A stretch of DNA of 64,000 nucleotides from Taibaiella lutea (GTDB lineage: Bacteria; Bacteroidota; Bacteroidia; Chitinophagales; Chitinophagaceae), in NCBI RefSeq assembly GCF_008629695.1, contig NZ_VWSH01000002.1, positions 651,410 to 715,409 of the forward strand. Direction: 5' to 3'. The position numbers and the translations under genes were made by a program. Positions 1 to 64,000 of this stretch are shown one piece after another. Numbering within the stretch: the stretch's first letter is position 1; the number at the start of each line of letters is the position of its first letter. The notes under the pieces were generated by a model. The model saw only the letters and a list, made by a program, of their open reading frames with translations. It did not search any database and was not told the DNA's origin.

Positions 1-50
1 ACCCGGTTCTATTGTGGATTTACAAATAGGTAAGGTTTATTATAAAAGAA

Positions 51-94
51 AAAGTTTTCCGCAGCGTTGGCGTGCCAACGCTGCGGAAAACTTT
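51..94. terminator. Perfect 21-bp inverted repeat, probable terminator
   Basis: Two 21-base arms (51-71 and 74-94) are exact reverse complements around a 2-base centre, and the arms begin AAAGTTTTCC. The structure lies about 17 bp beyond the 3' end of the minus-strand gene at 112-1035, so the simplest reading is a rho-independent, possibly bidirectional, terminator. The arms are unusually long for a terminator, so a REP-like palindrome is also possible. Confidence 0.6.
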
Positions 95-111
95 CCGTAT
101 CAATATTAGAA

Positions 112-1035
112 TCAAAAAGTTACCGCGACATGTAACATCATTTTATTCCTTGCTTGCACAATACCTGCTGCCAAATCCTGAGATACGGATGGCTGCCAGT
201 TTCCGCCGATAGCTATATTTTTATATTTCGCTTCCAGTCCCGCAGTGGCAAACAAAGCATAACCGCCTGATGTAAAAACCGCATTGCCATCGTTTAAATC
301 TGTTGCAGCATTTTCATAGCTCAGGCCTGCATTCGGTGAAATAGTCAATGCTTCCTTTATCCTGAATTTATAATACAACTGGGCATTGGTACTTACTTTG
401 TTGCCATAATTGTAACCATATTTATTGGTTGTATTCATCTTATAGCTTGCTGAAATATTCATACCGATATCTTGTAATCTGATATCATACATACCGGTAA
501 TAACAAAGTCAAAACTATTGGTACCTAACTGAAAAAGGTTGGCATTCTCAATCGTAGTCTCATCATCTAAAGGATTGTATTTCCCGGTTGGCAGTTTTAC
601 GCCGCCGCCTATCCATATATCCTGAACCAGCATTTTGTTCTTGAAAGCCATACCCCTCTTGTTCAGTAAATGATAGAACCCCTGAACCGTTGCATCGCCT
701 AAACCTGTTTTTGAAACATCCCCTTCTGAACTTGATTTAGTATCGTAGTTCAAAGGCAATGTAGCCATCAGCCTGAAATGCTTGCCTATATTCCATCCGC
801 CCCAAAGCTCGAAAGTGTTATAATGCTCTATGGAAGTCAGATAGGTATTTTGTCCATCTGCTCCGACATGTGTTCTTATGCCGCTGTTCCGGAAACGCAG
901 TCCCACAATCTTTGCATTAAAATCGGGCAGGATACCCAGGTAATTACTGCCGGCGCCACAGCCGCATATATCGCAAGCCATCGTGCCGCTGGCTATCCAC
1001 AGAAGGCAAATGATTATTAAGAATATTCTTTTCAT
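112..1035 (-). CDS. Putative outer-membrane protein of the MbnP/peroxidase operon
   Basis: A 307-aa protein with a signal peptide (residues 1-20) and a Cys-rich motif DICGCGAG at about residues 22-29, at the start of the mature chain. The rest has alternating beta-strand pattern and ends in VAVTF, a terminal aromatic as in outer-membrane beta-barrels. I recognise it only as the kind of protein often annotated 'transporter' next to diheme peroxidases in Bacteroidota. It is the last gene of a minus-strand run, 12 nt after the peroxidase gene, so a role in metal (possibly copper) handling at the outer membrane is inferred from context. The N-terminal Cys cluster could bind metal. No family assignment is certain. 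Confidence 0.6.
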   Translation of the reverse strand: MKRIFLIIICLLWIASGTMACDICGCGAGSNYLGILPDFNAKIVGLRFRNSGIRTHVGADGQNTYLTSIEHYNTFELWGGWNIGKHFRLMATLPLNYDTKSSSEGDVSKTGLGDATVQGFYHLLNKRGMAFKNKMLVQDIWIGGGVKLPTGKYNPLDDETTIENANLFQLGTNSFDFVITGMYDIRLQDIGMNISASYKMNTTNKYGYNYGNKVSTNAQLYYKFRIKEALTISPNAGLSYENAATDLNDGNAVFTSGGYALFATAGLEAKYKNIAIGGNWQPSVSQDLAAGIVQARNKMMLHVAVTF

Positions 1036-1047
1036 TTTTATTAATTT

Positions 1048-2094
1048 TTATTGTTCGGCCAAAATGGGATTGGTCACAAAATGTTTGTCATTTAAAGTAT
1101 TCAGGAAAGCCAGAATTTTTGTTTTTTCATCCATTGTCAATGGAATACCATAAACATTGTTTTGTTGTAATAGCGAGTCCAATGTCGGCATAGCGGTAAC
1201 ATGATTGACATATTGATCCAGAACAGCATCCAGTGTATAAAAACGACCGTCATGCATATAGGGGGAAGTGTACTGAAGATTGCGCAAAGAAGGCACTTTA
1301 AATTTGTATTTATCGGCCTCATCTAATGTAACGGCATAACGCCCTACATCTCCATTGTATCCGATTCCTATGCCATTATTACGGAAACTATTATCGCTGA
1401 ACAATGGTTCTGTATGGCATTGCGAACATTTTTGTTTATAAATGGAATAGCCTTCCTGTTCTGCTGCTGTAAAAGCAGGGCCTTCATTTCGCATGATGCT
1501 GTCATATTTCGAATTGCTGCTTATACACATCAGCATGAACTGTGACAAGGCTTTCAGGAAATTGGCGCTTGTAATAGTACTGCTTCCGAATGCGTTCTGA
1601 AATAATGCCGGATAATCTTTATGCTGTTGCAATTTCTCAATTACATGCTGCATCGTCTCATCCATTTCCTCAAAAGTTGTAATTGGAGCAATAGGTTGTA
1701 AATCCAAATCGAAAATACCGCCATCTGCCATGAACGACTTGCTCCAGGCAAGATTCATGATGGCAGGTGCATTCCTTTTTCCCAATCTGTCATCTATGCC
1801 ATGGCTGATGTCATGGCCATGATGCGTAAAGCCAGCCGACTGTATATGGCAACTGCCGCAGCTTATAGTGTTGTTCCTGCTGAGTATGGGGTCATAAAAG
1901 AGCTTCCGGCCCAATTCAAAGCCTGCCTTGGTTATTTCATTTGTTTCAAAATGATAAGCAGGAGCAGGGAAATTGGAGGGTGTTTCAAAACCCTGAAAAG
2001 GTATTTCTACCTTCTCAGGAGCATCTTTATGACAAGCCGCAACAATCAGCATCGATACGCAAAGCGTGAATATGATGATGCTTTTTATTTTCAT
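1048..2094 (-). CDS. Diheme cytochrome-c peroxidase (MauG/MbnH-like) lipoprotein
   Basis: A 348-aa protein with a lipobox ending in Cys21 (VAAC) and two c-type haem sites: CGSCH at residues 79-83 and CSQCH at 223-227. This is the layout of the bacterial diheme peroxidase (CcpA/MauG) family. The members reduce hydrogen peroxide or, as MauG and MbnH, oxidise Trp residues of a partner protein. It starts 2 nt after the stop of the MbnP-like gene, so the two are almost certainly co-transcribed. Known MbnH converts a Trp of MbnP to kynurenine; the same chemistry here is inference. Ordinary peroxide detoxification is the alternative. Confidence 0.88.
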   Translation of the reverse strand: MKIKSIIIFTLCVSMLIVAACHKDAPEKVEIPFQGFETPSNFPAPAYHFETNEITKAGFELGRKLFYDPILSRNNTISCGSCHIQSAGFTHHGHDISHGIDDRLGKRNAPAIMNLAWSKSFMADGGIFDLDLQPIAPITTFEEMDETMQHVIEKLQQHKDYPALFQNAFGSSTITSANFLKALSQFMLMCISSNSKYDSIMRNEGPAFTAAEQEGYSIYKQKCSQCHTEPLFSDNSFRNNGIGIGYNGDVGRYAVTLDEADKYKFKVPSLRNLQYTSPYMHDGRFYTLDAVLDQYVNHVTAMPTLDSLLQQNNVYGIPLTMDEKTKILAFLNTLNDKHFVTNPILAEQ

Positions 2095-2096
2095 GA

Positions 2097-2918
2097 CTAT
2101 TCGTTTTCAGTATGGTCATGACGGAACATAGTAGCATAGTTATTGGCAATGTTTACACTGTAATCGCTAAACATTACACTTGGGTTTGCAGCAATGCTTA
2201 CTGTTGTAGCACCACTCAGCACTTTATCAATGTCAACCATCAGGTGGATATTGCTTTTTTTGTCTTTACGAACCAATGCAGGTCCCCTTTCCGTCAAATC
2301 GAGCGTAATGGTTTTTATATTATTGATAGTAGGGCTGCTATAACCGCCGAAGCCACCGATATGATACCTGAAAATATGCTGGCCGCTGCCGTCAACTGGT
2401 GCAGCGGAAGAGGTTCCTTCCATTTTAAAGAAGATATAACCGCTGTTCCAGCCCCAATACAAACCATCGTTTTCAGGGCTGGCAGGATCAAGCACACCGG
2501 TGCGTTTGCTGACATCCATTGTGCTGCGCAGGCTGTCAATACCAACAGTAAAAGCCAGCGATGTATAATCGCCTTCCGGTACATTTACAAGCGCTTCTTC
2601 GTGGTCTTCATCGCCTTCTTTTATTAAAAAGTAACTGTTATCCTGTGGTACTACATATTCTGTTCCGTCCGCTTTCCTGACTTTGATATTGCTGATGTAA
2701 TATTCCAGAAGGGAGATTTTATAATCTTCACCGGCAGCATTTGTATAGGTTTCGGAATTAAGGATAAGGTTTTTACCTCCGACAATATTGTCAAATTCTA
2801 TCGATAAAGGTGCGAGATCTTTATCATCGAAAACGGGTTCTTTCTTTTCTTTTTTACAAGATGCAAAAACAGAAAGTAAGGATATAGATAGTATAAAAAG
2901 TTTGTTAATTGTTTTCAT
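2097..2918 (-). CDS. MbnP-like periplasmic lipoprotein
   Basis: A 273-aa protein starting at the ATG at 2918. A longer reading to 3011 adds 31 residues that hide the signal peptide. The lipobox ends at Cys21 (VFASC). The body matches the MbnP domain: an early SIEFDNIVGG strand, the YYISNIKV segment, and a Trp-rich YWGWNSGYIFFKMEG block, where MbnP family members carry the conserved tryptophans. MbnP binds copper through a kynurenine made by the diheme enzyme MbnH. Here the partner gene follows within 2 nt. The copper role is known for the methanotroph proteins and inferred for this one. Confidence 0.8.
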   Translation of the reverse strand: MKTINKLFILSISLLSVFASCKKEKKEPVFDDKDLAPLSIEFDNIVGGKNLILNSETYTNAAGEDYKISLLEYYISNIKVRKADGTEYVVPQDNSYFLIKEGDEDHEEALVNVPEGDYTSLAFTVGIDSLRSTMDVSKRTGVLDPASPENDGLYWGWNSGYIFFKMEGTSSAAPVDGSGQHIFRYHIGGFGGYSSPTINNIKTITLDLTERGPALVRKDKKSNIHLMVDIDKVLSGATTVSIAANPSVMFSDYSVNIANNYATMFRHDHTENE

Positions 2919-3191
2919 TTTTAAAATTATTTGAGATTGTAGTATAGTCTTGAATTGGATAATGATATTCCGACGACAGTTTCTGACACAATCATTAAAT
3001 CTTTCCTGCAATGCAGGAAACGAGACATCGTTGGCATACTATAAATTTATAGCACGACTGCAATGCTTCCTTCGCCGGCAGGACAAAAGGGAGTAATGAG
3101 TGAATTATATTACCTGTCTAATGAATCAAATCATTAAACGAATACCATAAAGATGCTACTGCATTAATGCAGCGCAATAAAAAGAAAGATG

Positions 3192-3566
3192 CTATACTAC
3201 AGCAGGTGGGTGAAAACAAGACGCAGACCAACCTACAGGTTGACCGATAGATAAAGGGTGGGGGATTTTTTCTTTCAATAAAGTGTAGAACGATGATTCA
3301 ATATTAAAATTATTGGCCTGGCAAATCATTACAATTTCCGAAAAAGAAGAACTTTTGAGTGGATCTTTTTTATCCTTTTCTTCTTCAGCTTTTAATTTTT
3401 TACCTAACTGACATTTACCGTCACAATGCATTTGAGGCCTTGCTTTGTTGACGCAATAACGTTCGTAAGCCTGTTTGTTGGTATAGTAGCTCAGCAAAAT
3501 GATTCCCCTGCTCATACTTTGAGTAAAGATTGCTAAGGCTAACAATATGACAACCGGAACTTTCAA
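3192..3566 (-). CDS. Small Cys-containing membrane-anchored protein
   Basis: A 124-aa protein with one N-terminal hydrophobic segment (about residues 1-25), then CVNKARPQMHCDGKCQLGKKL, a motif with three cysteines and a histidine, followed by a highly charged stretch. It uses a TTG start (3564-3566); no in-frame ATG precedes it. Similar small proteins occur next to metal-uptake receptors in Bacteroidota, but I cannot name the family. It lies 47 nt after the thioredoxin-like gene and upstream of the MbnP operon on the same strand, so metal binding or redox work in the periplasm is plausible. Function unknown. Confidence 0.6.
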   Translation of the reverse strand: MKVPVVILLALAIFTQSMSRGIILLSYYTNKQAYERYCVNKARPQMHCDGKCQLGKKLKAEEEKDKKDPLKSSSFSEIVMICQANNFNIESSFYTLLKEKIPHPLSIGQPVGWSASCFHPPAVV

Positions 3567-3613
3567 GATTTTGTAAATGTTGTTGCTTGTTGGATGACAA
3601 AGGTAACTATTGA

Positions 3614-4090
3614 TTACTTTCCATTCAAAATTTTTCTGACTGTTTCAACAGAAGGAAGTTCGCTAAATGTTCTCAATTGCTTTCCCGAACTGCTGTAAAG
3701 CACGATGAATGGGAGTTGCGTGAAATCATAAGCCTTGTGCATCTGATGGTTATTATCCTGTACAACAGTAAGGTTGTTTACGTCATATAGCCCTGCCATG
3801 TCTTCAAATGTCCTTAAAGCCGGAATTTCTTCAGCACTTACCATCCATATAATTGCAGGATATTTTGCAGCAGTTGTTTTTAACTGCATGGCAGTATGTT
3901 CGCAATGATCGCAATCTGAACGGAAATAAATCAATAACAAAGCCTTTCCCTTCGGAATGTCTTTTTTACCAACCGCTTCTTTGTCTGTATTTAAAAAATG
4001 AAAATCAGGTAATGCTTTTTGTTGGGAACGGCTTGTATAAGGCAATAACATCAATAATGCAAAAAGGACGCGGATACTCAGGTATTTCAT
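3614..4090 (-). CDS. Thioredoxin-like (TlpA/redoxin family) secreted protein
   Basis: A 158-aa protein with a signal peptide (about residues 1-22, cut near SRSQQ) and a thioredoxin fold: LLLIYFRSDCDHCE carries a CxxC active site (CDHC), and the cis-Pro loop is seen in TQLPFIVLY. Such proteins act as periplasmic thiol-disulfide reductases, for example keeping haem-binding or copper-binding cysteines reduced, which would suit the c-type cytochrome encoded downstream. It starts 3 nt after the stop of the CBS-domain gene at 4094, and so is probably in the same transcript. The substrate is not known. Confidence 0.82.
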   Translation of the reverse strand: MKYLSIRVLFALLMLLPYTSRSQQKALPDFHFLNTDKEAVGKKDIPKGKALLLIYFRSDCDHCEHTAMQLKTTAAKYPAIIWMVSAEEIPALRTFEDMAGLYDVNNLTVVQDNNHQMHKAYDFTQLPFIVLYSSSGKQLRTFSELPSVETVRKILNGK

Positions 4091-4093
4091 TTA

Positions 4094-5389
4094 TTAATGG
4101 CTTAAGATTTTCAATTTTACCTGTTCAATACGTGTATCCGTTACCAACATAATTTCAAACTCATAATTGTCTATAATGATGCGTTCCTTTTGTTTCGGTA
4201 TTTTTTCATGACTTGAGATAATAAGTCCGGAAAGGGTTTCGGCCTCATCAGCCGGTAATTCCAGCTCATATTTTTCGTTCAGGTAATCTACCTCCAATCT
4301 GCCGGAAAAAAGATATTCGCTATCGTTAATCTGTTTTTCGGTATATTCCTGAGTGCCATATTCGTCTTTAATATCGCCAAATACCTCTTCCAGTACATCT
4401 TCCATAGTAACAAAACCCGCTGTTCCGCCAAATTCATCCACCACCCATCCGATGCTTTTGCGCTCTTTCGTGAATTTATGCATCAAATCGATAGCGCTCA
4501 TAGTTTCCGGAACAGTCGGAATAGGATGTAAGATTTCCTGGATGCCATTTGGCCTGCGGTTCAGGTCAAGATGATGTGTATAGCCAACTACATTGTCCAA
4601 TGTTTCATCATAAATGACGATTTTAGAAAGTTTGGTATCGACAAAAAGATTCCTTAAATCTTTGATAGATGTTTTAATATCCGCTGCGGTAATTTCGTTT
4701 CTTGGCGTCATGCATTTACGTACCTTAATTTTCGTAAGGTCAAGCGCACGGTCAAAAAGCTCTTTATTGGATTCATCCCAGTCAACTGCATTACCATGTG
4801 TGGCCTGCTTTAAGAATTGCACGGTATTGGTTCTTTCAAAAATACTCTCCTTTTTATTGATGCGGACATTGAATAAGTACTTCAGGATAAACTCTGAAAC
4901 ACCTACAAAAATATTGGCGAATGGCGCAGTAACATCACAAACAAGATTGATAAACTTACTCCATGTGTTTAATTTGGCTTCCGGATAAAATTCAAAACCG
5001 CGTTTTGCAATGACACCGATACTGCCTAATATGATAAATGTTGCCAGAATAAAATCAATTATTAAGTGCAGATAAAAAATAGGATTCTGGAAGTTGTCGA
5101 CTTTAAAATAAAAACCGCTTTTGCTGATATATTTATCTTCTAAAATAGAAGTCAGTTTTGAGAAAAACAAACAGAAACAAACCAATGAAATATAGAACCC
5201 GATTACAGTAGCACTCCAGAATTTCTCCGGATTATCAAAAAACGAACCCAGGATCTTACCGGAGGTATGACCCTGTTTTCTCTTAAGTTCAATGGTAAGT
5301 TTGTTGGATGCCAGATAAGCATATTCCACACCTGTCAGTATAATTATCAATAATATACAAATAACGGCCAGCGTAATGGTTACTCCCAT
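4094..5389 (-). CDS. CNNM/CBS-domain membrane protein (CorC/HlyC, hemolysin family)
   Basis: A 431-aa protein with an N-terminal DUF21/CNNM transmembrane region (helices near residues 5-25, 60-80, 105-130), a pair of CBS domains (about 210-340; CMTPRNEI and VVDEFGGTAGFVTMEDVLEEVFGDI are the typical blocks) and a C-terminal CorC_HlyC transporter-associated domain (about 350-430). Family members are linked to magnesium or cobalt efflux. The gliding protein GldE has the same layout, so that alternative cannot be excluded. It is the first gene of the minus-strand run and diverges from nusB. Confidence 0.88.
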   Translation of the reverse strand: MGVTITLAVICILLIIILTGVEYAYLASNKLTIELKRKQGHTSGKILGSFFDNPEKFWSATVIGFYISLVCFCLFFSKLTSILEDKYISKSGFYFKVDNFQNPIFYLHLIIDFILATFIILGSIGVIAKRGFEFYPEAKLNTWSKFINLVCDVTAPFANIFVGVSEFILKYLFNVRINKKESIFERTNTVQFLKQATHGNAVDWDESNKELFDRALDLTKIKVRKCMTPRNEITAADIKTSIKDLRNLFVDTKLSKIVIYDETLDNVVGYTHHLDLNRRPNGIQEILHPIPTVPETMSAIDLMHKFTKERKSIGWVVDEFGGTAGFVTMEDVLEEVFGDIKDEYGTQEYTEKQINDSEYLFSGRLEVDYLNEKYELELPADEAETLSGLIISSHEKIPKQKERIIIDNYEFEIMLVTDTRIEQVKLKILSH

Positions 5390-5483
5390 AGGTTATAATA
5401 GCGTTTGTAAAAACAAAAATAGTCTTTTTATGGTAACAACAGTTCCTTGAAAAGCGTTCAGTCACATGCCCGGTTTCTCTGTT

Positions 5484-5514
5484 TTGGCAATGGCATTCAG
5501 ATAATGTACCTTTG
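5484..5514 (+). promoter_or_regulatory. Bacteroidota-type promoter of nusB
   Basis: TTG at 5484-5486 and TACCTTTG at 5507-5514, 20 nt apart, match the Bacteroidota -33/-7 consensus (TTG and TAnnTTTG). The nusB ATG lies 20 nt downstream. Confidence 0.7.
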
Positions 5515-5533
5515 CATCCTTTTTTAGAAAATT

Positions 5534-6499
5534 ATGATAAGCCGTAGAAATATAAGAGTGAAGGTAATGCAAGCCATTTATACATTAGATGCCTATGCTG
5601 TTAATCCCGCCGAAAAGGAAAAAGGCGAAAAAGCACCTTCGCTTGAAGAAAACCAGAAAACAGGCATTAAAGTATTGGTGGAAAAATTCCACCGTTCATC
5701 CGATGTATTTGCCTTGCTACTGCTTTATGTAAGCAAAGTGGCTCAATATGCGGAGACGAATGCGCGACAAAGAGCATCAAAATATTTGCCTACTGAGGAA
5801 GATATGGTCGTGAATACCAAAATTGCAGGCAACAGCTTTCTTTGGGATTTATTGAATAACAATACTTTTCAGGAAAAGGTAAAAGAAGATAAAATTGAAC
5901 ATTTTATTGACGAAGAATGGGTGAAAAAACTGTACACATCGTTAATCAAATCGGATATTTACAAAGAATACATCACCGAACAAAGTCGTTCCAATGCCAC
6001 CGAAAAGCAGATTATGCAACATATATGGCGTAAGGAAATGTTGGAAAACGAAGATTTTCAGGAGTATTTGAATGATGAATGGAGCGGTTGGGAAGACGAT
6101 AAAGAAATGATAGTCATGCTGATAGATAATTATTTCCGGAGCCCTAAAAATGTGAATTTTCTTCAGTTTATTTCAGCTGAAAAAAGGGAATATGCTTATA
6201 GCTTGCTGAAAACTGTTTTGGAAAAAGATGATTATATCATGGATCTCATCAAGCCAAAGTTGAAAAACTGGGATGCGGAGCGCGTAGCCATCATTGATTT
6301 GATTTTGTTGAAAATGGGTATCGCAGAATTACTGTACTTTCCTACTATCCCAACCAAAGTAACGATTAATGAGTTTATTGAAATTGCCAAAAACTACAGT
6401 ACACCTCAAAGCGGACAATTTGTAAACGGCGTTTTGGATAATCTTCTGAAAGAACTTACTACCGCCAATAAGATTAGAAAAGTAGAAAGGACAAAATAA
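5534..6499 (+). CDS. nusB: Transcription antitermination factor NusB
   Basis: A 321-aa protein. The N-terminus MISRRNIRVKVMQAIYTLDAY and the C-terminal block (about residues 235-315), with KNWDAERVAIIDLILLKMGIAEL and a PTKVTINEFIEIAKNYS segment, are the classic NusB RNA-binding fold. The long middle insertion is normal for Bacteroidota NusB, which is twice the length of the E. coli protein. NusB with NusE binds boxA RNA and prevents premature termination in rRNA operons. It has its own promoter at 5484-5514, and a terminator follows at 6515. Confidence 0.95.
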   Translation: MISRRNIRVKVMQAIYTLDAYAVNPAEKEKGEKAPSLEENQKTGIKVLVEKFHRSSDVFALLLLYVSKVAQYAETNARQRASKYLPTEEDMVVNTKIAGNSFLWDLLNNNTFQEKVKEDKIEHFIDEEWVKKLYTSLIKSDIYKEYITEQSRSNATEKQIMQHIWRKEMLENEDFQEYLNDEWSGWEDDKEMIVMLIDNYFRSPKNVNFLQFISAEKREYAYSLLKTVLEKDDYIMDLIKPKLKNWDAERVAIIDLILLKMGIAELLYFPTIPTKVTINEFIEIAKNYSTPQSGQFVNGVLDNLLKELTTANKIRKVERTK

Positions 6500-6514
6500 A
6501 ATTATATAACACTT

Positions 6515-6552
6515 AAAGCTGCCAACTTTTCAAAAATTGGCAGCTTTTTTTA
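6515..6552 (+). terminator. Rho-independent terminator after nusB
   Basis: The arms AAAGCTGCCAACTTTT and AAAATTGGCAGCTTT pair around one base and are followed by a T run. It lies between the convergent ends of nusB and the TPR gene at 6649 and could serve both. Confidence 0.85.
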
Positions 6553-6648
6553 TAGTCGTATATTTCGTAAAGAAGCCTGTAATGGCTTACAGGCTTCAGG
6601 TTGAATAATAGTACAGAACTGATTTTTTTATAATTTAAAAGCTCTTTA

Positions 6649-7809
6649 TTACATTTTCGCATTCATTCTTTGTATGGCTTTGTCATAAACCACATTGGCA
6701 TTATTGATTTTAGCTAATTGATACATGCGCAGTGCATTCGCAAATTGCGATTTATCTTCATAAATACGCCCGATATTATAGTAAGAGCCTGCCCTTACAA
6801 CATTTGCATTAGAGCCACGAGCCAATGTTATTGCTTTCCTGTTAGCCCATATTGCTTCTGCATTTTTACCTGCCTTTTTATATGCAAGGCCAAGATTCCC
6901 ATAAGCTTGCCCGTAATTTGGGTCTTCCTGAATAGCCTGATTATAATAGCTTATAGCAGTCTGGTAATCTTTTCTGTGATAAGCATTTTCTCCTTCCGCA
7001 TTAAGACTTTCAGCATTGCTTATATCATAATTCATTGTCGCGGTTATGGCGTCATGTGGATGCAACATAATATTATTTACCTCACTCGCATCCAGATTAA
7101 TTCTGTTCATAGTATTGATATCTTCCATTTCTCCATTTGCATTTAACTTAAAAACGGTCCAGAGATTTCCTTGCATATTGCGTGGAACATAATAAGTACG
7201 CACCAATGATGACCCTATATACACAAAAACTTTAGCCTGGCTATTGCTTAAATTCATTGTATTCGGATTCTTTCTGTCCGAGTAATCATGAATGGAAAAT
7301 ATATATTCCTGACCATTATTCTTTTGTTCAATTGTTATGGTTTCAGGACCATAGCTATTTATGTCATCCACATCAAGATTAGCATTGCTTCCTTCTTTAT
7401 GGTCCCAGTATATGTGATTGCTACCATAAGCAAGATGCGCATCAAGGTCGCTTGGGGATGCTCCCCAACTTAACACAATACGCATACCATCAAGATTTTG
7501 CATGGTCGGGCTTATGGCATAAGTAAGATTATCGCAGGGACATTTGGCTACCAGCGTGGAGTAGCCTGCTTTCTTGATAATTACAGTAGCATTATTATCA
7601 TCATTAAAAGAAGCATTAATATGCACATTCCCATTTAGGTCTGTACGGCCAACTACAGTTTGAGAACCGTTTTTTTGTAACAGCACTTCCGCATTTTCGA
7701 TCTTTTTATCCTTTATAGTGGCACTTAATACCTGAATGGTCCTTTGTTGTGCCGTTGCAAGGAAAGTCGTTAGGAGCAGAGAAGATGTCAATATTCTTGT
7801 TTTGTTCAT
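6649..7809 (-). CDS. Secreted YfaP (DUF2135)-like and TPR protein
   Basis: A 386-aa protein with a signal peptide (about 1-20, TFLATAQQ). Residues 25-100 resemble a carboxypeptidase-regulatory-like beta domain. Residues 112-225 match the YfaP/DUF2135 pattern: LSWGASPSDLDAHLAYG, then GSNANLDVDDINSYGPETITI. Residues 270-386 form about three TPR units (AEGENAYHRKDYQTAISYYNQA and similar). YfaP-type domains are predicted extracellular beta-sandwich modules. The role here is unknown, and a cell-envelope scaffold is my best guess. The gene stands alone, convergent with nusB. Confidence 0.7.
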   Translation of the reverse strand: MNKTRILTSSLLLTTFLATAQQRTIQVLSATIKDKKIENAEVLLQKNGSQTVVGRTDLNGNVHINASFNDDNNATVIIKKAGYSTLVAKCPCDNLTYAISPTMQNLDGMRIVLSWGASPSDLDAHLAYGSNHIYWDHKEGSNANLDVDDINSYGPETITIEQKNNGQEYIFSIHDYSDRKNPNTMNLSNSQAKVFVYIGSSLVRTYYVPRNMQGNLWTVFKLNANGEMEDINTMNRINLDASEVNNIMLHPHDAITATMNYDISNAESLNAEGENAYHRKDYQTAISYYNQAIQEDPNYGQAYGNLGLAYKKAGKNAEAIWANRKAITLARGSNANVVRAGSYYNIGRIYEDKSQFANALRMYQLAKINNANVVYDKAIQRMNAKM

Positions 7810-7943
7810 GTAATATCTTTTGTTGCCAATAATACAATCATATTTTATTAAATGGCTGTTTTTGCGTTATTTTAACCTTTTATTCAATTTTAATAGTCGG
7901 TGCTTTAGTATGAAAAGGTTTTGAATTTGGATTGCTTCCTTGC

Positions 7944-7973
7944 TTGCCTTAAAACATTTAATCCCTACCTTTG
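7944..7973 (+). promoter_or_regulatory. Bacteroidota-type promoter of yajC-coaE-ribH
   Basis: TTG at 7944-7946 and TACCTTTG at 7966-7973 with 19 nt between them, an excellent match to the phylum consensus, 28 nt before the yajC start. Confidence 0.75.
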
Positions 7974-8001
7974 CACCTCAATTTAAAAATAGATTAAAAA
8001 A

Positions 8002-8355
8002 ATGACAACAACCTTTGCAAGTGTAATACTTCAGGCACAACCGGGTGGTGGCGCAATGATGCCGATTATGTTAGTTGGTATGATTGTAGTTATGTATTTC
8101 TTCATGATTCGTCCTCAGCAAAAACGTGCTAAAGAACAAAAGAAATTTACAGAAGGTACAGGTACAGGCGATAAAGTTATTCTGACTTCAGGTATTCACG
8201 GCCGTATTGTACGTACGAATGATGACGGTACTGTTGCTGTTGAAATAGATCGTAATACAACCGTTACTATCGAACGTGCTGCTATTTCTATGGAAATGAC
8301 AATGGCATACCAGAAGAAAAACGGCACCAACACCACAACACCGGTAAAAGCTTAA
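8002..8355 (+). CDS. yajC: Preprotein translocase subunit YajC
   Basis: A 117-aa protein with one transmembrane helix (about residues 18-38) followed by the YajC signature FFMIRPQQKRAKEQKKF and the downstream GDKVILTSGIHGRIV block. YajC associates with SecDF-SecYEG at the inner membrane in protein export. It is the first gene of a likely operon with coaE (27 nt gap) and ribH, behind a good promoter. Confidence 0.93.
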   Translation: MTTTFASVILQAQPGGGAMMPIMLVGMIVVMYFFMIRPQQKRAKEQKKFTEGTGTGDKVILTSGIHGRIVRTNDDGTVAVEIDRNTTVTIERAAISMEMTMAYQKKNGTNTTTPVKA

Positions 8356-8382
8356 TTTATTTTAGAGCATTATTGAAATAAT

Positions 8383-8976
8383 ATGCTGAAAGTAGGACTG
8401 ACAGGCGGTATCGGTTCAGGCAAAAGCCTGATAGCTGAAATGTTCAAACTATTAGGTGTTCCTGTAATACATGCAGATGTTACAGCCAAATACCTGATGG
8501 AACATGATGAAGCCCTGAAAGCCGCTATCTCAAAATTATTTGGTGAAGAAGTATATGAAAACGGCCGGCTCAACCGGCCGTTTTTAGCATCTCTTGTATT
8601 TAAGAATAAGCAAAGACTGGAAGCCTTGAATGCATTGGTACATCCGGCAACAGTGGCGTATGGTAAAAAATGGTTTGCAGCACAAAAATTCCCTTATTCC
8701 ATTAAAGAAGCTGCCATATTTTTTGAAAGTGGCACTTATGTGGAAATGGATAAAATGATTGGTGTTTATGCACCTGCTGATTTGCGTTTGAAAAGAGCTA
8801 TGGAGCGTGATGCTGTTTCTGAAGAAGAAATCAGAAAACGTATGCAGCATCAGATGAATGAAGAAGAAAAAATGAGCCGTTGTGATTATGTCATTCAAAA
8901 TGACGGAACTAAATCTATCATTGAACAAGTATTGGAACTGAATAAAGTTTTAATTGAAATTTCAAATTGTAAATAA
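8383..8976 (+). CDS. coaE: Dephospho-CoA kinase
   Basis: A 197-aa protein with the P-loop GGIGSGKS at residues 8-15, the DVTAKYLMEH segment and the RMQHQMNEEEKMSRCDYVIQNDG block near the C-terminus, all typical of CoaE. It phosphorylates the 3'-OH of the ribose in dephospho-CoA, the last step of coenzyme A synthesis, in the cytosol. Its length is normal for the family. It lies in the yajC-coaE-ribH cluster. Confidence 0.95.
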   Translation: MLKVGLTGGIGSGKSLIAEMFKLLGVPVIHADVTAKYLMEHDEALKAAISKLFGEEVYENGRLNRPFLASLVFKNKQRLEALNALVHPATVAYGKKWFAAQKFPYSIKEAAIFFESGTYVEMDKMIGVYAPADLRLKRAMERDAVSEEEIRKRMQHQMNEEEKMSRCDYVIQNDGTKSIIEQVLELNKVLIEISNCK

Positions 8977-9022
8977 ATTTAAATAACAGATTATATCTGA
9001 CATTTAATATCTAAAATCTGAT

Positions 9023-9520
9023 ATGGCATTATCAACTGAAAGCAATAATTTGCTGAATATTTCTTCCCTTATAGATATGGAGAATGCGCGTGTGGCAATT
9101 GTTGCCACCGAATGGAATGACAAAATGGTTGCGGCGCAAATAGAAGGTGCAAAGCGCATTGCTCAGCAATGTAATTCGGTTATTACACACGAAATATATG
9201 TTCCCGGAAGCTTTGAACTGCCATTTGCATGCAAAGCTGTATGGGATAGTAATAAAATTCTTTCTGAAGCGCCGGAAGCTATTATTGCATTCGGAGCAGT
9301 TATAAGAGGCGGCACGCCACACTTTGAATATGTTTGTAAAGCAGTTACGGAAGGCGTTTTGCAATTGAACCTGACCTTGCCAATTCCTGTTATTTTCGGT
9401 GTGCTTACACTAAATACGGAAGAAGAAGCCTGGGAGCGGCTTGGCGGAAAACATGGCCACAAAGGTGAAGAGGCAATGATAACCGCCTTGAAAATGATAA
9501 AAATGAAAAATGAGTTATAA
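9023..9520 (+). CDS. ribH: 6,7-dimethyl-8-ribityllumazine synthase
   Basis: A 165-aa protein with VAIVATEWND near the N-terminus, the VPGSFELPFACKA loop, AFGAVIRGGTPHFEYV (with the catalytic His region) and PVIFGVLTLNTEEEAWERLGGKHGHKGEEA at the C-terminus, as expected of lumazine synthase. It condenses 5-amino-6-ribitylaminouracil with dihydroxybutanone phosphate in riboflavin synthesis. No FMN-riboswitch structure was noticed upstream; the gap to coaE is only 46 nt. It is the last gene before a terminator. Confidence 0.95.
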   Translation: MALSTESNNLLNISSLIDMENARVAIVATEWNDKMVAAQIEGAKRIAQQCNSVITHEIYVPGSFELPFACKAVWDSNKILSEAPEAIIAFGAVIRGGTPHFEYVCKAVTEGVLQLNLTLPIPVIFGVLTLNTEEEAWERLGGKHGHKGEEAMITALKMIKMKNEL

Positions 9521-9524
9521 ATAA

Positions 9525-9552
9525 AAACGGAGCACATTGTGCTCCGTTTTAG
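9525..9552 (+). terminator. Terminator after ribH
   Basis: AAAACGGAGCAC and GTGCTCCGTTTT pair around a 2-base loop, with a T-rich tail. It lies between convergent ribH and the lipoprotein gene at 9572. Confidence 0.85.
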
Positions 9553-9571
9553 TCTTTTATTAAATGTAGAA

Positions 9572-9787
9572 TTATTGCAATTCGCATTTAATTGTAGAAC
9601 CACCTGAAGTTTGTTGTTGGTTACAAGCAGTTTCAGCGTCAGATTTTTTAATGTCGTTCCAAGTTACTCTCGCTACTTCAGTACCATCTAAAGTACATAC
9701 ACAAGTGTAATCACCTTTTTTAGAACAAGAAGTGAAAGCAATAGCAGCTACAGCTACAACAGAGAAAAAAGTCGCAATTTTTTTCAT
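9572..9787 (-). CDS. Small lipoprotein with Cys-rich mature part
   Basis: A 71-aa protein starting at the ATG at 9787 (a TTG three codons earlier is less likely). The signal peptide ends in a lipobox (AFTSC), then SKKGDYTCVCTLDGTEVARVTW and a second half with two more cysteines. The CVC pair and the later Cys residues could form disulfides in the periplasm. Short lipoproteins of this form are common in Bacteroidota and have no known function. Monocistronic, convergent with ribH. Confidence 0.75.
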   Translation of the reverse strand: MKKIATFFSVVAVAAIAFTSCSKKGDYTCVCTLDGTEVARVTWNDIKKSDAETACNQQQTSGGSTIKCELQ

Positions 9788-9917
9788 GGAAATCAATTTA
9801 AGATTTTAATGTTAAGAATACGCAAATGAAAGAATTAATTTTAACAAAACAAAATATTTTGCAAAATCATTTTAAATCTATGCATTTTTATTGCATGTTA
9901 CGCATAATAAAACCTGT

Positions 9918-9948
9918 TTGTGCTTCGTCTCGATTTGTTTTACCTTTG
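9918..9948 (+). promoter_or_regulatory. Bacteroidota-type promoter
   Basis: TTG at 9918-9920 and TACCTTTG at 9941-9948, 20 nt apart, 22 nt before the ATG at 9971. Confidence 0.7.
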
Positions 9949-9970
9949 CGCTCCAATTGATATAAATATT

Positions 9971-10624
9971 ATGTTCGCAGTACGTCGATTTATTGTTCTG
10001 AACCGCATCTGGATTGCGGTAGCACTTTTAGCTTTAGGGTTTTATCTTGGTTTTGAAGTTACCTGGTGGCTTGGTTGGCTGCCAATGTTAATTGCTGTTC
10101 TGATGGTAGTTGCTCATTTTATGGTTGGTCCGGTTACTATTATGCAACGGTATATTGAAGAAGGAGATGTTGAGGGTGCACAAAAAATCATTCAGCGGGT
10201 TAAATATCCTAATCTTCTTTACAAACCTATCCGTTCGGCTTATTATATGTTAAAAGCCAATTTTTCTACTATGAGTGATGATTTGGATTCGGCGGAAGCA
10301 GAATTACGCAAAGGTTTGGAAATGGGTGGCGCAGACAAGGATTTTCAAGGTACCGCTTTATTGCAGTTAGGTTCTATAGCTTATCGTAAAGGCAATATGA
10401 AAGAAGCGTCCGAGCATTTAAGAAAAGCAGTTCAGTCAGGTTTGCCTGATGCCGACAGCAGTGCTACAGCATATTTACAATTAGCTTCCATTGCATTGCA
10501 GCGTCGTGACTTCAAAGGTTCTAAATTTTATTATGGTAAAGCAAAAGCAGCAAAACCTAAAAATGAGCAGATTGTAGAGCAATTGAATGAAATGAAAAAA
10601 TACATGGCTCGTATTCCCGGTTAG
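9971..10624 (+). CDS. Membrane-anchored TPR protein
   Basis: A 217-aa protein starting at the ATG at 9971, just after a good promoter. An upstream in-frame start at 9920 lies inside the promoter. Two hydrophobic segments near residues 10-30 and 33-55 place the N-terminus in the inner membrane. The remainder (about 60-215) is helical with TPR repeats, such as ALLQLGSIAYRKGNMKEASEHLRKA. TPRs mediate protein-protein contacts; no partner can be named. The DUF5522 gene follows after 8 nt and is probably co-transcribed. Confidence 0.75.
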   Translation: MFAVRRFIVLNRIWIAVALLALGFYLGFEVTWWLGWLPMLIAVLMVVAHFMVGPVTIMQRYIEEGDVEGAQKIIQRVKYPNLLYKPIRSAYYMLKANFSTMSDDLDSAEAELRKGLEMGGADKDFQGTALLQLGSIAYRKGNMKEASEHLRKAVQSGLPDADSSATAYLQLASIALQRRDFKGSKFYYGKAKAAKPKNEQIVEQLNEMKKYMARIPG

Positions 10625-10632
10625 TAAGGTTT

Positions 10633-10830
10633 ATGAAAATAGAAGAGGGGCTTGATTATTATTACAATGAAGAAGGCAAAATGGTGCTGACAGCCCATTA
10701 TTTGTTAAACAGAGGCTACTGTTGCGGTAATGGCTGCAGGCATTGCCCTTACGATTATCTTCAGGTGCCGGAGCCCCGCAGAACGGCACTATTAAAAGAC
10801 AGAAAAGAAGACAATAGAGATACTGATTAA
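10633..10830 (+). CDS. DUF5522 family small protein
   Basis: A 65-aa protein whose core LTAHYLLNRGYCCGNGCRHC followed by PYDY is the DUF5522 signature. It has four cysteines and a histidine in 10 residues, which suggests a zinc- or iron-sulfur-binding knuckle. The function of the family is unknown. It is translationally close (8 nt) to the TPR membrane protein, and a terminator follows. Confidence 0.8.
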   Translation: MKIEEGLDYYYNEEGKMVLTAHYLLNRGYCCGNGCRHCPYDYLQVPEPRRTALLKDRKEDNRDTD

Positions 10831-10856
10831 AATTCTCCTTTTGAATTAAAAATATT

Positions 10857-10892
10857 TTCCGGTAAGCTTTGTAGCTTTACCGGAATTTTTCT
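10857..10892 (+). terminator. Rho-independent terminator
   Basis: TTCCGGTAAAGC-type arms (TTCCGGTAAGC / GCTTTACCGGAA) with a 5-6 base loop and a T-rich tail after the DUF5522 gene. Confidence 0.8.
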
Positions 10893-10909
10893 CTTAATTA
10901 TCTGCTGTT

Positions 10910-11233
10910 TTGAAAACATCTATCTACGATTTGATTTATGACATTGTAAGGCATATACCCAAAGGCCGTGTTACTTCATATGGTGCAATAGCCCAAAGTA
11001 TTGGTACCGGAGGTTCTGCACGTCTGGTAGGGTGGGCTATGAATGCTGCTGCCAATTTGCATGACGTGCCTGCACACAGGGTAGTAAACAGTAAAGGGCT
11101 TCTAACCGGGAAACATCATTTCGGAGGCGATACAATGCAGCGGCTTTTGGAGGCAGAAGGTATTCTAATCAAGGATGATCAGGTTCAGGATTTTGATAAA
11201 GTATTCTGGCATCCGAATGAATTAATTGACTGA
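10910..11233 (+). CDS. Alkyltransferase-like (ATL) DNA-binding protein, MGMT family
   Basis: A 107-aa protein of the O6-methylguanine methyltransferase C-terminal domain: GRVTSYGAIAQSIG (recognition helix), SARLVGWAMN and then PAHRVVNSKG. True methyltransferases have PCHRV; the acceptor Cys is Ala here, so it cannot accept alkyl groups and belongs to the ATL proteins, which flip O6-alkylguanine and flag it for nucleotide-excision repair. The start is a TTG: an in-frame stop lies at 10895 and no ATG lies between. Length is normal for ATLs. Confidence 0.88.
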   Translation: MKTSIYDLIYDIVRHIPKGRVTSYGAIAQSIGTGGSARLVGWAMNAAANLHDVPAHRVVNSKGLLTGKHHFGGDTMQRLLEAEGILIKDDQVQDFDKVFWHPNELID

Positions 11234-11315
11234 AAATAATGTTTATTTATTTTTTGTCTTTCATTGTGTTCATTTTTTCTTTCTCGCATAATATACCATT
11301 TCTCCAAGTTATCAT

Positions 11316-11346
11316 TTGATTAATAAATTGTAAACAGATACTTTTG
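11316..11346 (+). promoter_or_regulatory. Bacteroidota-type promoter of the porin gene
   Basis: TTG at 11316-11318 and TACTTTTG at 11339-11346, 20 nt apart, 20 nt before the GTG start at 11366. Confidence 0.7.
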
Positions 11347-11365
11347 CGCTCACAAAAAACATTCA

Positions 11366-12739
11366 GTGAAAAGTATTCTTTACAAAATAATTACCGCCTT
11401 TGCTTTAATATTTGGCGTGTCTTTCTCTTACGGTCAAAATCTGAAAACAGATATACAAAGCCTTAATCTGAACGGCAATCCAAATTTGCTTACAGATATG
11501 ATTGATACTTCTACCCGCATTGGTAAAAGTATGTTGACCATATATAATAAATTTGGGAATATTGGCTTTAGCGGTTATATCCAGCCCCAGTTTCAGGTTG
11601 CGGAATCAAAAGGTGCGCCTAATGAATTTGAAGGCGGCACATGGCCGGTGGCTGTAAGCAATCGTTTCAGAATCAGGAGAGGCCGTATCAGAACGGATTA
11701 TACGCATTATACAGATGAAGGAAAACCTTCGGTTTATTTTTTGGTGCAATTTGACGGAACAGAGCAGGGGCTCAATATCCGTGACTTATGGGGGCGTTAT
11801 TATGAAAATAAATTTGAATTGTTTCACTTCTCAATGGGTATGATGGCGCGCCCGTTTGGTTATGAAATTCTATTATCTTCTATGAACAGGGAGTCGCCGG
11901 AAAGAGGAAGGATGTCACAGACTTTAATGAAAACCGAACGTGATTTAGGTTTTATGGTAAGTTTGAATCCGCGTAAGGCAAGTTCAAAGTTTAAATGGTT
12001 TGCCATTGACCTGGGAATATACAATGGACAAGGCTTAGCCGGTCCGCAGGAATATGATAATCATAAAGATGTAGTTTTTAGGATTAGTTCCAAAAGGCAA
12101 ACCATTAAAGGGTTGAATGCTAAAATTTCCGGTGGTTTGAGTGGATATATCGGCGGTATTACCAATCAAAGCACTATGTTGTATTCCATGAAACAGGAAG
12201 ATGGCATCTGGAAAATGCAGACGGATTCATTGTCAGGTAATATAGGCAAGAATGCATCACGCAGATATTTCGGTGCTGATTTTCAGATAATATTCCCCAA
12301 TGCAGAAGGGCAAACCGAATTCAGGGCTGAATATATAAGAGGCCAGCAAACAGGAACACTTTCCAATTCTGCTTCTCCCGGTACTTATCCTGTCGATGGA
12401 ACCGGCAAAAATCTGCCTTTAGCCATTCGTTCATTTGATGGTGCTTATATTTATTTCCTGCAACATCTGGGAAGCTGGCATCATCAAATCGGATTGAAAT
12501 TTGATTGGTATGACCCCAACAAAAAGGTAAGTGGTAAAGAGATTTCAAAAGATAACGGATTGACTGCAGCCGATATACGATACAATACTTTTGGCATTGG
12601 TTATATTAATTATGTCAATCCTTATTTGAAACTTGTTTTATGGTATGAGCATCCGGTAAATGAAAAAACATCTTTAACCGGATTTGAAAAAGACCTGAAA
12701 GACGGCGTTTTTACTGCAAGAGCGCAATTCAATTTTTAA
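11366..12739 (+). CDS. Phosphate-selective porin O/P-like outer-membrane protein
   Basis: A 457-aa protein with a signal peptide (about 1-23, SFSYGQN) and a beta-barrel sequence ending in FTARAQFNF with a terminal Phe. Blocks such as SGYIQPQFQV, RFRIRRGRIRTDY and the GMMARPFGYE segment match the OprO/OprP porin family, trimeric outer-membrane channels for anions such as phosphate. The start codon is GTG. No phosphate-uptake genes are nearby, so the substrate is open. It is monocistronic with its own promoter and terminator. Confidence 0.85.
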   Translation: MKSILYKIITAFALIFGVSFSYGQNLKTDIQSLNLNGNPNLLTDMIDTSTRIGKSMLTIYNKFGNIGFSGYIQPQFQVAESKGAPNEFEGGTWPVAVSNRFRIRRGRIRTDYTHYTDEGKPSVYFLVQFDGTEQGLNIRDLWGRYYENKFELFHFSMGMMARPFGYEILLSSMNRESPERGRMSQTLMKTERDLGFMVSLNPRKASSKFKWFAIDLGIYNGQGLAGPQEYDNHKDVVFRISSKRQTIKGLNAKISGGLSGYIGGITNQSTMLYSMKQEDGIWKMQTDSLSGNIGKNASRRYFGADFQIIFPNAEGQTEFRAEYIRGQQTGTLSNSASPGTYPVDGTGKNLPLAIRSFDGAYIYFLQHLGSWHHQIGLKFDWYDPNKKVSGKEISKDNGLTAADIRYNTFGIGYINYVNPYLKLVLWYEHPVNEKTSLTGFEKDLKDGVFTARAQFNF

Positions 12740-12756
12740 AAATTCAGGCGATTTAA

Positions 12757-12792
12757 ACAAAAGACACAGCATGCTGTGTCTTTTGTTTTTTA
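12757..12792 (+). terminator. Terminator after the porin gene
   Basis: AAAAGACACAGC and GCTGTGTCTTTT pair with a 2-base loop, followed by GTTTTTT. Confidence 0.85.
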
Positions 12793-12872
12793 GCGAAATC
12801 ACCCGGATTTTTAAACAATTTTCCCGCCGGAATACACTCAATATTAGTCAATTCAATTCCTTTTCATTTCTT

Positions 12873-12880
12873 TATCTTTG
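12873..12880 (+). promoter_or_regulatory. Probable -7 element of dxr promoter
   Basis: TATCTTTG matches TAnnTTTG. No clear TTG stands at the expected upstream distance. The ATG is only 9 nt downstream, so the leader would be very short. Confidence 0.4.
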
Positions 12881-12889
12881 CCATCCGAT

Positions 12890-14059
12890 ATGAAAAAAAG
12901 ATTAGCGATACTTGGTTCAACAGGCTCGATAGGTACGCAGGCTTTGGGTGTTGTAGATGCCCATCCTGAGTTGTTTGATGTGGAAATATTAAGTGCTCAC
13001 AGCAATGCGGATTTATTGATTGAACAGTCGCAAAAGTATAAACCAAATGCCGTAGTCGTTACAAATGAAAATGCTTACGAAAAAGTAAAAAAAGCATTGA
13101 ATAACACGGATATCAAAGTTTTTAGCGGAGCAAATGCCCTTTGTGATGTAGTGCAATGGGATACGGTTGACATGGTTTTGGCAGCAATTGTTGGTTTTGC
13201 CGGATTACATTCTACTATTGCAGCAATCGATGCAGGCAAGCAGGTTGCCATTGCAAATAAAGAAACATTGGTGGTTGCCGGGGAAATTGTAATGCAAAAA
13301 GCAAAGGAAAAAAACATTCTTCCGTTGCCTGTTGATAGCGAGCATTCTGCTTTGTTTCAATGCATGATTGGCGAGCATCTTGATTCAGTAGAGAAAGTGA
13401 TTCTTACGGCGTCCGGCGGACCTTTTCTTGGAAAGAAAACCAATTTTCTGGTAAATGTAAAGAAAGACCATGCTTTGCAACATCCTAACTGGGTGATGGG
13501 TGCTAAAATTACTATTGATTCAGCAACTCTTATGAATAAAGGCTTGGAGATGATTGAGGCCAAATGGTTATTTGATTTGCAAAACGACCAGATTGATGTA
13601 GTAATTCATCCGCAATCTATCATTCATTCATTGGTTCAATTCAAAGATGGTTCGTTGAAAGCGCAAATGGGATTGCCCGATATGAAATTGCCTATTCAAT
13701 ATGCACTGGCATTCCCGCAAAGGCTGAACAATGATTTTAAAAGATTCGATTTCAAGGATTTTCCCAAACTGAATTTTGAGCAACCCGATTATAAAACATT
13801 CCGTAATCTTGCGTTAGCTAAAGATGCCATGTATAAAGGCGGAAATGCTACCTGTGTGCTGAATGCAGCAAATGAAGTGGTGGTTCATGGGTTCCTTCAG
13901 AATAAAGTAGGCTTTCTGGAAATGAATGACATTATTGAACGGGCTTTGAATGATGTTGCATTTATTGAAAAACCAACCTTACAGGATTTAGAAGAAACAG
14001 ATGCGGCTACAAGAAGACTTACGGAAAGCTTGCTGAAAGGCAGCCAGCTTTACAATTAA
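12890..14059 (+). CDS. dxr: 1-deoxy-D-xylulose 5-phosphate reductoisomerase
   Basis: A 389-aa protein read from the ATG at 12890; a TTG four codons earlier overlaps the promoter. The NADPH-binding loop GSTGSIG lies at residues 9-15. The metal and substrate motifs PVDSEHSALFQ, ILTASGGPF, SATLMNKGLEMIEAKWLF and HPQSIIHS are all present. The enzyme turns DXP into MEP, the first committed step of the non-mevalonate isoprenoid pathway. It is followed at 68 nt by rseP, as in many bacteria. Confidence 0.96.
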   Translation: MKKRLAILGSTGSIGTQALGVVDAHPELFDVEILSAHSNADLLIEQSQKYKPNAVVVTNENAYEKVKKALNNTDIKVFSGANALCDVVQWDTVDMVLAAIVGFAGLHSTIAAIDAGKQVAIANKETLVVAGEIVMQKAKEKNILPLPVDSEHSALFQCMIGEHLDSVEKVILTASGGPFLGKKTNFLVNVKKDHALQHPNWVMGAKITIDSATLMNKGLEMIEAKWLFDLQNDQIDVVIHPQSIIHSLVQFKDGSLKAQMGLPDMKLPIQYALAFPQRLNNDFKRFDFKDFPKLNFEQPDYKTFRNLALAKDAMYKGGNATCVLNAANEVVVHGFLQNKVGFLEMNDIIERALNDVAFIEKPTLQDLEETDAATRRLTESLLKGSQLYN

Positions 14060-14127
14060 AATAATTTATATTCAGCCGGCAATTCCTTTAATGATTGCCG
14101 ATAAAAAATTTATAATTCAAAATATTT

Positions 14128-15483
14128 ATGTCCGGAACTTTGATAATGATAGTACAGTTTCTTATGGCGCTGTCTTTATTAATCGTATTACATGAGGGTG
14201 GTCACTTTTTCTTTGCGCGTTTGTTCAAGACAAGAGTAGAAAAATTTTACCTCTTTTTTGATTTCCTTTTTCCTTTCAGCAATATATTGCCCTTCTCATT
14301 GTTTAAAAAGAAAATTGGTGAAACACAATGGGGCATTGGTTGGTTTCCTTTGGGCGGTTATGTGAAAATTGCGGGGATGGTGGATGAAAGCATGGACAAA
14401 GAACAATTGGCCAAGCCACCGGAACCATGGGAATTTCGTTCTAAAAAGCCCTGGCAGCGATTATTGATAATGCTTGGCGGTATTATTGTAAATGTGTTAC
14501 TGGCATTCGTGATTTATGCCATGATTTTATTTGTGTGGGGAGAAAAAAGATTACCGCTTTCAGAAATGAAAAACGGTATAATGGTTACGGATTCTTTGGG
14601 TTATGAAATAGGTTTTAAAGACGGCGATAAAATTGTTTCCGTTGACGGCAAAACATTTAAATATTTTGATGAAGCAAGATCTGAATTGCTTTTTGCAAAA
14701 ACAGTAGAAGTAAACAGGAATGGTGTTTCAAAGACTATTCAAATGCCTGAAAAATGGATTGGCAAGCTTAAAGACAATCCTGTAATTGCCGTGGCTTTTC
14801 CTACAGTCATAAGTAAAATAACATCAGGTACCGGCGCTGAAAAAGCAGGCTTACAGCCGAAAGACGTTCTTGTAAAAATTGACACTGTAAATACGCCTAC
14901 TTTTATTGCTTTTAAAGAAGAACTCAGAAGGCATAATAAGCAAATCGTAGATATTTCTTTTATCAGAAATGGTACGATGCAAACTGCAAAAGTACAGGTA
15001 AGTGATACCGGAACACTTGGTTTTCAGACTACCAATGACATGGATGACTTTGTTAAATTGAATCTTTTCAAGGTGGATACCCGTAAATACGGTTTCTTTG
15101 AGTCTTTTCCTGCCGGCGTCAACCTTGGAGTTGAAACTATTCAAAAATATTGGAGGCAATTAGGATTAATTGTTCATTTTAAAAACGGTGCTTATAAACA
15201 AACAGGTGGTTTTGCTTCCATGGCAAAAATCTTCGGAACGGAATGGGATTGGCTTCATTTCTGGAGTATTACCGCTTTCATTTCTATCGCATTAGCCATC
15301 ATGAACTTATTACCAATTCCGGGACTTGATGGTGGTTATGTAGTATTTACATTAATTGAAATGATTATAGGCAGAAAAGTAAATGAAAAAGTAGTGGAAG
15401 TAGCTACCACAATTGGTCTGGTGTTATTACTCATTTTAATGGTACTGGTGAATGGTAATGATGTTTTAAAGATGTTTAAGTAA
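14128..15483 (+). CDS. rseP: Site-2 intramembrane protease RseP
   Basis: A 451-aa membrane zinc metalloprotease. The HEGGH active site is at residues 22-26 in the first transmembrane helix. The third metal ligand lies in the MNLLPIPGLDGGY block near residue 405. One or two PDZ-like domains (about 150-310) sit between. RseP-type proteases cut transmembrane anti-sigma factors after a site-1 cleavage, releasing envelope-stress sigma factors. It lies downstream of dxr, and a terminator follows at 15515. Confidence 0.93.
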   Translation: MSGTLIMIVQFLMALSLLIVLHEGGHFFFARLFKTRVEKFYLFFDFLFPFSNILPFSLFKKKIGETQWGIGWFPLGGYVKIAGMVDESMDKEQLAKPPEPWEFRSKKPWQRLLIMLGGIIVNVLLAFVIYAMILFVWGEKRLPLSEMKNGIMVTDSLGYEIGFKDGDKIVSVDGKTFKYFDEARSELLFAKTVEVNRNGVSKTIQMPEKWIGKLKDNPVIAVAFPTVISKITSGTGAEKAGLQPKDVLVKIDTVNTPTFIAFKEELRRHNKQIVDISFIRNGTMQTAKVQVSDTGTLGFQTTNDMDDFVKLNLFKVDTRKYGFFESFPAGVNLGVETIQKYWRQLGLIVHFKNGAYKQTGGFASMAKIFGTEWDWLHFWSITAFISIALAIMNLLPIPGLDGGYVVFTLIEMIIGRKVNEKVVEVATTIGLVLLLILMVLVNGNDVLKMFK

Positions 15484-15514
15484 CGATATAATATTAATAA
15501 TAGTGTATTTTAGG

Positions 15515-15543
15515 AATCCTGCCGCAAACGGCAGGATTTTTTG
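15515..15543 (+). terminator. Terminator after rseP
   Basis: AATCCTGCCG and CGGCAGGATT pair around CAAA, followed by a T run. Confidence 0.88.
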
Positions 15544-15589
15544 TTAATAATGATTAATTTAGCTTGAATTGAACCACCACTTTAATCGA

Positions 15590-17458
15590 ATGCCATCTAC
15601 TTTAAGATCCTTTTTGGTGCTTTTATTTCTTGCTATTGCTTCTCATGCAACTGCACAGGACTATGCTGCCACCTTAAACGAATTGAGGAATCAGAAGAGT
15701 ACAGATGCCATGAATCAGCATAATCTTCCATTGTATCTGAAATTAGCACATGAAGAATATGATTTAACGAGCCGGCATTATGATACGTTGGGTATGATAA
15801 GGGCTTATGTAAAGTTAGTAGATTACTATACCAACATCCGGTTAAACAACGATTCTGCTAATCTTTACAGAAACAAAGGTCTCTATTGGGCCAGATTAAA
15901 TAAAAATATTGAATACGAAGCAGATCTCAGATATATGCAGGCTGCTCAATATGTCGCAAATGGAAAGTACGTGGAAGCTTATGCTTTGTATCAGAGTCTT
16001 GATTCAGTTGTTTTAGCTAATAATTTTGATTTTGCACCTTTCTACAATAAGTCCTATGCTGAATTACTGTTATTTTTGAAGGAAAAAAAGAAAGCTATTG
16101 TCAGGATGCAGATGGCAGCTTCAGGTTTTGAAAAACAGCAGGATCCTCAAAGTGTAGCCGTAGTTTACGTAAATGTTGCCGGACAGTATTTTCAACTTGG
16201 GCGAACAGATTCTACATTTTTCTATTTAAATAAGGCACTTAAAATTAATCAATCGCTTAAAGATACGGTTGCAATTGCAGAATGTTATACACGTTTCGGC
16301 CTTGTATATGCCAAAGAAGGACAACCTGAAAAGGCGAGAACGTATTATAAGCTTGCTTTTGATTTAAATCCGGCCAACCCAAGCAATCAGTTAGTAACAA
16401 ATTATACAGAGGTTTTAATATCAGAGGGGAAATTCGAAGAAGCAGAACATTTACTTTTTGATTTAAAAAAAACTGAAAATGTTGTAACACAGTTGTCGGC
16501 GCTTAAAAGTCTGATCCGGTTGCGGGAAAGTGAAGGAAGATATAAGGATGCTCTTGCACTTTCAGAAGAGTATAATGAAAAAAATCAGGAGCTGCTGGAT
16601 GTTGAAAAAATCAGGCAGATTGAAGAGCTGCAAACTCAATATGATGTTGCCGAAAAAGAGAATCAAATTAACTTATTGCATGAAAGGAATGAACACCAGG
16701 CAAAGACACTTTTTAAAAACAGAATAATTTTATATATAAGTCTTGGTTTGTTTTTAATGGTGCTACTGACCGTTTTTTTAATGTTCAGAAACAAAGCAAT
16801 AAGGCTTAAAGCCGAACAGATTTTGCTGGAACGGCAATTGTTGCGTTCACAAATGAATCCTCATTTTATTTTTAATTGCCTCAGTAATATACAATCAACT
16901 GTTTTGCAGAAAGAGCATATAAAAGCAGCCAGTTATATTGCTACTTTTTCAAAACTGGTGCGCAATATTTTAGAAAACTCTACGCAAAGCCACGTTACTT
17001 TTTCAAATGAACTTACTACACTTAACGACTATCTGGTTTTACAAAAAATAAGATATAATGACAGATTTGACTATGAAATTACGGTAGATGAAGAAATTGA
17101 AGAAGATATGGTATCCATTCCACCAATGTTATTCCAGCCTATTGTTGAAAATGCCATAGAACATGGCATCGTTGAAAAGACAGACGGATTTATCAACATT
17201 CATTTTCAGCAACATGACAATTACATTCATTGTACGGTGATAGATAACGGAGTTGGTTATGGTAATAATATTAATGTATCAAAATCGGAATCTGCAAATA
17301 AAAAAGTATCCTTGTCAACACAAATTACCAAACGAAGATTAGTTATATTATCAAAGTACCTGAAACAAACTTTAGATTATAAAATTACTGTCTTGAACAA
17401 CGAAAAAGGTGAAGCAGCAGGAACTAAAGTTGAAATTGACATACCTATTTTATCATAA
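15590..17458 (+). CDS. TPR-containing LytS-type sensor histidine kinase
   Basis: A 622-aa protein from the ATG at 15590, which gives a clean signal peptide (to about SHATAQ). The periplasmic part (about 25-370) carries TPR repeats, followed by one transmembrane helix (about residues 380-400, ILYISLGLFLMVLLTVFL). The cytoplasmic His_kinase domain has LLRSQMNPHFIFNCLSNIQ, with the phospho-acceptor His near residue 425, and a HATPase_c region (NAIEHGI; DNGVGYG). It is paired, 9 nt before the next start, with a LytTR response regulator. The signal is unknown. Confidence 0.9.
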   Translation: MPSTLRSFLVLLFLAIASHATAQDYAATLNELRNQKSTDAMNQHNLPLYLKLAHEEYDLTSRHYDTLGMIRAYVKLVDYYTNIRLNNDSANLYRNKGLYWARLNKNIEYEADLRYMQAAQYVANGKYVEAYALYQSLDSVVLANNFDFAPFYNKSYAELLLFLKEKKKAIVRMQMAASGFEKQQDPQSVAVVYVNVAGQYFQLGRTDSTFFYLNKALKINQSLKDTVAIAECYTRFGLVYAKEGQPEKARTYYKLAFDLNPANPSNQLVTNYTEVLISEGKFEEAEHLLFDLKKTENVVTQLSALKSLIRLRESEGRYKDALALSEEYNEKNQELLDVEKIRQIEELQTQYDVAEKENQINLLHERNEHQAKTLFKNRIILYISLGLFLMVLLTVFLMFRNKAIRLKAEQILLERQLLRSQMNPHFIFNCLSNIQSTVLQKEHIKAASYIATFSKLVRNILENSTQSHVTFSNELTTLNDYLVLQKIRYNDRFDYEITVDEEIEEDMVSIPPMLFQPIVENAIEHGIVEKTDGFINIHFQQHDNYIHCTVIDNGVGYGNNINVSKSESANKKVSLSTQITKRRLVILSKYLKQTLDYKITVLNNEKGEAAGTKVEIDIPILS

Positions 17459-17467
17459 CTCCAAAAG

Positions 17468-18196
17468 ATGAACGTAATAATTGTAGATGATGAACAGGAA
17501 ATAAGGGAAGGTCTGGAGATTTTACTTCAGGAATACCCTTTTGTGACAGTGGTGGAAAAAGCTTCAAATGTAATAGAAGCAAAACATAAAATAGAGCTAT
17601 ACAAGCCCGATATTGTATTTTTAGATATTCAACTAAAAAACAAAACGGGTTTTGATTTGCTGGACCAATTGGAATATCTTGATTTTCACCTGGTATTTGT
17701 TACAGCATATAATGATTATGCGCTGAGAGCCTTTAAATACAATGCTTTTGATTATTTACTGAAACCGGTTGATCCTATAGAGCTGGCCAGTACATTATAT
17801 CGACTGAAAGATACTACGTATTCCGGTAAGCAATTAATACAGCAATCATTGCAAAATCATGACATGAAAAGAGTTGTGGTTAAAACCACAAAAGAAATTT
17901 TTATTATTGAATTAAGCGATATTGTAAGATGCGAAGGCAAGCAGGGTTATACCTATTTTTACCTGAATGACAATAAAAAAATATTGAGCTCCAAGACGCT
18001 TAAGGAATATGATGACATTATGCCTGACGAAATATTTGTCAGGACGCACCAATCTCATCTTGTTAACCTGAATTATGTAGCGCTTTATAGTCGTGATGGT
18101 ACCATCATTATGAAAAACAAGGAAGAAGTTCCGGTTTCTGTAAGAAAGCGCTCTGAATTTATAGAACAATTCAGGCAGTTTAAAGCTGCACAATAA
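17468..18196 (+). CDS. LytTR-family response regulator
   Basis: A 242-aa protein with a receiver domain (residues 1-120; acidic pair D7-D8, phospho-acceptor D53 in VFLDIQL, the VTAYNDYALRAF helix and the KPVD switch Lys) and a LytTR DNA-binding domain (about 140-240; VRCEGKQGYTYFYL, FVRTHQSHLVNL). It is the partner of the LytS-type kinase directly upstream. LytTR proteins bind paired direct repeats; no target site was identified in the window. Confidence 0.93.
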   Translation: MNVIIVDDEQEIREGLEILLQEYPFVTVVEKASNVIEAKHKIELYKPDIVFLDIQLKNKTGFDLLDQLEYLDFHLVFVTAYNDYALRAFKYNAFDYLLKPVDPIELASTLYRLKDTTYSGKQLIQQSLQNHDMKRVVVKTTKEIFIIELSDIVRCEGKQGYTYFYLNDNKKILSSKTLKEYDDIMPDEIFVRTHQSHLVNLNYVALYSRDGTIIMKNKEEVPVSVRKRSEFIEQFRQFKAAQ

Positions 18197-18413
18197 GAAT
18201 ATTCAGCCTTTTTTCTACGAATATTAGATAGAATCAAACGAATATTGATTCTGTCATTGCTATCGGCTCCCCATATTCTACTTTTACATCAGTAAACAAA
18301 ACACGGCCTGATATTAACCGCAAGAATTTTCAATATGTTTTCATTTCGGGAAATCTTAAAATTCAACCGGCAGAATATAAGGAAGTATGAACCAGGTTTA
18401 ACCGATGTGAAAT

Positions 18414-19511
18414 ATGATAAGCCAATCATTTTTACTGCCTTTTAATAAAGCAGTTCAAGAAATTACTGACATAGAATATTTGAATGTCAATACGAAAAAC
18501 CTAATTGTTTTTCCTTTGTCTGCCAATGCAGCGCAACAGGAAATTGCAAAGAAAAATATTTTCAATTCGTTTAAGGCCCTTTTGCCATCTGATATTAAAT
18601 CAAAGCCGGTTCAGCTCACATTATTTTGGGATAAGAGTCAGCTTCAGATTTGCAATCGTGGTATATTTTATTTTAATGACGAGACTATATTGCCGGTTCG
18701 GTTTACTCCTTCTGAAGCATTGAATACATGGCATAGTGAATTGCTTGGGGATAAAACAGGGACTTTCTACTTTATTATGAATGGGCATCAGTGCAAAAAG
18801 CATGTTTATAATGAGATTTATCCGGAAAAACATCCTTTTGATGACATGGGAGCATGGATATATAAGCTTGCTCCTCTGGAATATAAAAATTCAGGTGACG
18901 CCAGTCTTAAAGCAACTTTTGTTGCACGGTACAGAGAATTGAATGTGCAGCAGGCAAGTGTAAATATAGAAAAGTTAAAAAAGCAATGGTCTGAACTTTT
19001 ATTTACAGCGAATTTGAAAGGCAATGCTGCTTTGGAGTGTAAAGAGGTTTATAATACTTTTCAGGAAGAAACCGGCCTTGCATTTCCTGAAGAATTAAAG
19101 ATGATGCTTGATAACTGTAATGGCGTAAAAGCGTTTTTAAATAATACCGAATTTTTATCCGGCGACAAGGTATTGGAAGAGTGGAAAAACTGGAAAGCCA
19201 TTTATCAAACTTCTAACTACATGAATCTGATAGATGAATATCAATATAAAAACAGGAGCGAAAAAACAGTGCCGATGTATGTAAATCCATTCAGGATTCC
19301 ATTTATTACTGATGGCGGAGGGAATTTTATCGGCATAGATATGTTACCGAACTGGGCAGGAAAAATTGGTCAAATCATTGCATTCGGAGTTGATGAAATG
19401 GCAATAAGGTATGTGGCATCCGACATGAATGATTTCTTACAGCAATTTCTTGATGGTAAGAATCCTATGAATAATGATAAACTGAAAAGGCCTGTTACTA
19501 TGTATGTTTAG
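18414..19511 (+). CDS. SMI1/KNR4-family protein
   Basis: A 365-aa protein. The second half (about residues 185-350) fits the SMI1/KNR4 (SUKH) fold: EETGLAFPEELKMMLDNCNGV, then FITDGGGNFIGIDMLPNW and a late VASDMNDFLQQFLDG. The N-terminal 170 residues are not recognised. SUKH proteins are often immunity proteins of polymorphic toxins, and no toxin gene is adjacent. A cellular role is equally possible. It lies 9 kb upstream of the island's last gene and 1 kb before the tRNA-Ser gene. Confidence 0.65.
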   Translation: MISQSFLLPFNKAVQEITDIEYLNVNTKNLIVFPLSANAAQQEIAKKNIFNSFKALLPSDIKSKPVQLTLFWDKSQLQICNRGIFYFNDETILPVRFTPSEALNTWHSELLGDKTGTFYFIMNGHQCKKHVYNEIYPEKHPFDDMGAWIYKLAPLEYKNSGDASLKATFVARYRELNVQQASVNIEKLKKQWSELLFTANLKGNAALECKEVYNTFQEETGLAFPEELKMMLDNCNGVKAFLNNTEFLSGDKVLEEWKNWKAIYQTSNYMNLIDEYQYKNRSEKTVPMYVNPFRIPFITDGGGNFIGIDMLPNWAGKIGQIIAFGVDEMAIRYVASDMNDFLQQFLDGKNPMNNDKLKRPVTMYV

Positions 19512-19611
19512 GTAATACCTTTTAAAAATATAATTGCTTATCGTTCTTTATCCGGTTCGGTAAGTTGAAAGATAAAGCGTGGTGGTTCGCGTTTTGGGTG
19601 TTTGGTTTATA

Positions 19612-19653
19612 AGAGTTGTCCCAATTCATTTGGGTTGGGCGCTCTTTTTTTTG
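19612..19653 (+). terminator. Probable terminator
   Basis: Outer arms AGAG/CTCT and inner arms CCCAA/TTGGG form an imperfect hairpin followed by eight T residues, between the SUKH gene and convergent msrA. Confidence 0.6.
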
Positions 19654-19753
19654 TCGAAGAAAGGATGTTTATAATTCGATTTATGCCCTCTTGATTGTTT
19701 TTGTATAATGGTTAAATGAAATCCTGAACTTTTCTAAGTTTGGGATTTTCCTT

Positions 19754-20302
19754 TTATTGGATTTTCAACTTATCTGTAAACACTTTTTTGAATTTATCAA
19801 GCTTGGGCTTAATCACCATTCTACAATAACCTTGCTCATTGTTTTCGTTGTAATAATTCTGATGGTAATCCTCAGCCTTATAAAAAATAGTATATGGTCG
19901 CACTTCGGTTACTATCGGGCTACTATAAGCATGTTCATCATTCAGGCGTTTGATATAATAATGCGCTTTTTCTTCTTGTTCAGGAGAATGATAAAAAATA
20001 GCAGAGCGGTATTGAGTGCCCATATCATTACCTTGCCGGTTAAGCTGAGTAGGATCGTGCACGGTAAAAAATACGGCTAACAACTCATCATAAGAAATCA
20101 CAGAAGAATCAAAAGTAATATTGCAAGCTTCAGCATGGCCTGTAGTGCCGTTACAAACTTCTTTATAAGTCGGATTGTCGGCATGTCCGCCTGTAAATCC
20201 TGACTCTACTTTTGCCACGCCTTTTAACTGTTGGAATTGTACTTCGATACACCAAAAACATCCTGCCGCAAAAGTTGCGATTTCTTTGTTCTGTTCTGTC
20301 AT
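19754..20302 (-). CDS. msrA: Peptide methionine-S-sulfoxide reductase MsrA
   Basis: A 182-aa protein with the catalytic motif GCFWC (Cys15 nucleophile), the GFTGGHADNPTYKEVC block, TGHAEA and FFTVHDPTQLNRQGNDMGTQYRSAIFY, all diagnostic of MsrA. It reduces methionine-S-sulfoxide in proteins with electrons from thioredoxin. A -7-like TACTTTTG (minus strand, 20331-20338) lies just upstream of the start. Confidence 0.95.
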   Translation of the reverse strand: MTEQNKEIATFAAGCFWCIEVQFQQLKGVAKVESGFTGGHADNPTYKEVCNGTTGHAEACNITFDSSVISYDELLAVFFTVHDPTQLNRQGNDMGTQYRSAIFYHSPEQEEKAHYYIKRLNDEHAYSSPIVTEVRPYTIFYKAEDYHQNYYNENNEQGYCRMVIKPKLDKFKKVFTDKLKIQ

Positions 20303-20570
20303 TTATCTTCCCGTTTATTATTTATTTCTGCAAAAGTACTTTAATGCGCAATATTTATTTTGGCAGAAAATAGCAAAGCTAAAGGCACTATAGATAAAGT
20401 TGATTTTAGAAGTTGGTGAAGTTCAACGACGATTTTGTTTATTGAAAATATGAGATTATTTCGTTATTGAATTGTCTTGAAAATAGCTGTGGCAAAGGCT
20501 TTTGAAAGATTTTTTAAAATAGTTTCACTTTTTTTTTGCGAATTGAAATGAATGCACTTATTTTGCGCCC

Positions 20571-20655
20571 GGAGAGATGGCAGAGTGGTCGATTGCGACG
20601 GTCTTGAAAACCGTTGACTGTTACAGGTCCGGGGGTTCGAATCCCTCTCTCTCCG
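20571..20655 (+). tRNA. tRNA-Ser (anticodon UGA)
   Basis: An 85-nt class II tRNA. The acceptor arms GGAGAGA (20571-20577) and TCTCTCC (20648-20654) pair perfectly. The anticodon TGA is at 20605-20607 in the loop CTTGAAA, with a long variable arm and the T-loop GGTTCGAATCC. CCA is not encoded. A terminator follows at once, and then an accessory island. tRNA-Ser 3' ends are common integration sites for mobile elements. Confidence 0.96.
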
Positions 20656-20760
20656 CTGAAATGATAAAACCCGCTACCGTAGCGGGTTTTATCATTTGAT
20701 TCATTTTGATGAATTTTCTTATTGCATTCATTACGAAGCATTTAGGGTTCGAATCCCGTT
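20638..20760. repeat. Direct-repeat copy A: tRNA 3' end, terminator and T-arm-like tail
   Basis: The tRNA-Ser 3' end is followed by the hairpin AAAACCCGCT/AGCGGGTTTT (20663-20693, likely the tRNA terminator) and, 79 nt from the hairpin start, by GGGTTCGAATCCCGTT (20745-20760), which looks like the T-arm of a tRNA. Copy B at 24645-24776 has the same parts at the same 79-nt spacing. This is probably one edge of an insertion beside the tRNA gene. Confidence 0.75.
20663..20693 (+). terminator. tRNA-Ser terminator hairpin
   Basis: GATAAAACCCGCTA and TAGCGGGTTTTATC pair around a CCG loop, immediately downstream of tRNA-Ser. Confidence 0.8.
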
Positions 20761-20885
20761 GGCTGAAAATATCTATCGCATCAGTTTTTCTAAATACTGT
20801 TTACATATACCAAAGCTCGTTTGGTAGTATTAAATATTACATTTCTTATTTTACCTTTGAAAATCAGTTAATATACTAATTTTCT

Positions 20886-23800
20886 ATGAGTAACTTTCAA
20901 TTTGCAAAGCCTAAAAATATTATTGAATTAGAAAAGAAGCTAAATATAGTGATTACTGCCGGCGGTTATTCCAAAGACAATGAACATCATTATGTGCAAA
21001 ATGCCGATGGGCAGGTTGTTGAACTTCATCTACATGGCATAGACGGAAAGTATCTTCCCAATCTAGTTGGATTTAATTCTTTAGTCAAACTTAGTCTTGA
21101 ACATTCTAGTTTCACTAACATAACATTCATAATTAAATTGGCTCAGAATTTAGAATACCTAAGCTTAGCCGGTAATCAAAATTTGGAGCAAATTTGGGAA
21201 ATTGGACGATTAACTAAGCTCAAGCATTTAGATATATCAAAAACAAAAGTGTGGGATCTAAGTCCACTTTACGACTTATTGCAAAATAGTTCATTCAAGG
21301 TAACATGTGATTATGAAAATATAATCTATCCTCAATTGCTAAATGGTTCTTTTACCTCACAAGAGTCAATGGTAGTTTGGTTTAAGAAACATTATGATCT
21401 TGCAAACTCGATTATTGATGAATGTTATGTTGCTGGTTCGAAGACAATAGATTTAGGCTTTTGTGGTATTACGGACCTAACACGCTTCCCCCAACTATTC
21501 CAATGTACGCATTTAGAAGAATTAATTTTAAGTAATGAATATGCTAATTATAATGACAATAGTTGGTATAGGGTTGTTAGTAGCAATGCAAATATCGGCT
21601 ACCCAAACAATATTTTCCGAATTCCCAACAAACTTAAGCTTTTGAAAAATTTAAAGCGAATATACTGTAGTGGGGATTGGAAAACTGAGGATGGCAAGTG
21701 GAACCGTTGGCGACTTCGTTATTTTAGAATCTTCACTAAACTAACTCAACTAGAGTTTTTAAATGTGAGCAATAATGAAGTAAATAATATATATAGGCTA
21801 GACCTACTTCAAAATTTAAAAACGCTCCATGCAAATAATAATAATATTAAAGAGGTGAGTGTTAATGGGGAACTACCCCAAATGACTGAATTGTTTATTA
21901 GCAACAATTTTATTCAAGACGTTTCATTTCTAAACTACTGTCCAAACATTACAACAATTGATCTTCACTCTAATCAACTTAAAAATCTTCAAAATATCAG
22001 GAATCTAATTCAAAGGCTGCAAATAAGTGATTCAAAATGGGCTCTGAAGACTATTGGAGTAGCAGAGAACAAGAAATTACGCCTTCCACCACTTGATGTT
22101 ATTGCCAATGGAATGGATGCTGTAATGGATTATTTTAATCGATGGGAACAGGAACAAGAACTAGATTTACCATTGGTTATCAATAATGACATAAAGGTGA
22201 TTTTGGTAGGAAATAGCGGTGTAGGAAAAACGACTCTCGCTCTTTGGTTAACTAGTGGAGGTAAAAAATTAAATCAGTTATCAACAACTTGGTTTAACAG
22301 AATACCATGGCAAGAGACAATAAATGGCCGAAAATATAATCTTCGTCTTTTTGACTTTGGTGGACAGGAATACTATCACGATACACACTATTTATTTTTC
22401 ACACAAGACGCAATCTATCTCACATTATGGGATAATAATCCATATGAATTGACTAAAATCGGAGAACCAGGAAATGAATTAATTGGATATCCGGTCGAAT
22501 ACTGGCTTGATTCAATTTCCTATTTTACGGGCAGAAGAAAGATAGCAAGTGGAGAGGCACAAGTACGGAAGTTGGTACTCGAAAAGGAGAAATTACAATC
22601 TGGCAATGTTGAAGTAAGTAGTCAAATTTTGGAAGATGAATCGTCAAAGAAAAATCAAGAACGGAATACATTAGTTTTCCAAAGCAAGGTTGATACATAC
22701 AAGAATATTGAATTTTTAAACCAACAAAAGCTTTCAAGAAAATACGGTTGGATTGCGGATTTTTCAAATTTTTCCGTTAAAGAGGATCGTGGACTGAAGC
22801 ATGTCAAGGATAAGATTTTTGAACTAATTGACGATATGCCAATAATTCAAAGACCACTATTGGGAACTTGGGGTGCCATTAAAGAGCATATAGAAAAGCA
22901 CGGTAATAAACGAAAAAATGAATTGACAATTCGCAGATTTCAAAACTATTGCAATAAAGTTATTAGGCAAATGCCAGAGTTGGAAACGGCAAGTAAACAG
23001 AAAATTGATAGATTAGTATTCAATCGCCAAAATACAATTAGCTTTATTCAATATCTTAGTACAATAGGGTTAGTGCTGTATTTTCCTGAAAATAAAGAAC
23101 TCGCAGATAGAGTTTTCATTAATCAAAATTATCTTGTCGAACATATTCATAATATTCTTTTGCAGCTTGCTCAAAAAAATGGTGTAATTGAGAAATCTGA
23201 AATTACTGCAACTAAGCCTAAAGTGCTTAATGAAAAGGAGATTCAGACTCTAATAAATGTAATGACACATTTTAAAATTGTTTTTAGTCACCCAGTTAAA
23301 ACAGATCTTCTAATTGCGCCTTTATACCTACCATCGAAGCCGTTATCTGGAATACAACTTTTTTTGTCTCAGTTTAAAAAGCCGCTTTTCCGGTATCAAT
23401 TCAAGGGCTTCATCCATCGCTCAGTTGTATTGGAGTTCTTTAGTAGTTTCGGTTCGAAAATCTTGAATGGAGGCTTAGATAATGCCCCATATTATTTTTG
23501 GAAAAACGGTGTTGTCTTAAAAGATAATGTTTCAGAAGAGATTATTTTGGTGTCTTTCAATAATGATAACGATTCAAAAGAATATAAAGGCTACATAGAT
23601 GTTTGCTCTCTCACTGGTAAAAAGGGCAATTTTAGTGATGAAGTTTTAATTGCACTGGACTCAATCACCAAAGACAGAAATGTTGATAAGGCCGTATTTG
23701 CATCAAATGGAAATTGTGTGCCGCTGAAAGATATTATCGAAGCTGCAGAGCTGCAACATTACGTTTTCAAATATAACCACAACTATTATAAGCTTGTGGA

Positions 23801-24371
23801 TTTTAAAGAATACTTAGATAAACCCTTAAAGATGAAAAATTTATTTATTTCATATTCTAAAGATGACTTAACCATGGTCGATGAATTCAAAAAACATCTT
23901 AGTGCGCTTCAAAGAGATGGAAAAGTTGGACATTGGTATTGTACAGAATTAATTGCTGGTGAAGAGTGGAATGCCTCTATACAGAGACATTTTGAAGAAT
24001 CGGATATTATTTGTTTTATGGTTAGCCCAAACTTCATGCATACAGATTATATTTTTGAGTATGAAATTAAAAAGGCCCTTGAAAGAAAGAAAACCGAACC
24101 TCAATTAAAAATTGTTCCGATTATTCTGGATTTCTGTAGGTGGACAACTGAAAAATATAATTTAGGAACTTATACAGCATTGCCTTATACCGCTAAGCCA
24201 GTCTCAGATTTTCCGAACAAAAATATGGCTTGGTATATAGTCGCAGAGGCGCTTCGAGTAATGATTGATGATGATAAAATACCACCCGGCGCAGAATTTT
24301 ACACAAGCGAGCGTTTGCCAAAGGATGTACAGGAGATTTATAGAAGGATAAGTAGAAAAGAAATAAGCTAA
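20886..24371 (+). CDS. LRR-Roc-COR-TIR (Roco) signalling/defence protein
   Basis: A 1161-aa multidomain protein. Residues about 50-410 hold leucine-rich repeats (LEYLSLAGNQNLEQI, LEFLNVSNNEV, ITTIDLHSNQLKNL). Residues about 436-660 are a Roc GTPase: P-loop GNSGVGKTT (442-450), switch motif DFGGQEYYHDTH near 488, and an NKxD-like SKVD near residue 600 after a charged insertion. Residues about 660-975 are a COR-like region. Residues 983-1120 are a TIR domain (LFISYSKDDLTMVDEF, IICFMVSPNFMHTDYIFEYEI, whose last Glu fits the catalytic Glu of NADase TIRs). Bacterial TIR proteins often deplete NAD+ on infection, so this may be an NLR/Roco-like immune sensor. That role is inferred. It is bounded by the two direct-repeat copies. 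Confidence 0.85.
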   Translation: MSNFQFAKPKNIIELEKKLNIVITAGGYSKDNEHHYVQNADGQVVELHLHGIDGKYLPNLVGFNSLVKLSLEHSSFTNITFIIKLAQNLEYLSLAGNQNLEQIWEIGRLTKLKHLDISKTKVWDLSPLYDLLQNSSFKVTCDYENIIYPQLLNGSFTSQESMVVWFKKHYDLANSIIDECYVAGSKTIDLGFCGITDLTRFPQLFQCTHLEELILSNEYANYNDNSWYRVVSSNANIGYPNNIFRIPNKLKLLKNLKRIYCSGDWKTEDGKWNRWRLRYFRIFTKLTQLEFLNVSNNEVNNIYRLDLLQNLKTLHANNNNIKEVSVNGELPQMTELFISNNFIQDVSFLNYCPNITTIDLHSNQLKNLQNIRNLIQRLQISDSKWALKTIGVAENKKLRLPPLDVIANGMDAVMDYFNRWEQEQELDLPLVINNDIKVILVGNSGVGKTTLALWLTSGGKKLNQLSTTWFNRIPWQETINGRKYNLRLFDFGGQEYYHDTHYLFFTQDAIYLTLWDNNPYELTKIGEPGNELIGYPVEYWLDSISYFTGRRKIASGEAQVRKLVLEKEKLQSGNVEVSSQILEDESSKKNQERNTLVFQSKVDTYKNIEFLNQQKLSRKYGWIADFSNFSVKEDRGLKHVKDKIFELIDDMPIIQRPLLGTWGAIKEHIEKHGNKRKNELTIRRFQNYCNKVIRQMPELETASKQKIDRLVFNRQNTISFIQYLSTIGLVLYFPENKELADRVFINQNYLVEHIHNILLQLAQKNGVIEKSEITATKPKVLNEKEIQTLINVMTHFKIVFSHPVKTDLLIAPLYLPSKPLSGIQLFLSQFKKPLFRYQFKGFIHRSVVLEFFSSFGSKILNGGLDNAPYYFWKNGVVLKDNVSEEIILVSFNNDNDSKEYKGYIDVCSLTGKKGNFSDEVLIALDSITKDRNVDKAVFASNGNCVPLKDIIEAAELQHYVFKYNHNYYKLVDFKEYLDKPLKMKNLFISYSKDDLTMVDEFKKHLSALQRDGKVGHWYCTELIAGEEWNASIQRHFEESDIICFMVSPNFMHTDYIFEYEIKKALERKKTEPQLKIVPIILDFCRWTTEKYNLGTYTALPYTAKPVSDFPNKNMAWYIVAEALRVMIDDDKIPPGAEFYTSERLPKDVQEIYRRISRKEIS

Positions 24372-24895
24372 ATCAATTTTATATTTTCATCCTTTTGAAC
24401 GCTTTTGGTATGTATTGGAGATTCGATCAAGCGAAGATTTGAGGATACGCATTTTACCGAGATGCATGTTTAATCAGGTATTGACTGAGAGCTATGTTCT
24501 CAATACGGCAGAGGCTCTACAATCTCTAATCAGTTACACTAGCTAGCTCAATAAAGGTGATCATAGCGGTAAAACTTCAACGATAAAGTCAATAACTATA
24601 TTCATCTCAAAAAAAATCAATTTCCGCCAAATCCCTTACCAATTGGTTCGAACATTGATACATTCCCCCGCAGAAATGAATAAAACCCGCTCTAGTAGCG
24701 GGTTTTGTCGTTTAAGCTACTTTGCTTATTTCTCTTATCCCATTCATTATAAGACATTTAGGGTTCGAATCCCGTTCACCCTATATATTCCGTTTTAAAA
24801 AACTACAGATAGGCATTTGCATCAAAAAAATTTACATTGTTTTGTTAATATTTTTATCTTTACGACGATATAAACCATTAACCAACTTAGACTTA
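24372..24895. other. Intergenic spacer between Roco and ABC-3C modules
   Basis: About 520 bp with no convincing gene. Its second half holds direct-repeat copy B. An open frame from 24722 runs through the repeat into the next gene but has no coding character there. The first 270 bp show no structure I recognise. Confidence 0.6.
24645..24776. repeat. Direct-repeat copy B: degenerate tRNA-Ser 3' end, hairpin and T-arm tail
   Basis: GGTTCGAA (24645-24652) and then a decayed CCCCCGCAGAAATGA (compare CTCTCCGCTGAAATGA after the real tRNA) are followed by the hairpin AAAACCCGCT/AGCGGGTTTT (24682-24706), a CATTCATTA segment and GGGTTCGAATCCCGTT (24761-24776). The hairpin-to-T-arm distance is 79 nt, exactly as in copy A. 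This marks the border between the Roco gene and the next module. Confidence 0.75.
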
Positions 24896-25819
24896 ATGTA
24901 TAATACACGGTTCGGCTCGTTCGATGGAGATTCGTGGGAACAACTAATGCAAATTTGTTTCCGGCTTAAATATGAATCAGAACATTACCAACCTATTCCA
25001 GCGTCTTCTGGGGATTGCGGAATAGAAGGATTTACCAAGACAGGTAAAGTGTTCCAATGTTATTGCCCTGACAATAACATAACTTCAACTGCTTTATACG
25101 AGAAGCAAAGAGATAAAATCACAAGGGATTTAGGAAAGCTGTCCGTTTATGTAGACAGGTTAGGACGTTTTTTGAATGGAGTAAAAATCAAAGAATGGAT
25201 ATTTGTAACTCCCGAATATAGGATGAATGATCTCATACTGCATTGTAATAATAAAAAGAAAGAACTCTTAGATTCGAATTTGAATATTATCGACCCTTCT
25301 TTCCAAGTTTTAATCCATGACATTGATAATTTCATCGCCCAAATACCGATAGCTCTTAACAGTAATGCACAAAAATTGACCATTGGCCCAGACATTACTC
25401 CTGTTTCTGCTATTATTACTTGGAGAGAACAAGAGATTGATTTGGTAGGTAATGCTATTAGGAAACATAATAAAAGATTCTCTGATAACCCTCCCAATTT
25501 AGAAGACAAAGTTAACCAACTCACAGAAGCAACTATCAAAAGTTATTTTGACAGAGAATCAATATTGCGAAGATGGCAAAATTTGCATCCACAGGATTAC
25601 GACCGCTATTTGACTTTAATATCCCAAATTGAAGAAGAAGTTACAGAGTTATGCATGTTCCCTACTCAAAACAACAACCAGCTATATCTGAGCTTTAGAA
25701 CACTCGTAAAGGAACGTCTAAAAGATAATTTCGCTTATTTAGACGAAACAACTATTACAACACTTATGAATGGCGCTATTGCAGATTGGCTGCTTAGATG
25801 CCCATTAGACTTTGAATAA
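24896..25819 (+). CDS. ABC-3C-type effector protein with Mrr-like nuclease fold (putative)
   Basis: A 307-aa protein read from the ATG at 24896; the 58 codons upstream are repeat DNA. The N-terminal 130 residues look like a restriction-endonuclease (Mrr/PD-(D/E)xK) core: SWEQLMQICF with its Glu, SSGDCGIEGFTKTGKVFQCY with the Asp, then KIKEWIFVTP. The usual ExK/QxK lysine reads QCY, so catalysis is doubtful. The rest (about 180-307) is helical and would be the coupling (CTD) part. Gene order with a small helix-rich protein and an SMC-like ATPase matches ABC-three-component systems. The assignment is by pattern only. Confidence 0.55.
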   Translation: MYNTRFGSFDGDSWEQLMQICFRLKYESEHYQPIPASSGDCGIEGFTKTGKVFQCYCPDNNITSTALYEKQRDKITRDLGKLSVYVDRLGRFLNGVKIKEWIFVTPEYRMNDLILHCNNKKKELLDSNLNIIDPSFQVLIHDIDNFIAQIPIALNSNAQKLTIGPDITPVSAIITWREQEIDLVGNAIRKHNKRFSDNPPNLEDKVNQLTEATIKSYFDRESILRRWQNLHPQDYDRYLTLISQIEEEVTELCMFPTQNNNQLYLSFRTLVKERLKDNFAYLDETTITTLMNGAIADWLLRCPLDFE

Positions 25820-25820
25820 C

Positions 25821-26282
25821 ATGGAAGGCATTATTAAGCATTTAAGTTTTACCAAGCGAGATATTCCACTACCGGCTGACTACCGTTCTCTGTATAAGAT
25901 CGGCCACATTTTAATGATATTGTCACTGAGTTGTCGATCCGGAAAGTCGTCAATGATGAAGTTACATTTTCTTTGTTGGTCTATTAAAAACAAAAAGAAT
26001 ATTGGTATTGTGTCTAATTGGATCAATACAGGATTTAGAGGAGATATTCATATCTGGGGAGTTGAGCCGACTGTTAATAGAGCCATTGCATTTGCCATAG
26101 GCGACAACTTAATAAATAATATTGGCGGAGAATATACTATAACAGAAAGAGGCGATTCGCTTTTCAAATTGATGAAAAAAGAAAAAGATCTTTTTAATAA
26201 AGAAAAGGAATTCCTCATTTGGCTTGGGAAAAACACAATAACTGAACAAAAAGTCAAAGAATTGGCAAGCAAATTTCAATAA
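25821..26282 (+). CDS. ABC-3C-type middle component (putative)
   Basis: A 153-aa protein starting 1 nt after the preceding stop (ATG at 25821), which indicates translational coupling. The N-terminal segment DYRSLYKIGHILMILSLSC, followed by RSGKSSMMKLHFLCWSIKN, is helical and of winged-helix type, as in the 'middle component' proteins of ABC-3C systems. The C-terminal half holds GDNLINNIGGEYTITERGDSLFKLM, a winged-helix wing-like segment. A small adaptor between effector and ATPase is inferred. It ends 3 nt before the start of the ATPase gene. Confidence 0.55.
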   Translation: MEGIIKHLSFTKRDIPLPADYRSLYKIGHILMILSLSCRSGKSSMMKLHFLCWSIKNKKNIGIVSNWINTGFRGDIHIWGVEPTVNRAIAFAIGDNLINNIGGEYTITERGDSLFKLMKKEKDLFNKEKEFLIWLGKNTITEQKVKELASKFQ

Positions 26283-26285
26283 ACC

Positions 26286-28351
26286 ATGCTTCAACTACAA
26301 GCCCTTCAACTTGAAATAAATACAACAAACGGACTTTACGGGTCACCATTCCTTTTGCTCCTGGTCTCAATATAATAAGAGCGAACAATACTTCTGGCAA
26401 AAGCACTTTGTTTCAATCCATATTATACGCCTTGGGATTTGAAGAGCTCATTGGGGGAAAGAATGAGAAGACAATGCAATCCGTTCTCAAGGATGCAGTT
26501 GTTGATGATGAGATCAACCATAGAGTTACCCAATCTGCTATTTTGCTCCAAATTTCGAACGGGCAATCTTCAATAACGATCAGACGAAGCGTTATCATGG
26601 AACATAGAAAATCGCAACTGGTTGATGTTTTCTATGGTCCACAGATCACAAGCTCGGAAGATTATGAGTTGCGGCAAATGTATCTTCATGACAAAGGAGC
26701 GGCATCTGATGAGCTTTATGGGTTTCATGTATTCCTAGAAGAGTTCTTGGGTTGGAAATTGCCAGATGTACTAGATACTATCGGTAATCGAACTAAACTT
26801 TATCTTCCGCTCATCGCCCCTGCATTTATCATCGAACAAAAATCAGGATGGTCATCCTTTTTTGCCACCATTCCTTATTATGGTGTCAAGAATTCAGAAG
26901 AAAGAGTCATTGAATTTCTTTTGAATCTAGATGTTTTCAAAAATGAGCAAGACAAAATTCTACTTAATATAGAAAAGCGCGTTTTACAGGAAAAGTGGAC
27001 AAACTTATATTCTGAATTTAAGCGTATGGGAGAGCGTTCAAGTGGTGAATTGCAAGGATTGGAAAGTGAACCCAAAATAATCAACAATCTATATGAAATA
27101 TATTTTCGATTTCACCGCAATAATAAATCTTACCTGATCTCTGAGTTAATCAACGAACTACAAAACGAATTTGAAGAATTGAGTACTTCGACGGAAACTA
27201 CTGTAGGAGCGAATTTGAATAAGAATCAAGATCGCCTCAACGAGCTTACCACTAGCTTAACTCGTGGCAACCACAGGTATGAGCAAATGGAAAATGAAAT
27301 TCTACTAGAAAAAGAGCGTTTAAAACAATACATTCAGCAAAAGAAAAACGTAGAAGAAGATTTAGCAAATAATAAATCGGCAGATAAAATGCTTAAATTG
27401 GGTGCTACTATTCAATCGCCTTTATCAAGTGAAACTTGTCCGACCTGTGGGCAAGACGTAGATGGAGCATTATTGCCAAGTAATATTCATCAATCACCCA
27501 TGAAAATTGATGAGAATATCAGTTTTTTGACTTCGCAACTCAAAATGCTGGAAGTATTCATTGCTGGTCAAAGAAAAAAGATACTTGAGAAAGAGACAAC
27601 AAATAGTGAGTATGGCACTTACCTTTCAAATCTAAGACAACAAATTCGTAGCATTAAAAGAGATTTGATTTCCGACGAAAGACTTCCATCTGAAGAGTTG
27701 ATCGAACGTAAGATTAATACTAGGCGCCTTCTAGCTCTTTACACAGATTTGAACAGCAATATAGAAGAATTGAAGAAACAATTGAAGCAACTTTCTAATG
27801 ATTGGGAAATTATAAAAAGGACAGAAGGTAATCTTGCGGGCGATTTCTTTAGTGCTCTTGATAGAGAAAAAATAGGATATTTGGAAACGACATTCTTATC
27901 GTTACTTTCAAAATTTAATTATAGGAGTAAGGCTAAGGAGGCAATTAAAATTTCTATGGAAAAATATGTTCCAGTTATTGAAGTACGTCTTCCGAATGAA
28001 AAACCTAAGTCCTACGATATACGATTTGATTCTTCAGGAAGCGACCATATACGTTGCATGTGGGCTTATTATATCGCCTTGCTTATTACATCTAATAGGA
28101 AGAAGGGTAATCATCCTATGCTTCTGCTATTTGATGAACCTCAACAACAATCCGCTTCGACTGGAGACTTCCATGAATTCTTAAAAGAGTTGTCACTCCA
28201 GCAGGACTCACAAAGTATTGTCTTCGCTTCGTTTCAGAATTCATTAACCGATTTCAATGCCGCAACAGCAGGGATAAATTTTCATCATATCGAGGGAGAT
28301 GGACGATTTATAAAAAAGCTGGCCGATCAAAATCAAATTGACCTAAAATAG
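26286..28351 (+). pseudogene. ABC-3C-type SMC/Rad50-like ATPase, frameshifted at codon 19
   Basis: The gene begins at the ATG at 26286 (MLQLQALQLEINTTNGLYG) but the frame runs into stops within 31 codons. The -1 frame entered at 26342 continues VTIPFAPGLNIIRANNTSGKST, a proper Walker A, and stays open to 28351. One extra G in the GGG at 26340-26342 would restore a protein of about 688 aa. It has coiled coils, a zinc-hook-like CPTCG (nt 27437), a signature DSSGSDHIRCMW and Walker B MLLLFDEP. The alternative start at 26408 (TTG) lacks Walker A and would be dead. Sequencing error, phase variation and real loss all fit. Confidence 0.8.
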
Positions 28352-28401
28352 CTTCTTTTTTTAGATACATCTCTTACTACTTTATTATAATCTGAATATT
28401 T

Positions 28402-29193
28402 ATGAAAGCTTCACTAAAGCCTGGCCAAGTTCTTTCATCAACTACTGTAAGAATTGAAGCAAACTCTAAAAGTATAACAAAGGCAGGAACAGGTTTTTTC
28501 TATTCCATTGGTGATAAGGATAAGTCTGAATATGTTTCTGTTATCATAACAAATTACCATGTATTGGAAGGCGCAGAAAATATTTATTTAGTTTTTACTC
28601 TATCTGATAAGTTGGGAAACAGCACAGGTAATTTCACCAAATATAAAGTCAATGATATTCAAACAGCGATTGTAAGGCATCCAGATCCCGCTGTCGATTT
28701 ATGCGCAATATCTTTATATCCAATTGTTGAAGATATGCGTACTAAATATTCGCAGGAAATTTACACCCATTACATTACCAAGTCGATAATTCCAAGTTCG
28801 CTTGTACTTCAACAAATGGATTCTATCGAGGAAATTATCATGATAGGCTATCCAAATGGATTGTGGGATGAACAAAATAATTTACCAATTTGCAGGAAGG
28901 GTATTACAGCTACTAGTCCTCAGATTGACTACAATGGTAAACAGGAATTCTTAATTGATGCAGCTTGTTTTCCTGGATCTTCAGGCTCTCCAGTGTTTTA
29001 TTCAATGAAGGCTGATGGAAATATGATAGGGGAAATCATATTACTTGGTATTCTTTCTAAAGGTCCCAAAATGACGTTCAAAAATTTATCAGTCCCCATT
29101 AACTTGGGACTTGTAATCAAAGCTTCGCGATTAATTGAATTAGAAGCCGAAATAATTAAAATGGTTGAATTTGATGCTCAGAAATTCACCTAA
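28402..29193 (+). CDS. Cytoplasmic trypsin-like serine protease
   Basis: A 263-aa protein with the chymotrypsin/trypsin-fold triad read as His53 (ITNYHVLEG), Asp99 (PAVDLCAI) and Ser194 (PGSSGSPV). There is no signal peptide, so it should act in the cytosol. It stands 50 nt after the ATPase frame and 78 nt before a second trypsin-fold gene. Trypsin-like proteases without export signals are recurrent effectors in bacterial conflict systems, where they may activate a partner by cleavage. Whether it belongs with the ABC-3C genes or with the following fusion is not decidable here. Confidence 0.82.
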   Translation: MKASLKPGQVLSSTTVRIEANSKSITKAGTGFFYSIGDKDKSEYVSVIITNYHVLEGAENIYLVFTLSDKLGNSTGNFTKYKVNDIQTAIVRHPDPAVDLCAISLYPIVEDMRTKYSQEIYTHYITKSIIPSSLVLQQMDSIEEIIMIGYPNGLWDEQNNLPICRKGITATSPQIDYNGKQEFLIDAACFPGSSGSPVFYSMKADGNMIGEIILLGILSKGPKMTFKNLSVPINLGLVIKASRLIELEAEIIKMVEFDAQKFT

Positions 29194-29271
29194 TAATCTC
29201 TTTCACATCTTAGCTAAGATTCATATTTTACCTAAACTTCCTCTCGTTCGTTTTTATTAATTTTATGTTCA

Positions 29272-31167
29272 ATGAAAAATCGGCTATTAGAATATATAGT
29301 AAGATCTACCCAACAAATTCTTAATTTATCAATTACAGACTGTGAACCTATTGGCTGCGGAAATGGATGTTTAATTGTCTATCAAGATCGACAGTTCCTG
29401 ATTTCCGTTCAACACGTTACAGAGTTAAAGAATAGTCAGTCAGCAATTAATTTGTATACAGAAATGGGGGGAGTATCGAAATTTTATTTCCCCGGAGCTT
29501 TCAACTATGTAGATATGTACTCATTGGAACTTGAAACAGAGAATCCTGAATTAAAGAAATTAGAATCTTTAGATATAGGATATTTAGAGTTAGGCGAGTA
29601 TCTAGACATTAATCAGCCCCAGGTAGTCTTTAAAGAATTGACGATCTCAGGAGGCAAAAAAACTCCTGTTCCTACCAATCTTAGTTATGATTTAAAGAAG
29701 TGCGAAAACTATTTTCTTTACGGAAGAGTGGTAAATATAGATAGGGATAGAGAAATTTTACATTATGAAGAAAGGCTTGAACAAAATATAAAATACGACG
29801 GAAAATTTGGCCCTTATGAGAGATTTGTAATAGATCGTCCTATTACACAAGATTCGGAATTTAAGGGTATGAGTGGTGCTCCTATCTTTTCAGAAACAGG
29901 GGAACCTGTTGCATTTCTTACCAATGGTTTTTTAGATGAGAACTACATTTACGCATTTTCAGCAAAGGAAATAAAAAGATATCTGGATATCCACATAGAT
30001 AAAATAGGTCGAACAGAACACTTAGATCTTGTTTTTGACGAACCAAATAAATTAAATGAAGATTGGGAAGATTTCAGTACTGAGTGGGATTTAAACGATC
30101 AAAATTTGGCCAATGAAAATGATTTTAGAAAAATTAATTTCAACAAGCATACTGGATTAGGCGATTCAACCCGAAAGAGATTTGTCGAATATGCGGTATA
30201 TTATTCTACAAATCGTCGTCTCAAGTCTGAATCACCTGTCTTATTCGACAACAAAAGAGGTGAAAGATTGCATTTGGGCCATTGCGCTGTAAGTATTCCA
30301 TATAATCATAAGGTTGGTACAATTGACGGCCTTGCACCATTAATAAAGAATTTTTTTATTGCAGATCCAAATAAGGATATGATTATTTTATCAAATGATC
30401 TATTCGATAGTAATGTGTTTATTCAAAAGATTTCAGAAAAAATTAGAGTAAATAATGATAAAGATATCTTGCTTTTTGTTCATGGATTTAAAGATTCTTT
30501 TGAAGATGGCATTCTTAGAGCGGCTCAACTTGGTTACGATTTAAACTACAAGGGCCCAGTTATAAGCTACTCCTGGCCTACAATGGGGTCCTTCTTTGGC
30601 TATGTTGCTGATAGTGATTCTGCTGAAATTTCTTCGAATTATTTAAATGAGTTTCTTACTTACTTAATTGATAATATTGGAGAAAATAGGATTAATATTA
30701 TAGCCCATAGCATGGGTAGTGTTGTTTTGTCAAAAGCTCTCTTGAAATTAAAAAAACAAAACCTCTTCCCAAGTGCAATTAATCAAATTATCCTTGCTGC
30801 ACCCGATATTGATCGGGACCTCTTTATCAACCATATAATGCCAGAAATACAAAGCCCACAGCACTTGACTTTATATGTATCTAAAAATGATTGGGCAATG
30901 AAACTATCTAGGTTTATTAGACATAGTTACAATAGATTAGGAGAAGCTGGGGAAGAAATGGCAATAATTGAAGGAGTAGATACTATTGATGCCTCAGGAG
31001 TTGAAACGGATTTAATTGGGCATAGCTATTTTTCTCAAAAAGAATCATTGATAAATGATATCCATATGACATTCCTAGGACACAAGCCGCCACAACGCAG
31101 GCTGGATCAGAAACAACTAGTAATTAGAAATGAACATAAAATTTACTGGACATTCAAAAAGATCTAA
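29272..31167 (+). CDS. Trypsin-like protease fused to an alpha/beta hydrolase (DUF900-like)
   Basis: A 631-aa two-domain protein. The N-terminal trypsin fold (about 1-245) has His48 (SVQHVTEL), Asp101 (LDIGYLEL) and Ser201 (KGMSGAPIF). The C-terminal alpha/beta hydrolase (about 315-631) shows LLFVHGFKDSF (oxyanion loop), the nucleophile elbow AHSMGS with Ser480, and candidate Asp540 (KNDWAM) and His584 (GHSYF). It resembles DUF900 hydrolases. No signal peptide. Such a hydrolase could attack lipid or another ester, with the protease domain as sensor or trigger; that is inference. It is the last gene of the island. Confidence 0.82.
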   Translation: MKNRLLEYIVRSTQQILNLSITDCEPIGCGNGCLIVYQDRQFLISVQHVTELKNSQSAINLYTEMGGVSKFYFPGAFNYVDMYSLELETENPELKKLESLDIGYLELGEYLDINQPQVVFKELTISGGKKTPVPTNLSYDLKKCENYFLYGRVVNIDRDREILHYEERLEQNIKYDGKFGPYERFVIDRPITQDSEFKGMSGAPIFSETGEPVAFLTNGFLDENYIYAFSAKEIKRYLDIHIDKIGRTEHLDLVFDEPNKLNEDWEDFSTEWDLNDQNLANENDFRKINFNKHTGLGDSTRKRFVEYAVYYSTNRRLKSESPVLFDNKRGERLHLGHCAVSIPYNHKVGTIDGLAPLIKNFFIADPNKDMIILSNDLFDSNVFIQKISEKIRVNNDKDILLFVHGFKDSFEDGILRAAQLGYDLNYKGPVISYSWPTMGSFFGYVADSDSAEISSNYLNEFLTYLIDNIGENRINIIAHSMGSVVLSKALLKLKKQNLFPSAINQIILAAPDIDRDLFINHIMPEIQSPQHLTLYVSKNDWAMKLSRFIRHSYNRLGEAGEEMAIIEGVDTIDASGVETDLIGHSYFSQKESLINDIHMTFLGHKPPQRRLDQKQLVIRNEHKIYWTFKKI

Positions 31168-31244
31168 TCATTCAATAATAGACTACTATCTTGTAATATC
31201 ATTAGAGTGCAAAGAACTCGATGTCACTCAAATCATTCATCAAA

Positions 31245-31320
31245 AAGTTCGAAATTTGACACATCCCTCCCGCTGAAACAATACAACATATGTCCAGTCT
31301 TTATAAGGCTGGCATTTTTG
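31245..31320. repeat. Degenerate copy C of the tRNA-Ser end with hairpin
   Basis: AGTTCGAA and then CATCCCTCCCGCTGAAACAA resemble the tRNA-Ser 3' end (TTCGAATCCCTCTCTCTCCGCTGAAATGA). A hairpin CCAGTC/GGCTGG with a T-rich tail follows at 31292-31320, in the position that the terminator takes in copies A and B. It marks the right edge of the island. Confidence 0.55.
31292..31320 (+). terminator. Terminator at the right end of the island
   Basis: The CCAGTC and GGCTGG arms around a 7-base AT loop are followed by CATTTTTG. Confidence 0.6.
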
Positions 31321-31441
31321 TTTTCTGAATCAGGCAAACCTGATTTGAAACTGATCGGACCCAAAAGTGACAATTGGATCCGGTTGTTTCTTTCTTGAAG
31401 AGCTGTATAATTCGATTATTTTAATTCGGGAAGTAATGAAA

Positions 31442-31750
31442 CTATTTGACCTGAAAAGACTGTATAGCAAGGCTTCCAATATAAAAACAGAACTTGCCTG
31501 TACCTAACTTTTTGGTAGGAATATAAAATGTTTTGTCGCTTTTTACTTGTCCTTTATAAACAATAGCTCCGTTTTGATTTTTAATTAGATAGCTGGCGCC
31601 AACTGCATTTGGAATAGTAATGCCAATTGATGGATTTGAATTTATTTCATAAACAAGATTGTCTTCCTGCGCATTTGCATTGAATGAAGATGTTACAACG
31701 GCAAAGATGAAAGCGGCTGCGATGGCGGTTTTGCGAATGATAGTTTTCAT
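31442..31750 (-). CDS. Small secreted beta-rich protein
   Basis: A 102-aa protein read from the ATG at 31750; the open frame to 31807 is longer but the ATG gives a clean signal peptide ending in NANAQ. The mature part (SIGITIPNAVGASYLIKN, then GAIVYKGQVKSDKTFYIP) looks like one immunoglobulin-like or T9SS-sorting-like beta domain without the usual YPNP start. DUF3244-like small proteins are a possible relation. Function unknown. A pair of direct repeats lies upstream at 31880-31911. Confidence 0.7.
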   Translation of the reverse strand: MKTIIRKTAIAAAFIFAVVTSSFNANAQEDNLVYEINSNPSIGITIPNAVGASYLIKNQNGAIVYKGQVKSDKTFYIPTKKLGTGKFCFYIGSLAIQSFQVK

Positions 31751-31879
31751 AAAATTTGTTTTGTTTGATGTTAAAAATGTTTTTGTTTCGATTTCTAATG
31801 CAAACATACTATCGTGCCGGAGCCTGTTTCTTGAGCATTAGACCTATGTGTTAAACTATTCGACATTCGGGCAGTCGTC

Positions 31880-31911
31880 ATTGGTCGAAGAAAATATTGT
31901 ATTGGTCGAAG
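31880..31911. promoter_or_regulatory. Direct repeat ATTGGTCGAAG, 21 bp apart
   Basis: The 11-mer ATTGGTCGAAG occurs at 31880-31890 and again at 31901-31911, a 21-bp (two-helical-turn) offset. It is upstream of the minus-strand gene at 31442-31750, about 130-160 nt before its start. This layout fits a dimeric regulator binding one DNA face. The regulator is unknown. Confidence 0.4.
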
Positions 31912-32057
31912 GCTGTTGTTTAAAAGCCTTTGTGGATAATAAAAAAAGATATGCCATATTATTAGGGATATACCTTTTACTATAAAATTTTATGGAAACT
32001 ACTCAGCTTAAAATCTCCGTAATAAACCTGAAAGCAAAGTAACTTCAAATCATCCCG

Positions 32058-32252
32058 TCACATATTCACCACCTGATTCCTGTCGTCCAGGATAAACTCA
32101 ACAAAGTATTGCTCTTTTATTTCAGCATCGAATATCTCACGTTTGATGATGACATCTTTCCTGCTGTAGCCTGCTTCGTGCATCAATAGTTTATCATAAG
32201 CAATAGCATGTTGTTCCGGAAATTTCAGCGTTGGTTTTTTGTGCCGCCAAAA
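32058..32252 (-). pseudogene. C-terminal remnant of an unidentified gene
   Basis: The minus-strand frame reads about 63 residues of normal-looking protein (KPTLKFPEQHAIAYDKLLM, EAGYSRKDVIIKREIF, ending DDRNQVVNM stop) and then meets a stop upstream. There is no start region and no partner domain, so it is a 3' fragment. I do not recognise the family. Confidence 0.4.
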
Positions 32253-32412
32253 TCACAAAGGGTTGCTTTGGATATTGATGTATTCTGCTATAGAAATGTA
32301 TGAAGGTGTTGGGGCCAAAATTTCTGGCATCGCGAATTAAGAAACGTTTGGAGAAGAGCGTAGAAAAATACAGGCAAAAGGAAGAATGATTTTAGATACA
32401 ATTCAATAAACC

Positions 32413-32449
32413 AAAAGGAGCAAACAAATCAAATGTTTGCTCCTTTTTT
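32413..32449 (+). terminator. Orphan terminator hairpin
   Basis: AAAAGGAGCAAACA and TGTTTGCTCCTTTT pair around a 7-base loop and are followed by T residues. It stands after decayed plus-strand coding scraps. Confidence 0.7.
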
Positions 32450-32895
32450 GTTGCAGGATATTTATGTTCTGTTTTGATATACCCACATATTTTTTAATGT
32501 AAAAATTCTAACTGCTAAATAGCATTTTAACTATCTTTTTATGAAATAATTGGCCTTAAGTAATGTTAATTTTTATTTTTTAGCTACTATATTTCGCGTT
32601 TAATTCTTTCTAAATACTTTGAATTTAACCGCTAAAATGACGATTGCCATTCAGAAATTCAAATCATAATTAAGTGTTTAATTAATTGTAAATGTTTGTT
32701 TTGTGAATTTTTATTTTTTATAACGTTATTTGAGATTTTTAAATTTTCCTTTCTTCTTAAAATTTTATTACGTAAATTATTTTTTAATAATATTAATTTT
32801 TGTCAATAAATGATAGATATACACTAAGTGTAGTGTGAATGATTTAATATTGCAAATCTTGTTTTTATGTAAACCAAATAGAAACCTACTACAAT

Positions 32896-35800
32896 ATGTT
32901 TAATTTCTCCAAACCCATTGTGCTCTTTTTTTTATTGAATTTTTTGCTCGCCGGCAGGAATCTTTCTGCACAAACCTGGACTGTTGATATGTGTTCGGGC
33001 GGGCCGCCGTCCTTGACCACATCGAACACATACGGGCCCATGTATTCGACCAGCACTGCGAATGCCACGAGCAGGATTGCGGTAATCTATCCGGCAAGTC
33101 AGCTCAGTACAATAGCCGGGTCCGCTATTTCCAATATTTACTTTAATAAGACTACTGCGTCTGCCATGTCCGGCACGCCAAGCTTTAAAATATACCTGAA
33201 AGAAGTTAGTGCAACAGATTGGGGCAGCAGTGCCATAACCTGGGCTACTGAGATTGCAGGTGCAACATTAGTGTTCGACGGCAACCCTGCTTCAATAGTA
33301 GGTTCCACAACAGGTTGGAAGAACTTTCCATTGACTGCTAATTTCCCTTATTCCGGCTCGCAGAATCTTGCCGTTTTTATGGAATATCAGAATACGACGG
33401 CAAGTAGCAGCATTTCATGGTCTTACGATTATACAGGACCATGTGTAAACACTTCGAATAATAATACAACTAAGTATATAAATAATACTTCAGGAACGTT
33501 GGGTGCTTCATTGAGCTCTACCAACTACCGAAGGCCTTATATAGGCTTCGATTATGCCTTTGCAAATTGTGCAGGTATTCCGGCAACTCCTGTAATTGCA
33601 GGTCCTGTATCCAGCCCTTGTCCTGCTACGGCCTTTACGCTTACTTCTACCGGAAGCAGTATAGGAACAGGTATTACGTACGATTGGCAATATTACAATA
33701 CGGTAACCAGTACCTGGACGTCAACCGGTGGTACTGCCGCTTCTTATATTGTTGCTTCGGGCATAACAGCGCCTACGCAGTACCGATTGGTAAGCAATTG
33801 CAGCTTCTCCGGTCAGCAAAGCATTTCGAACACTGTTTCAATAGGCGTTTCATCGGGCCTTGCAGGCGGCACTTATACCATTAATAACACTGCGCCTACT
33901 GCCGGGACAAATTATCACTCCTTTACGGAGGCCATTGCTGCAATGCATTGCGGTATTTTGGGTTCTGTGGTTTTCAATGTTACTCCGGGAACTCCTTACA
34001 ATGAAATCGTGTCTGTTGATAATATACCGGGAACGAGTCCTGCCAATACCATACGCATCAACGGTAACGGGGCTTTGGTACAATATGCCAACACGGCTAA
34101 TGATCGTCAGTTATTGACTATATCGGGTACTAAGTATTTAAAGATTGACAGTCTTAATTTCAAAGCATTGGCTACGGATTACGGCTGGGCTGCGCTTATT
34201 ACCAATGGTGCATCTTATGACAGCATTACGCGTTGTAAATTCGATTTATCAGCGGTGACAAGCATTTCTTCCGGAAATACAAATGGTATTACTTTTTCGG
34301 GTTCAAATACTGCCGCAACAACAGCGGGTGTAAATGGTACACATTGTTTCATTGATCGTAATTACCTGTTAAGTGCAACGGGTACAGGGGGTATGTATTA
34401 TGCTATCTCTGTTGCCTCGGGCGGCAATGACAGCAACACGATAAGTAATAACATCTTTGAGAACTTTTACTACTACGGTATTTATATAAGTACTGCTACC
34501 GGAACAAAAGTGCTGGGTAATGATTTGCATAAAACGAATAAAACCGGCTCCCTTACTACTTTTTACGGTATTTACCTCACAGGGTCAATGCCGGGAACGA
34601 TAGTTAACGGTAACAGGCTGCACAATCCGATTGCGGCATCTGCAAGTTCGACTTCATCTTTTTACGGCATTTATAATCTGGGAGATGCCACTGCTGCCAA
34701 TCCTATGCTTATTGCCAACAATGCACTGTACAATATTAATCAGGGTGGTATCATCTATGGTATCTATAACAGCTCGTCTCCTTATACCGGGGTTTTCCAC
34801 AACACCATCAGCATAGACAAGGTACTTACCGGTACGTCAAGCAACTATGGTATTTATGCAACGGGAACCAATCCGGGAACAACCATCAAGAATAACATCG
34901 TAAGCATTACAGCAGGAACTTCAGGCGCCAAATATGGTTTCTATTACTCCACTGCGGCGAGTATTGACGATGCCCAGAAGAATAATATTTACGTAAGCTC
35001 TTCCCAGTCGGGAACGCAGTATTATGGTTATTATACGACTGCTTATGCTACACAGGCTGCATTCCAGACTGCTTATCCTGCGTTGGAGGTAAACTCTCCG
35101 TTGGAAAATCCGCAATTTGCTTCACCTGCAACGGGCGACCTTACACCTAATAACGTTGCCTTATTCGGAACAGGCACCAATCTGCTGTCGGTAGTGCCGA
35201 GGGATATTATAAATGTGCCGAGAAGCCTTACGCCGACACCGGGTGCGTTTGAACTGACAAGCACGGCAACAAATGATGCCGGTACATTGTCGCTTGCAAA
35301 TCCTTCGGGAAATGTGTGCGCAGGCATCCAGCAGGTATCTGTAAAAATAATGAATGGTGGTATTAATGTCATCAATAACGTACAGGTGCACTGGTCTGTT
35401 AACGGTACTGCGCAAACTCCTGTTACTTATACCAATCCCATCAATACGCTGACGAGCCCTGCGGGTAATATAGCGACAGTAGTGCTTGGCAATGTAAACT
35501 TTACCACCACTCCTACAAATTTAAAGGTATGGACTTATCTGCCCAATGGTGTTGCAGATACGGTAACCATAAACGATACGCTCAGCGTAACGGTCGCAGC
35601 TTCGCTTTCGGGTACATTTACGGTCAATTCAGCCGTGCCGACGGGTGGTACTAATTATCAGACTTTTACGGCACTTGCAAATGATTTGAATACTTACGGT
35701 GTTTGCGGTCCGTTGACGGTCAATGTAGTAGCAGGTTCCGGCCCATATAACGAAGTGGTTAAGTTCAATGATATTTCGGGCACAAGTGCAACGAATAAAA

Positions 35801-38800
35801 TAAGGATCAATGGTAATGGTGCTACGGTTCAGTTTAGCAACACAGCGACCGTCACGCAATTGCTTACATTAAACGGTACCAAATATATGACTATAGACAG
35901 CCTGAATTTCAAGGCTCTTGCCAGCGGCTTTGGCTGGGGTTCTCTGATTACAGGCGGTGCGGCTTTCGATACTATCAGGCGTTGCACATTCGACCTTACT
36001 TCGATAACGGCAACTTCTTCAACGTATTCCAATGGTATTACTTTCTCTGCCTCTGCCACATCTGCAACGTCAGCGGGAACGAATGGTTCCAATTGTTACA
36101 TCGGTTATAATAAAGTGCTTGGCCCTACAGGCGCGGGCGGCCCTTATTACGGATTGACTTTAGCGGGGACCAATACGGGAAATGTTTTAGACCATAATGA
36201 AATCCACAATTTTTACTACTATGGTTTGTATGTAAGCGGTGGGACCAATAACAGCATACTTGGTAATGATATTAACAGGTCTGACAAGATTACGGTTACT
36301 TCCACTTTCTATGGCTTGTACCTTACCGGAAGTATGCCGGGGGCAAAGGTGCTGAATAATCGTATTCATGATCCTGCGGATCCTTCTGTAAATTCAGCGA
36401 ATTCCTTTTATGGCTTATATGCTTCTTCTGTTGCAGGGGATGTAAACAACCGCAATCTTATAGCCAACAATGCAGTATATAACATCAATCAGGGAAGCTC
36501 ACTGTATGGCATATATTTACCTACTACAAGCTATACCGATGTATATCACAACACGGTTGTAATTGATAAGGCTGTTTCAGGGAGCGGTACTACTTATGGT
36601 ATTTACGCTTCCGGCTCTACGAGCTCTACAAATATCAGGAACAATAACGTGAGCATTACGGCAGGTAATACAGGGATTAAGTACGGGTTCTATTATTCCA
36701 GTCTTACAACTATTGCAGATATCCAACGGAATAATATTTATATGAATTCTTCGCAGACGGGAACTCAATACTACGGATATCTGGCTGCCGCATATAATTC
36801 TATAACCGCTTTCCATAATGCTTATCCTGCATTGGAAGCGGGGTCGCTTGATGTAGATCCTCAGTTCATTGCGCCGGCAACGGGGAATCTGATTCCCGGC
36901 AATTATGCTTTGCTTGGAAATGGTTTGAACCTTACTGCAACAGTGCCGAATGATATTATTGGCGTAACAAGGATGACTGTACCGACACCGGGGGCATTTG
37001 AGATTGCACCTGTGGGTACCAACAATGCAGGTTCTGTAAATATGCTTACACCGAAGGGAAGCTTCTGTGCAGGCCTGCAACCTGTGAATGTATCTGTAGT
37101 AAATGCCGGAACGAATAACATTACCAATATGAAGATTCACTGGCAGGTGAATGGGGTAGACCAGCCGGTTTATAATTATACAGCTACTTTAAATTCTATT
37201 CTTAATGCAGGGCAGTTTCTTGATACGGTTCTTTTAGGAAATGCAAACTTTGCTGCGGGCAGCCCGACAACTATTAAGATCTGGACTTTCCAGCCAAATA
37301 ACAGTGCTGATAACTATAACGGAAACGATACGATTACGTTTACGCTGGAGCCTTCCGTTTTTACGATAGATGCGGTAAAGGACACTTTATGTCCCGGCGG
37401 AAGCACAACGATCACGCTTGACCCTTCAACAGGATATACTCCGGGTAATCTTAACTGGCAAAAATCGACGAACGGAACCGTATGGAATGACATTAATAAT
37501 ACGGATGTTGTTACTTATAACACCGGAGCATTAACGGCCGATAATTTCTTCAGAGTAAAGGTGAGCGGTGGGGTAAATGCATGTTATTCCGATTCTTTGA
37601 AAATACTGGTAGTCAATCCGCAGCTGCTGAATGTGGATGATACGGCAAGATGTGGCGAAGGAGCGGTTACTTTAACTGCTGAAGTATCGCTGAATGCATT
37701 GGCTAAATGGTATGACAGCCCGACGGCGACAACACCCGTTGCAACAGGTGCATCGTTTGCCACGCCTTTCCTAACTGCTTCCACTACTTATTATGTTGCC
37801 GCGGGCATTGGTAGCGGTCCTGCCACCTGTCAGACGGCCATGACGCCTGTTACCATTACAATTAATCCGATGCCTGTGGTAGATCTCGGTTCTAATATTA
37901 ATGATTGCGTGGATTCGGGTTATGTGGGAGTATTGGATGCAGGCATTCATCCTTTCAATGTAACTTATCTCTGGGATGATAACAGTACTGCTCAATTACG
38001 AGCTTATAACGCAAGCGGTATCTATGGGGTGGCTGTTACCAATCAATACGGCTGTGTGGGAAGCGATAGTGTTAGTGTTGTATTGCGTCCCAATCCTGTT
38101 GTTGAGCTTGGTAACGATACTTCCATCTGCAATGGCGCTACACTTACGTTGGATGCCGGCGATGAAGGGATTGAGTACTACTGGAATACGGGTAATACTT
38201 CTCAAACCCTGACTATAACTCATGCAGGCAGTTACAATGTGTTTGTTACGAATGCCGAGGGTTGCATAAAATCAGATACCATTTTTGTGGATATGCAGGG
38301 AGAGCTTCCTGTTGTTGACGGCATTTTGGTAACAAACAACGGAGACCGCAGTTTTACATTTACGGCGGTAAATCCTCAGAATGTAATAGGCTATGACTGG
38401 GACTTCGGCGATAATACACAGCATAGTTTTCTGAGCAGCCCGACGCATACGTATGCTGACAACGGAGACTATATCGTTGTGCTGAAGTTGAGCAGTACCT
38501 GCGGTTACTTTACCGATTCCTCGGCGGCACATATTGTCGGTATCAATCAGATTAATGTTTCGAACGATGAGCTGAATGTTTATCCTAATCCGGCTACAGA
38601 TGCGGTTACCATCCTTAATAAGGGTGCGCTGAGCATGAAGCAGATTGAGGTGATAAATATTCTGGGCCAGGTAGTTTATAAAGCAGCTGCCGATAGTAAA
38701 GACAGGCATACATTGCAATTAAACGGATTGTCATCGGGAATATACACCATCGAAATATTTACCGATAAGGGAAATGTTGCAAGAAAACTTGAAGTGAGAA

Positions 38801-38805
38801 GGTAA
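32896..38805 (+). CDS. Giant T9SS-secreted surface protein with duplicated beta-helix region
   Basis: A 1969-aa protein with a signal peptide (about 1-25, AGRNLSAQ). Residues 30-320 are beta-rich with an Ig-like segment. Residues about 325-905 and 905-1480 are two homologous units, each a right-handed parallel beta-helix (GTKYLKIDSLNFKAL / GTKYMTIDSLNFKAL; repeated NNAVYNINQG) followed by a CARDB-like domain. Then come Ig-like/PKD domains (GYDWDFGDNTQHSF). The C-terminal 80 residues are a T9SS type A sorting domain (LNVYPNPATDAVTI...GIYTIEIF). It is exported by the Por/type IX system and likely serves adhesion or polysaccharide binding. Terminator at 38831. Confidence 0.88.
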   Translation: MFNFSKPIVLFFLLNFLLAGRNLSAQTWTVDMCSGGPPSLTTSNTYGPMYSTSTANATSRIAVIYPASQLSTIAGSAISNIYFNKTTASAMSGTPSFKIYLKEVSATDWGSSAITWATEIAGATLVFDGNPASIVGSTTGWKNFPLTANFPYSGSQNLAVFMEYQNTTASSSISWSYDYTGPCVNTSNNNTTKYINNTSGTLGASLSSTNYRRPYIGFDYAFANCAGIPATPVIAGPVSSPCPATAFTLTSTGSSIGTGITYDWQYYNTVTSTWTSTGGTAASYIVASGITAPTQYRLVSNCSFSGQQSISNTVSIGVSSGLAGGTYTINNTAPTAGTNYHSFTEAIAAMHCGILGSVVFNVTPGTPYNEIVSVDNIPGTSPANTIRINGNGALVQYANTANDRQLLTISGTKYLKIDSLNFKALATDYGWAALITNGASYDSITRCKFDLSAVTSISSGNTNGITFSGSNTAATTAGVNGTHCFIDRNYLLSATGTGGMYYAISVASGGNDSNTISNNIFENFYYYGIYISTATGTKVLGNDLHKTNKTGSLTTFYGIYLTGSMPGTIVNGNRLHNPIAASASSTSSFYGIYNLGDATAANPMLIANNALYNINQGGIIYGIYNSSSPYTGVFHNTISIDKVLTGTSSNYGIYATGTNPGTTIKNNIVSITAGTSGAKYGFYYSTAASIDDAQKNNIYVSSSQSGTQYYGYYTTAYATQAAFQTAYPALEVNSPLENPQFASPATGDLTPNNVALFGTGTNLLSVVPRDIINVPRSLTPTPGAFELTSTATNDAGTLSLANPSGNVCAGIQQVSVKIMNGGINVINNVQVHWSVNGTAQTPVTYTNPINTLTSPAGNIATVVLGNVNFTTTPTNLKVWTYLPNGVADTVTINDTLSVTVAASLSGTFTVNSAVPTGGTNYQTFTALANDLNTYGVCGPLTVNVVAGSGPYNEVVKFNDISGTSATNKIRINGNGATVQFSNTATVTQLLTLNGTKYMTIDSLNFKALASGFGWGSLITGGAAFDTIRRCTFDLTSITATSSTYSNGITFSASATSATSAGTNGSNCYIGYNKVLGPTGAGGPYYGLTLAGTNTGNVLDHNEIHNFYYYGLYVSGGTNNSILGNDINRSDKITVTSTFYGLYLTGSMPGAKVLNNRIHDPADPSVNSANSFYGLYASSVAGDVNNRNLIANNAVYNINQGSSLYGIYLPTTSYTDVYHNTVVIDKAVSGSGTTYGIYASGSTSSTNIRNNNVSITAGNTGIKYGFYYSSLTTIADIQRNNIYMNSSQTGTQYYGYLAAAYNSITAFHNAYPALEAGSLDVDPQFIAPATGNLIPGNYALLGNGLNLTATVPNDIIGVTRMTVPTPGAFEIAPVGTNNAGSVNMLTPKGSFCAGLQPVNVSVVNAGTNNITNMKIHWQVNGVDQPVYNYTATLNSILNAGQFLDTVLLGNANFAAGSPTTIKIWTFQPNNSADNYNGNDTITFTLEPSVFTIDAVKDTLCPGGSTTITLDPSTGYTPGNLNWQKSTNGTVWNDINNTDVVTYNTGALTADNFFRVKVSGGVNACYSDSLKILVVNPQLLNVDDTARCGEGAVTLTAEVSLNALAKWYDSPTATTPVATGASFATPFLTASTTYYVAAGIGSGPATCQTAMTPVTITINPMPVVDLGSNINDCVDSGYVGVLDAGIHPFNVTYLWDDNSTAQLRAYNASGIYGVAVTNQYGCVGSDSVSVVLRPNPVVELGNDTSICNGATLTLDAGDEGIEYYWNTGNTSQTLTITHAGSYNVFVTNAEGCIKSDTIFVDMQGELPVVDGILVTNNGDRSFTFTAVNPQNVIGYDWDFGDNTQHSFLSSPTHTYADNGDYIVVLKLSSTCGYFTDSSAAHIVGINQINVSNDELNVYPNPATDAVTILNKGALSMKQIEVINILGQVVYKAAADSKDRHTLQLNGLSSGIYTIEIFTDKGNVARKLEVRR
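33869..37340 (+). repeat. Two tandem ~1.74-kb units inside the adhesin gene
   Basis: Unit 1 starts near 33869 (protein GTYTINNTAPTAGTNYHSF) and unit 2 near 35609 (GTFTVNSAVPTGGTNYQTF). They keep the same order of motifs (INGNGA-VQ-NTA, IDSLNFKAL, NNAVYNINQG, VPTPGAFE) throughout. The two copies have diverged clearly, so the duplication is not recent. Confidence 0.8.
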
Positions 38806-38830
38806 AATAATGCTGAAATCTGATAAGAGA

Positions 38831-38866
38831 AACAGCGGGAAGGCATTGCCTTCCCGCTGTTGTTTT
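38831..38866 (+). terminator. Terminator after the T9SS adhesin gene
   Basis: AACAGCGGGAAGGC and GCCTTCCCGCTGTT pair perfectly around ATT, followed by GTTTTA. Confidence 0.88.
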
Positions 38867-38965
38867 ATGTTATTGTGGAGGAGGTATATTTTATTGAATA
38901 TACCCGCACCGCTTATTGACCGGACCCAATAGAACTGAAATTGATGGCAATTTCCCGGCGTTCAG

Positions 38966-39385
38966 AGGTGTTTTCTTTTCGTCATGAGGTGTTCGCATGA
39001 GCGACGGAGGTGTTCGATTTTGTGTCAGCTATCATTGCTTCGCCGTCAGATGTGTTTGCTTTTGTGCAAGTGATGTTTGATTTTGTGTCAGCAATATTTC
39101 TTTGCTGTCAGAGGTGTTAGATTTTGCGTCAGATGTGTTCGCTTTTGTGTAAGCGTTCATTTCTTCTGTGTCAGAGGCCATTTCTTCTGGTTATATTAAA
39201 ACCGATTATATGCATGAGGCCTTCGCACGGTTGTAAGAGGGGTTCGCACAGAGGTAAGAGCGGTTAGATTTGTTGTAAATGGTTGATTATTAATTGTTGT
39301 ACTGGCTCGCTTCTGAGATGGTTCGGTTCACATGGTCGTAAAAGAGGTTCGCATAGATGCGCGCGAGGTTCGCTCAAGTGTCTCA
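38966..39385. repeat. Array of about twenty degenerate 21-bp tandem repeats
   Basis: Unit starts fall at 38966, 38987, 39008, 39029, 39050, 39071, 39092, 39112, 39133, 39154, 39175, 39196 and then every 21 bp from 39217 to 39364; only one unit is 20 bp. The first half has consensus AGGTGTTCGMTTTTGTGTCAG; the second half has nnnGGTTCGCAnn...GTAAG. Because 21 is seven codons, frames on both strands show heptads (for example SEPRAHL, CEPLLRP on the minus strand), but no frame is a believable gene. Confidence 0.8.
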
Positions 39386-39430
39386 AACCTTCGAGGTGTG
39401 GCACACTTGAATAGATTGGAATGTTGAGGA

Positions 39431-39468
39431 AGTTGTCCCACACCTCGAAGGTGTGGGACAACTTTATT
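39431..39468 (+). terminator. Perfect 15-bp hairpin, terminator-like
   Basis: AGTTGTCCCACACCT and AGGTGTGGGACAACT pair around CGA, followed by TTATTTA. A related imperfect hairpin (CAAGTGT...ACACTTG) lies at 39374-39410, and the two share the TTCGAGGTGTGG-type core. No gene ends just upstream, so a REP-like palindrome is an alternative. Confidence 0.5.
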
Positions 39469-39550
39469 TAAGCAAATAATCTATAGTAGTGTGCCCACTT
39501 TTGGCACACACCCAACCTAATTTTACATTTTAACCAAAAAACTAATTAAC

Positions 39551-41932
39551 ATGAAAAAGATTTTATTACAGCTGCTTATTGCATTTACCTGTTGTGTACC
39601 TGCTATTGCACAAGGCACTGATTCATTATTTGTCGGAACACTTGCAGATGCAAGATTAAATGCCGGTAATTATACTTCTGCAATAATAACGGACTACGGA
39701 GGAGGCACTTTTTTTTATGATCCTTCAGATGTAACGAGTGTAGATAATACCGGCACTGTTTTTGTTACGTCAGGTGGTGAAAGATTTAAAAGGATTTATA
39801 ACAGTACAATAAATGTAAAATGGTTTGGCGCTGTTGGAGATGGTGTAACCGATGATGCCGATGAAATCAATGATGCGGCAAATGCTGCCAGAAATGAACA
39901 CAAAGAACTTGCATTTGCCCAGAATGCTAATTACCTCACCTCAGAACCATTAGATCTTTCTGATCTGACAGTAGATGCAAACAATGCAACTATTGTCGCT
40001 AGTAATTCGGCATCGCCTTCAGACAAAACTGCTATAAAAGTGCAAGGGCAAATAACGAGTTATTATAACCTTACTACTGATGCGGATAAGTACAAATCAG
40101 TTTTGAAACTTAGTCCTGCCGACCTTGCAAGCCTGAATCTTGCCAAAGGCGATTTGGTGAAAATCATTTCAGATTTAGATTTTGCCCCTTCTTCAGGAGA
40201 AAATGTTAGCCAGGGCGAAATACAGAAAGTGTACGGCATCGATGCGGGCAGTGGAAAGTTATTTCTTTTCGGATATCTGGAAGACTCTTATAAGGTATCT
40301 GATAATGTGAGGGTTGCCAAAGTAACGCCGGCTACATTCAAAACTAAGGGTATTCTTAATATCCTTCAGGATGGGAGTTCCGGATCACAAGGAGTTATAT
40401 TTAATCTTACGGAAAAGGTAAATTGCAATTTGCAGATTACAAACGCTTATATGCGATCTGTTGTTTTGGGAAATAGTTATGCTGCAAATATCAATATAAA
40501 ATCGTTCGGTTCAGAACAAAATGGTTACGGTTACGGCGTCATTATATCCAATGCAACAATGTATTCGGTTATAACAGGATTGGTTCAATCGGCAAGACAT
40601 TGCGTTACCACAGGAGGTGACCCTTCGGGTGGGGTTAGCTGGGGTAATAAGGTGGTTGACATGACAGGAAGTGATATATTTCCCGCTGATGTCTTTGACA
40701 GCCATGCAAGTACCGGTAGTATATATTTTGAAAATTGCAGGGCATTAAATGGTTATAAATTCAACGATACTGTGCTTGTATGTTCCGGATTTAAAATAGA
40801 AGCAAGGGAAACCCATATTACAGATTGCTATGTCGACGGACCATTTTCGCATGCTGTTGTGAGCGATAGCCCGGACCCTCAAAGGATTTATATAAATGGT
40901 TTGACAGTTAAAGATTGTTTTGCCGGTGTTTCTATGGGAGATAGTACAGATCTGGACATTCTGAGTGTGAAAAACGTAGTTGCAACAAGAAATGATGCAA
41001 TCGGCAATATTGTTGTTTTGTCAGGGAGTTATGCAAATCTGTTTTTAGATAATTTAAATAGTGTGAATATGGGCGGGCTCCTTATCTCTCCGAATGTCAC
41101 TTTGCCGAATATTGTTACTTTGAGTAACTCTTCTGTAAGGTTCACAACACAGCAGACAACTTCTACTACCGGTTTTTCTTTTGCTTATGTACGGTCCGCA
41201 GTTAATGTACTTCGGTTTGTCAATTGCAGCTCAGAAAATGCGTCTTATTTCATCAGAGCTTCTCAGACGGTAAATTTATATGAGGCTATAGGGTGTGCTG
41301 CTTTAAGTTGCCCAAGCACAATCAACTATTTTGAAAAATTAACAGGTAATATTAATCTTATTGGGGGTAATTACGGTGATGTTGTCAACAATGGTTACTT
41401 TATTTATTGTCCCTTAGGTGTGGGAGGACTAACACTATCGGGCGGAGTAACTACTTCCGGCCTTACTCATTTAAGAGGCATTTATGTACTTACCAGTTTT
41501 TCTACTTTTTTCAATGGAGGAAACCATTTAACCTTTACAGGAGGAGTATTTCATAGTGCAAGTATATTGCCTGTAACTGATAATTCACCTGTAAATGCAG
41601 CTACGCTTCAATCCGGGTTAGCGACAAAGCAAAATGTTCCGGTCAATGTTCCTGTAACTTCATCATCTTATTCTATTCCACTTAATTCAGGATATTACAC
41701 ATATAAAAGTTCGGCTGTTTCGACATGGACACTTCCAGCTGTAGCCGGACATACGGGATTAAGTTACAAAATTATGAATCAAAATACCGGTGGGTTCAAT
41801 CTTACAATAAATAGCAATACAGGCGGTAACGATATTTATAATTCTACAACTCCTGTCAATACGCTTATAATCAACCCAGGTGATAATCTGACCTTTTATA
41901 ACAATGGCGACTATTGGACAGTTATTAAATAG
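39551..41932 (+). CDS. Secreted pectate-lyase-fold (tail-spike-like) protein
   Basis: A 793-aa protein with a signal peptide (about 1-21, CCVPAIAQ). Residues about 75-140 carry the Pectate_lyase_3 N-terminal hallmark [19 protein letters not shown], followed by a long right-handed beta-helix to about residue 680 and a C-terminal beta domain ([20 protein letters not shown] ... [10 protein letters not shown]) of the kind found in phage tail and capsule-binding proteins. It has no T9SS sorting domain. The catalytic residues of lyases are not identified, so it may bind or cut a polysaccharide. Confidence 0.75.
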
Positions 41933-42239
41933 CTATTAGTATGTATGTCGATTCTATCAGAGTCTATCATAGGGTGGCTCTGAGATGAGAAATTGTAACA
42001 TCTTATACTAAGGGCAAAAAAACCGCTACTGTAACAAGTCGGCGGTTTTTTCGTGAAACGTTTCTGCTTAGTTCCAAGATATTAATTTCATTGGTTTAAT
42101 ATTTTCGTTAATTCCATAGTATTGCCGGGATAATTCTTAACCTTACAGGAGGCTTTTATATGAGATGGCGTAAGAAGTTTATAACAATTGATGTTTTCCC
42201 TGAGCTTTTATTTTAAAATTTATTGACCATCTTTGTCGC
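41933..42239. other. Intergenic region before the WYL regulator
   Basis: It contains one terminator hairpin (42016-42052) and, just before the next gene, CATCTTTG (42228-42235), a weak -7-like element. Nothing else is recognised. Confidence 0.5.
42016..42052 (+). terminator. Terminator
   Basis: AAAAAACCGC and GCGGTTTTTT arms around a 15-base loop; U-rich on both sides. Confidence 0.65.
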
Positions 42240-42929
42240 ATGAATCGTATCGACCGGCTGTTGGGAATGCTTACCCTGCTGCAATCGCGCAAATATATAC
42301 CTGCCGAAAAGCTGGCAGAAAAATTTGATATCAGCGTACGTACCGTGTACCGCGATATCAAGGCGCTTTGTGAGCAAGGCATACCGGTAAGTTTTGAACC
42401 TGCACGGGGATACTTTATCGTGCAGGGATATTTCCTGCCGCCTGTTTCGTTTACGAATGAAGAAGCCAATGCTATGTTGCTGACGGAAGCATTGGTAGCG
42501 GGCTTTGCGGATAAGTCGATACGTACGCATTTTGCTTCTGCGCTCAATAAGGTAAAGTCTGTGTTGCGGCACACTCAGAAGGAGCAGATAGAGCAGATGG
42601 ATGAACAGATAAAAATGCAGGTACCACAACGATTCTTAAACGATTTTGAATATCTGTCGGTTTTGCAGAGCGCCATTTCTGCCAGGCACATTATATGCCT
42701 GCATTATAAAAATAATAAGGAAGAGCTGAGCGAGCGGAATATAGAGCCGATAGGCCTTATATTCTACGCATTCAGCTGGCACGTTATAGGTTGGTGCCAC
42801 CTGCGTGCGTCTTATCGTGATTTTAAGGTAGAGCGTATTACCCGCGTCAGGAATCTATACACATCCTTCACAAAATCCGACCATATCTCCCTGAACGAAT
42901 ACAGCCAGCAATTGCCTGTAAATTATTAA
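42240..42929 (+). CDS. YafY-like HTH and WYL-domain transcriptional regulator
   Basis: A 229-aa protein: N-terminal HTH_11 (MNRIDRLLGMLTLLQSRKY, LAEKFDISVRTVYRDIKAL) and a WYL domain in the C-terminal half (ISARHIICLHYKN, EPIGLIFYAFSWHVIGWC, YRDFKVERITRV). WYL regulators sense nucleic-acid fragments or small ligands and often control a neighbour. The DinB-family gene lies 171 nt downstream on the same strand, a common pairing in Bacteroidota. Confidence 0.9.
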   Translation: MNRIDRLLGMLTLLQSRKYIPAEKLAEKFDISVRTVYRDIKALCEQGIPVSFEPARGYFIVQGYFLPPVSFTNEEANAMLLTEALVAGFADKSIRTHFASALNKVKSVLRHTQKEQIEQMDEQIKMQVPQRFLNDFEYLSVLQSAISARHIICLHYKNNKEELSERNIEPIGLIFYAFSWHVIGWCHLRASYRDFKVERITRVRNLYTSFTKSDHISLNEYSQQLPVNY

Positions 42930-43100
42930 ACATCTTCGTTTACTCATTGCACTGTTAATGGTGGTGGGACATTCTCCGCTAAAAGCGATACCCATCACTG
43001 CTAAATCTTAAAAAAAATTCGGGTCGTAAAAAGTGACTGCCATAGGGTTGTCAGTGGGTGCGTGTTACTTTGCCTTATCAACAAAAAAACACTATATTTT

Positions 43101-43598
43101 ATGTCAATGATTGAAATGTTTCGCAAAGAATTACAACAGGAATCGGCAATAACCCGCAAAATGCTGGAACGTATTCCTGACGACAAGTATGATTGGAAGC
43201 CACACGAAAAAAGCATGAGCATCCGTCAGCTATCCACACACATTGCCGAATTGCCCACCTGGATGCCTATGGTGCTGAATACGGAAGAACTGGACTTTGC
43301 CACAGCTCCCTATGAGCCAAAGCAGATTGATAATACTGCAGACCTGATGAAATATTTCGAACAGTCGCTGCAGGAAGGGCTGGCAGGCCTGGTTCCGGAA
43401 AATGAGGAGAAGGTAAATGAGATGTGGGTATTGCGCAACGGTAATGATATTTATAGTAAAACTACCAAAGCGGAATTCCTCAGGATTACGATGAACCAGA
43501 TTACGCACCACCGTGCACAAATGGGCGTGTTCCTTCGTTTGCTGGATATTCCGATTCCGGGCAGTTACGGACCGAGTGCGGATGATGTGAGTTTTTAA
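43101..43598 (+). CDS. DinB/YfiT-family putative metalloenzyme
   Basis: A 165-aa protein from the ATG at 43101; a longer frame back to 43062 begins in the promoter region. It is a four-helix DinB-fold protein with the three usual metal-ligand histidines plausibly His in LSTHIAELP and the two of ITHHRAQ. The relatives include bacillithiol- or mycothiol-dependent transferases and damage-inducible proteins of unknown substrate. The WYL regulator upstream probably controls it. A terminator follows. Confidence 0.85.
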   Translation: MSMIEMFRKELQQESAITRKMLERIPDDKYDWKPHEKSMSIRQLSTHIAELPTWMPMVLNTEELDFATAPYEPKQIDNTADLMKYFEQSLQEGLAGLVPENEEKVNEMWVLRNGNDIYSKTTKAEFLRITMNQITHHRAQMGVFLRLLDIPIPGSYGPSADDVSF

Positions 43599-43624
43599 GC
43601 AATCATTTATCCTGAAAAATAATA

Positions 43625-43656
43625 GCGGCGATGAACAAAGTTCATCGCCGCTTCTC
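43625..43656 (+). terminator. Terminator after the DinB gene
   Basis: GCGGCGATGAAC and GTTCATCGCCGC pair perfectly around AAA, followed by a pyrimidine-rich tail. Confidence 0.85.
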
Positions 43657-43874
43657 CCTCTCATTTATTCTTTTAAGAGAAAATAACTTGCTATTACATG
43701 CGTTTCACGCTCCGAATCCTGTATCTTTTATTGAAGATTGTTTATTTCACTTTTCGAAGTGTGTGCTTCATATTCCAAATAGAATGATCGGCATTCAGTT
43801 ACGTCCAACTCCTTTTTGGATGGCTTAATCGTATTTATTACTTAACTCCGGCTTTTGCATTAATTTTGAAATTT

Positions 43875-44762
43875 ATGACAAAAGCGCTTTACCCGACTTT
43901 CGACATCAATAACCTGGACGCGAATAAGCTTTCGGATGAGATGCTGAATGTGGATCATTTCAAAATATACCTGTCAAAGAACCCGCACCTGAAAGTGGTG
44001 CACAAACATTCTTTTTATCATCTGGTTTATTTTACAGAGGGCAGCGGCAGCCACACTATCGATTTTGAGTCTTTTCCCGTCAAAAAAGGAATGATCTATT
44101 TCATGCGGCCGGGGCAGGTGCATCAGTGGAACTTTAAAGGAAATGTGGATGGCTTTATCATAAATTTCTCACCATTGTTCATCAGCCGTTATTTGCATGC
44201 GGGTATCATGGAGCAGTTTTCTTTTTTTAATGGCTACGCTACCGATCAGGTAAAGGTTTTAGATGCTATACATAGGAAAGAGGCCGAAGCACTGTTTGAA
44301 GCTATTCTAAAGGAAAAGGAACTGGAGTTAAGGCAGTCGCCACTTATGATTGCTTCGTTGCTGATTCAATTATTTATTGCCGTTCAACGCAGTGTTGCTG
44401 ATGCAAAGCCTGAGATTGCCCGTCCAAATTATAATACCACTATCCTGCGGAGTTTTCAGTCACTTATAGAAAAACATTTCCTTGAGCTTAAGCTGCCCAA
44501 GGATTATGCTGCTTTGCTTCATGTGACACCAAGTCAGTTAAATGCTATTTGCAAGGAACAGCTCGATGTATCGGCGGGCGAGTTAATCCGCAACAGAATT
44601 ATCCTTGAAGCAAAACGGCTGCTTGTCAACTTTGAATTATCGGTAAATTTTATCGCGTTGGAACTGAATTTTCCTGATGCTTCTTATTTTGTAAAGTTTT
44701 TTAAGAAATATGTGGGCAGTACGCCGGATGTGTTCAGGAAGCAGCAATTCAATAATGGGTAA
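43875..44762 (+). CDS. AraC-family transcriptional regulator
   Basis: A 295-aa protein from the ATG at 43875. The N-terminal cupin-like domain (about 20-160; HKHSFYHLVYFTEGSGSHTI, MIYFMRPGQVHQW) binds an effector. The C-terminal double HTH (about 195-290; LHVTPSQLNAICKEQ, VNFIALELNFPDASYFVKFF) binds DNA. No obvious target gene is adjacent, and the next gene (DUF983) lies 243 nt downstream. Confidence 0.9.
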   Translation: MTKALYPTFDINNLDANKLSDEMLNVDHFKIYLSKNPHLKVVHKHSFYHLVYFTEGSGSHTIDFESFPVKKGMIYFMRPGQVHQWNFKGNVDGFIINFSPLFISRYLHAGIMEQFSFFNGYATDQVKVLDAIHRKEAEALFEAILKEKELELRQSPLMIASLLIQLFIAVQRSVADAKPEIARPNYNTTILRSFQSLIEKHFLELKLPKDYAALLHVTPSQLNAICKEQLDVSAGELIRNRIILEAKRLLVNFELSVNFIALELNFPDASYFVKFFKKYVGSTPDVFRKQQFNNG

Positions 44763-45005
44763 CCGGGACAACAATGCATAATTTTTAGGAATAAGGGATT
44801 CTACTGAGGGCTGAGTTAGTAATACGTCCGGGAGATCTACCTTCGGTGAGAAAAGTTCTCCGCTACATAAAATCATTTCGTTGCACTTTATGATTTTATT
44901 CCGGTCGAGATGACGGCAAGGACGCTTTTAGTACCATAGATTCTACGTTTCGCACCATAGCGGACAGTATGGGTTTTATAATTTTGTGTTTATAAAATCT
45001 ATATA

Positions 45006-45437
45006 ATGAAACAGTCTGAAACCAAAGCCCCCGGCATGATATGGAGTATGCTTCAATGCAAATGTCCTCATTGCAGAAGAGGTGATATGTTTAAAGCCGC
45101 TAATCCTTATAAGCTAAAATCCACATTGGAAATGCACAAGCACTGCCCGGTTTGCGGTACTGATTTTGAACCGGAGGTAGGTTTTTATTTTGGAACGGGC
45201 TATGTAAGTTACGGTTTATGTATTGCGCTTACGGTAGCTTCATTCTTATTCTGTTTAACCACATTCGGTTTTTCCATTAAAGACAACAGTCTGTTCTACT
45301 GGCTTGGCGGTAATGTCTTAATGTTGATTGTACTGCAGCCTGTCATCATGAGGTTATCAAGAGTGATATGGTTGTCATTTTTTACAAAGTATGAAAGCAA
45401 AGAGATTGCCTGGAAGCATTCAAAACATCGGAACTGA
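45006..45437 (+). CDS. DUF983 membrane protein
   Basis: A 143-aa protein with two CxxC pairs (CKCPHCRRG; HCPVCGTDFEPEVGFYFG), a rubredoxin-like zinc knuckle, and two transmembrane helices (about 65-90 and 98-118). This is the DUF983 pattern, linked in other bacteria to cytochrome oxidase regions but of unknown function. A TAATTTTG -7-like element lies at 44979-44986, 20 nt before the start. Confidence 0.85.
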   Translation: MKQSETKAPGMIWSMLQCKCPHCRRGDMFKAANPYKLKSTLEMHKHCPVCGTDFEPEVGFYFGTGYVSYGLCIALTVASFLFCLTTFGFSIKDNSLFYWLGGNVLMLIVLQPVIMRLSRVIWLSFFTKYESKEIAWKHSKHRN

Positions 45438-45525
45438 TTTTACTGAACTGAAACATCGGGGGATGTTGTCATCTTTCAGGGATTGAGCCTACATTTGATT
45501 TGTCTTCTAATAAACATGAATCATA

Positions 45526-46278
45526 ATGGGTTTCTATGATATACCAAAGGATGAAAGAGTGGCTTTGGTTAAGGAAATGAAGGAAGAACTTTTGCAATAC
45601 CTTCAATCAAAACAGGGTGGTGCATTGCGGTATTTTGAAGACGAGGATACTTATATACGCAAGGCATGCTACCTTAATATAGGAAGGCTCTATTCTGAAT
45701 ATCCTCTTTTACAAAAACAAATTATTGCACTGTTAAAATCATTGTCTGCGCATCCTGATTTCAAAGTAAGGCAAACGGTTATAAATGCTGCAGGGGAAAT
45801 CGGCAAAACAGCTTTTGATATAGTGCGGCCTTTTTTCGACGCGGGTTTATTTGATACACATCATTCGCCGCGCAATGCGGTTATCGGCTCTGTTAAAAAA
45901 ATGGGTGAAGTAAATCCCGGCCCTGTTTTGGAATGGGCACAATCCTACCTTCATCATCCGGATAAGGAAATACGACGCGAAATATGCCATGGGATTGAAT
46001 TAAGAGGGCGTAAACATCCGGAGGATATCTTACCTTTATTACAAGCGTTAGAGCATGACAAGACTGCAAGGGTACGTAACACGTTAGTACATGTCATTGG
46101 CCAGATTGCTTATAAGAAAGGCTGCCTCGAAATAGTAACGGCGCATCTGAAGCATTGGGTTAATAAGGATTTGGTAAAGGATGCGCTGGCAGAAATTATT
46201 GACGTGCATTACCGTTACCGGAATTTTTCGTTTTACACGCAGGATGAAGCAAGATTGTTTATTGAAAAACTTTTTTAA
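45526..46278 (+). CDS. HEAT-repeat protein
   Basis: A 250-aa all-helical protein with repeated HEAT-like units (YIRKACYLNIGRLY, DFKVRQTVINAAGEIGKTA, KEIRREICHGIEL, ARVRNTLVHVIGQIAYKKG). It may relate to DNA-alkylation-repair (AlkD-like) folds, but the catalytic or DNA-binding residues of AlkD are not evident. Its stop codon overlaps the start of the next gene by one base, so the two are translationally coupled. Function unknown. Confidence 0.7.
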   Translation: MGFYDIPKDERVALVKEMKEELLQYLQSKQGGALRYFEDEDTYIRKACYLNIGRLYSEYPLLQKQIIALLKSLSAHPDFKVRQTVINAAGEIGKTAFDIVRPFFDAGLFDTHHSPRNAVIGSVKKMGEVNPGPVLEWAQSYLHHPDKEIRREICHGIELRGRKHPEDILPLLQALEHDKTARVRNTLVHVIGQIAYKKGCLEIVTAHLKHWVNKDLVKDALAEIIDVHYRYRNFSFYTQDEARLFIEKLF

Positions 46279-46724
46279 TGGAGCAGCATTTTTTAGTCAG
46301 GGGTAACAGCATTAAGGTTGAATTGGAACAGGGTGTTATTCATATAAGCAATGATAAAGAGCTTTGGGGGCTTCTGAATGAACAGACGGAAGCTTCGACG
46401 GATGATTTTGTTGATTTGCTTAAAAAGGAATACCAGCGTTTGTTCCATGTGCCTTTAGATATTTCAGATGCTTCTCTTGCTGTAGAAATATGGGGGCATG
46501 TTTATTTTGAATATTTTGCGCTCATTTTCGAGAAGATGTTGAATATGAACCTGATTAAAAAGGTGACCCATAAAATAACTGATTACTGCGAAATGATTGA
46601 CTGCGGCGAATCGGAAAAAGATAGTAACCGGTTTTTCTGGAATATGCTGGCTCCGTTCAAAAAACAGATTGCTGCTATGCTTCCCGGGCATATTAATGAA
46701 AAGAATTTTAAAAGAGAAGATTGA
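46278..46724 (+). CDS. Unknown protein coupled to the HEAT-repeat gene
   Basis: A 148-aa cytosolic protein, not recognised. The N-terminal 35 residues look like two beta strands, the rest is helical with a Cys pair (YCEMIDCGES). It begins at ATG 46278 by overlapping the TAA of the HEAT gene (TAATG), a strong sign of coupled expression, so the pair probably act together. Confidence 0.6.
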   Translation: MEQHFLVRGNSIKVELEQGVIHISNDKELWGLLNEQTEASTDDFVDLLKKEYQRLFHVPLDISDASLAVEIWGHVYFEYFALIFEKMLNMNLIKKVTHKITDYCEMIDCGESEKDSNRFFWNMLAPFKKQIAAMLPGHINEKNFKRED

Positions 46725-46755
46725 AATCCGATTGTGTGAATCTAAATTCCGGCAA

Positions 46756-47337
46756 TCATTTATTGGGCAAAGTTTTTTCAATATTCTTATCGGGAATCAG
46801 CCAGATTAATGACTGCAAAGCCAGTAGCACGCCTGAAATAACGGGATTTACGTAGGCCATAGGAATAGCAATGAGGTCGGCGGCAAAGGAAATGAGTACT
46901 TTCATGTTTTGTTTCTTCAGTGCATCCGTAAATTCCGATTGAGCCAGTCCTGATTTGATAATAATATTTTGCAGGATGGCATAGGAAAGGCCGCAGCAAA
47001 TCAGCAATATGGAATACACGATAATGGTATTCGGTGCAAAATGATTTTCACCCATCCATCCGGTTGCAAAAGGCACGAGCGATAACCAGAATAACAGATT
47101 GAGGTTGGAAAGTATAATGGGGGAGTTGACATGCTTTAGGGTATGCAATAAATGATGGTGGTTTCCCCAATAGATGCCTACTAACAGGAAGCTGATTACA
47201 TAGCTGAAAAAGACGGGCAGGAGTTTTATCAATTCATTCCAGTCAGTTCCATGAGGCACTTTAATCTCTAAAACCATAATGGTTATGATGATGGCGAGTA
47301 CTCCGTCGCTAAAGGCTTCCAGGCGGGTCTTTGTCAT
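46756..47337 (-). CDS. TMEM175-family potassium channel-like protein
   Basis: A 193-aa protein read from the ATG at 47337. The N-terminal RLEAFSDGVLAIIITIMVLE carries the FSDGV hallmark of TMEM175/DUF1211 channels, with the pore-lining first helix. About six transmembrane helices follow (for example LPVFFSYVISFLLVGIYW, LLFWLSLVPFATGWM). Bacterial members form tetrameric, weakly selective K+ channels. The longer frame to 47409 adds a charged tail without the motif. Confidence 0.88.
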   Translation of the reverse strand: MTKTRLEAFSDGVLAIIITIMVLEIKVPHGTDWNELIKLLPVFFSYVISFLLVGIYWGNHHHLLHTLKHVNSPIILSNLNLLFWLSLVPFATGWMGENHFAPNTIIVYSILLICCGLSYAILQNIIIKSGLAQSEFTDALKKQNMKVLISFAADLIAIPMAYVNPVISGVLLALQSLIWLIPDKNIEKTLPNK

Positions 47338-47432
47338 TTTGAAAATTTGTTTGGAATGTTGTTTTAACTTCCTGATTTTTTGTTCTTGTAAGCGTAACAG
47401 GTAATGCAAATATGCAACGATTAATCTAAAAC

Positions 47433-47469
47433 AAAAAAATGCAACTCCAAAGGAGTTGCATTTTTTTAT
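47433..47469. terminator. Bidirectional-looking terminator
   Basis: AAAAAAATGCAACTCC and GGAGTTGCATTTTTTT pair around AAA with A/T runs on both sides. It lies just past the 3' end of the minus-strand ABC exporter gene. Confidence 0.85.
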
Positions 47470-47480
47470 CTGAAAGGATA

Positions 47481-49253
47481 TTATGCTTTTTCGAGTTTAA
47501 TGCCCGGCTCATTTTTTCTTTCACCGATTTGCTGGCGCCACATGGCATAGTACAAACCTTTTTCGTCCAAAAGATTCTGATGGCTTCCGGTTTCTACTAT
47601 CCTGCCTTTTTCCAGCACATAAATACGGTCGGCATGCATGATGGTAGATAGCCTGTGGGCAATCATCACGGTTATATGTTCTCTGCGCGAAGTGATATGA
47701 CGAATGGTATTTGAAATTTCTTCCTCTGTAATGGAATCGAGAGCAGAGGTAGCTTCATCAAAAATCATAAGCTTTGGTGCGCGCAGCAAAGAACGGGCAA
47801 TGGACAAACGTTGACGTTCGCCACCGGAAAGCTTTAAGCCGCCTTCGCCGATAACGGTATTCAATCCTTTGTCGGCTCTGTCAAGAATGCTTTTGCTGGC
47901 TGCTTTCTGCAAAACGTCTTCGATCATTTCATCTGTTGCCGATGGATTCACAAACAAAAGGTTTTCTTTTATTGTCCCCGAAAATAGTTGCGTATCCTGT
48001 GTTACAAAGCCAATCTGATGTCTGAGTGCGTCAAAATCAATGGTATCGTCGCCAAAATTATTATAATAGACTTTACCATTGCTTGGATGATACAGGCCTA
48101 CCAGCAATTTTACCAAAGTAGATTTACCTGCTCCCGACGGGCCTACAAATGCAATGGTTTCACCACGGCTTACTTCAAATGAAACATTCTCCAAAGCTGC
48201 TCTGGTGGCAGATTGGTGTTGAAATTTCACATGATCGAACCTTAAGTTTTGAATAGCATCAATGCGGTTAGGATTAGATGGCTGAAATTCCACTTCACGT
48301 TTCATCAGGTCCTGTAAGTTATTCAAAGATGCTTCTGCTTCCCTGTAAGAAAGGATGATATTACCCAATTCCTGTAGTGGCCCAAAGATGAAGAAGGAAT
48401 AGAATTGCATCATTACCATTTTACCCACGTCCATTTTATGATGGAATACGAAATACAGCAAGGCGAACATGATGCATTGCTGAAGGAAGTTTACAAAGGT
48501 GCCCTGGATGAAGCTTATGGAACGAAGGCTTTTTACTTTCTTCAATTCCAGTTGTAAAATCTTCAGGGTAGTGGTGTTTAGGCGACGGATTTCCTGATTG
48601 GTCAGGCCAAGGCTTTTTACCAGTTCAATATTCCTTAAAGATTCTGTAGTAGAACCGGCCAGTGCATTGGTATCTTTTACGATACTTTTTTGAATGGCTT
48701 TTATTTTACGGCTTAAAACACTTGTCAAAAAGGATAAAACAACGGCTCCGATTAAATAAATAAGCGGCAACATGGGGCTGATGTTGAAGGCAATAATGGT
48801 AACGAATACCAGACCTACCAAAGTTGCAAAAAGCACGTTCACGAAATTGGTAATAAACTTTTCGCAATCTGCTCTCACTTTTTGAAGTACGGATAAAGTT
48901 TCACCGCTTCGTTGGTCTTCAAAGTCCTGATAGGGTAGGCGTAGCGCATGCTTCAGTCCATCGGTATAAAGTTGTGCGCCAAATTTCTGTATGACCACAT
49001 TTACCACATAATCCTGAAAAGCTTTGGCAATGCGGGAAACCATGGCTGCACCGATAATGAGCAATAGGCCGGTAACCACAAGATTGAAATAATCGTGGCT
49101 ATTGTATTTATCGGCATGCGTTGCTACAGGAATGATTTTGTTACCCAGAATCCAGGGATTCAGGAGGGAGAAAATCTGATTAATGGCTGCAAGAATCAAT
49201 GCGAAAAAGATAAGCCATTTGTATTTGCTGAGGTATCGTAAGAGTAGTTTCAT
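47481..49253 (-). CDS. ABC transporter ATP-binding/permease (MsbA-like exporter)
   Basis: A 590-aa half-transporter. The N-terminal ABC transmembrane domain (residues about 10-310, six helices) precedes an ATPase domain with Walker A GPSGAGKST (about 371-379), the Q-loop FVTQDTQLF, signature LSGGERQRLSIARSLL, Walker B MIFDEATSALD and the AHRLSTI switch. Homodimers of this type export lipids, peptides or drugs. The substrate cannot be read from the sequence. Confidence 0.92.
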   Translation of the reverse strand: MKLLLRYLSKYKWLIFFALILAAINQIFSLLNPWILGNKIIPVATHADKYNSHDYFNLVVTGLLLIIGAAMVSRIAKAFQDYVVNVVIQKFGAQLYTDGLKHALRLPYQDFEDQRSGETLSVLQKVRADCEKFITNFVNVLFATLVGLVFVTIIAFNISPMLPLIYLIGAVVLSFLTSVLSRKIKAIQKSIVKDTNALAGSTTESLRNIELVKSLGLTNQEIRRLNTTTLKILQLELKKVKSLRSISFIQGTFVNFLQQCIMFALLYFVFHHKMDVGKMVMMQFYSFFIFGPLQELGNIILSYREAEASLNNLQDLMKREVEFQPSNPNRIDAIQNLRFDHVKFQHQSATRAALENVSFEVSRGETIAFVGPSGAGKSTLVKLLVGLYHPSNGKVYYNNFGDDTIDFDALRHQIGFVTQDTQLFSGTIKENLLFVNPSATDEMIEDVLQKAASKSILDRADKGLNTVIGEGGLKLSGGERQRLSIARSLLRAPKLMIFDEATSALDSITEEEISNTIRHITSRREHITVMIAHRLSTIMHADRIYVLEKGRIVETGSHQNLLDEKGLYYAMWRQQIGERKNEPGIKLEKA

Positions 49254-49609
49254 AATAGACCGGCAAAGATAGCAGATATTTTAATTGGTATTATTCTGAT
49301 GGTTCTGTGAGCATGTTACCAAAGGTTTATGAAATATGGCTCCTGTTGCTCAATTAGCGGGATAATTAAAATCAAAATCATTTTAATTATGGCAGTATAA
49401 ATTGTTTAATTGTTTTATGGCTGAATGGTTTGGGGTAAGGTTAAGTACGGTGGTACTTTAAGAATTTGGATTGAAGGATAAATAAAAAGAACTTTAAATC
49501 TACATAAACCTTATGCCAATTTGCAATAAAACCATACAACGATTAAAACAGGCACAAAAACAAAGCGCACTGAAACCAGTGCGCTTTTTGAAAGACTTTA
49601 TACCTAAAA
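49254..49609. other. Intergenic region
   Basis: 356 bp between the ABC exporter and the cold-shock gene. Apart from the csp terminator at 49562-49590 I see no gene and no clear structure. Confidence 0.5.
49562..49590 (-). terminator. Terminator of the cold-shock gene
   Basis: AAAGCGCACTG and CAGTGCGCTTT pair around AAAC, with T/A-rich flanks. It lies 20 bp past the stop of the minus-strand gene. Confidence 0.8.
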
Positions 49610-49801
49610 TTAGATAACTTTCACTTCTACTGCATTCAATCCTTTTGGACCGTCTTTAGTAGTAAAGGAAACTGTATCTCCTTCGCGAATTTCGTCGATT
49701 AAACCAGTAACGTGAACAAATAAGTCAGCGCCGCCGTTTGATGGTGTAATGAAACCAAAACCTTTAGTTTCATTGAAGAATTTTACTTTTCCTTCTTGCA
49801 T
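49610..49801 (-). CDS. Cold-shock domain protein (CspA family)
   Basis: A 63-aa single cold-shock domain with RNP1 KGFGFI and RNP2 LFVHV motifs, GKVKFFNETKG at the N-terminus. It binds single-stranded RNA or DNA as a chaperone. A TACCTTTG -7 element on the minus strand (49831-49838) lies about 30 nt upstream, with a TTTG 15 nt further out. Confidence 0.95.
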   Translation of the reverse strand: MQEGKVKFFNETKGFGFITPSNGGADLFVHVTGLIDEIREGDTVSFTTKDGPKGLNAVEVKVI

Positions 49802-49884
49802 TGTGTAATAAATAATAAATGATTAAAGAGCAAAGGTAAGGTAAACTTCCATACAAACATCATAAATATTTTTTTTCTTGAAAT

Positions 49885-50130
49885 TTATTTTGAAAAACTA
49901 ACAGAGTAAGCCGATTTGAAACTCTTATTTCGTTTCATATACATTGGAACAAGGTTATTGCGCTTTGCCGGTTTTAATACATTACTAACCTGTGCTTCAG
50001 CAAAAAGCAGTGCTATTGTATCAACAGCCTGAATAAACATATCATCATTTGCAACTAAACAAAAATGTTCCCATGAATGAAAATTCCTTTCTTGTGCGTA
50101 TGTAGCTTTTATGTGGTTTAATGATTTCAT
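49885..50130 (-). CDS. Small protein of unknown function
   Basis: An 81-aa open frame with an ATG start. The N-terminal half is helical (HIKATYAQERNFHSWEHF, AVDTIALLFAEAQV) and the C-terminus is basic (KRNKSFKSAYSVSFSK). No family recognised. It stands alone between the cold-shock gene and gyrA. Confidence 0.5.
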   Translation of the reverse strand: MKSLNHIKATYAQERNFHSWEHFCLVANDDMFIQAVDTIALLFAEAQVSNVLKPAKRNNLVPMYMKRNKSFKSAYSVSFSK

Positions 50131-50246
50131 AATACCGGGAGATTGTGTTGTTATTGATTATGGTTTCATTAAAGCTAACAAGAATAATGTTTGAAGGTTT
50201 CGGCTTCTAAATTATTTAACAGATTCTGATGTGGTAATACAATGTG

Positions 50247-50275
50247 AAAAGCCCACCTCAAAGAGATGGGCTTTT
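50247..50275. terminator. Terminator after gyrA
   Basis: AAAAGCCCA and TGGGCTTTT arms around a loop, 28 bp past the gyrA stop. Confidence 0.75.
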
Positions 50276-50302
50276 ATTTCCGGAAATTAATTTCAGATGA
50301 GA

Positions 50303-53029
50303 TTATTCTTCAGCAGGAGCTTCGGAATCTTCATCCGTTTCATTTTCGTCATTTTCATCAGAGCCTTCGTCATTTGCTTCATCATTAGTTGCAGGTGTTT
50401 CTCCATCTACGATTTCGGCATCAGTTATTTCTTCATCCTCTTCCTGTTCCTGAATACGTGCGATAGCAGAAATTTCATCACCTTTATCTAAGTTGATTAG
50501 TTTCACGCCTTGTGTAGCACGGCCTGCTTCTCTTATGTTTTTCACCTTCATGCGAATGGTGATACCGGATTTGCAGGTAATCATCAGGTCTTCATTTTCT
50601 TCAACAGCAAGCAAGCCAACCAAACCTCCCGTTTTCTCAGTGATGTTGATGGTCTTAACACCTTTACCACCGCGGTTTGTAATACGATAGGAAAGTGTAT
50701 ATAATTGTTCTACGCCTTCTTCATTTGTAATCCTGATTGCCTTCGATTTTTCTTCTTCAGAAGCATCTTCTTCCAGTGGTTCCAGGAATGATGTACGCTT
50801 GCCTAAACCTTTTTGAGATACCACTAAAATTTGTTTGTTGATATCTTTTTTAGGCACACAAATCATTCCGACTACTTCATCCTTTTCATCATCCAGTTCA
50901 ATACCATAAACACCAATTGCACCACGGCCGGTCTCTCTTACTTTTTCTTCAAGGAAAGAAATGGCACGACCGGACTTAACTGCCATCATGATATAACTAT
51001 CTCCATCGGTTAATGCGGCATCCAATAAACGGTCGCCTTCATTGATGGTAATAGCATTTACGCCACTTTGACGCGGACGGCTAAAGTCTTTCAGTTTTGT
51101 TTTCTTAATGATACCTTTTTGGGTACAAAGAACAATGGAATGACTGTTTACAAATTCTTCATCATCCAGTCTCGGTACATCAATAACGGTACGTATTTTA
51201 TCGTCTTGCGGAATCTGCATCAGGTTCTGAATAGCACGTCCTTTGGCATTTTTGTCTGTTTCCGGAATTTCATAAACCTTCAGCCAGAAACAACGGCCTT
51301 TCTCTGTAAAGAATAAAAGGGTATGATGGGTAGATGCAATAAACAGATGTTCCAGGTGATCTGCATCGCGTGTTTTGCCGCCCATTGCCCCACGACCACC
51401 GCGGCGTTGTGAACGGTAATCATCCAACGATGCACGTTTGATATAACCTAAATGGGAAATGGTAATCACTACATCTTCTTCTTCAATCAAATCTTCAATG
51501 CGCATTTCACCTGCAGCATATTGGATTTCAGATTTACGTTCATCACCAAATTTTTTCTTAACCTCAGCCAATTCTTCTTTGATAATGTCGAAGCGCATTT
51601 CTTCACTTGCCAGAATAGATTTCAAGTGTGTAATGGTCTTCATCAATTCTTCGTATTCTGCTCTGATTTTATCGATTTCAAGGCCGGTCAGTGTTCTTAA
51701 ACGTAGTTCAAGAATAGCTCTGGCTTGAATTTCAGATAAACCAAAGGCTTCAATCAAACCTTCTCTTGCCAAGTCAGGCGTGTTGCTTTCACGAATGATT
51801 TTGATAGCGCGGTCCAAATCATCCTGCGTACCAATCACTTTCATGTAACCTTCCAGAATATGCGCGCGTTTCTCTGCTTCTCTCAATTCATATTCGGTAC
51901 GTTTCACTACTACTTCATGACGGAAGTTCACGAATTCCGAAATCAAATCTTTCAGGTTCAATGTACGCGGACGGCCTTTAACCAGTGCTACGTTATTAAT
52001 ACCGTAAGATGTCTGAAGTTCACTGTATTTGTATAATTGGTTGATGATAACGTTTGCCACAACATCTCTGCGGATTTCCACTACAACGCGTGTACCATCT
52101 TTATTTGATTCGTTCGCAACGTTTGTAATACCATCAATTACTTTATTATTTACCAGTGCGCCAATCTTCTCTGTCAATGCATCACGGCTTACCTGATAAG
52201 GCACTTCTGTGATAACGATTTGCTCTCTGCCTTGTTTTGTAGTCTCAACTGTAACTTTACCACGTAATACGACACGACCACGGCCTGTATGCATGCCTTG
52301 TTTGATGCCATCGATACCGTAAATGATACCGCCGGTTGGAAAATCAGGCGCTTTTACATACTTCATCAAATCATCTATCGTGATATCTTTATCGTTGATA
52401 TAAGCAACGCAACCGTCAATAACTTCGGAAAGATTGTGCGGCATCATATTGGTAGCCATACCTACGGCAATACCACTGGAACCATTCACCAAAAGCTGCG
52501 GAATCCTTGTCGGAAGCACAGTTGGCTCCTGAAGTGAATCATCGAAGTTCAGCTGGAAATCAACCGTTTCTTTATCGATGTCTTCCAGCATGCTTTCGGC
52601 ATATTTATGTAATCTTGCTTCGGTATAACGCATTGCTGCCGGACCGTCGCCATCCTGAGAACCGAAGTTACCCTGACCGTCCACCATCATGTAACGCATG
52701 CTCCAGGGTTGCGCCATACGAACCATGGCATCATATACAGAACTATCACCATGCGGGTGATACTTACCTAAAACTTCCCCAACCACACGGGCAGATTTCT
52801 TATAGGCTTTATTATGTGTCATGCCCAATTCATTCATGGCAAACAGCACACGACGGTGAACCGGCTTTAAACCATCACGAACATCAGGCAAAGCACGGCC
52901 TACAATTACCGACATGGAATAGTCGATATAGGCCGTTTTCATCTGTTCTTCAATATTTACCTGAACAATGCGACTGTCTTTATTTTCACCACCTTCATTC
53001 GGTGTGATATCATTTGTGTTTTCGTCCAT
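50303..53029 (-). CDS. gyrA: DNA gyrase subunit A
   Basis: A 908-aa protein. The winged-helix/tower domain has the catalytic Tyr135 ([10 protein letters not shown]). The fluoroquinolone region [11 protein letters not shown] keeps Ser96 and Asp100, equivalent to E. coli Ser83 and Asp87, so it looks quinolone-sensitive. The C-terminal pinwheel carries the GyrA box QRRGGRG, which separates it from ParC. The last about 60 residues are a very acidic tail ([24 protein letters not shown]), longer than in E. coli and common in Bacteroidota. GyrA with GyrB introduces negative supercoils. gyrB is not in the window. Confidence 0.97.
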
Positions 53030-53313
53030 TTGTAATGTTTAGAAAAGGAACGCAAATGTAAGCAAAATAGCCTGAAAACGGGCTTAAATTCCAATTATTT
53101 TCAATGCAAAAACGGATTGTTTATGGCGTGTGGATAAGTTTTTCTCTGATAGTCGGGAATTCTTTAATGTTTGATAAAAAGGGGCGATTTATAAATGCTT
53201 TTCTTCATTTACAAAGCAGCCGATCCTACCATTACATGTTTTTAAGGTTAAACGAATGTTGTATTGAAAAGATTAGAAACGGAATGTATTAACTTGCACA
53301 AAAAATTAAACTA

Positions 53314-53862
53314 ATGAGAAAAATAATTTCCCTGATTATTTCCCTTTTTGCATTAGGAGCTCCAAGGACCAATGCACAGGATATTCCAAAGTCTATTTAC
53401 GACTTTAAAGTAGAAGGTCTCGATGGTGGGACCATAGATTTTTCGGCGTTTAAGGGCAAGAAAATTCTGATTGTAAATACGGCTTCCAAATGCGGTTATA
53501 CGCCTCAGTATGCTGATCTGCAAAAATTGTATGAAACTTATAAGGACAAACTGGTTATTGTAGGTTTTCCTGCCAATAACTTTATGTTTCAGGAGCCGGG
53601 AGATAACAAGAAGATTTCGGAATTCTGTAAACAGAACTATGGCGTAACTTTTCCGATGGCGGCTAAAATTTCGGTGAAGGGAAAAGATATGGCGGCTATA
53701 TACCAATGGCTTACTAATAAAGATTACAACAACTTTGACAATACAAGCGTTGGCTGGAACTTCCAGAAATACCTTATTGATGAAAAGGGAAACCTGGTTG
53801 CTATGTTCCCTTCCAAGGTGAAGCCTATGAGCGATGAAATTGTGAATGCAATTACGAAGTAA
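53314..53862 (+). CDS. Glutathione peroxidase-family thiol peroxidase, secreted
   Basis: A 182-aa protein with a signal peptide (about 1-21, PRTNAQ) and the GPx fold: ILIVNTASKCGYT with the peroxidatic Cys60, GFPANNFMFQEPG and the WNFQKYLID block with the active-site Trp. The resolving-Cys region EFCKQNYGVTFP is present, so it is probably a thioredoxin-dependent peroxidase despite the family name. The signal peptide points to the periplasm. A terminator follows at 53896. Confidence 0.92.
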   Translation: MRKIISLIISLFALGAPRTNAQDIPKSIYDFKVEGLDGGTIDFSAFKGKKILIVNTASKCGYTPQYADLQKLYETYKDKLVIVGFPANNFMFQEPGDNKKISEFCKQNYGVTFPMAAKISVKGKDMAAIYQWLTNKDYNNFDNTSVGWNFQKYLIDEKGNLVAMFPSKVKPMSDEIVNAITK

Positions 53863-53895
53863 GTTTAGATTTTTACATCTAAAATTAAAATTGAC

Positions 53896-53933
53896 AAAAA
53901 GCGGTGAACTAATAAGTTTCACCGCTTTTTTTA
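53896..53933 (+). terminator. Terminator after the peroxidase gene
   Basis: AAAAAGCGGTGAAC and GTTTCACCGCTTTTT arms around AATAA; a T run follows. It also lies just past the end of the convergent minus-strand gene. Confidence 0.85.
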
Positions 53934-53942
53934 TGACTACAA

Positions 53943-54865
53943 TTACTTTCTCTTTGTCTTCAGTCTGGCTTTCTTTTTAATCAGTCTGAAATGCACATCA
54001 TTTACATCTGTATCATAATAATAAACAACACCACCTTCTTTTAAAATTCTGTTTTGAAGCTCGGCATCTGACATTTCATTACATGCTGTTGGAATCAGAA
54101 ATGGTTCTATTATAAGCTTCCATGCACCATCAGCGTAAGTGTATGTGGACATTTCGTAAGTGCAACCATGCAATGGAGGCCCATAAACAGTTATTTCATC
54201 ACCTCGAATATTATTTAAATCTCCTTCATTGATGAGGTATATATCTTCTCTGTTGGGATTAATATTCAGTGGCTTTATTTCAGAAGAAGAAAACAAAATA
54301 GATATATGGAAAATTGCATCTTCCCCTTCGCTTTTCGATGATATTTTTAAACTTGTTTTTTCTTTTAATCCATCACCATTAAAATCACCTGTAATTGAAA
54401 TTCCAATTTTGCTTTTTGATAAATTTTTATCAGTTACATCATCGCTTTCTTCTGAAATTTTCCATTCACCATTACGTTGTTTATTAAAGATTAAATATCC
54501 ATTTACATTTATGAATTTACCTGCAAATCCGGATTGTTTCCTGAAGGTTGATTTGTATTGATACTGATTAATTTTTGTTGTTATTATCTTCCCATTTATT
54601 GTTTGCGTAAAATCATTATTTTTTTAATAAACGATTCTTTGAAGGAAATTGCTTCTGCGTTCGTTTTTAAATTCCCATAGATAGAAACAGAATCAGCATA
54701 TAGAACAGCCAGCTTTATCATATCATGCGCTGCAATAGATTTATTCCATTCAATCGTCAAACTTTCTACTTGCTGAGAAATAGAAGTTTCTATTGTCTGA
54801 CTATAGCTATAAAAACCTGTAATAATAGTCAATATTAAGACTGTAAGATGTTTGAGTATCTTCAT
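53943..54865 (-). pseudogene. Secreted protein gene broken by a frameshift in a poly-T run
   Basis: The 5' part (54865-54596) encodes a signal peptide and a SnoaL/DUF4440-like start (VESLTIEWNKSIAAHDMIKL) and ends early. The 3' part (about 54617 to 53943) is open in another frame, without any start codon, and continues as one protein: QYQYKSTFRKQSGFAGKF, FNGDGLKEKTSLKISS, ending KKARLKTKRK. An eighth base in the seven-T run at 54619-54625 would join the two into about 300 aa. Sequencing error or true decay both fit. The function is not known. Confidence 0.75.
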
Positions 54866-54906
54866 CGAGTTTTATAAATGGGCTTTAAGAATCAAAGCGC
54901 ATTGGT

Positions 54907-55671
54907 TCAGAATTTCTTTTCCAGCCAGCTTTTCAATTTCTCATCTGTAAAATCTATCCGGACAGGAACAATGGACGCATAGCCGTTATCCAGGGCTTCG
55001 ACATCTGTATCCATGCCTCTGTCTCTGTTTACGAATTTACCTGTCATCCAAAAATAGTCGCGGCCACGCGGGTCTTTACGTTTTATGAAATTTTCAGACC
55101 AGTGTGCATCTGCCTGCCTGCATATTTTTGTGCCTTTAAAATCTTCTTTTGTAACTTTCGGAATGTTGACATTCAAAAGAAAATGTTCCGGCATACGCTC
55201 TGCCAGCATCTTTTGTGTAACTTCTCTTACTACTTCTTTAGCTACTGAAAAGTCAGCGTCGAAATTAAAATCCAGTAAAGAAAAACCTGCCGATGGAATG
55301 CCTTCGACAGCCGCTTCCATGGCGGCACTCATAGTGCCGGAGTATATAACATTTATAGCTGCATTGGAACCGTGATTAACGCCGCTTAAACATATATTCG
55401 GCTTGCGATGCAGGATTACATCATGGGCAAGTTTTACACAGTCAACCGGTGTACCGCTGCTTTGCCACGCTTTAATGCCTAAATCATTGAATACATCTAC
55501 TTCGTCCAGTCGTAAAGGTTTGCCAATGGTGATAGCATGTCCCATGCCGGATTGCGGACTGTCGGGAGCCACTACAATTACTTCACCCAAATCATGAACG
55601 GCTTCTATCAGACTTCTTATGCCCGGAGCTGTTATGCCATCGTCATTTGTTATTAATATGATCGGTTTCAT
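54907..55671 (-). CDS. surE: 5'/3'-nucleotidase SurE
   Basis: A 254-aa protein read from the ATG at 55671 (the open frame to 55767 overlaps the upstream gene). The metal site NDDG (9-12) and the VVAPDSPQSG, GTPVDCVKL and SGVNHGSNAAINVIYSGTMSAA blocks are diagnostic. SurE removes phosphate from nucleoside monophosphates and helps stationary-phase survival. It starts 32 nt after the stop of the ABC-2 permease gene and is probably co-transcribed with it. Confidence 0.95.
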   Translation of the reverse strand: MKPIILITNDDGITAPGIRSLIEAVHDLGEVIVVAPDSPQSGMGHAITIGKPLRLDEVDVFNDLGIKAWQSSGTPVDCVKLAHDVILHRKPNICLSGVNHGSNAAINVIYSGTMSAAMEAAVEGIPSAGFSLLDFNFDADFSVAKEVVREVTQKMLAERMPEHFLLNVNIPKVTKEDFKGTKICRQADAHWSENFIKRKDPRGRDYFWMTGKFVNRDRGMDTDVEALDNGYASIVPVRIDFTDEKLKSWLEKKF

Positions 55672-55703
55672 TCTGAATTTAAAAGAATATTTTTTTGCCG
55701 GAG

Positions 55704-56477
55704 TTATAAATCTGATTTTGAAAGTTTGTATCTGCTGATAATATAATAGAGCACAATGTAAACGCAACTTGCTATTACGAAAGCGCTGACAGCCGGCCCT
55801 TCTGTTTCGCCTCCTGCCATCTTCATCAATTGTTTAAGCGGTGTGAAGGGTAACAATTCATCGCTGCTTTGCAGCGGTAAATAGCTGCTGAAAGAATAAT
55901 CGCGCAACTGCCATTTTATAATATTTTCGGCAATGAAGGAATACAGCATGAATAGCCCGATTGCAAGGCCGCTTCGTTTTACAAGAAAAGCAATCATGGC
56001 CGCAAAGCCGTAATAATTGAGGCTTAATAAAAACAGATAAGCTAATTTATCCATGCCTTCGGTGGCTCCATCAAAGTTGCCGCTATAAATGCGACCCAAA
56101 ATCAAACCCCAGATGCCGGCATAAGCTGTTGTAAAAACAGCCAGCAATATTATTATCAGACATTTTGCATGAAAGGCTTGCATGCGTGTCCAGCCATCAA
56201 TTATATTCTGTCTGCTGGTTTTGTAACGGTATTCGTTAGTAATAAGGATGATGATTAAAAAAGCAATGAACAATACAAGCCAGCTCGTTAAAAAGCCTAA
56301 TATGCTCCAGACATTGGGAAACCCAAAAAGTTGACCAAACAATTGTGCGCCATTTACGTGGCCGCTGCTGAATTGATAGTTGAATAAAGGCAGAAGCAAT
56401 GCAAATAATCCTAACAAAATCCAGAATGTGGGATAGTTTTTTACTTTAAGCCATTCGATTTTTAATAGATGGAGCAT
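55704..56477 (-). CDS. ABC-2-type transporter permease
   Basis: A 257-aa protein with six predicted helices (for example FWILLGLFALLLPLFNYQF, FLTSWLVLFIAFLIIILIT, CLIIILLAVFTTAYAGIWGLIL). The NEYRYKTSRQNIIDGWTR segment is typical of ABC-2 membrane subunits that pair with a separate ATPase. No ATPase gene lies beside it; it should be elsewhere in the genome. The substrate is unknown. Confidence 0.85.
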   Translation of the reverse strand: MLHLLKIEWLKVKNYPTFWILLGLFALLLPLFNYQFSSGHVNGAQLFGQLFGFPNVWSILGFLTSWLVLFIAFLIIILITNEYRYKTSRQNIIDGWTRMQAFHAKCLIIILLAVFTTAYAGIWGLILGRIYSGNFDGATEGMDKLAYLFLLSLNYYGFAAMIAFLVKRSGLAIGLFMLYSFIAENIIKWQLRDYSFSSYLPLQSSDELLPFTPLKQLMKMAGGETEGPAVSAFVIASCVYIVLYYIISRYKLSKSDL

Positions 56478-56589
56478 AATAAGCGAAAGATTTTTAAGGA
56501 TAATAGTTAAGGTATTCCAAAGATAAGGTATTGCAAAAAGAGGTTTGGTTATTTTTAGCGTAAAATTGCATTACGAAAACAACAGGATT

Positions 56590-57201
56590 ATGCATTCTCT
56601 TCATTTAAGATTTTATATAATAGCATTTACATTATTACTAATGCCTTTTTCTGTTTTTACGCAAACGGGAAAATCCGCCATGCCTGTTGATATTACCATT
56701 CAGTTTAAGAATAAGGCTGATAATTCCGATTACATATTGTACAATGTGAATAATGATTTGAAGATAGCAGATTTTAAAGGAAGGCCTGATATGAATTCGA
56801 ATGGTGTCGGTGCAACTTATAGCGGCATTCAGGTGTCTATGGAAGGCAAATCTTTTAATGGTAAAATGGACGTGAATGTTTCCATGATGGTTTATTTTGA
56901 TAAATCCAACTCATGGATGAAGCCTGAAGGAAAGGACGAAAGGGTATTGAACCATGAACAAATTCATTTTGACCTTACGGGAATATATGCCTGCAGGATG
57001 TATCATGCCATTATGAATGAAACATTTAATTCAAAGAATGTAAAGCAAAAGTTGCGTGATATCCAAAGTAAATACACGAATGAGTTACAATCACAGCAAG
57101 CATTGTATGATAAGCAAACCAGACACGGCACAATTGCGGACGTTCAGAAAACGTGGGCGGAAAAAGTTCAGCAAATGAAGTCGGAGATTGATTGTATGTA
57201 A
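56590..57201 (+). CDS. DUF922 family, probable secreted zinc protease
   Basis: A 203-aa protein from the ATG at 56590 with a signal peptide (to about SVFTQ). The HEQIHFDL motif is of HExxH type (His-Glu-x-x-His), and the surrounding NHEQIHFDLTGIYACRM is characteristic of the DUF922/predicted zinc-dependent protease family. The C-terminal half is helical and charged. Substrate and role are unknown. Confidence 0.8.
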   Translation: MHSLHLRFYIIAFTLLLMPFSVFTQTGKSAMPVDITIQFKNKADNSDYILYNVNNDLKIADFKGRPDMNSNGVGATYSGIQVSMEGKSFNGKMDVNVSMMVYFDKSNSWMKPEGKDERVLNHEQIHFDLTGIYACRMYHAIMNETFNSKNVKQKLRDIQSKYTNELQSQQALYDKQTRHGTIADVQKTWAEKVQQMKSEIDCM

Positions 57202-57250
57202 AGAATGTAATATTGATTTATAATTCGCATTTCTGTATAACTTTGCGCCG

Positions 57251-57907
57251 ATGCAAACAAAATTTCCCATAACAGATTTATCGGCACATAAGGGCCTCCG
57301 GTTTCCGGCCAAGGTTATTTCTTATTTATTCCACCCGATGTTTATGCCGGTAGTAATGGCTATTGTTATAAGCTACCTGAATAAATCTGAATTTGTGGGA
57401 ACAACTCCTGCGGAACGCGGCAATTTTCTGCTGAATATAGTACTCAATACTATCTTTTTCCCGTTGATTACTACATTGTTATTGAAGGCCTTAGGCTTTA
57501 TAGAAAGTATTCAGCTGAGGACGAATAAAGAAAGAATCATACCGCTTATCGCAACGATGATTTTTTACTTCTGGAATTACTGGTCTTTAAAGCATCTCAA
57601 TACGCCGTTGTCGCTAAAGGTATTAATGTTGGGTGCATATTGGGGTGTGATATTGGTTTTCATGGCTAATATCTTTATCAAGGTAAGTATGCATACTGCA
57701 GCGGCAGGCGGCGCTATCGGTATCGTTATCGTACTGATGATGATTGGTAACTTTAATTTATTGATTCCTCTTTTATTGACAATGTTGATTGGTGGCATTA
57801 TCGGTACTGCAAGAATGGTGTTGCAGGCACATAAACCGGGAGAAGTCTGGTTAGGTTATCTGATTGGTACTTTAGTACAATTGGGTGCTTATTGGTATCT
57901 GAAATAG
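57251..57907 (+). CDS. PAP2-like membrane protein
   Basis: A 218-aa protein with about six transmembrane helices. Motifs are reminiscent of lipid phosphatases of the PAP2 family: RTNKERIIPL (cf. KxxxxxxRP), KVSMHTAAAGG (cf. PSGH) and ARMVLQAHKPGEVWLGY (cf. SRxxxxxHxxxD), but none is an exact match, so activity is uncertain. A good TAACTTTG element (57238-57245) with a TTG 22 nt upstream lies just before the start. Confidence 0.7.
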   Translation: MQTKFPITDLSAHKGLRFPAKVISYLFHPMFMPVVMAIVISYLNKSEFVGTTPAERGNFLLNIVLNTIFFPLITTLLLKALGFIESIQLRTNKERIIPLIATMIFYFWNYWSLKHLNTPLSLKVLMLGAYWGVILVFMANIFIKVSMHTAAAGGAIGIVIVLMMIGNFNLLIPLLLTMLIGGIIGTARMVLQAHKPGEVWLGYLIGTLVQLGAYWYLK

Positions 57908-57931
57908 GGAAAATTGGATTCTTGTTTTATA

Positions 57932-57962
57932 GATTTGACAACTTTTTAAAAGTTGTCAAATC
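57932..57962. terminator. Bidirectional terminator hairpin
   Basis: GATTTGACAACTTTT and AAAAGTTGTCAAATC pair perfectly around one T, between convergent genes PAP2-like and serC. Confidence 0.75.
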
Positions 57963-57992
57963 TTGAATAGCTAAACTGAAAAAGCGGTAATA

Positions 57993-59060
57993 TTAATTTA
58001 CAGTATTTTCATATTCCTTTATAACACTTACCAACCGCTGAACGTCTTCCACTGAAATAGCATTATACATGGATGCCCTGAAACCACCAACGCTGCGATG
58101 ACCTTTGATTCCGACAATATCCCTTTCTTTGGCAAAATCAAGGAACATTTCTGTATGCTTGTCGTCATGCGTCCTGAAACACGCATTCATCATACTCCGG
58201 TCTTCTTTTTTTGCAACACCGTAAAATAATTTACTTTCGTCGATTGCATCATACAGCAACCTTGCCTTCTCTTCATTGCTTTGCTGCATGGCATCCATTC
58301 CGATTGCTTTTATCCAGCGCAATGTTAGTAAGCTACAATAAATTGGAAATACCGGTGGGGTATTCAAAACGGAATTGTTTTTAGCCATGTCCCTGTAAGA
58401 AAGGATTTCAGGTAAAACACGTTTTTGCTTTTCCAATAAGGATTTACGAATCACGATCAATGTTACACCTGCGGGACCTATATTTTTTTGTGCTACTGCA
58501 TATATCAAACTGAATTTGCTATAGTCCAGTTTTCTGCTGTAAAGCTCTGAACTCATGTCCACGATTAATGGAACTTCTGTTTCAGGAAATGAATGGAACT
58601 GTGTTCCGTAGATTGTATTGTTACTGGTAAAATGCAAATAAGACAAGTCTTCGGGGGTATCACCCCATTGAGGAATATATTGGAAATTATCTGCTTTTGA
58701 ACTTCCTAAAACATTTGTATTGCCGTATAGCTTTCCGTTCTTCAGCGCTTCCGATGCCCAATGCCCGCTTTCAATATAACCGGCAGTTTCATTTACAGCA
58801 AGGAAATTCATAGGTATCATGCTGAATTGCAAACGACCGCCACCTTGCATCCATACTGCTTGATAATCATTTTTATCCAATCCCAATAATTCCAATGCTA
58901 ATGTATTGGCTTCTTCAAGAATAGCTTCAAACAATTTGCCTCTATGTGGGATTTCAAGAATAGACAGGCCGCTGTTATTATAATTCAAAATAGCTTCAGA
59001 AGCCTGTTGCAATACTTCCTTTGGTAAAGCGGCAGGACCCGCATCGAAATTTATCAGCAT
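57993..59060 (-). CDS. serC: Phosphoserine aminotransferase
   Basis: A 355-aa class-V PLP aminotransferase with NFDAGPAALPKEVLQQA at the N-terminus, HRGKLF, the QGGGRLQFSMIPMNF block, and QKNIGPAG with the PLP-binding Lys. It transfers an amino group from glutamate to 3-phosphohydroxypyruvate in serine synthesis (and can act in pyridoxine synthesis). The serA gene is not in the window. Confidence 0.94.
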   Translation of the reverse strand: MLINFDAGPAALPKEVLQQASEAILNYNNSGLSILEIPHRGKLFEAILEEANTLALELLGLDKNDYQAVWMQGGGRLQFSMIPMNFLAVNETAGYIESGHWASEALKNGKLYGNTNVLGSSKADNFQYIPQWGDTPEDLSYLHFTSNNTIYGTQFHSFPETEVPLIVDMSSELYSRKLDYSKFSLIYAVAQKNIGPAGVTLIVIRKSLLEKQKRVLPEILSYRDMAKNNSVLNTPPVFPIYCSLLTLRWIKAIGMDAMQQSNEEKARLLYDAIDESKLFYGVAKKEDRSMMNACFRTHDDKHTEMFLDFAKERDIVGIKGHRSVGGFRASMYNAISVEDVQRLVSVIKEYENTVN

Positions 59061-59126
59061 TTTAATTTGTGAATAGTCAATAGTGAATTGTCAACAATAA
59101 TCCGGAGCCTGAAGATTGAGGTTTTA

Positions 59127-59546
59127 TTATTTTACTTTCATTTGAGCGAAGTAGGGATGTTCCGGGTTAACAATTAATTCCTGCTTCAAAGGATGAATTA
59201 AAACATCCATGTCTTCCAAAGGAATGGCTCCTAATAATGGTTCGCTATCTCCTGGCAGTACCATAGCATTACAAATTGTGCGTCTGTTTTTGAACTTTAG
59301 TTCCACCATACTTACAACATCACATTCTACTATCTGACTATTAGCTAATTGTGCTTTTCTTTTTTCTACAACCGGAAACTGAAGTTGTTCTTGTATGCTT
59401 TCATTAATGCAGAGCATATAGCTTCCTGTATCAACCAGAAGATTCAAAGACATTCTTCTGATTTCATCTTCTCCAATTATAAATCGACGAGATAATACAA
59501 TGTCTTCTGCGTTTATGATCTCAATATCAGCATATACTAATCCCAT
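59127..59546 (-). CDS. Retroviral-type (clan AA) aspartyl protease-like protein
   Basis: A 139-aa single-domain protein with the aspartyl protease active-site motif LLVDTGSYMLCI (DTG). The second half contains EPLLGAIPLEDMDVLIHP, as in bacterial clan AA proteases, which work as dimers. It has no signal peptide. Substrate unknown. Confidence 0.82.
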   Translation of the reverse strand: MGLVYADIEIINAEDIVLSRRFIIGEDEIRRMSLNLLVDTGSYMLCINESIQEQLQFPVVEKRKAQLANSQIVECDVVSMVELKFKNRRTICNAMVLPGDSEPLLGAIPLEDMDVLIHPLKQELIVNPEHPYFAQMKVK

Positions 59547-59589
59547 ATCTTATTGTTTTATTCAAATTTACGAATTTTCATTAAGTGTG

Positions 59590-60963
59590 TCACCCGAAAA
59601 AAGTCTGGTAAACATCGCTCACTTTATTCGCTAATTTTATTTCAATATTGAAGTTTTTGGTATCTAATCCTTTTGCATTTGCCTTTGGTATAACAATCAC
59701 ATCCATTCCCATTTTTGCAGCTTCTGCTATTCGTTGTTCAATACGGTTCACCGCACGGATTTCACCGCTTAAGCCAACTTCACCGACAAGACAAACATTG
59801 GATGGCAAGGCATTGTCTTCGTAAGAAGAAAGCAATGCACAAACGATGGGTAAATCAATAGCGGGATCTTCAATCTTCAAACCGCCTGCTATATTCAGGA
59901 ATACGTCTTTCATTCCAAAATGGAAGCCGCCTCTTTTTTCCAGAACAGCCAACAACAATTGCAGGCGACGTAAATCAAAGCCATTGGTGGTTCTTTGCGG
60001 CGTTCCGTAAACTGCCTGTGATGCCAAAGCCTGCACTTCAATCATCATAGGTCTTAATCCTTCAATGGCTGCGGCTATTGCTATTCCGCTTAATGGTTCA
60101 TCATGTTGGGTCAGTAATACCTCTGACGGATTGGTTACACCACGCATGCCCTGGGATGTCATTTCATAAATACCCAATTCGGATGTAGAGCCAAATCGAT
60201 TTTTGAGCGTCCGTAAGATTCTGTAAGCGTAATGACGATCGCCTTCAAATTGCAAAACGGTGTCTACCATGTGTTCCAGAATTTTCGGTCCCGCTATATT
60301 TCCATCCTTGGTAATATGCCCGATAATACAAACAGGCGTTCCGGTCTGCTTGGCGAAACGTTGCAGCTCTGCAGCACATTCCCTGACCTGCGAAACGCTG
60401 CCCGGTGCGCTTTCGATAGAGGATGATTCTAAAGTTTGTATGGAATCAATAATGACCCATTGCGGTTTCAGTTTTTTTATTTCCGAAAAGATGACATTTG
60501 TGTCCGTGGCCGTAAGTAAATAAAGATTATCATTTTTTACACCAACCCTTTCTGCCCGCATTTTAATCTGATGCGCACTTTCCTCGCCTGATACATAAAG
60601 TGTTTTTGCTCCCTGCCATTGCATGGCACATTGTAGAAACAAAGTGGATTTACCAATACCCGGTTCTCCCGCAACCAACACAACAGAGCCCTGCACCAAG
60701 CCGCCGCCAAGCGTTCTGTTCAGTTCTTCGTCAGGCAATAACATTCTTGATTCTTCTTCGGCTACAATGGATTCTATGCTTTTGGCTTTACCGGTTTCTT
60801 TTTTTTCTTCCGTCCATAAGTCAGAAACATCGTTCTTATTGGAGGCTTTCGTTACTTTTTCTTCTACAAAGGAATTCCACGCGCCGCAACTTGGACATTT
60901 CCCTGCCCATTTAGGACTTTCAAATCCACATTGCTGACAAAAGAAGGCTGATTTATTTTTCAA
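59590..60963 (-). CDS. radA: DNA repair protein RadA
   Basis: A 457-aa RecA-like protein. The N-terminal zinc finger has Cys9, Cys12, Cys23 and Cys26 (FFCQQCGFESPKWAGKCPSC). Walker A GEPGIGKST is at 99-107, the RadA-specific KNRFG motif (TLKNRFGST) follows, and the C-terminal Lon-like domain ends the chain. RadA promotes branch migration of recombination intermediates. The start is a TTG at 60961-60963; no in-frame ATG precedes it. Confidence 0.95.
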   Translation of the reverse strand: MKNKSAFFCQQCGFESPKWAGKCPSCGAWNSFVEEKVTKASNKNDVSDLWTEEKKETGKAKSIESIVAEEESRMLLPDEELNRTLGGGLVQGSVVLVAGEPGIGKSTLFLQCAMQWQGAKTLYVSGEESAHQIKMRAERVGVKNDNLYLLTATDTNVIFSEIKKLKPQWVIIDSIQTLESSSIESAPGSVSQVRECAAELQRFAKQTGTPVCIIGHITKDGNIAGPKILEHMVDTVLQFEGDRHYAYRILRTLKNRFGSTSELGIYEMTSQGMRGVTNPSEVLLTQHDEPLSGIAIAAAIEGLRPMMIEVQALASQAVYGTPQRTTNGFDLRRLQLLLAVLEKRGGFHFGMKDVFLNIAGGLKIEDPAIDLPIVCALLSSYEDNALPSNVCLVGEVGLSGEIRAVNRIEQRIAEAAKMGMDVIVIPKANAKGLDTKNFNIEIKLANKVSDVYQTFFG

Positions 60964-61010
60964 AAGAAGGAGGGATATTTTATTAAGTTTCTGAATTGGA
61001 ATGCAAGTTA

Positions 61011-61048
61011 TGCAAACCTTATAGGTTTTGAAAACCTATAAGGTTTTA
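61011..61048. repeat. REP-like palindrome, left of the RAYT gene
   Basis: TGCAAACCTTATAGGTTTTG followed by AAAACCTATAAGGTTTT forms a nearly perfect hairpin. Almost the same sequence stands on the other side of the transposase gene (61754-61790). Confidence 0.8.
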
Positions 61049-61102
61049 TTTTGACAGTAATATTTGATGCTTATTTTTGAGTATTGTTTTAAATTATTAC
61101 TT

Positions 61103-61732
61103 ATGAAGTATGTGGAAAAATTTAAACCCGAAAGCTACTATCATATTTTTAATCATGCCGTAGGCAATGACAATCTGTTTAGAAATGAAGATAATTATTA
61201 TTATTTCCTGAAGAGGTATGTGCATTATATTCTGCCGATAGCAAAAACGTTTTCCTACTGTTTATTGCCAAATCATTTTCACCTTTTTATCCAATTCAGA
61301 ACAGAAGCAGAGATATTGAGCCATTATTGTATCTTAAATGAAGGAGCAATTATTCCTGACAATGAGTTTGATTTTCACAAATTTCTGATGCAACAGTTTA
61401 GCAACTTCCTGAACAGTTACACAAAGTCTATAAATAAAAGATACAATAGAAAGGGCGCGCTGTTTTTAGATTATACCAGAAGAATTGAGATTGTGCATCC
61501 TCAATATTATAGAAATCTGGTTCATTACATTCACAATAATCCTGTAAAGCATGGGTTTTGTTTATATCCGGAAGAATGGAAGTTCTCCTCTTATAGTGCT
61601 CTTTTTCGTATGGACATTTCATCGAGAATAGAAAGAGAGCAAATGATTGAATGGTTTAACGGAGATATTTCAGTGAGCAATTATAATAACACACATAATA
61701 AGTTTATGCCTGAATTGTATGTAATTGAATAA
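61103..61732 (+). CDS. REP-associated tyrosine transposase (RAYT, Y1 HUH family)
   Basis: A 209-aa protein from the ATG at 61103, which opens the RAYT motif KFKPESYYHIFNHAVG. The HUH metal site is LLPNHFHLFIQF, and the C-terminal YYRNLVHYIHNNPVKHGF holds the candidate catalytic Tyr. These single-domain transposases act on short palindromes (REPs) rather than on a full insertion sequence. Two matching palindromes (61011-61048, 61754-61790) bracket the gene, as expected. Confidence 0.9.
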   Translation: MKYVEKFKPESYYHIFNHAVGNDNLFRNEDNYYYFLKRYVHYILPIAKTFSYCLLPNHFHLFIQFRTEAEILSHYCILNEGAIIPDNEFDFHKFLMQQFSNFLNSYTKSINKRYNRKGALFLDYTRRIEIVHPQYYRNLVHYIHNNPVKHGFCLYPEEWKFSSYSALFRMDISSRIEREQMIEWFNGDISVSNYNNTHNKFMPELYVIE

Positions 61733-62045
61733 ACCAAAAATAGTATCCATGTCTGCAAACCTTATAGGTTTTTAAAACCTATAAGGTTTATCATCCGCCG
61801 AACAGACATTGAGTAAGGTTCCTTACAATTTCCATCCATAAATATAAACAAAAAAATACCGTCCCGATATTATCAGGACGGCTACTTACTTACTAACCCA
61901 TTATTATCATAAGTACCCCACAAAAATAAGTCGCAAAAGGCTAAAAATGAAATCGAATTTATCAGTTTTGTCTATATCCTGTTTTGTTCTTTAGCGCATT
62001 TTCGTGTCAAATATGCTAAATAAACGTTTGATTTTCAGATTATAA
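61733..62045. other. Intergenic region with right palindrome
   Basis: It contains the right REP-like palindrome (61754-61790) and a weak inverted repeat CCGTCC/GGACGG at 61859-61881 without a T tail. Nothing else is evident before the aldo/keto reductase end. Confidence 0.5.
61754..61790. repeat. REP-like palindrome, right of the RAYT gene
   Basis: TGCAAACCTTATAGGTTTTT followed by AAAACCTATAAGGTTTA is the same palindrome as at 61011-61048, in the same orientation. Confidence 0.8.
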
Positions 62046-63035
62046 TTAAAATTGTGGCATTGTAGGTTTCGTGTTCATAATATTGTCTATCCGCTCCTTT
62101 ATCTCATTTGTTATTTTTGGATATACGTCCAGCGCTTTTAAGTTTTCCAATAATTGTGCTTCTTTGGTGGCACCTAAAATGGCAGTTGTTACATTCGGAT
62201 TACTAATGCACCATGCAATAGATAATGTTGCAAGTGTAGTATCCAATTCTTCAGCCACTTGCTGCAATGTTTTAATACGTTCAATTCTGTCTTCCGTAAA
62301 AGTTCTGTCTTTCAGCCATTCAAAACCTTCCAATGCCAGACGTGAATCATCAGGAATACCATTGTTGTATTTACCGGACAATAGGCCGGATGCCAAAGGA
62401 CTCCAGATCGTTGTGCCCATCCCGATATTTTTGAAAATGGTATAATATTCCACTTCCATTTTCTGGCGTTCCAGCAAATTGTATTGCGGTTGTTCCATTG
62501 CCGGGCCTTCCAAACCTAACCTTTGTGCTACCGCGTGTGCTTCCATGATTTCAGCGCCGCTCCATTCGCTCGTTCCCCAATAGAATATTTTACCTTGCTG
62601 AATCAATGTATTCATGCTCCGCACCACCTCTTCCATCGGAACATTCTTATCTGGACGATGGCAAAAGAACAAGTCCAGGTATTCCAGTTGTAACCTTTGT
62701 AAAGCCTCGTCACATGCTTCCATTATGTGTTTGCGGCTTAGTCCGTGTTGGTTAGGCTTGTTTTCCTTGCCCCTCCATCCGAAAAATACTTTGCTTGAAA
62801 CCGTATAAGACGAACGTTCCCAATTCTTTGATTTCAATACACGGCCCATCATTAGTTCAGATTGGCCTGATGAATATACTTCGGCATTGTCAAAGAAATT
62901 GATGCCATTTTCATAAGCAATGCTCATCAACCTGTCCGAAATGCTGTCATCAATCTGCTTTGCAAACGTTACCCACGAACCATAAGACAAAGCACTTAAT
63001 TGCAGGCCTGTATTGCCCATTCTACGATATTCCAT
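62046..63035 (-). CDS. Aldo/keto reductase (Kv-beta/AKR6-like)
   Basis: A 329-aa TIM-barrel oxidoreductase: MGNTGLQLSALSYGSW at the N-terminus, FFDNAEVYSSGQSELMMGRVL with the catalytic Tyr, SSKVFFGWRGKENKPNQHG, LDLFFCHRPDKNVPMEEVV and a late ATLSIAWCISNPNVTTAILGATK with NADPH-binding residues. The sequence resembles the voltage-gated K+ channel beta subunit-like AKRs. Substrate unknown. Confidence 0.93.
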   Translation of the reverse strand: MEYRRMGNTGLQLSALSYGSWVTFAKQIDDSISDRLMSIAYENGINFFDNAEVYSSGQSELMMGRVLKSKNWERSSYTVSSKVFFGWRGKENKPNQHGLSRKHIMEACDEALQRLQLEYLDLFFCHRPDKNVPMEEVVRSMNTLIQQGKIFYWGTSEWSGAEIMEAHAVAQRLGLEGPAMEQPQYNLLERQKMEVEYYTIFKNIGMGTTIWSPLASGLLSGKYNNGIPDDSRLALEGFEWLKDRTFTEDRIERIKTLQQVAEELDTTLATLSIAWCISNPNVTTAILGATKEAQLLENLKALDVYPKITNEIKERIDNIMNTKPTMPQF

Positions 63036-63222
63036 ATTTCTTGTTGTATTAGTTTCTCGCAGCGGCGCAGCGTCACTGTGGGAAAATAGAATGTATTATT
63101 GAAATTCTTGTCAAATTTAGGGAGCTAAAAGCAAAAGGACTGCAAATAATGCAGCCCTTTTATCTGATGGTATAATCAATGTTTCTTATTAAACCTTAAT
63201 GCTCAACCATTTTACTTCACAA

Positions 63223-64000
63223 TTAATACTGCTCTGCTTTTTTCAAAATAACAGGAGAAATATTCAGTCCCATGTTTCTGATAATTTCATTGCCGAATTC
63301 ACTTGTCTTCAATAAAGTAGCATCCGTCATCAAATTATAGAAATCAATTGTAACGGTTTTGCGCATAATGGTTGCGCTCAGGCCACCTGTAATCAGTTCT
63401 GCAGCTTCATGCCATCCAAGATATTCCAGCAACATTACGCCGCTCAGAATCAGGGAAGAAGGATTCATGGTATCTGTATTGGCAAAACGTGGCGCAGTGC
63501 CATGCGTTGCTTCAAAGATGGCATAACCCGTTTTGTAATTGATATTTGCACCCGGTGCAATACCAATACCACCAACGGCAGCAGCCAATGCATCGGAAAT
63601 ATAATCGCCATTCAGGTTCAGCGTAGCAACTACGGAATAATCTTTAGGCGCCAGCAAAATCTGTTGTAAGAAATTATCAGCAATTACATCATTGATAATG
63701 ATTTTGCCTGTTTTCTTCGCTTCGCGCAATGCCTCGTTTGCATCCTTCTCACCTTTCTCTTTTTTGATAGCTTCCCATTGGTCCCATGTGAAAACTTTAT
63801 CGCCATATTCGCGTTGCGCCATTTCATAACCCCAGTTCTTGAAACCACCTTCTGTGTATTTCATGATATTGCCTTTATGTACCAGGCTTACCGTTGGTTT
63901 ATGATGCTCGATAGCGTAATCGATGGCAGCGCGGATAAGACGCTCAGAACCGTCTTTGGAAACAGGTTTTACCCCAAAGGAAGAAGAATCAGGGAAACGG
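63223..64000 (-). CDS. icd: NADP-dependent isocitrate dehydrogenase, 3' part (runs off the window)
   Basis: The frame stays open from 63223 to the window edge, so the gene is partial: [33 protein letters not shown] precedes the internal Met at 63864 and there is no start codon before the edge. The blocks [47 protein letters not shown] and [14 protein letters not shown] mark an NADP-type isocitrate dehydrogenase. It converts isocitrate to 2-oxoglutarate in the TCA cycle. The visible part is the C-terminal about 258 residues. Confidence 0.94.

What the first reader, a model, noticed from the sequence alone, without database searches (positions are those of the whole stretch)
20886..24371. Bacterial LRR-Roc-COR-TIR protein as a candidate immune sensor
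Seen: leucine-rich repeats, a Roc GTPase (P-loop at 442-450, DFGGQEYYHDTH, SKVD), a COR-like part and a TIR domain at 983-1120 that keeps a plausible catalytic Glu. Known: TIR domains in bacterial defence degrade NAD+, and Roco GTPases are regulated by dimer/monomer switching. Inference: GTP-gated TIR NADase defence. The location in a defence-type island supports this.
Basis: partly seen in the sequence, partly recalled or inferred. Interest (0 to 1): 0.75.

Follow-up and report, generated by a model that had tools for sequence, protein, structure and literature searches.

The report
Bacterial LRR-Roco-TIR candidate immune receptor
This bacterial gene joins a possible sensor, an on-off GTP switch related to the Parkinson's protein LRRK2 and a domain that probably destroys NAD+, so it is probably an anti-virus cell-suicide receptor, but it belongs to a class that had already been predicted and nothing has been tested.

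Summary
Window 20886-24371 is one intact ORF (1161 aa) with LRRs, Roc, COR and a TIR domain that keeps its catalytic-position Glu (E1060). Profiles, AlphaFold models and structure comparison agree. The defence reading is plausible but untested. The class is not new: Kaur et al. 2021 (PMC8195603) already predicted LRR-AP-GTPase(Roc)-COR proteins with at least 24 C-terminal domains, TIR among them, as counter-invader systems. Added here: (i) a patchy Bacteroidota orthologue group, 37-41% identical in Roc-COR; (ii) module exchange: the window's TIR type sits on distant Roc-COR chassis, the same chassis carries another TIR type, both clade tests are rejected, and the N-terminus varies; (iii) the gene stands alone between two tRNA-Ser/terminator-like direct repeats after an intact tRNA-Ser, in a hot spot whose contents differ in 3 of 3 congeners; (iv) at least 5 of 10 near homologues, the window included, have known defence genes nearby (hand-picked scan). 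A broader neighbour comparison with a random control was not clean. Most likely a single-gene, GTP-gated TIR NADase abortive-infection receptor; no ThsA-type STALD match in the genome, so not Thoeris. New member of a known kind.

The parts
20571..20656 (+). Intact tRNA-Ser(tga); anchor of the hot spot
   Evidence: ARAGORN, Rfam RF00005 59.3 bits; tRNA-Ser next to the MsrA-type gene in 3 of 3 congeners
20664..20760 (+). Left copy of the att-like direct repeat: terminator hairpin plus tRNA T-arm-like end
   Evidence: the repeat finder D1, 97 nt, 79% identity to the right copy; its 19-nt end has 2 matches in the window (up to 3 mismatches allowed), 0.01 expected
20886..24371 (+). LRR-Roc-COR-TIR gene, 1161 aa
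20886..22175 (+). N-terminal LRR region (aa 1-430); aa 1-175 is the most variable part among orthologues
   Evidence: Pfam LRR_4; per-domain identities
22176..22853 (+). Roc GTPase (aa 431-656), P-loop 442-450, DFGGQ 490-494
   Evidence: Pfam Roc; MbRoco2 4wnr Z 30.2 over 424-815; G442, G447, K448, T467, D490, G493, Q494 the same in 31 of 31 rows of A5
22860..23825 (+). COR region (aa 659-980); COR-A by Pfam, COR-B by structure comparison only
   Evidence: Pfam COR-A; COR 3dpt Z 18.7 over 659-980
23832..24272 (+). TIR domain (aa 983-1129)
   Evidence: Pfam TIR_2, PADLOC ThsB, Z 14.1 to RPS4-TIR
24063..24065 (+). Codon of the candidate catalytic Glu E1060
   Evidence: conserved 48/54, 29/31, 28/28
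24680..24776 (+). Right copy of the att-like repeat, preceded by what looks like a degraded tRNA 3' end

Best explanation
A single-gene, intracellular immune receptor. The variable N-terminus and LRRs bind a phage-derived or infection-altered ligand (inferred). Binding shifts Roc-COR from a GDP-bound, probably dimeric, autoinhibited form to a GTP-bound open form (this cycle is published for CtRoco, inferred here). That frees or assembles the C-terminal TIR, which cleaves NAD+ using E1060, and the infected cell stops growing or dies (inferred). The gene behaves as a stand-alone cassette (shown: the repeats that bracket it; inferred: integration at tRNA-Ser), and its N-terminus and TIR are exchanged between lineages (domain trees and identities). 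Weak point: TIR NADases usually need TIR-TIR assembly (recalled), whereas CtRoco becomes a monomer on GTP, so assembly by TIR-TIR or LRR contacts after opening has to be assumed.
For: Domain profiles and folds. TIR profile A6 matches in the PDB include Cat1 3.8e-11 and AbTIR 1.8e-6; the Glu is aligned in the printed Cat1 and 7uxr alignments. P-loop and switch II residues in 31 of 31. The same chassis class carries CHAT, caspase C14, DUF4365, Schlafen AlbA_2 or EAD11 in place of the TIR in 7 of 9 non-TIR proteins scanned. Module exchange: AU p 3.1e-6 and 9.8e-28. Setting: Lamassu-like genes next door; tRNA-Ser hot spot; bracketing repeats; orthologues scattered over four Bacteroidota families. 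Near homologues beside defence genes: L181 ThsA 8.6e-191 and bSEFIR, L184 LmuA/B/C, L185 three ThsB-type genes and a caspase, L188 CBASS cyclase and E1-E2 (genes picked by hand).
Against: No activity or phage data. The broader neighbour comparison was not clean: among 150 neighbours of Roco-TIR genes the commonest PADLOC match was ThsB in 4, and the random control of 127 genes held PtuA/PtuB (Septu) matches and mad3 in 4. For L180, L182, L183, L186, L187 no defence neighbour was identified (not scanned one by one; L186 not in the neighbour set). No full-length relative on plasmids (0 of 49 records with a place covering 80% of the query) and no match in phage records. No tyrosine integrase match on the window's contig. 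6 of 54 Roco-linked TIRs lack the Glu. CtRoco monomerisation does not by itself explain TIR assembly.
Confidence: 0.55

Rival explanations
1. The TIR makes a signal (a cyclic ADP-ribose-type molecule, as ThsB does) for a separate effector instead of depleting NAD+ itself.
For: The best PADLOC model for the TIR is ThsB (1.9e-29). The homologue L181 (Chryseobacterium rhizosphaerae) is followed by a ThsA gene and a bSEFIR gene, and L185 lies near three ThsB-type genes.
Against: No STALD match in the own genome nor in 7 of the 8 other genomes searched (those of L180-L183 and L185-L188; L184 not held). By eye, no partner gene recurs beside L180-L188 (ORF lists).
Confidence: 0.2
2. A GTPase-regulated signalling protein with no immune role, for example in stress or surface behaviour; the defence-like setting is only a hot spot effect.
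For: Little is known about functions of prokaryotic Roco proteins (PMC6337361, passage); the broad neighbour comparison was not clean.
Against: Effector-type C-termini (caspase, CHAT, Schlafen AlbA, EAD11, TIR) on the same chassis class; module exchange; patchy distribution (1 of 396 genomes of the class matches Roc-COR at 1e-40, the own one); hot spot; defence genes beside at least 5 of 10 near homologues.
Confidence: 0.12
3. The TIR is a non-enzymatic assembly domain that recruits another protein.
For: 6 of 54 Roco-linked TIRs lack the Glu; animal TLR and MyD88 TIRs also match the fold.
Against: E1060 kept in 48/54, 29/31 and 28/28; the best structural matches are plant TIRs, several of them NADases (fold; activity recalled).
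Confidence: 0.07
4. An accessory part of the Lamassu-like system encoded right after it.
For: LmuA-like ORF begins 350 bp downstream on the same strand; the orthologue L184 also has LmuA/B/C-like genes beside it.
Against: An att-like repeat lies between the two in the window; in L184 the Lmu genes lie on the other side and on the other strand; L181, L185 and L188 have other defence genes as neighbours.
Confidence: 0.06

Closest known systems
LRR-AP-GTPase(Roc)-COR-effector counter-invader systems (Kaur et al. 2021 eLife 10:e70394, PMC8195603; section 15 read in full, passages of others)
   Same: N-terminal LRRs, Roc+COR, variable C-terminal domain; TIR, caspase and EADs are named there
   Different: That section treats the class as a whole by sequence analysis; this orthologue group, the TIR exchange and the tRNA-Ser cassette are not in the parts I read (figures and source data not held). 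The genome here has one COR-A match, not many copies.
CtRoco (Chlorobaculum tepidum; 6hlu, 8r4b, 3dpu) and MbRoco2 (4wnr)
   Same: LRR-Roc-COR fold: 4wnr Z 30.2, 3dpu Z 26.4; 6hlu E 1.4e-32
   Different: The window protein carries a C-terminal TIR; 19-27% identity in the aligned Roc-COR
Bacterial TIR NADases Cat1 and AbTIR
   Same: TIR fold and, for Cat1, an aligned Glu: Cat1 E 3.8e-11, Z 11.7; AbTir Z 11.9
   Different: Cat1 is gated by cyclic tetra-adenylate (cA4 in the PDB titles), AbTIR by other parts (recalled); neither by Roc-COR
Plant TIR-NLRs (RPS4, RUN1, RPP1)
   Same: TIR, LRRs and an NTP switch in one chain (plant domain layout recalled); TIR Z 13.6-14.1
   Different: Switch is a Ras-type GTPase, not an NB-ARC ATPase; LRR first and TIR last; similar logic, no shared membership
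Eukaryotic Roco proteins with TIR (Trichoplax, figure legend of PMC4104024; Chondrus TPR-ROCO-TIR, passage of PMC11378527)
   Same: Roc-COR and TIR in one protein
   Different: Eukaryotic; not compared here at sequence level

Membership tests
Roco (Roc-COR) proteins | Roc GTPase followed by COR | tested here: met
   Pfam Roc and COR-A over cut-off; 3dpu Z 26.4 over 402-978
Roco (Roc-COR) proteins | GTP binding/hydrolysis with nucleotide-dependent dimer-monomer cycle | not testable with these tools
   P-loop and DFGGQ residues the same in 31 of 31 rows; no biochemistry possible
TIR NADases | TIR fold with Glu in the catalytic position | tested here: met
   E1060 in 48/54
TIR NADases | NAD+ cleavage | not testable with these tools
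   no assay
LRR-AP-GTPase-COR-effector counter-invader class (Kaur 2021) | LRR + AP-GTPase + COR + variable C-terminal effector | tested here: met
   definition
LRR-AP-GTPase-COR-effector counter-invader class (Kaur 2021) | activity against invaders | not testable with these tools
   a prediction also in the section of the paper that I read
Thoeris | ThsA (SIR2 + STALD) partner of a ThsB TIR | tested here: not met
   no STALD match (PF18185) in the own genome; 1 of 9 genomes searched has one
STAND NTPases / bacterial NLR-like (NACHT, NB-ARC) | STAND-type ATPase module | tested here: not met
   NACHT E 0.23, 11.7 bits against a cut-off of 26.7, at the P-loop only; nSTAND3 16.6 against 27.2; Roc and COR-A above cut-off
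Lamassu | gene encodes LmuA, LmuB or LmuC | tested here: not met
   Roco-TIR matches no Lmu model at E <= 1; the three downstream genes do

The most novel reading that the evidence does not exclude
A GTPase-gated (not ATPase-gated) TIR immune receptor that spreads as a one-gene cassette between tRNA-Ser-derived attachment-like repeats, and whose N-terminus and TIR are both exchanged between lineages while the Roc-COR switch stays: a bacterial counterpart in logic of plant TIR-NLRs, built on the chassis of LRRK2. As far as the library searched here shows, it would be the first Roco-gated defence shown to work.
Probability: 0.4. Interest if true: 0.72.

Novelty: new member of a known kind. Interest (0 to 1): 0.5.

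Why it matters
The 2019 Roco review says very little is known about what Roco proteins do in bacteria and archaea, and that all prokaryotic members identified by then were of the LRR-Roc-COR group (PMC6337361, passages). A compact one-gene LRR-Roc-COR-TIR gives a direct test: phage protection, NAD+ loss, and dependence on P-loop and E1060. If it works, it gives a functional read-out for the LRR-Roc-COR switch shared with LRRK2, and places GTPase-gated receptors beside the ATPase-gated ones in bacterial immunity.

Tried and rejected
Defence enrichment: PADLOC on 150 of 150 listed neighbours of Roco-TIR genes, on 127 of 127 genes of 20 arbitrary regions of the same genomes and on 106 neighbours of the best homologues. 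The tool lists only the 25 commonest families (of 141, 196 and 140), so no rate can be given; the control held PtuA/PtuB matches and mad3 in 4. The third set was chosen by hand (99 of 191 listed neighbours plus 7 extra genes near L184, L185, L188), as were the 10 genes, so their Thoeris, CBASS, IetAS, DpdF, Lmu and methyltransferase hits illustrate and are no rate.

Flanking repeats as a class property: 10 of 92 Roco-TIR loci (20 of 112 dropped for short flanks) against 3 of 71 control genes, not convincing; I claim the cassette for this locus only. No further good copy of the tRNA-Ser 3' end was found in the window. Tyrosine integrase: 4 Phage_integrase matches in the genome, none on contig C2, which holds the window; other recombinases were not searched. 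A single-sequence search of the PDB with the TIR found nothing; the profile did. Plasmids and phages: no full-length relative. The 54 of 109 TIR share is no rate: 17 regions came from a query that held the TIR, and the 80 order-level places favoured long frames. A weak Csm2 match was ignored. The DUF4062-like look of L058 is recalled; Pfam gave no C-terminal hit for L058 and L104. Literature: ten searches; in their listings I saw no experimental test of a Roco defence protein; listings were capped, no bioRxiv library is held and most subscription papers are missing.

They identified defence neighbours of L181, L184, L185 and L188. I therefore moved two odds slightly (no immune role 0.13 to 0.12, Lamassu accessory 0.05 to 0.06) and corrected the second gene after L181 from TIR to bSEFIR.
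Full report
1. What is there. The ORF at 20886-24371 is intact, 1161 aa, far longer than chance allows. Pfam places LRRs, Roc (437-520), COR-A (711-813) and TIR_2 (987-1088) above their curated cut-offs; PADLOC's best model, for residues 983-1128, is the Thoeris ThsB TIR. The full-length AlphaFold model (31-row alignment A5, mean pLDDT 82.4, pTM 0.66) aligns over Roc-COR with MbRoco2 (4wnr, Z 30.2, rmsd 2.9, 312 residues), CtRoco (3dpu, Z 26.4, rmsd 3.4, 456) and LRRK2 (8fo9, Z 26.8, rmsd 3.6, 452), up to residue 980. The TIR modelled alone (28-row alignment A6, pLDDT 84.7, pTM 0.83) matches plant TIRs (RPS4 Z 14.1, RUN1 14.0, RPP1 13.9), SPARTA (12.3), AbTir (11.9), Cat1 (11.7) and SARM1 (10.7). 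The TIR profile's best PDB sequence match is Cat1, E 3.8e-11, with the Glu aligned.

2. Conserved machinery. G442, G447, K448, T467, D490, G493 and Q494 are the same in 31 of 31 full-length rows. E1060 is Glu in 48 of 54 Roco-linked TIRs of the sample, 29 of 31 rows of A5 and 28 of 28 rows of A6.

3. How widespread. In the own family, 28 of 294 genomes (own included) have a match to the Roc-COR-TIR query at 1e-10, though many rows match the TIR part only. COR-A occurs in 64 of 393 genomes of the order, own included. Nine of the family-level proteins were scanned with Pfam: 9 of 9 have Roc and TIR_2 above cut-off; 8 of 9 an LRR match at E 0.01 or better (7 above cut-off); 7 of 9 a COR-A or COR-B match (4 above cut-off). 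In 396 genomes of the class only the own genome matched Roc-COR at 1e-40. The own genome has a single COR-A match.

4. Effectors are exchangeable. Of 109 distinct Roc+COR proteins gathered (biased sample, window included), 54 carry a TIR after COR and 55 do not. Nine of those 55 were scanned: the C-terminus is CHAT in two, caspase C14 in one, DUF4365 in one, Schlafen AlbA_2 in one, EAD11 in two, and unassigned in two; one of the nine has TPRs in place of LRRs. Within TIR-Rocos the TIR itself moves: L033, L034, L035 and L188 have a TIR 64-70% identical to the window's on Roc-COR units only 16-25% identical, while L132 and L185-L187 have a Roc-COR 37-41% identical but a TIR only 41% identical. 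On the TIR tree the chassis group is rejected as a clade (p-AU 3.1e-6); on the Roc-COR tree the TIR-type group is rejected (p-AU 9.8e-28). Caveat: groups were named after the identities had been seen, 35 rows were picked by me, and both trees hold long branches. Residues 1-175 are the least conserved (10-33% in L180-L187) while the LRR half next to Roc keeps 32-45%; in L180-L183 the N-terminus starts with a P-loop-like stretch (seen) for which Pfam gives no assignment above cut-off.

5. Where it sits. An intact tRNA-Ser lies about 230 bp upstream. In 3 of 3 congeners the DXP-reductoisomerase, M50-peptidase and MsrA-type genes (Pfam) and this tRNA-Ser are kept, but the roughly 10 kb after it hold no relative of the window's island genes; the only window match there is a 30% one to ORF 43866 in one congener. 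A 97-nt direct repeat (79%) brackets exactly this gene, 20664-20760 and 24680-24776; it consists of a terminator hairpin and a T-arm-like end, and the right copy follows what looks like a degraded tRNA 3' end. The terminal 19-mer has two matches in the window against 0.01 expected. In the own genome the only other match over 44 nt to this element is that right copy. In one congener a tRNA-Ser 3' end with a similar unit lies about 1.3-1.4 kb after the tRNA-Ser, besides further terminator repeats. I read these as attachment-site scars of an accretion hot spot; no tyrosine integrase was found on this contig. Downstream of the window gene follow LmuA-, LmuC- and LmuB-like genes (6e-35, 3e-19, 6.7e-90), then a trypsin-like candidate (PDC-S45, 2.2e-84). 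Among the ten near homologues (window, L180-L188) at least five have a PADLOC defence gene within about 2.1 kb: the window, L181 (ThsA, bSEFIR), L184 (LmuA/B/C-like), L185 (three ThsB-type genes, also a caspase), L188 (CBASS cyclase and E1-E2); these genes were picked by hand and the other five homologues were not scanned one by one.

6. Mechanism. Published work on CtRoco reports dimers without GTP, monomers with GTP, and a large conformational change with the LRR-Roc linker as hinge (abstracts of PMC5714945 and PMC11052575). By analogy, ligand binding on the LRR side would open the protein and release the TIR to cleave NAD+. Shown: domains, motifs, fold, exchange, location. Inferred: ligand, GTP gating, NADase, cell arrest. 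Open: how monomerisation could lead to TIR assembly. Not Thoeris: no STALD match in the genome; 1 of 9 genomes searched has one.

7. Known or new. Kaur et al. 2021 (PMC8195603; section 15 read in full, passages of others) already describe LRR-AP-GTPase-COR proteins with at least 24 C-terminal domains, TIR, caspase and EADs included, as predicted counter-invader systems. Kaur et al. 2020 (PMC7159879, passages) place AP-GTPase-COR in vWA ternary systems. Wauters 2019 (PMC6337361, passages) put all prokaryotic Roco proteins known by then in the LRR-Roc-COR group. Eukaryotic Roco-TIR proteins are on record (PMC4104024 and PMC11378527, passages). In the listings of ten searches of the held library I saw no experimental test of a Roco defence protein. 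So: new member of a known and, as far as seen, untested kind, with module exchange and a tRNA-Ser cassette as the added facts.

Noticed in passing
window 24722-28351: LmuA-, LmuC- and LmuB-like genes in a row: a candidate Lamassu-type system. The TTG start of the LmuA-like ORF lies inside the right att-like repeat, so the real start is probably downstream.
   Followed up: partly
window 28402-31167: Trypsin-like protein matching PADLOC candidate PDC-S45 (2.2e-84), followed by a 631-aa protein with a DUF900 alpha/beta hydrolase part; possibly a further defence pair.
   Followed up: no
L168:10311-11730 and window 20664-24776: tRNA-Ser 3'-end and terminator-derived repeats pile up after the same tRNA-Ser in two congeners with different cargo: an accretion hot spot without a recognised tyrosine integrase on the window's contig.
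   Followed up: partly
L119:4151-9970: Two Roco genes side by side, one with a C-terminal TIR and one with DUF4365: perhaps paired receptors with different effectors.
   Followed up: no
L180-L183, first 170 aa: A P-loop-like N-terminus replaces the N-terminal LRRs in four close orthologues; no Pfam match above cut-off.
   Followed up: partly
L181:10693-13853: A ThsA gene (8.6e-191) and a bSEFIR gene (2.6e-63) directly follow the Roco-TIR orthologue of Chryseobacterium rhizosphaerae.
   Followed up: partly
L184:2421-6198: LmuB-, LmuC- and LmuA-like genes beside the Roco-TIR orthologue of Pedobacter panaciterrae, on the other strand: the second Roco-TIR/Lamassu pairing seen.
   Followed up: partly
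window 18414-19511: SUKH/SMI1-KNR4 domain protein just left of the MsrA-type gene and the tRNA-Ser; no tblastn match in the congener regions compared.
   Followed up: no
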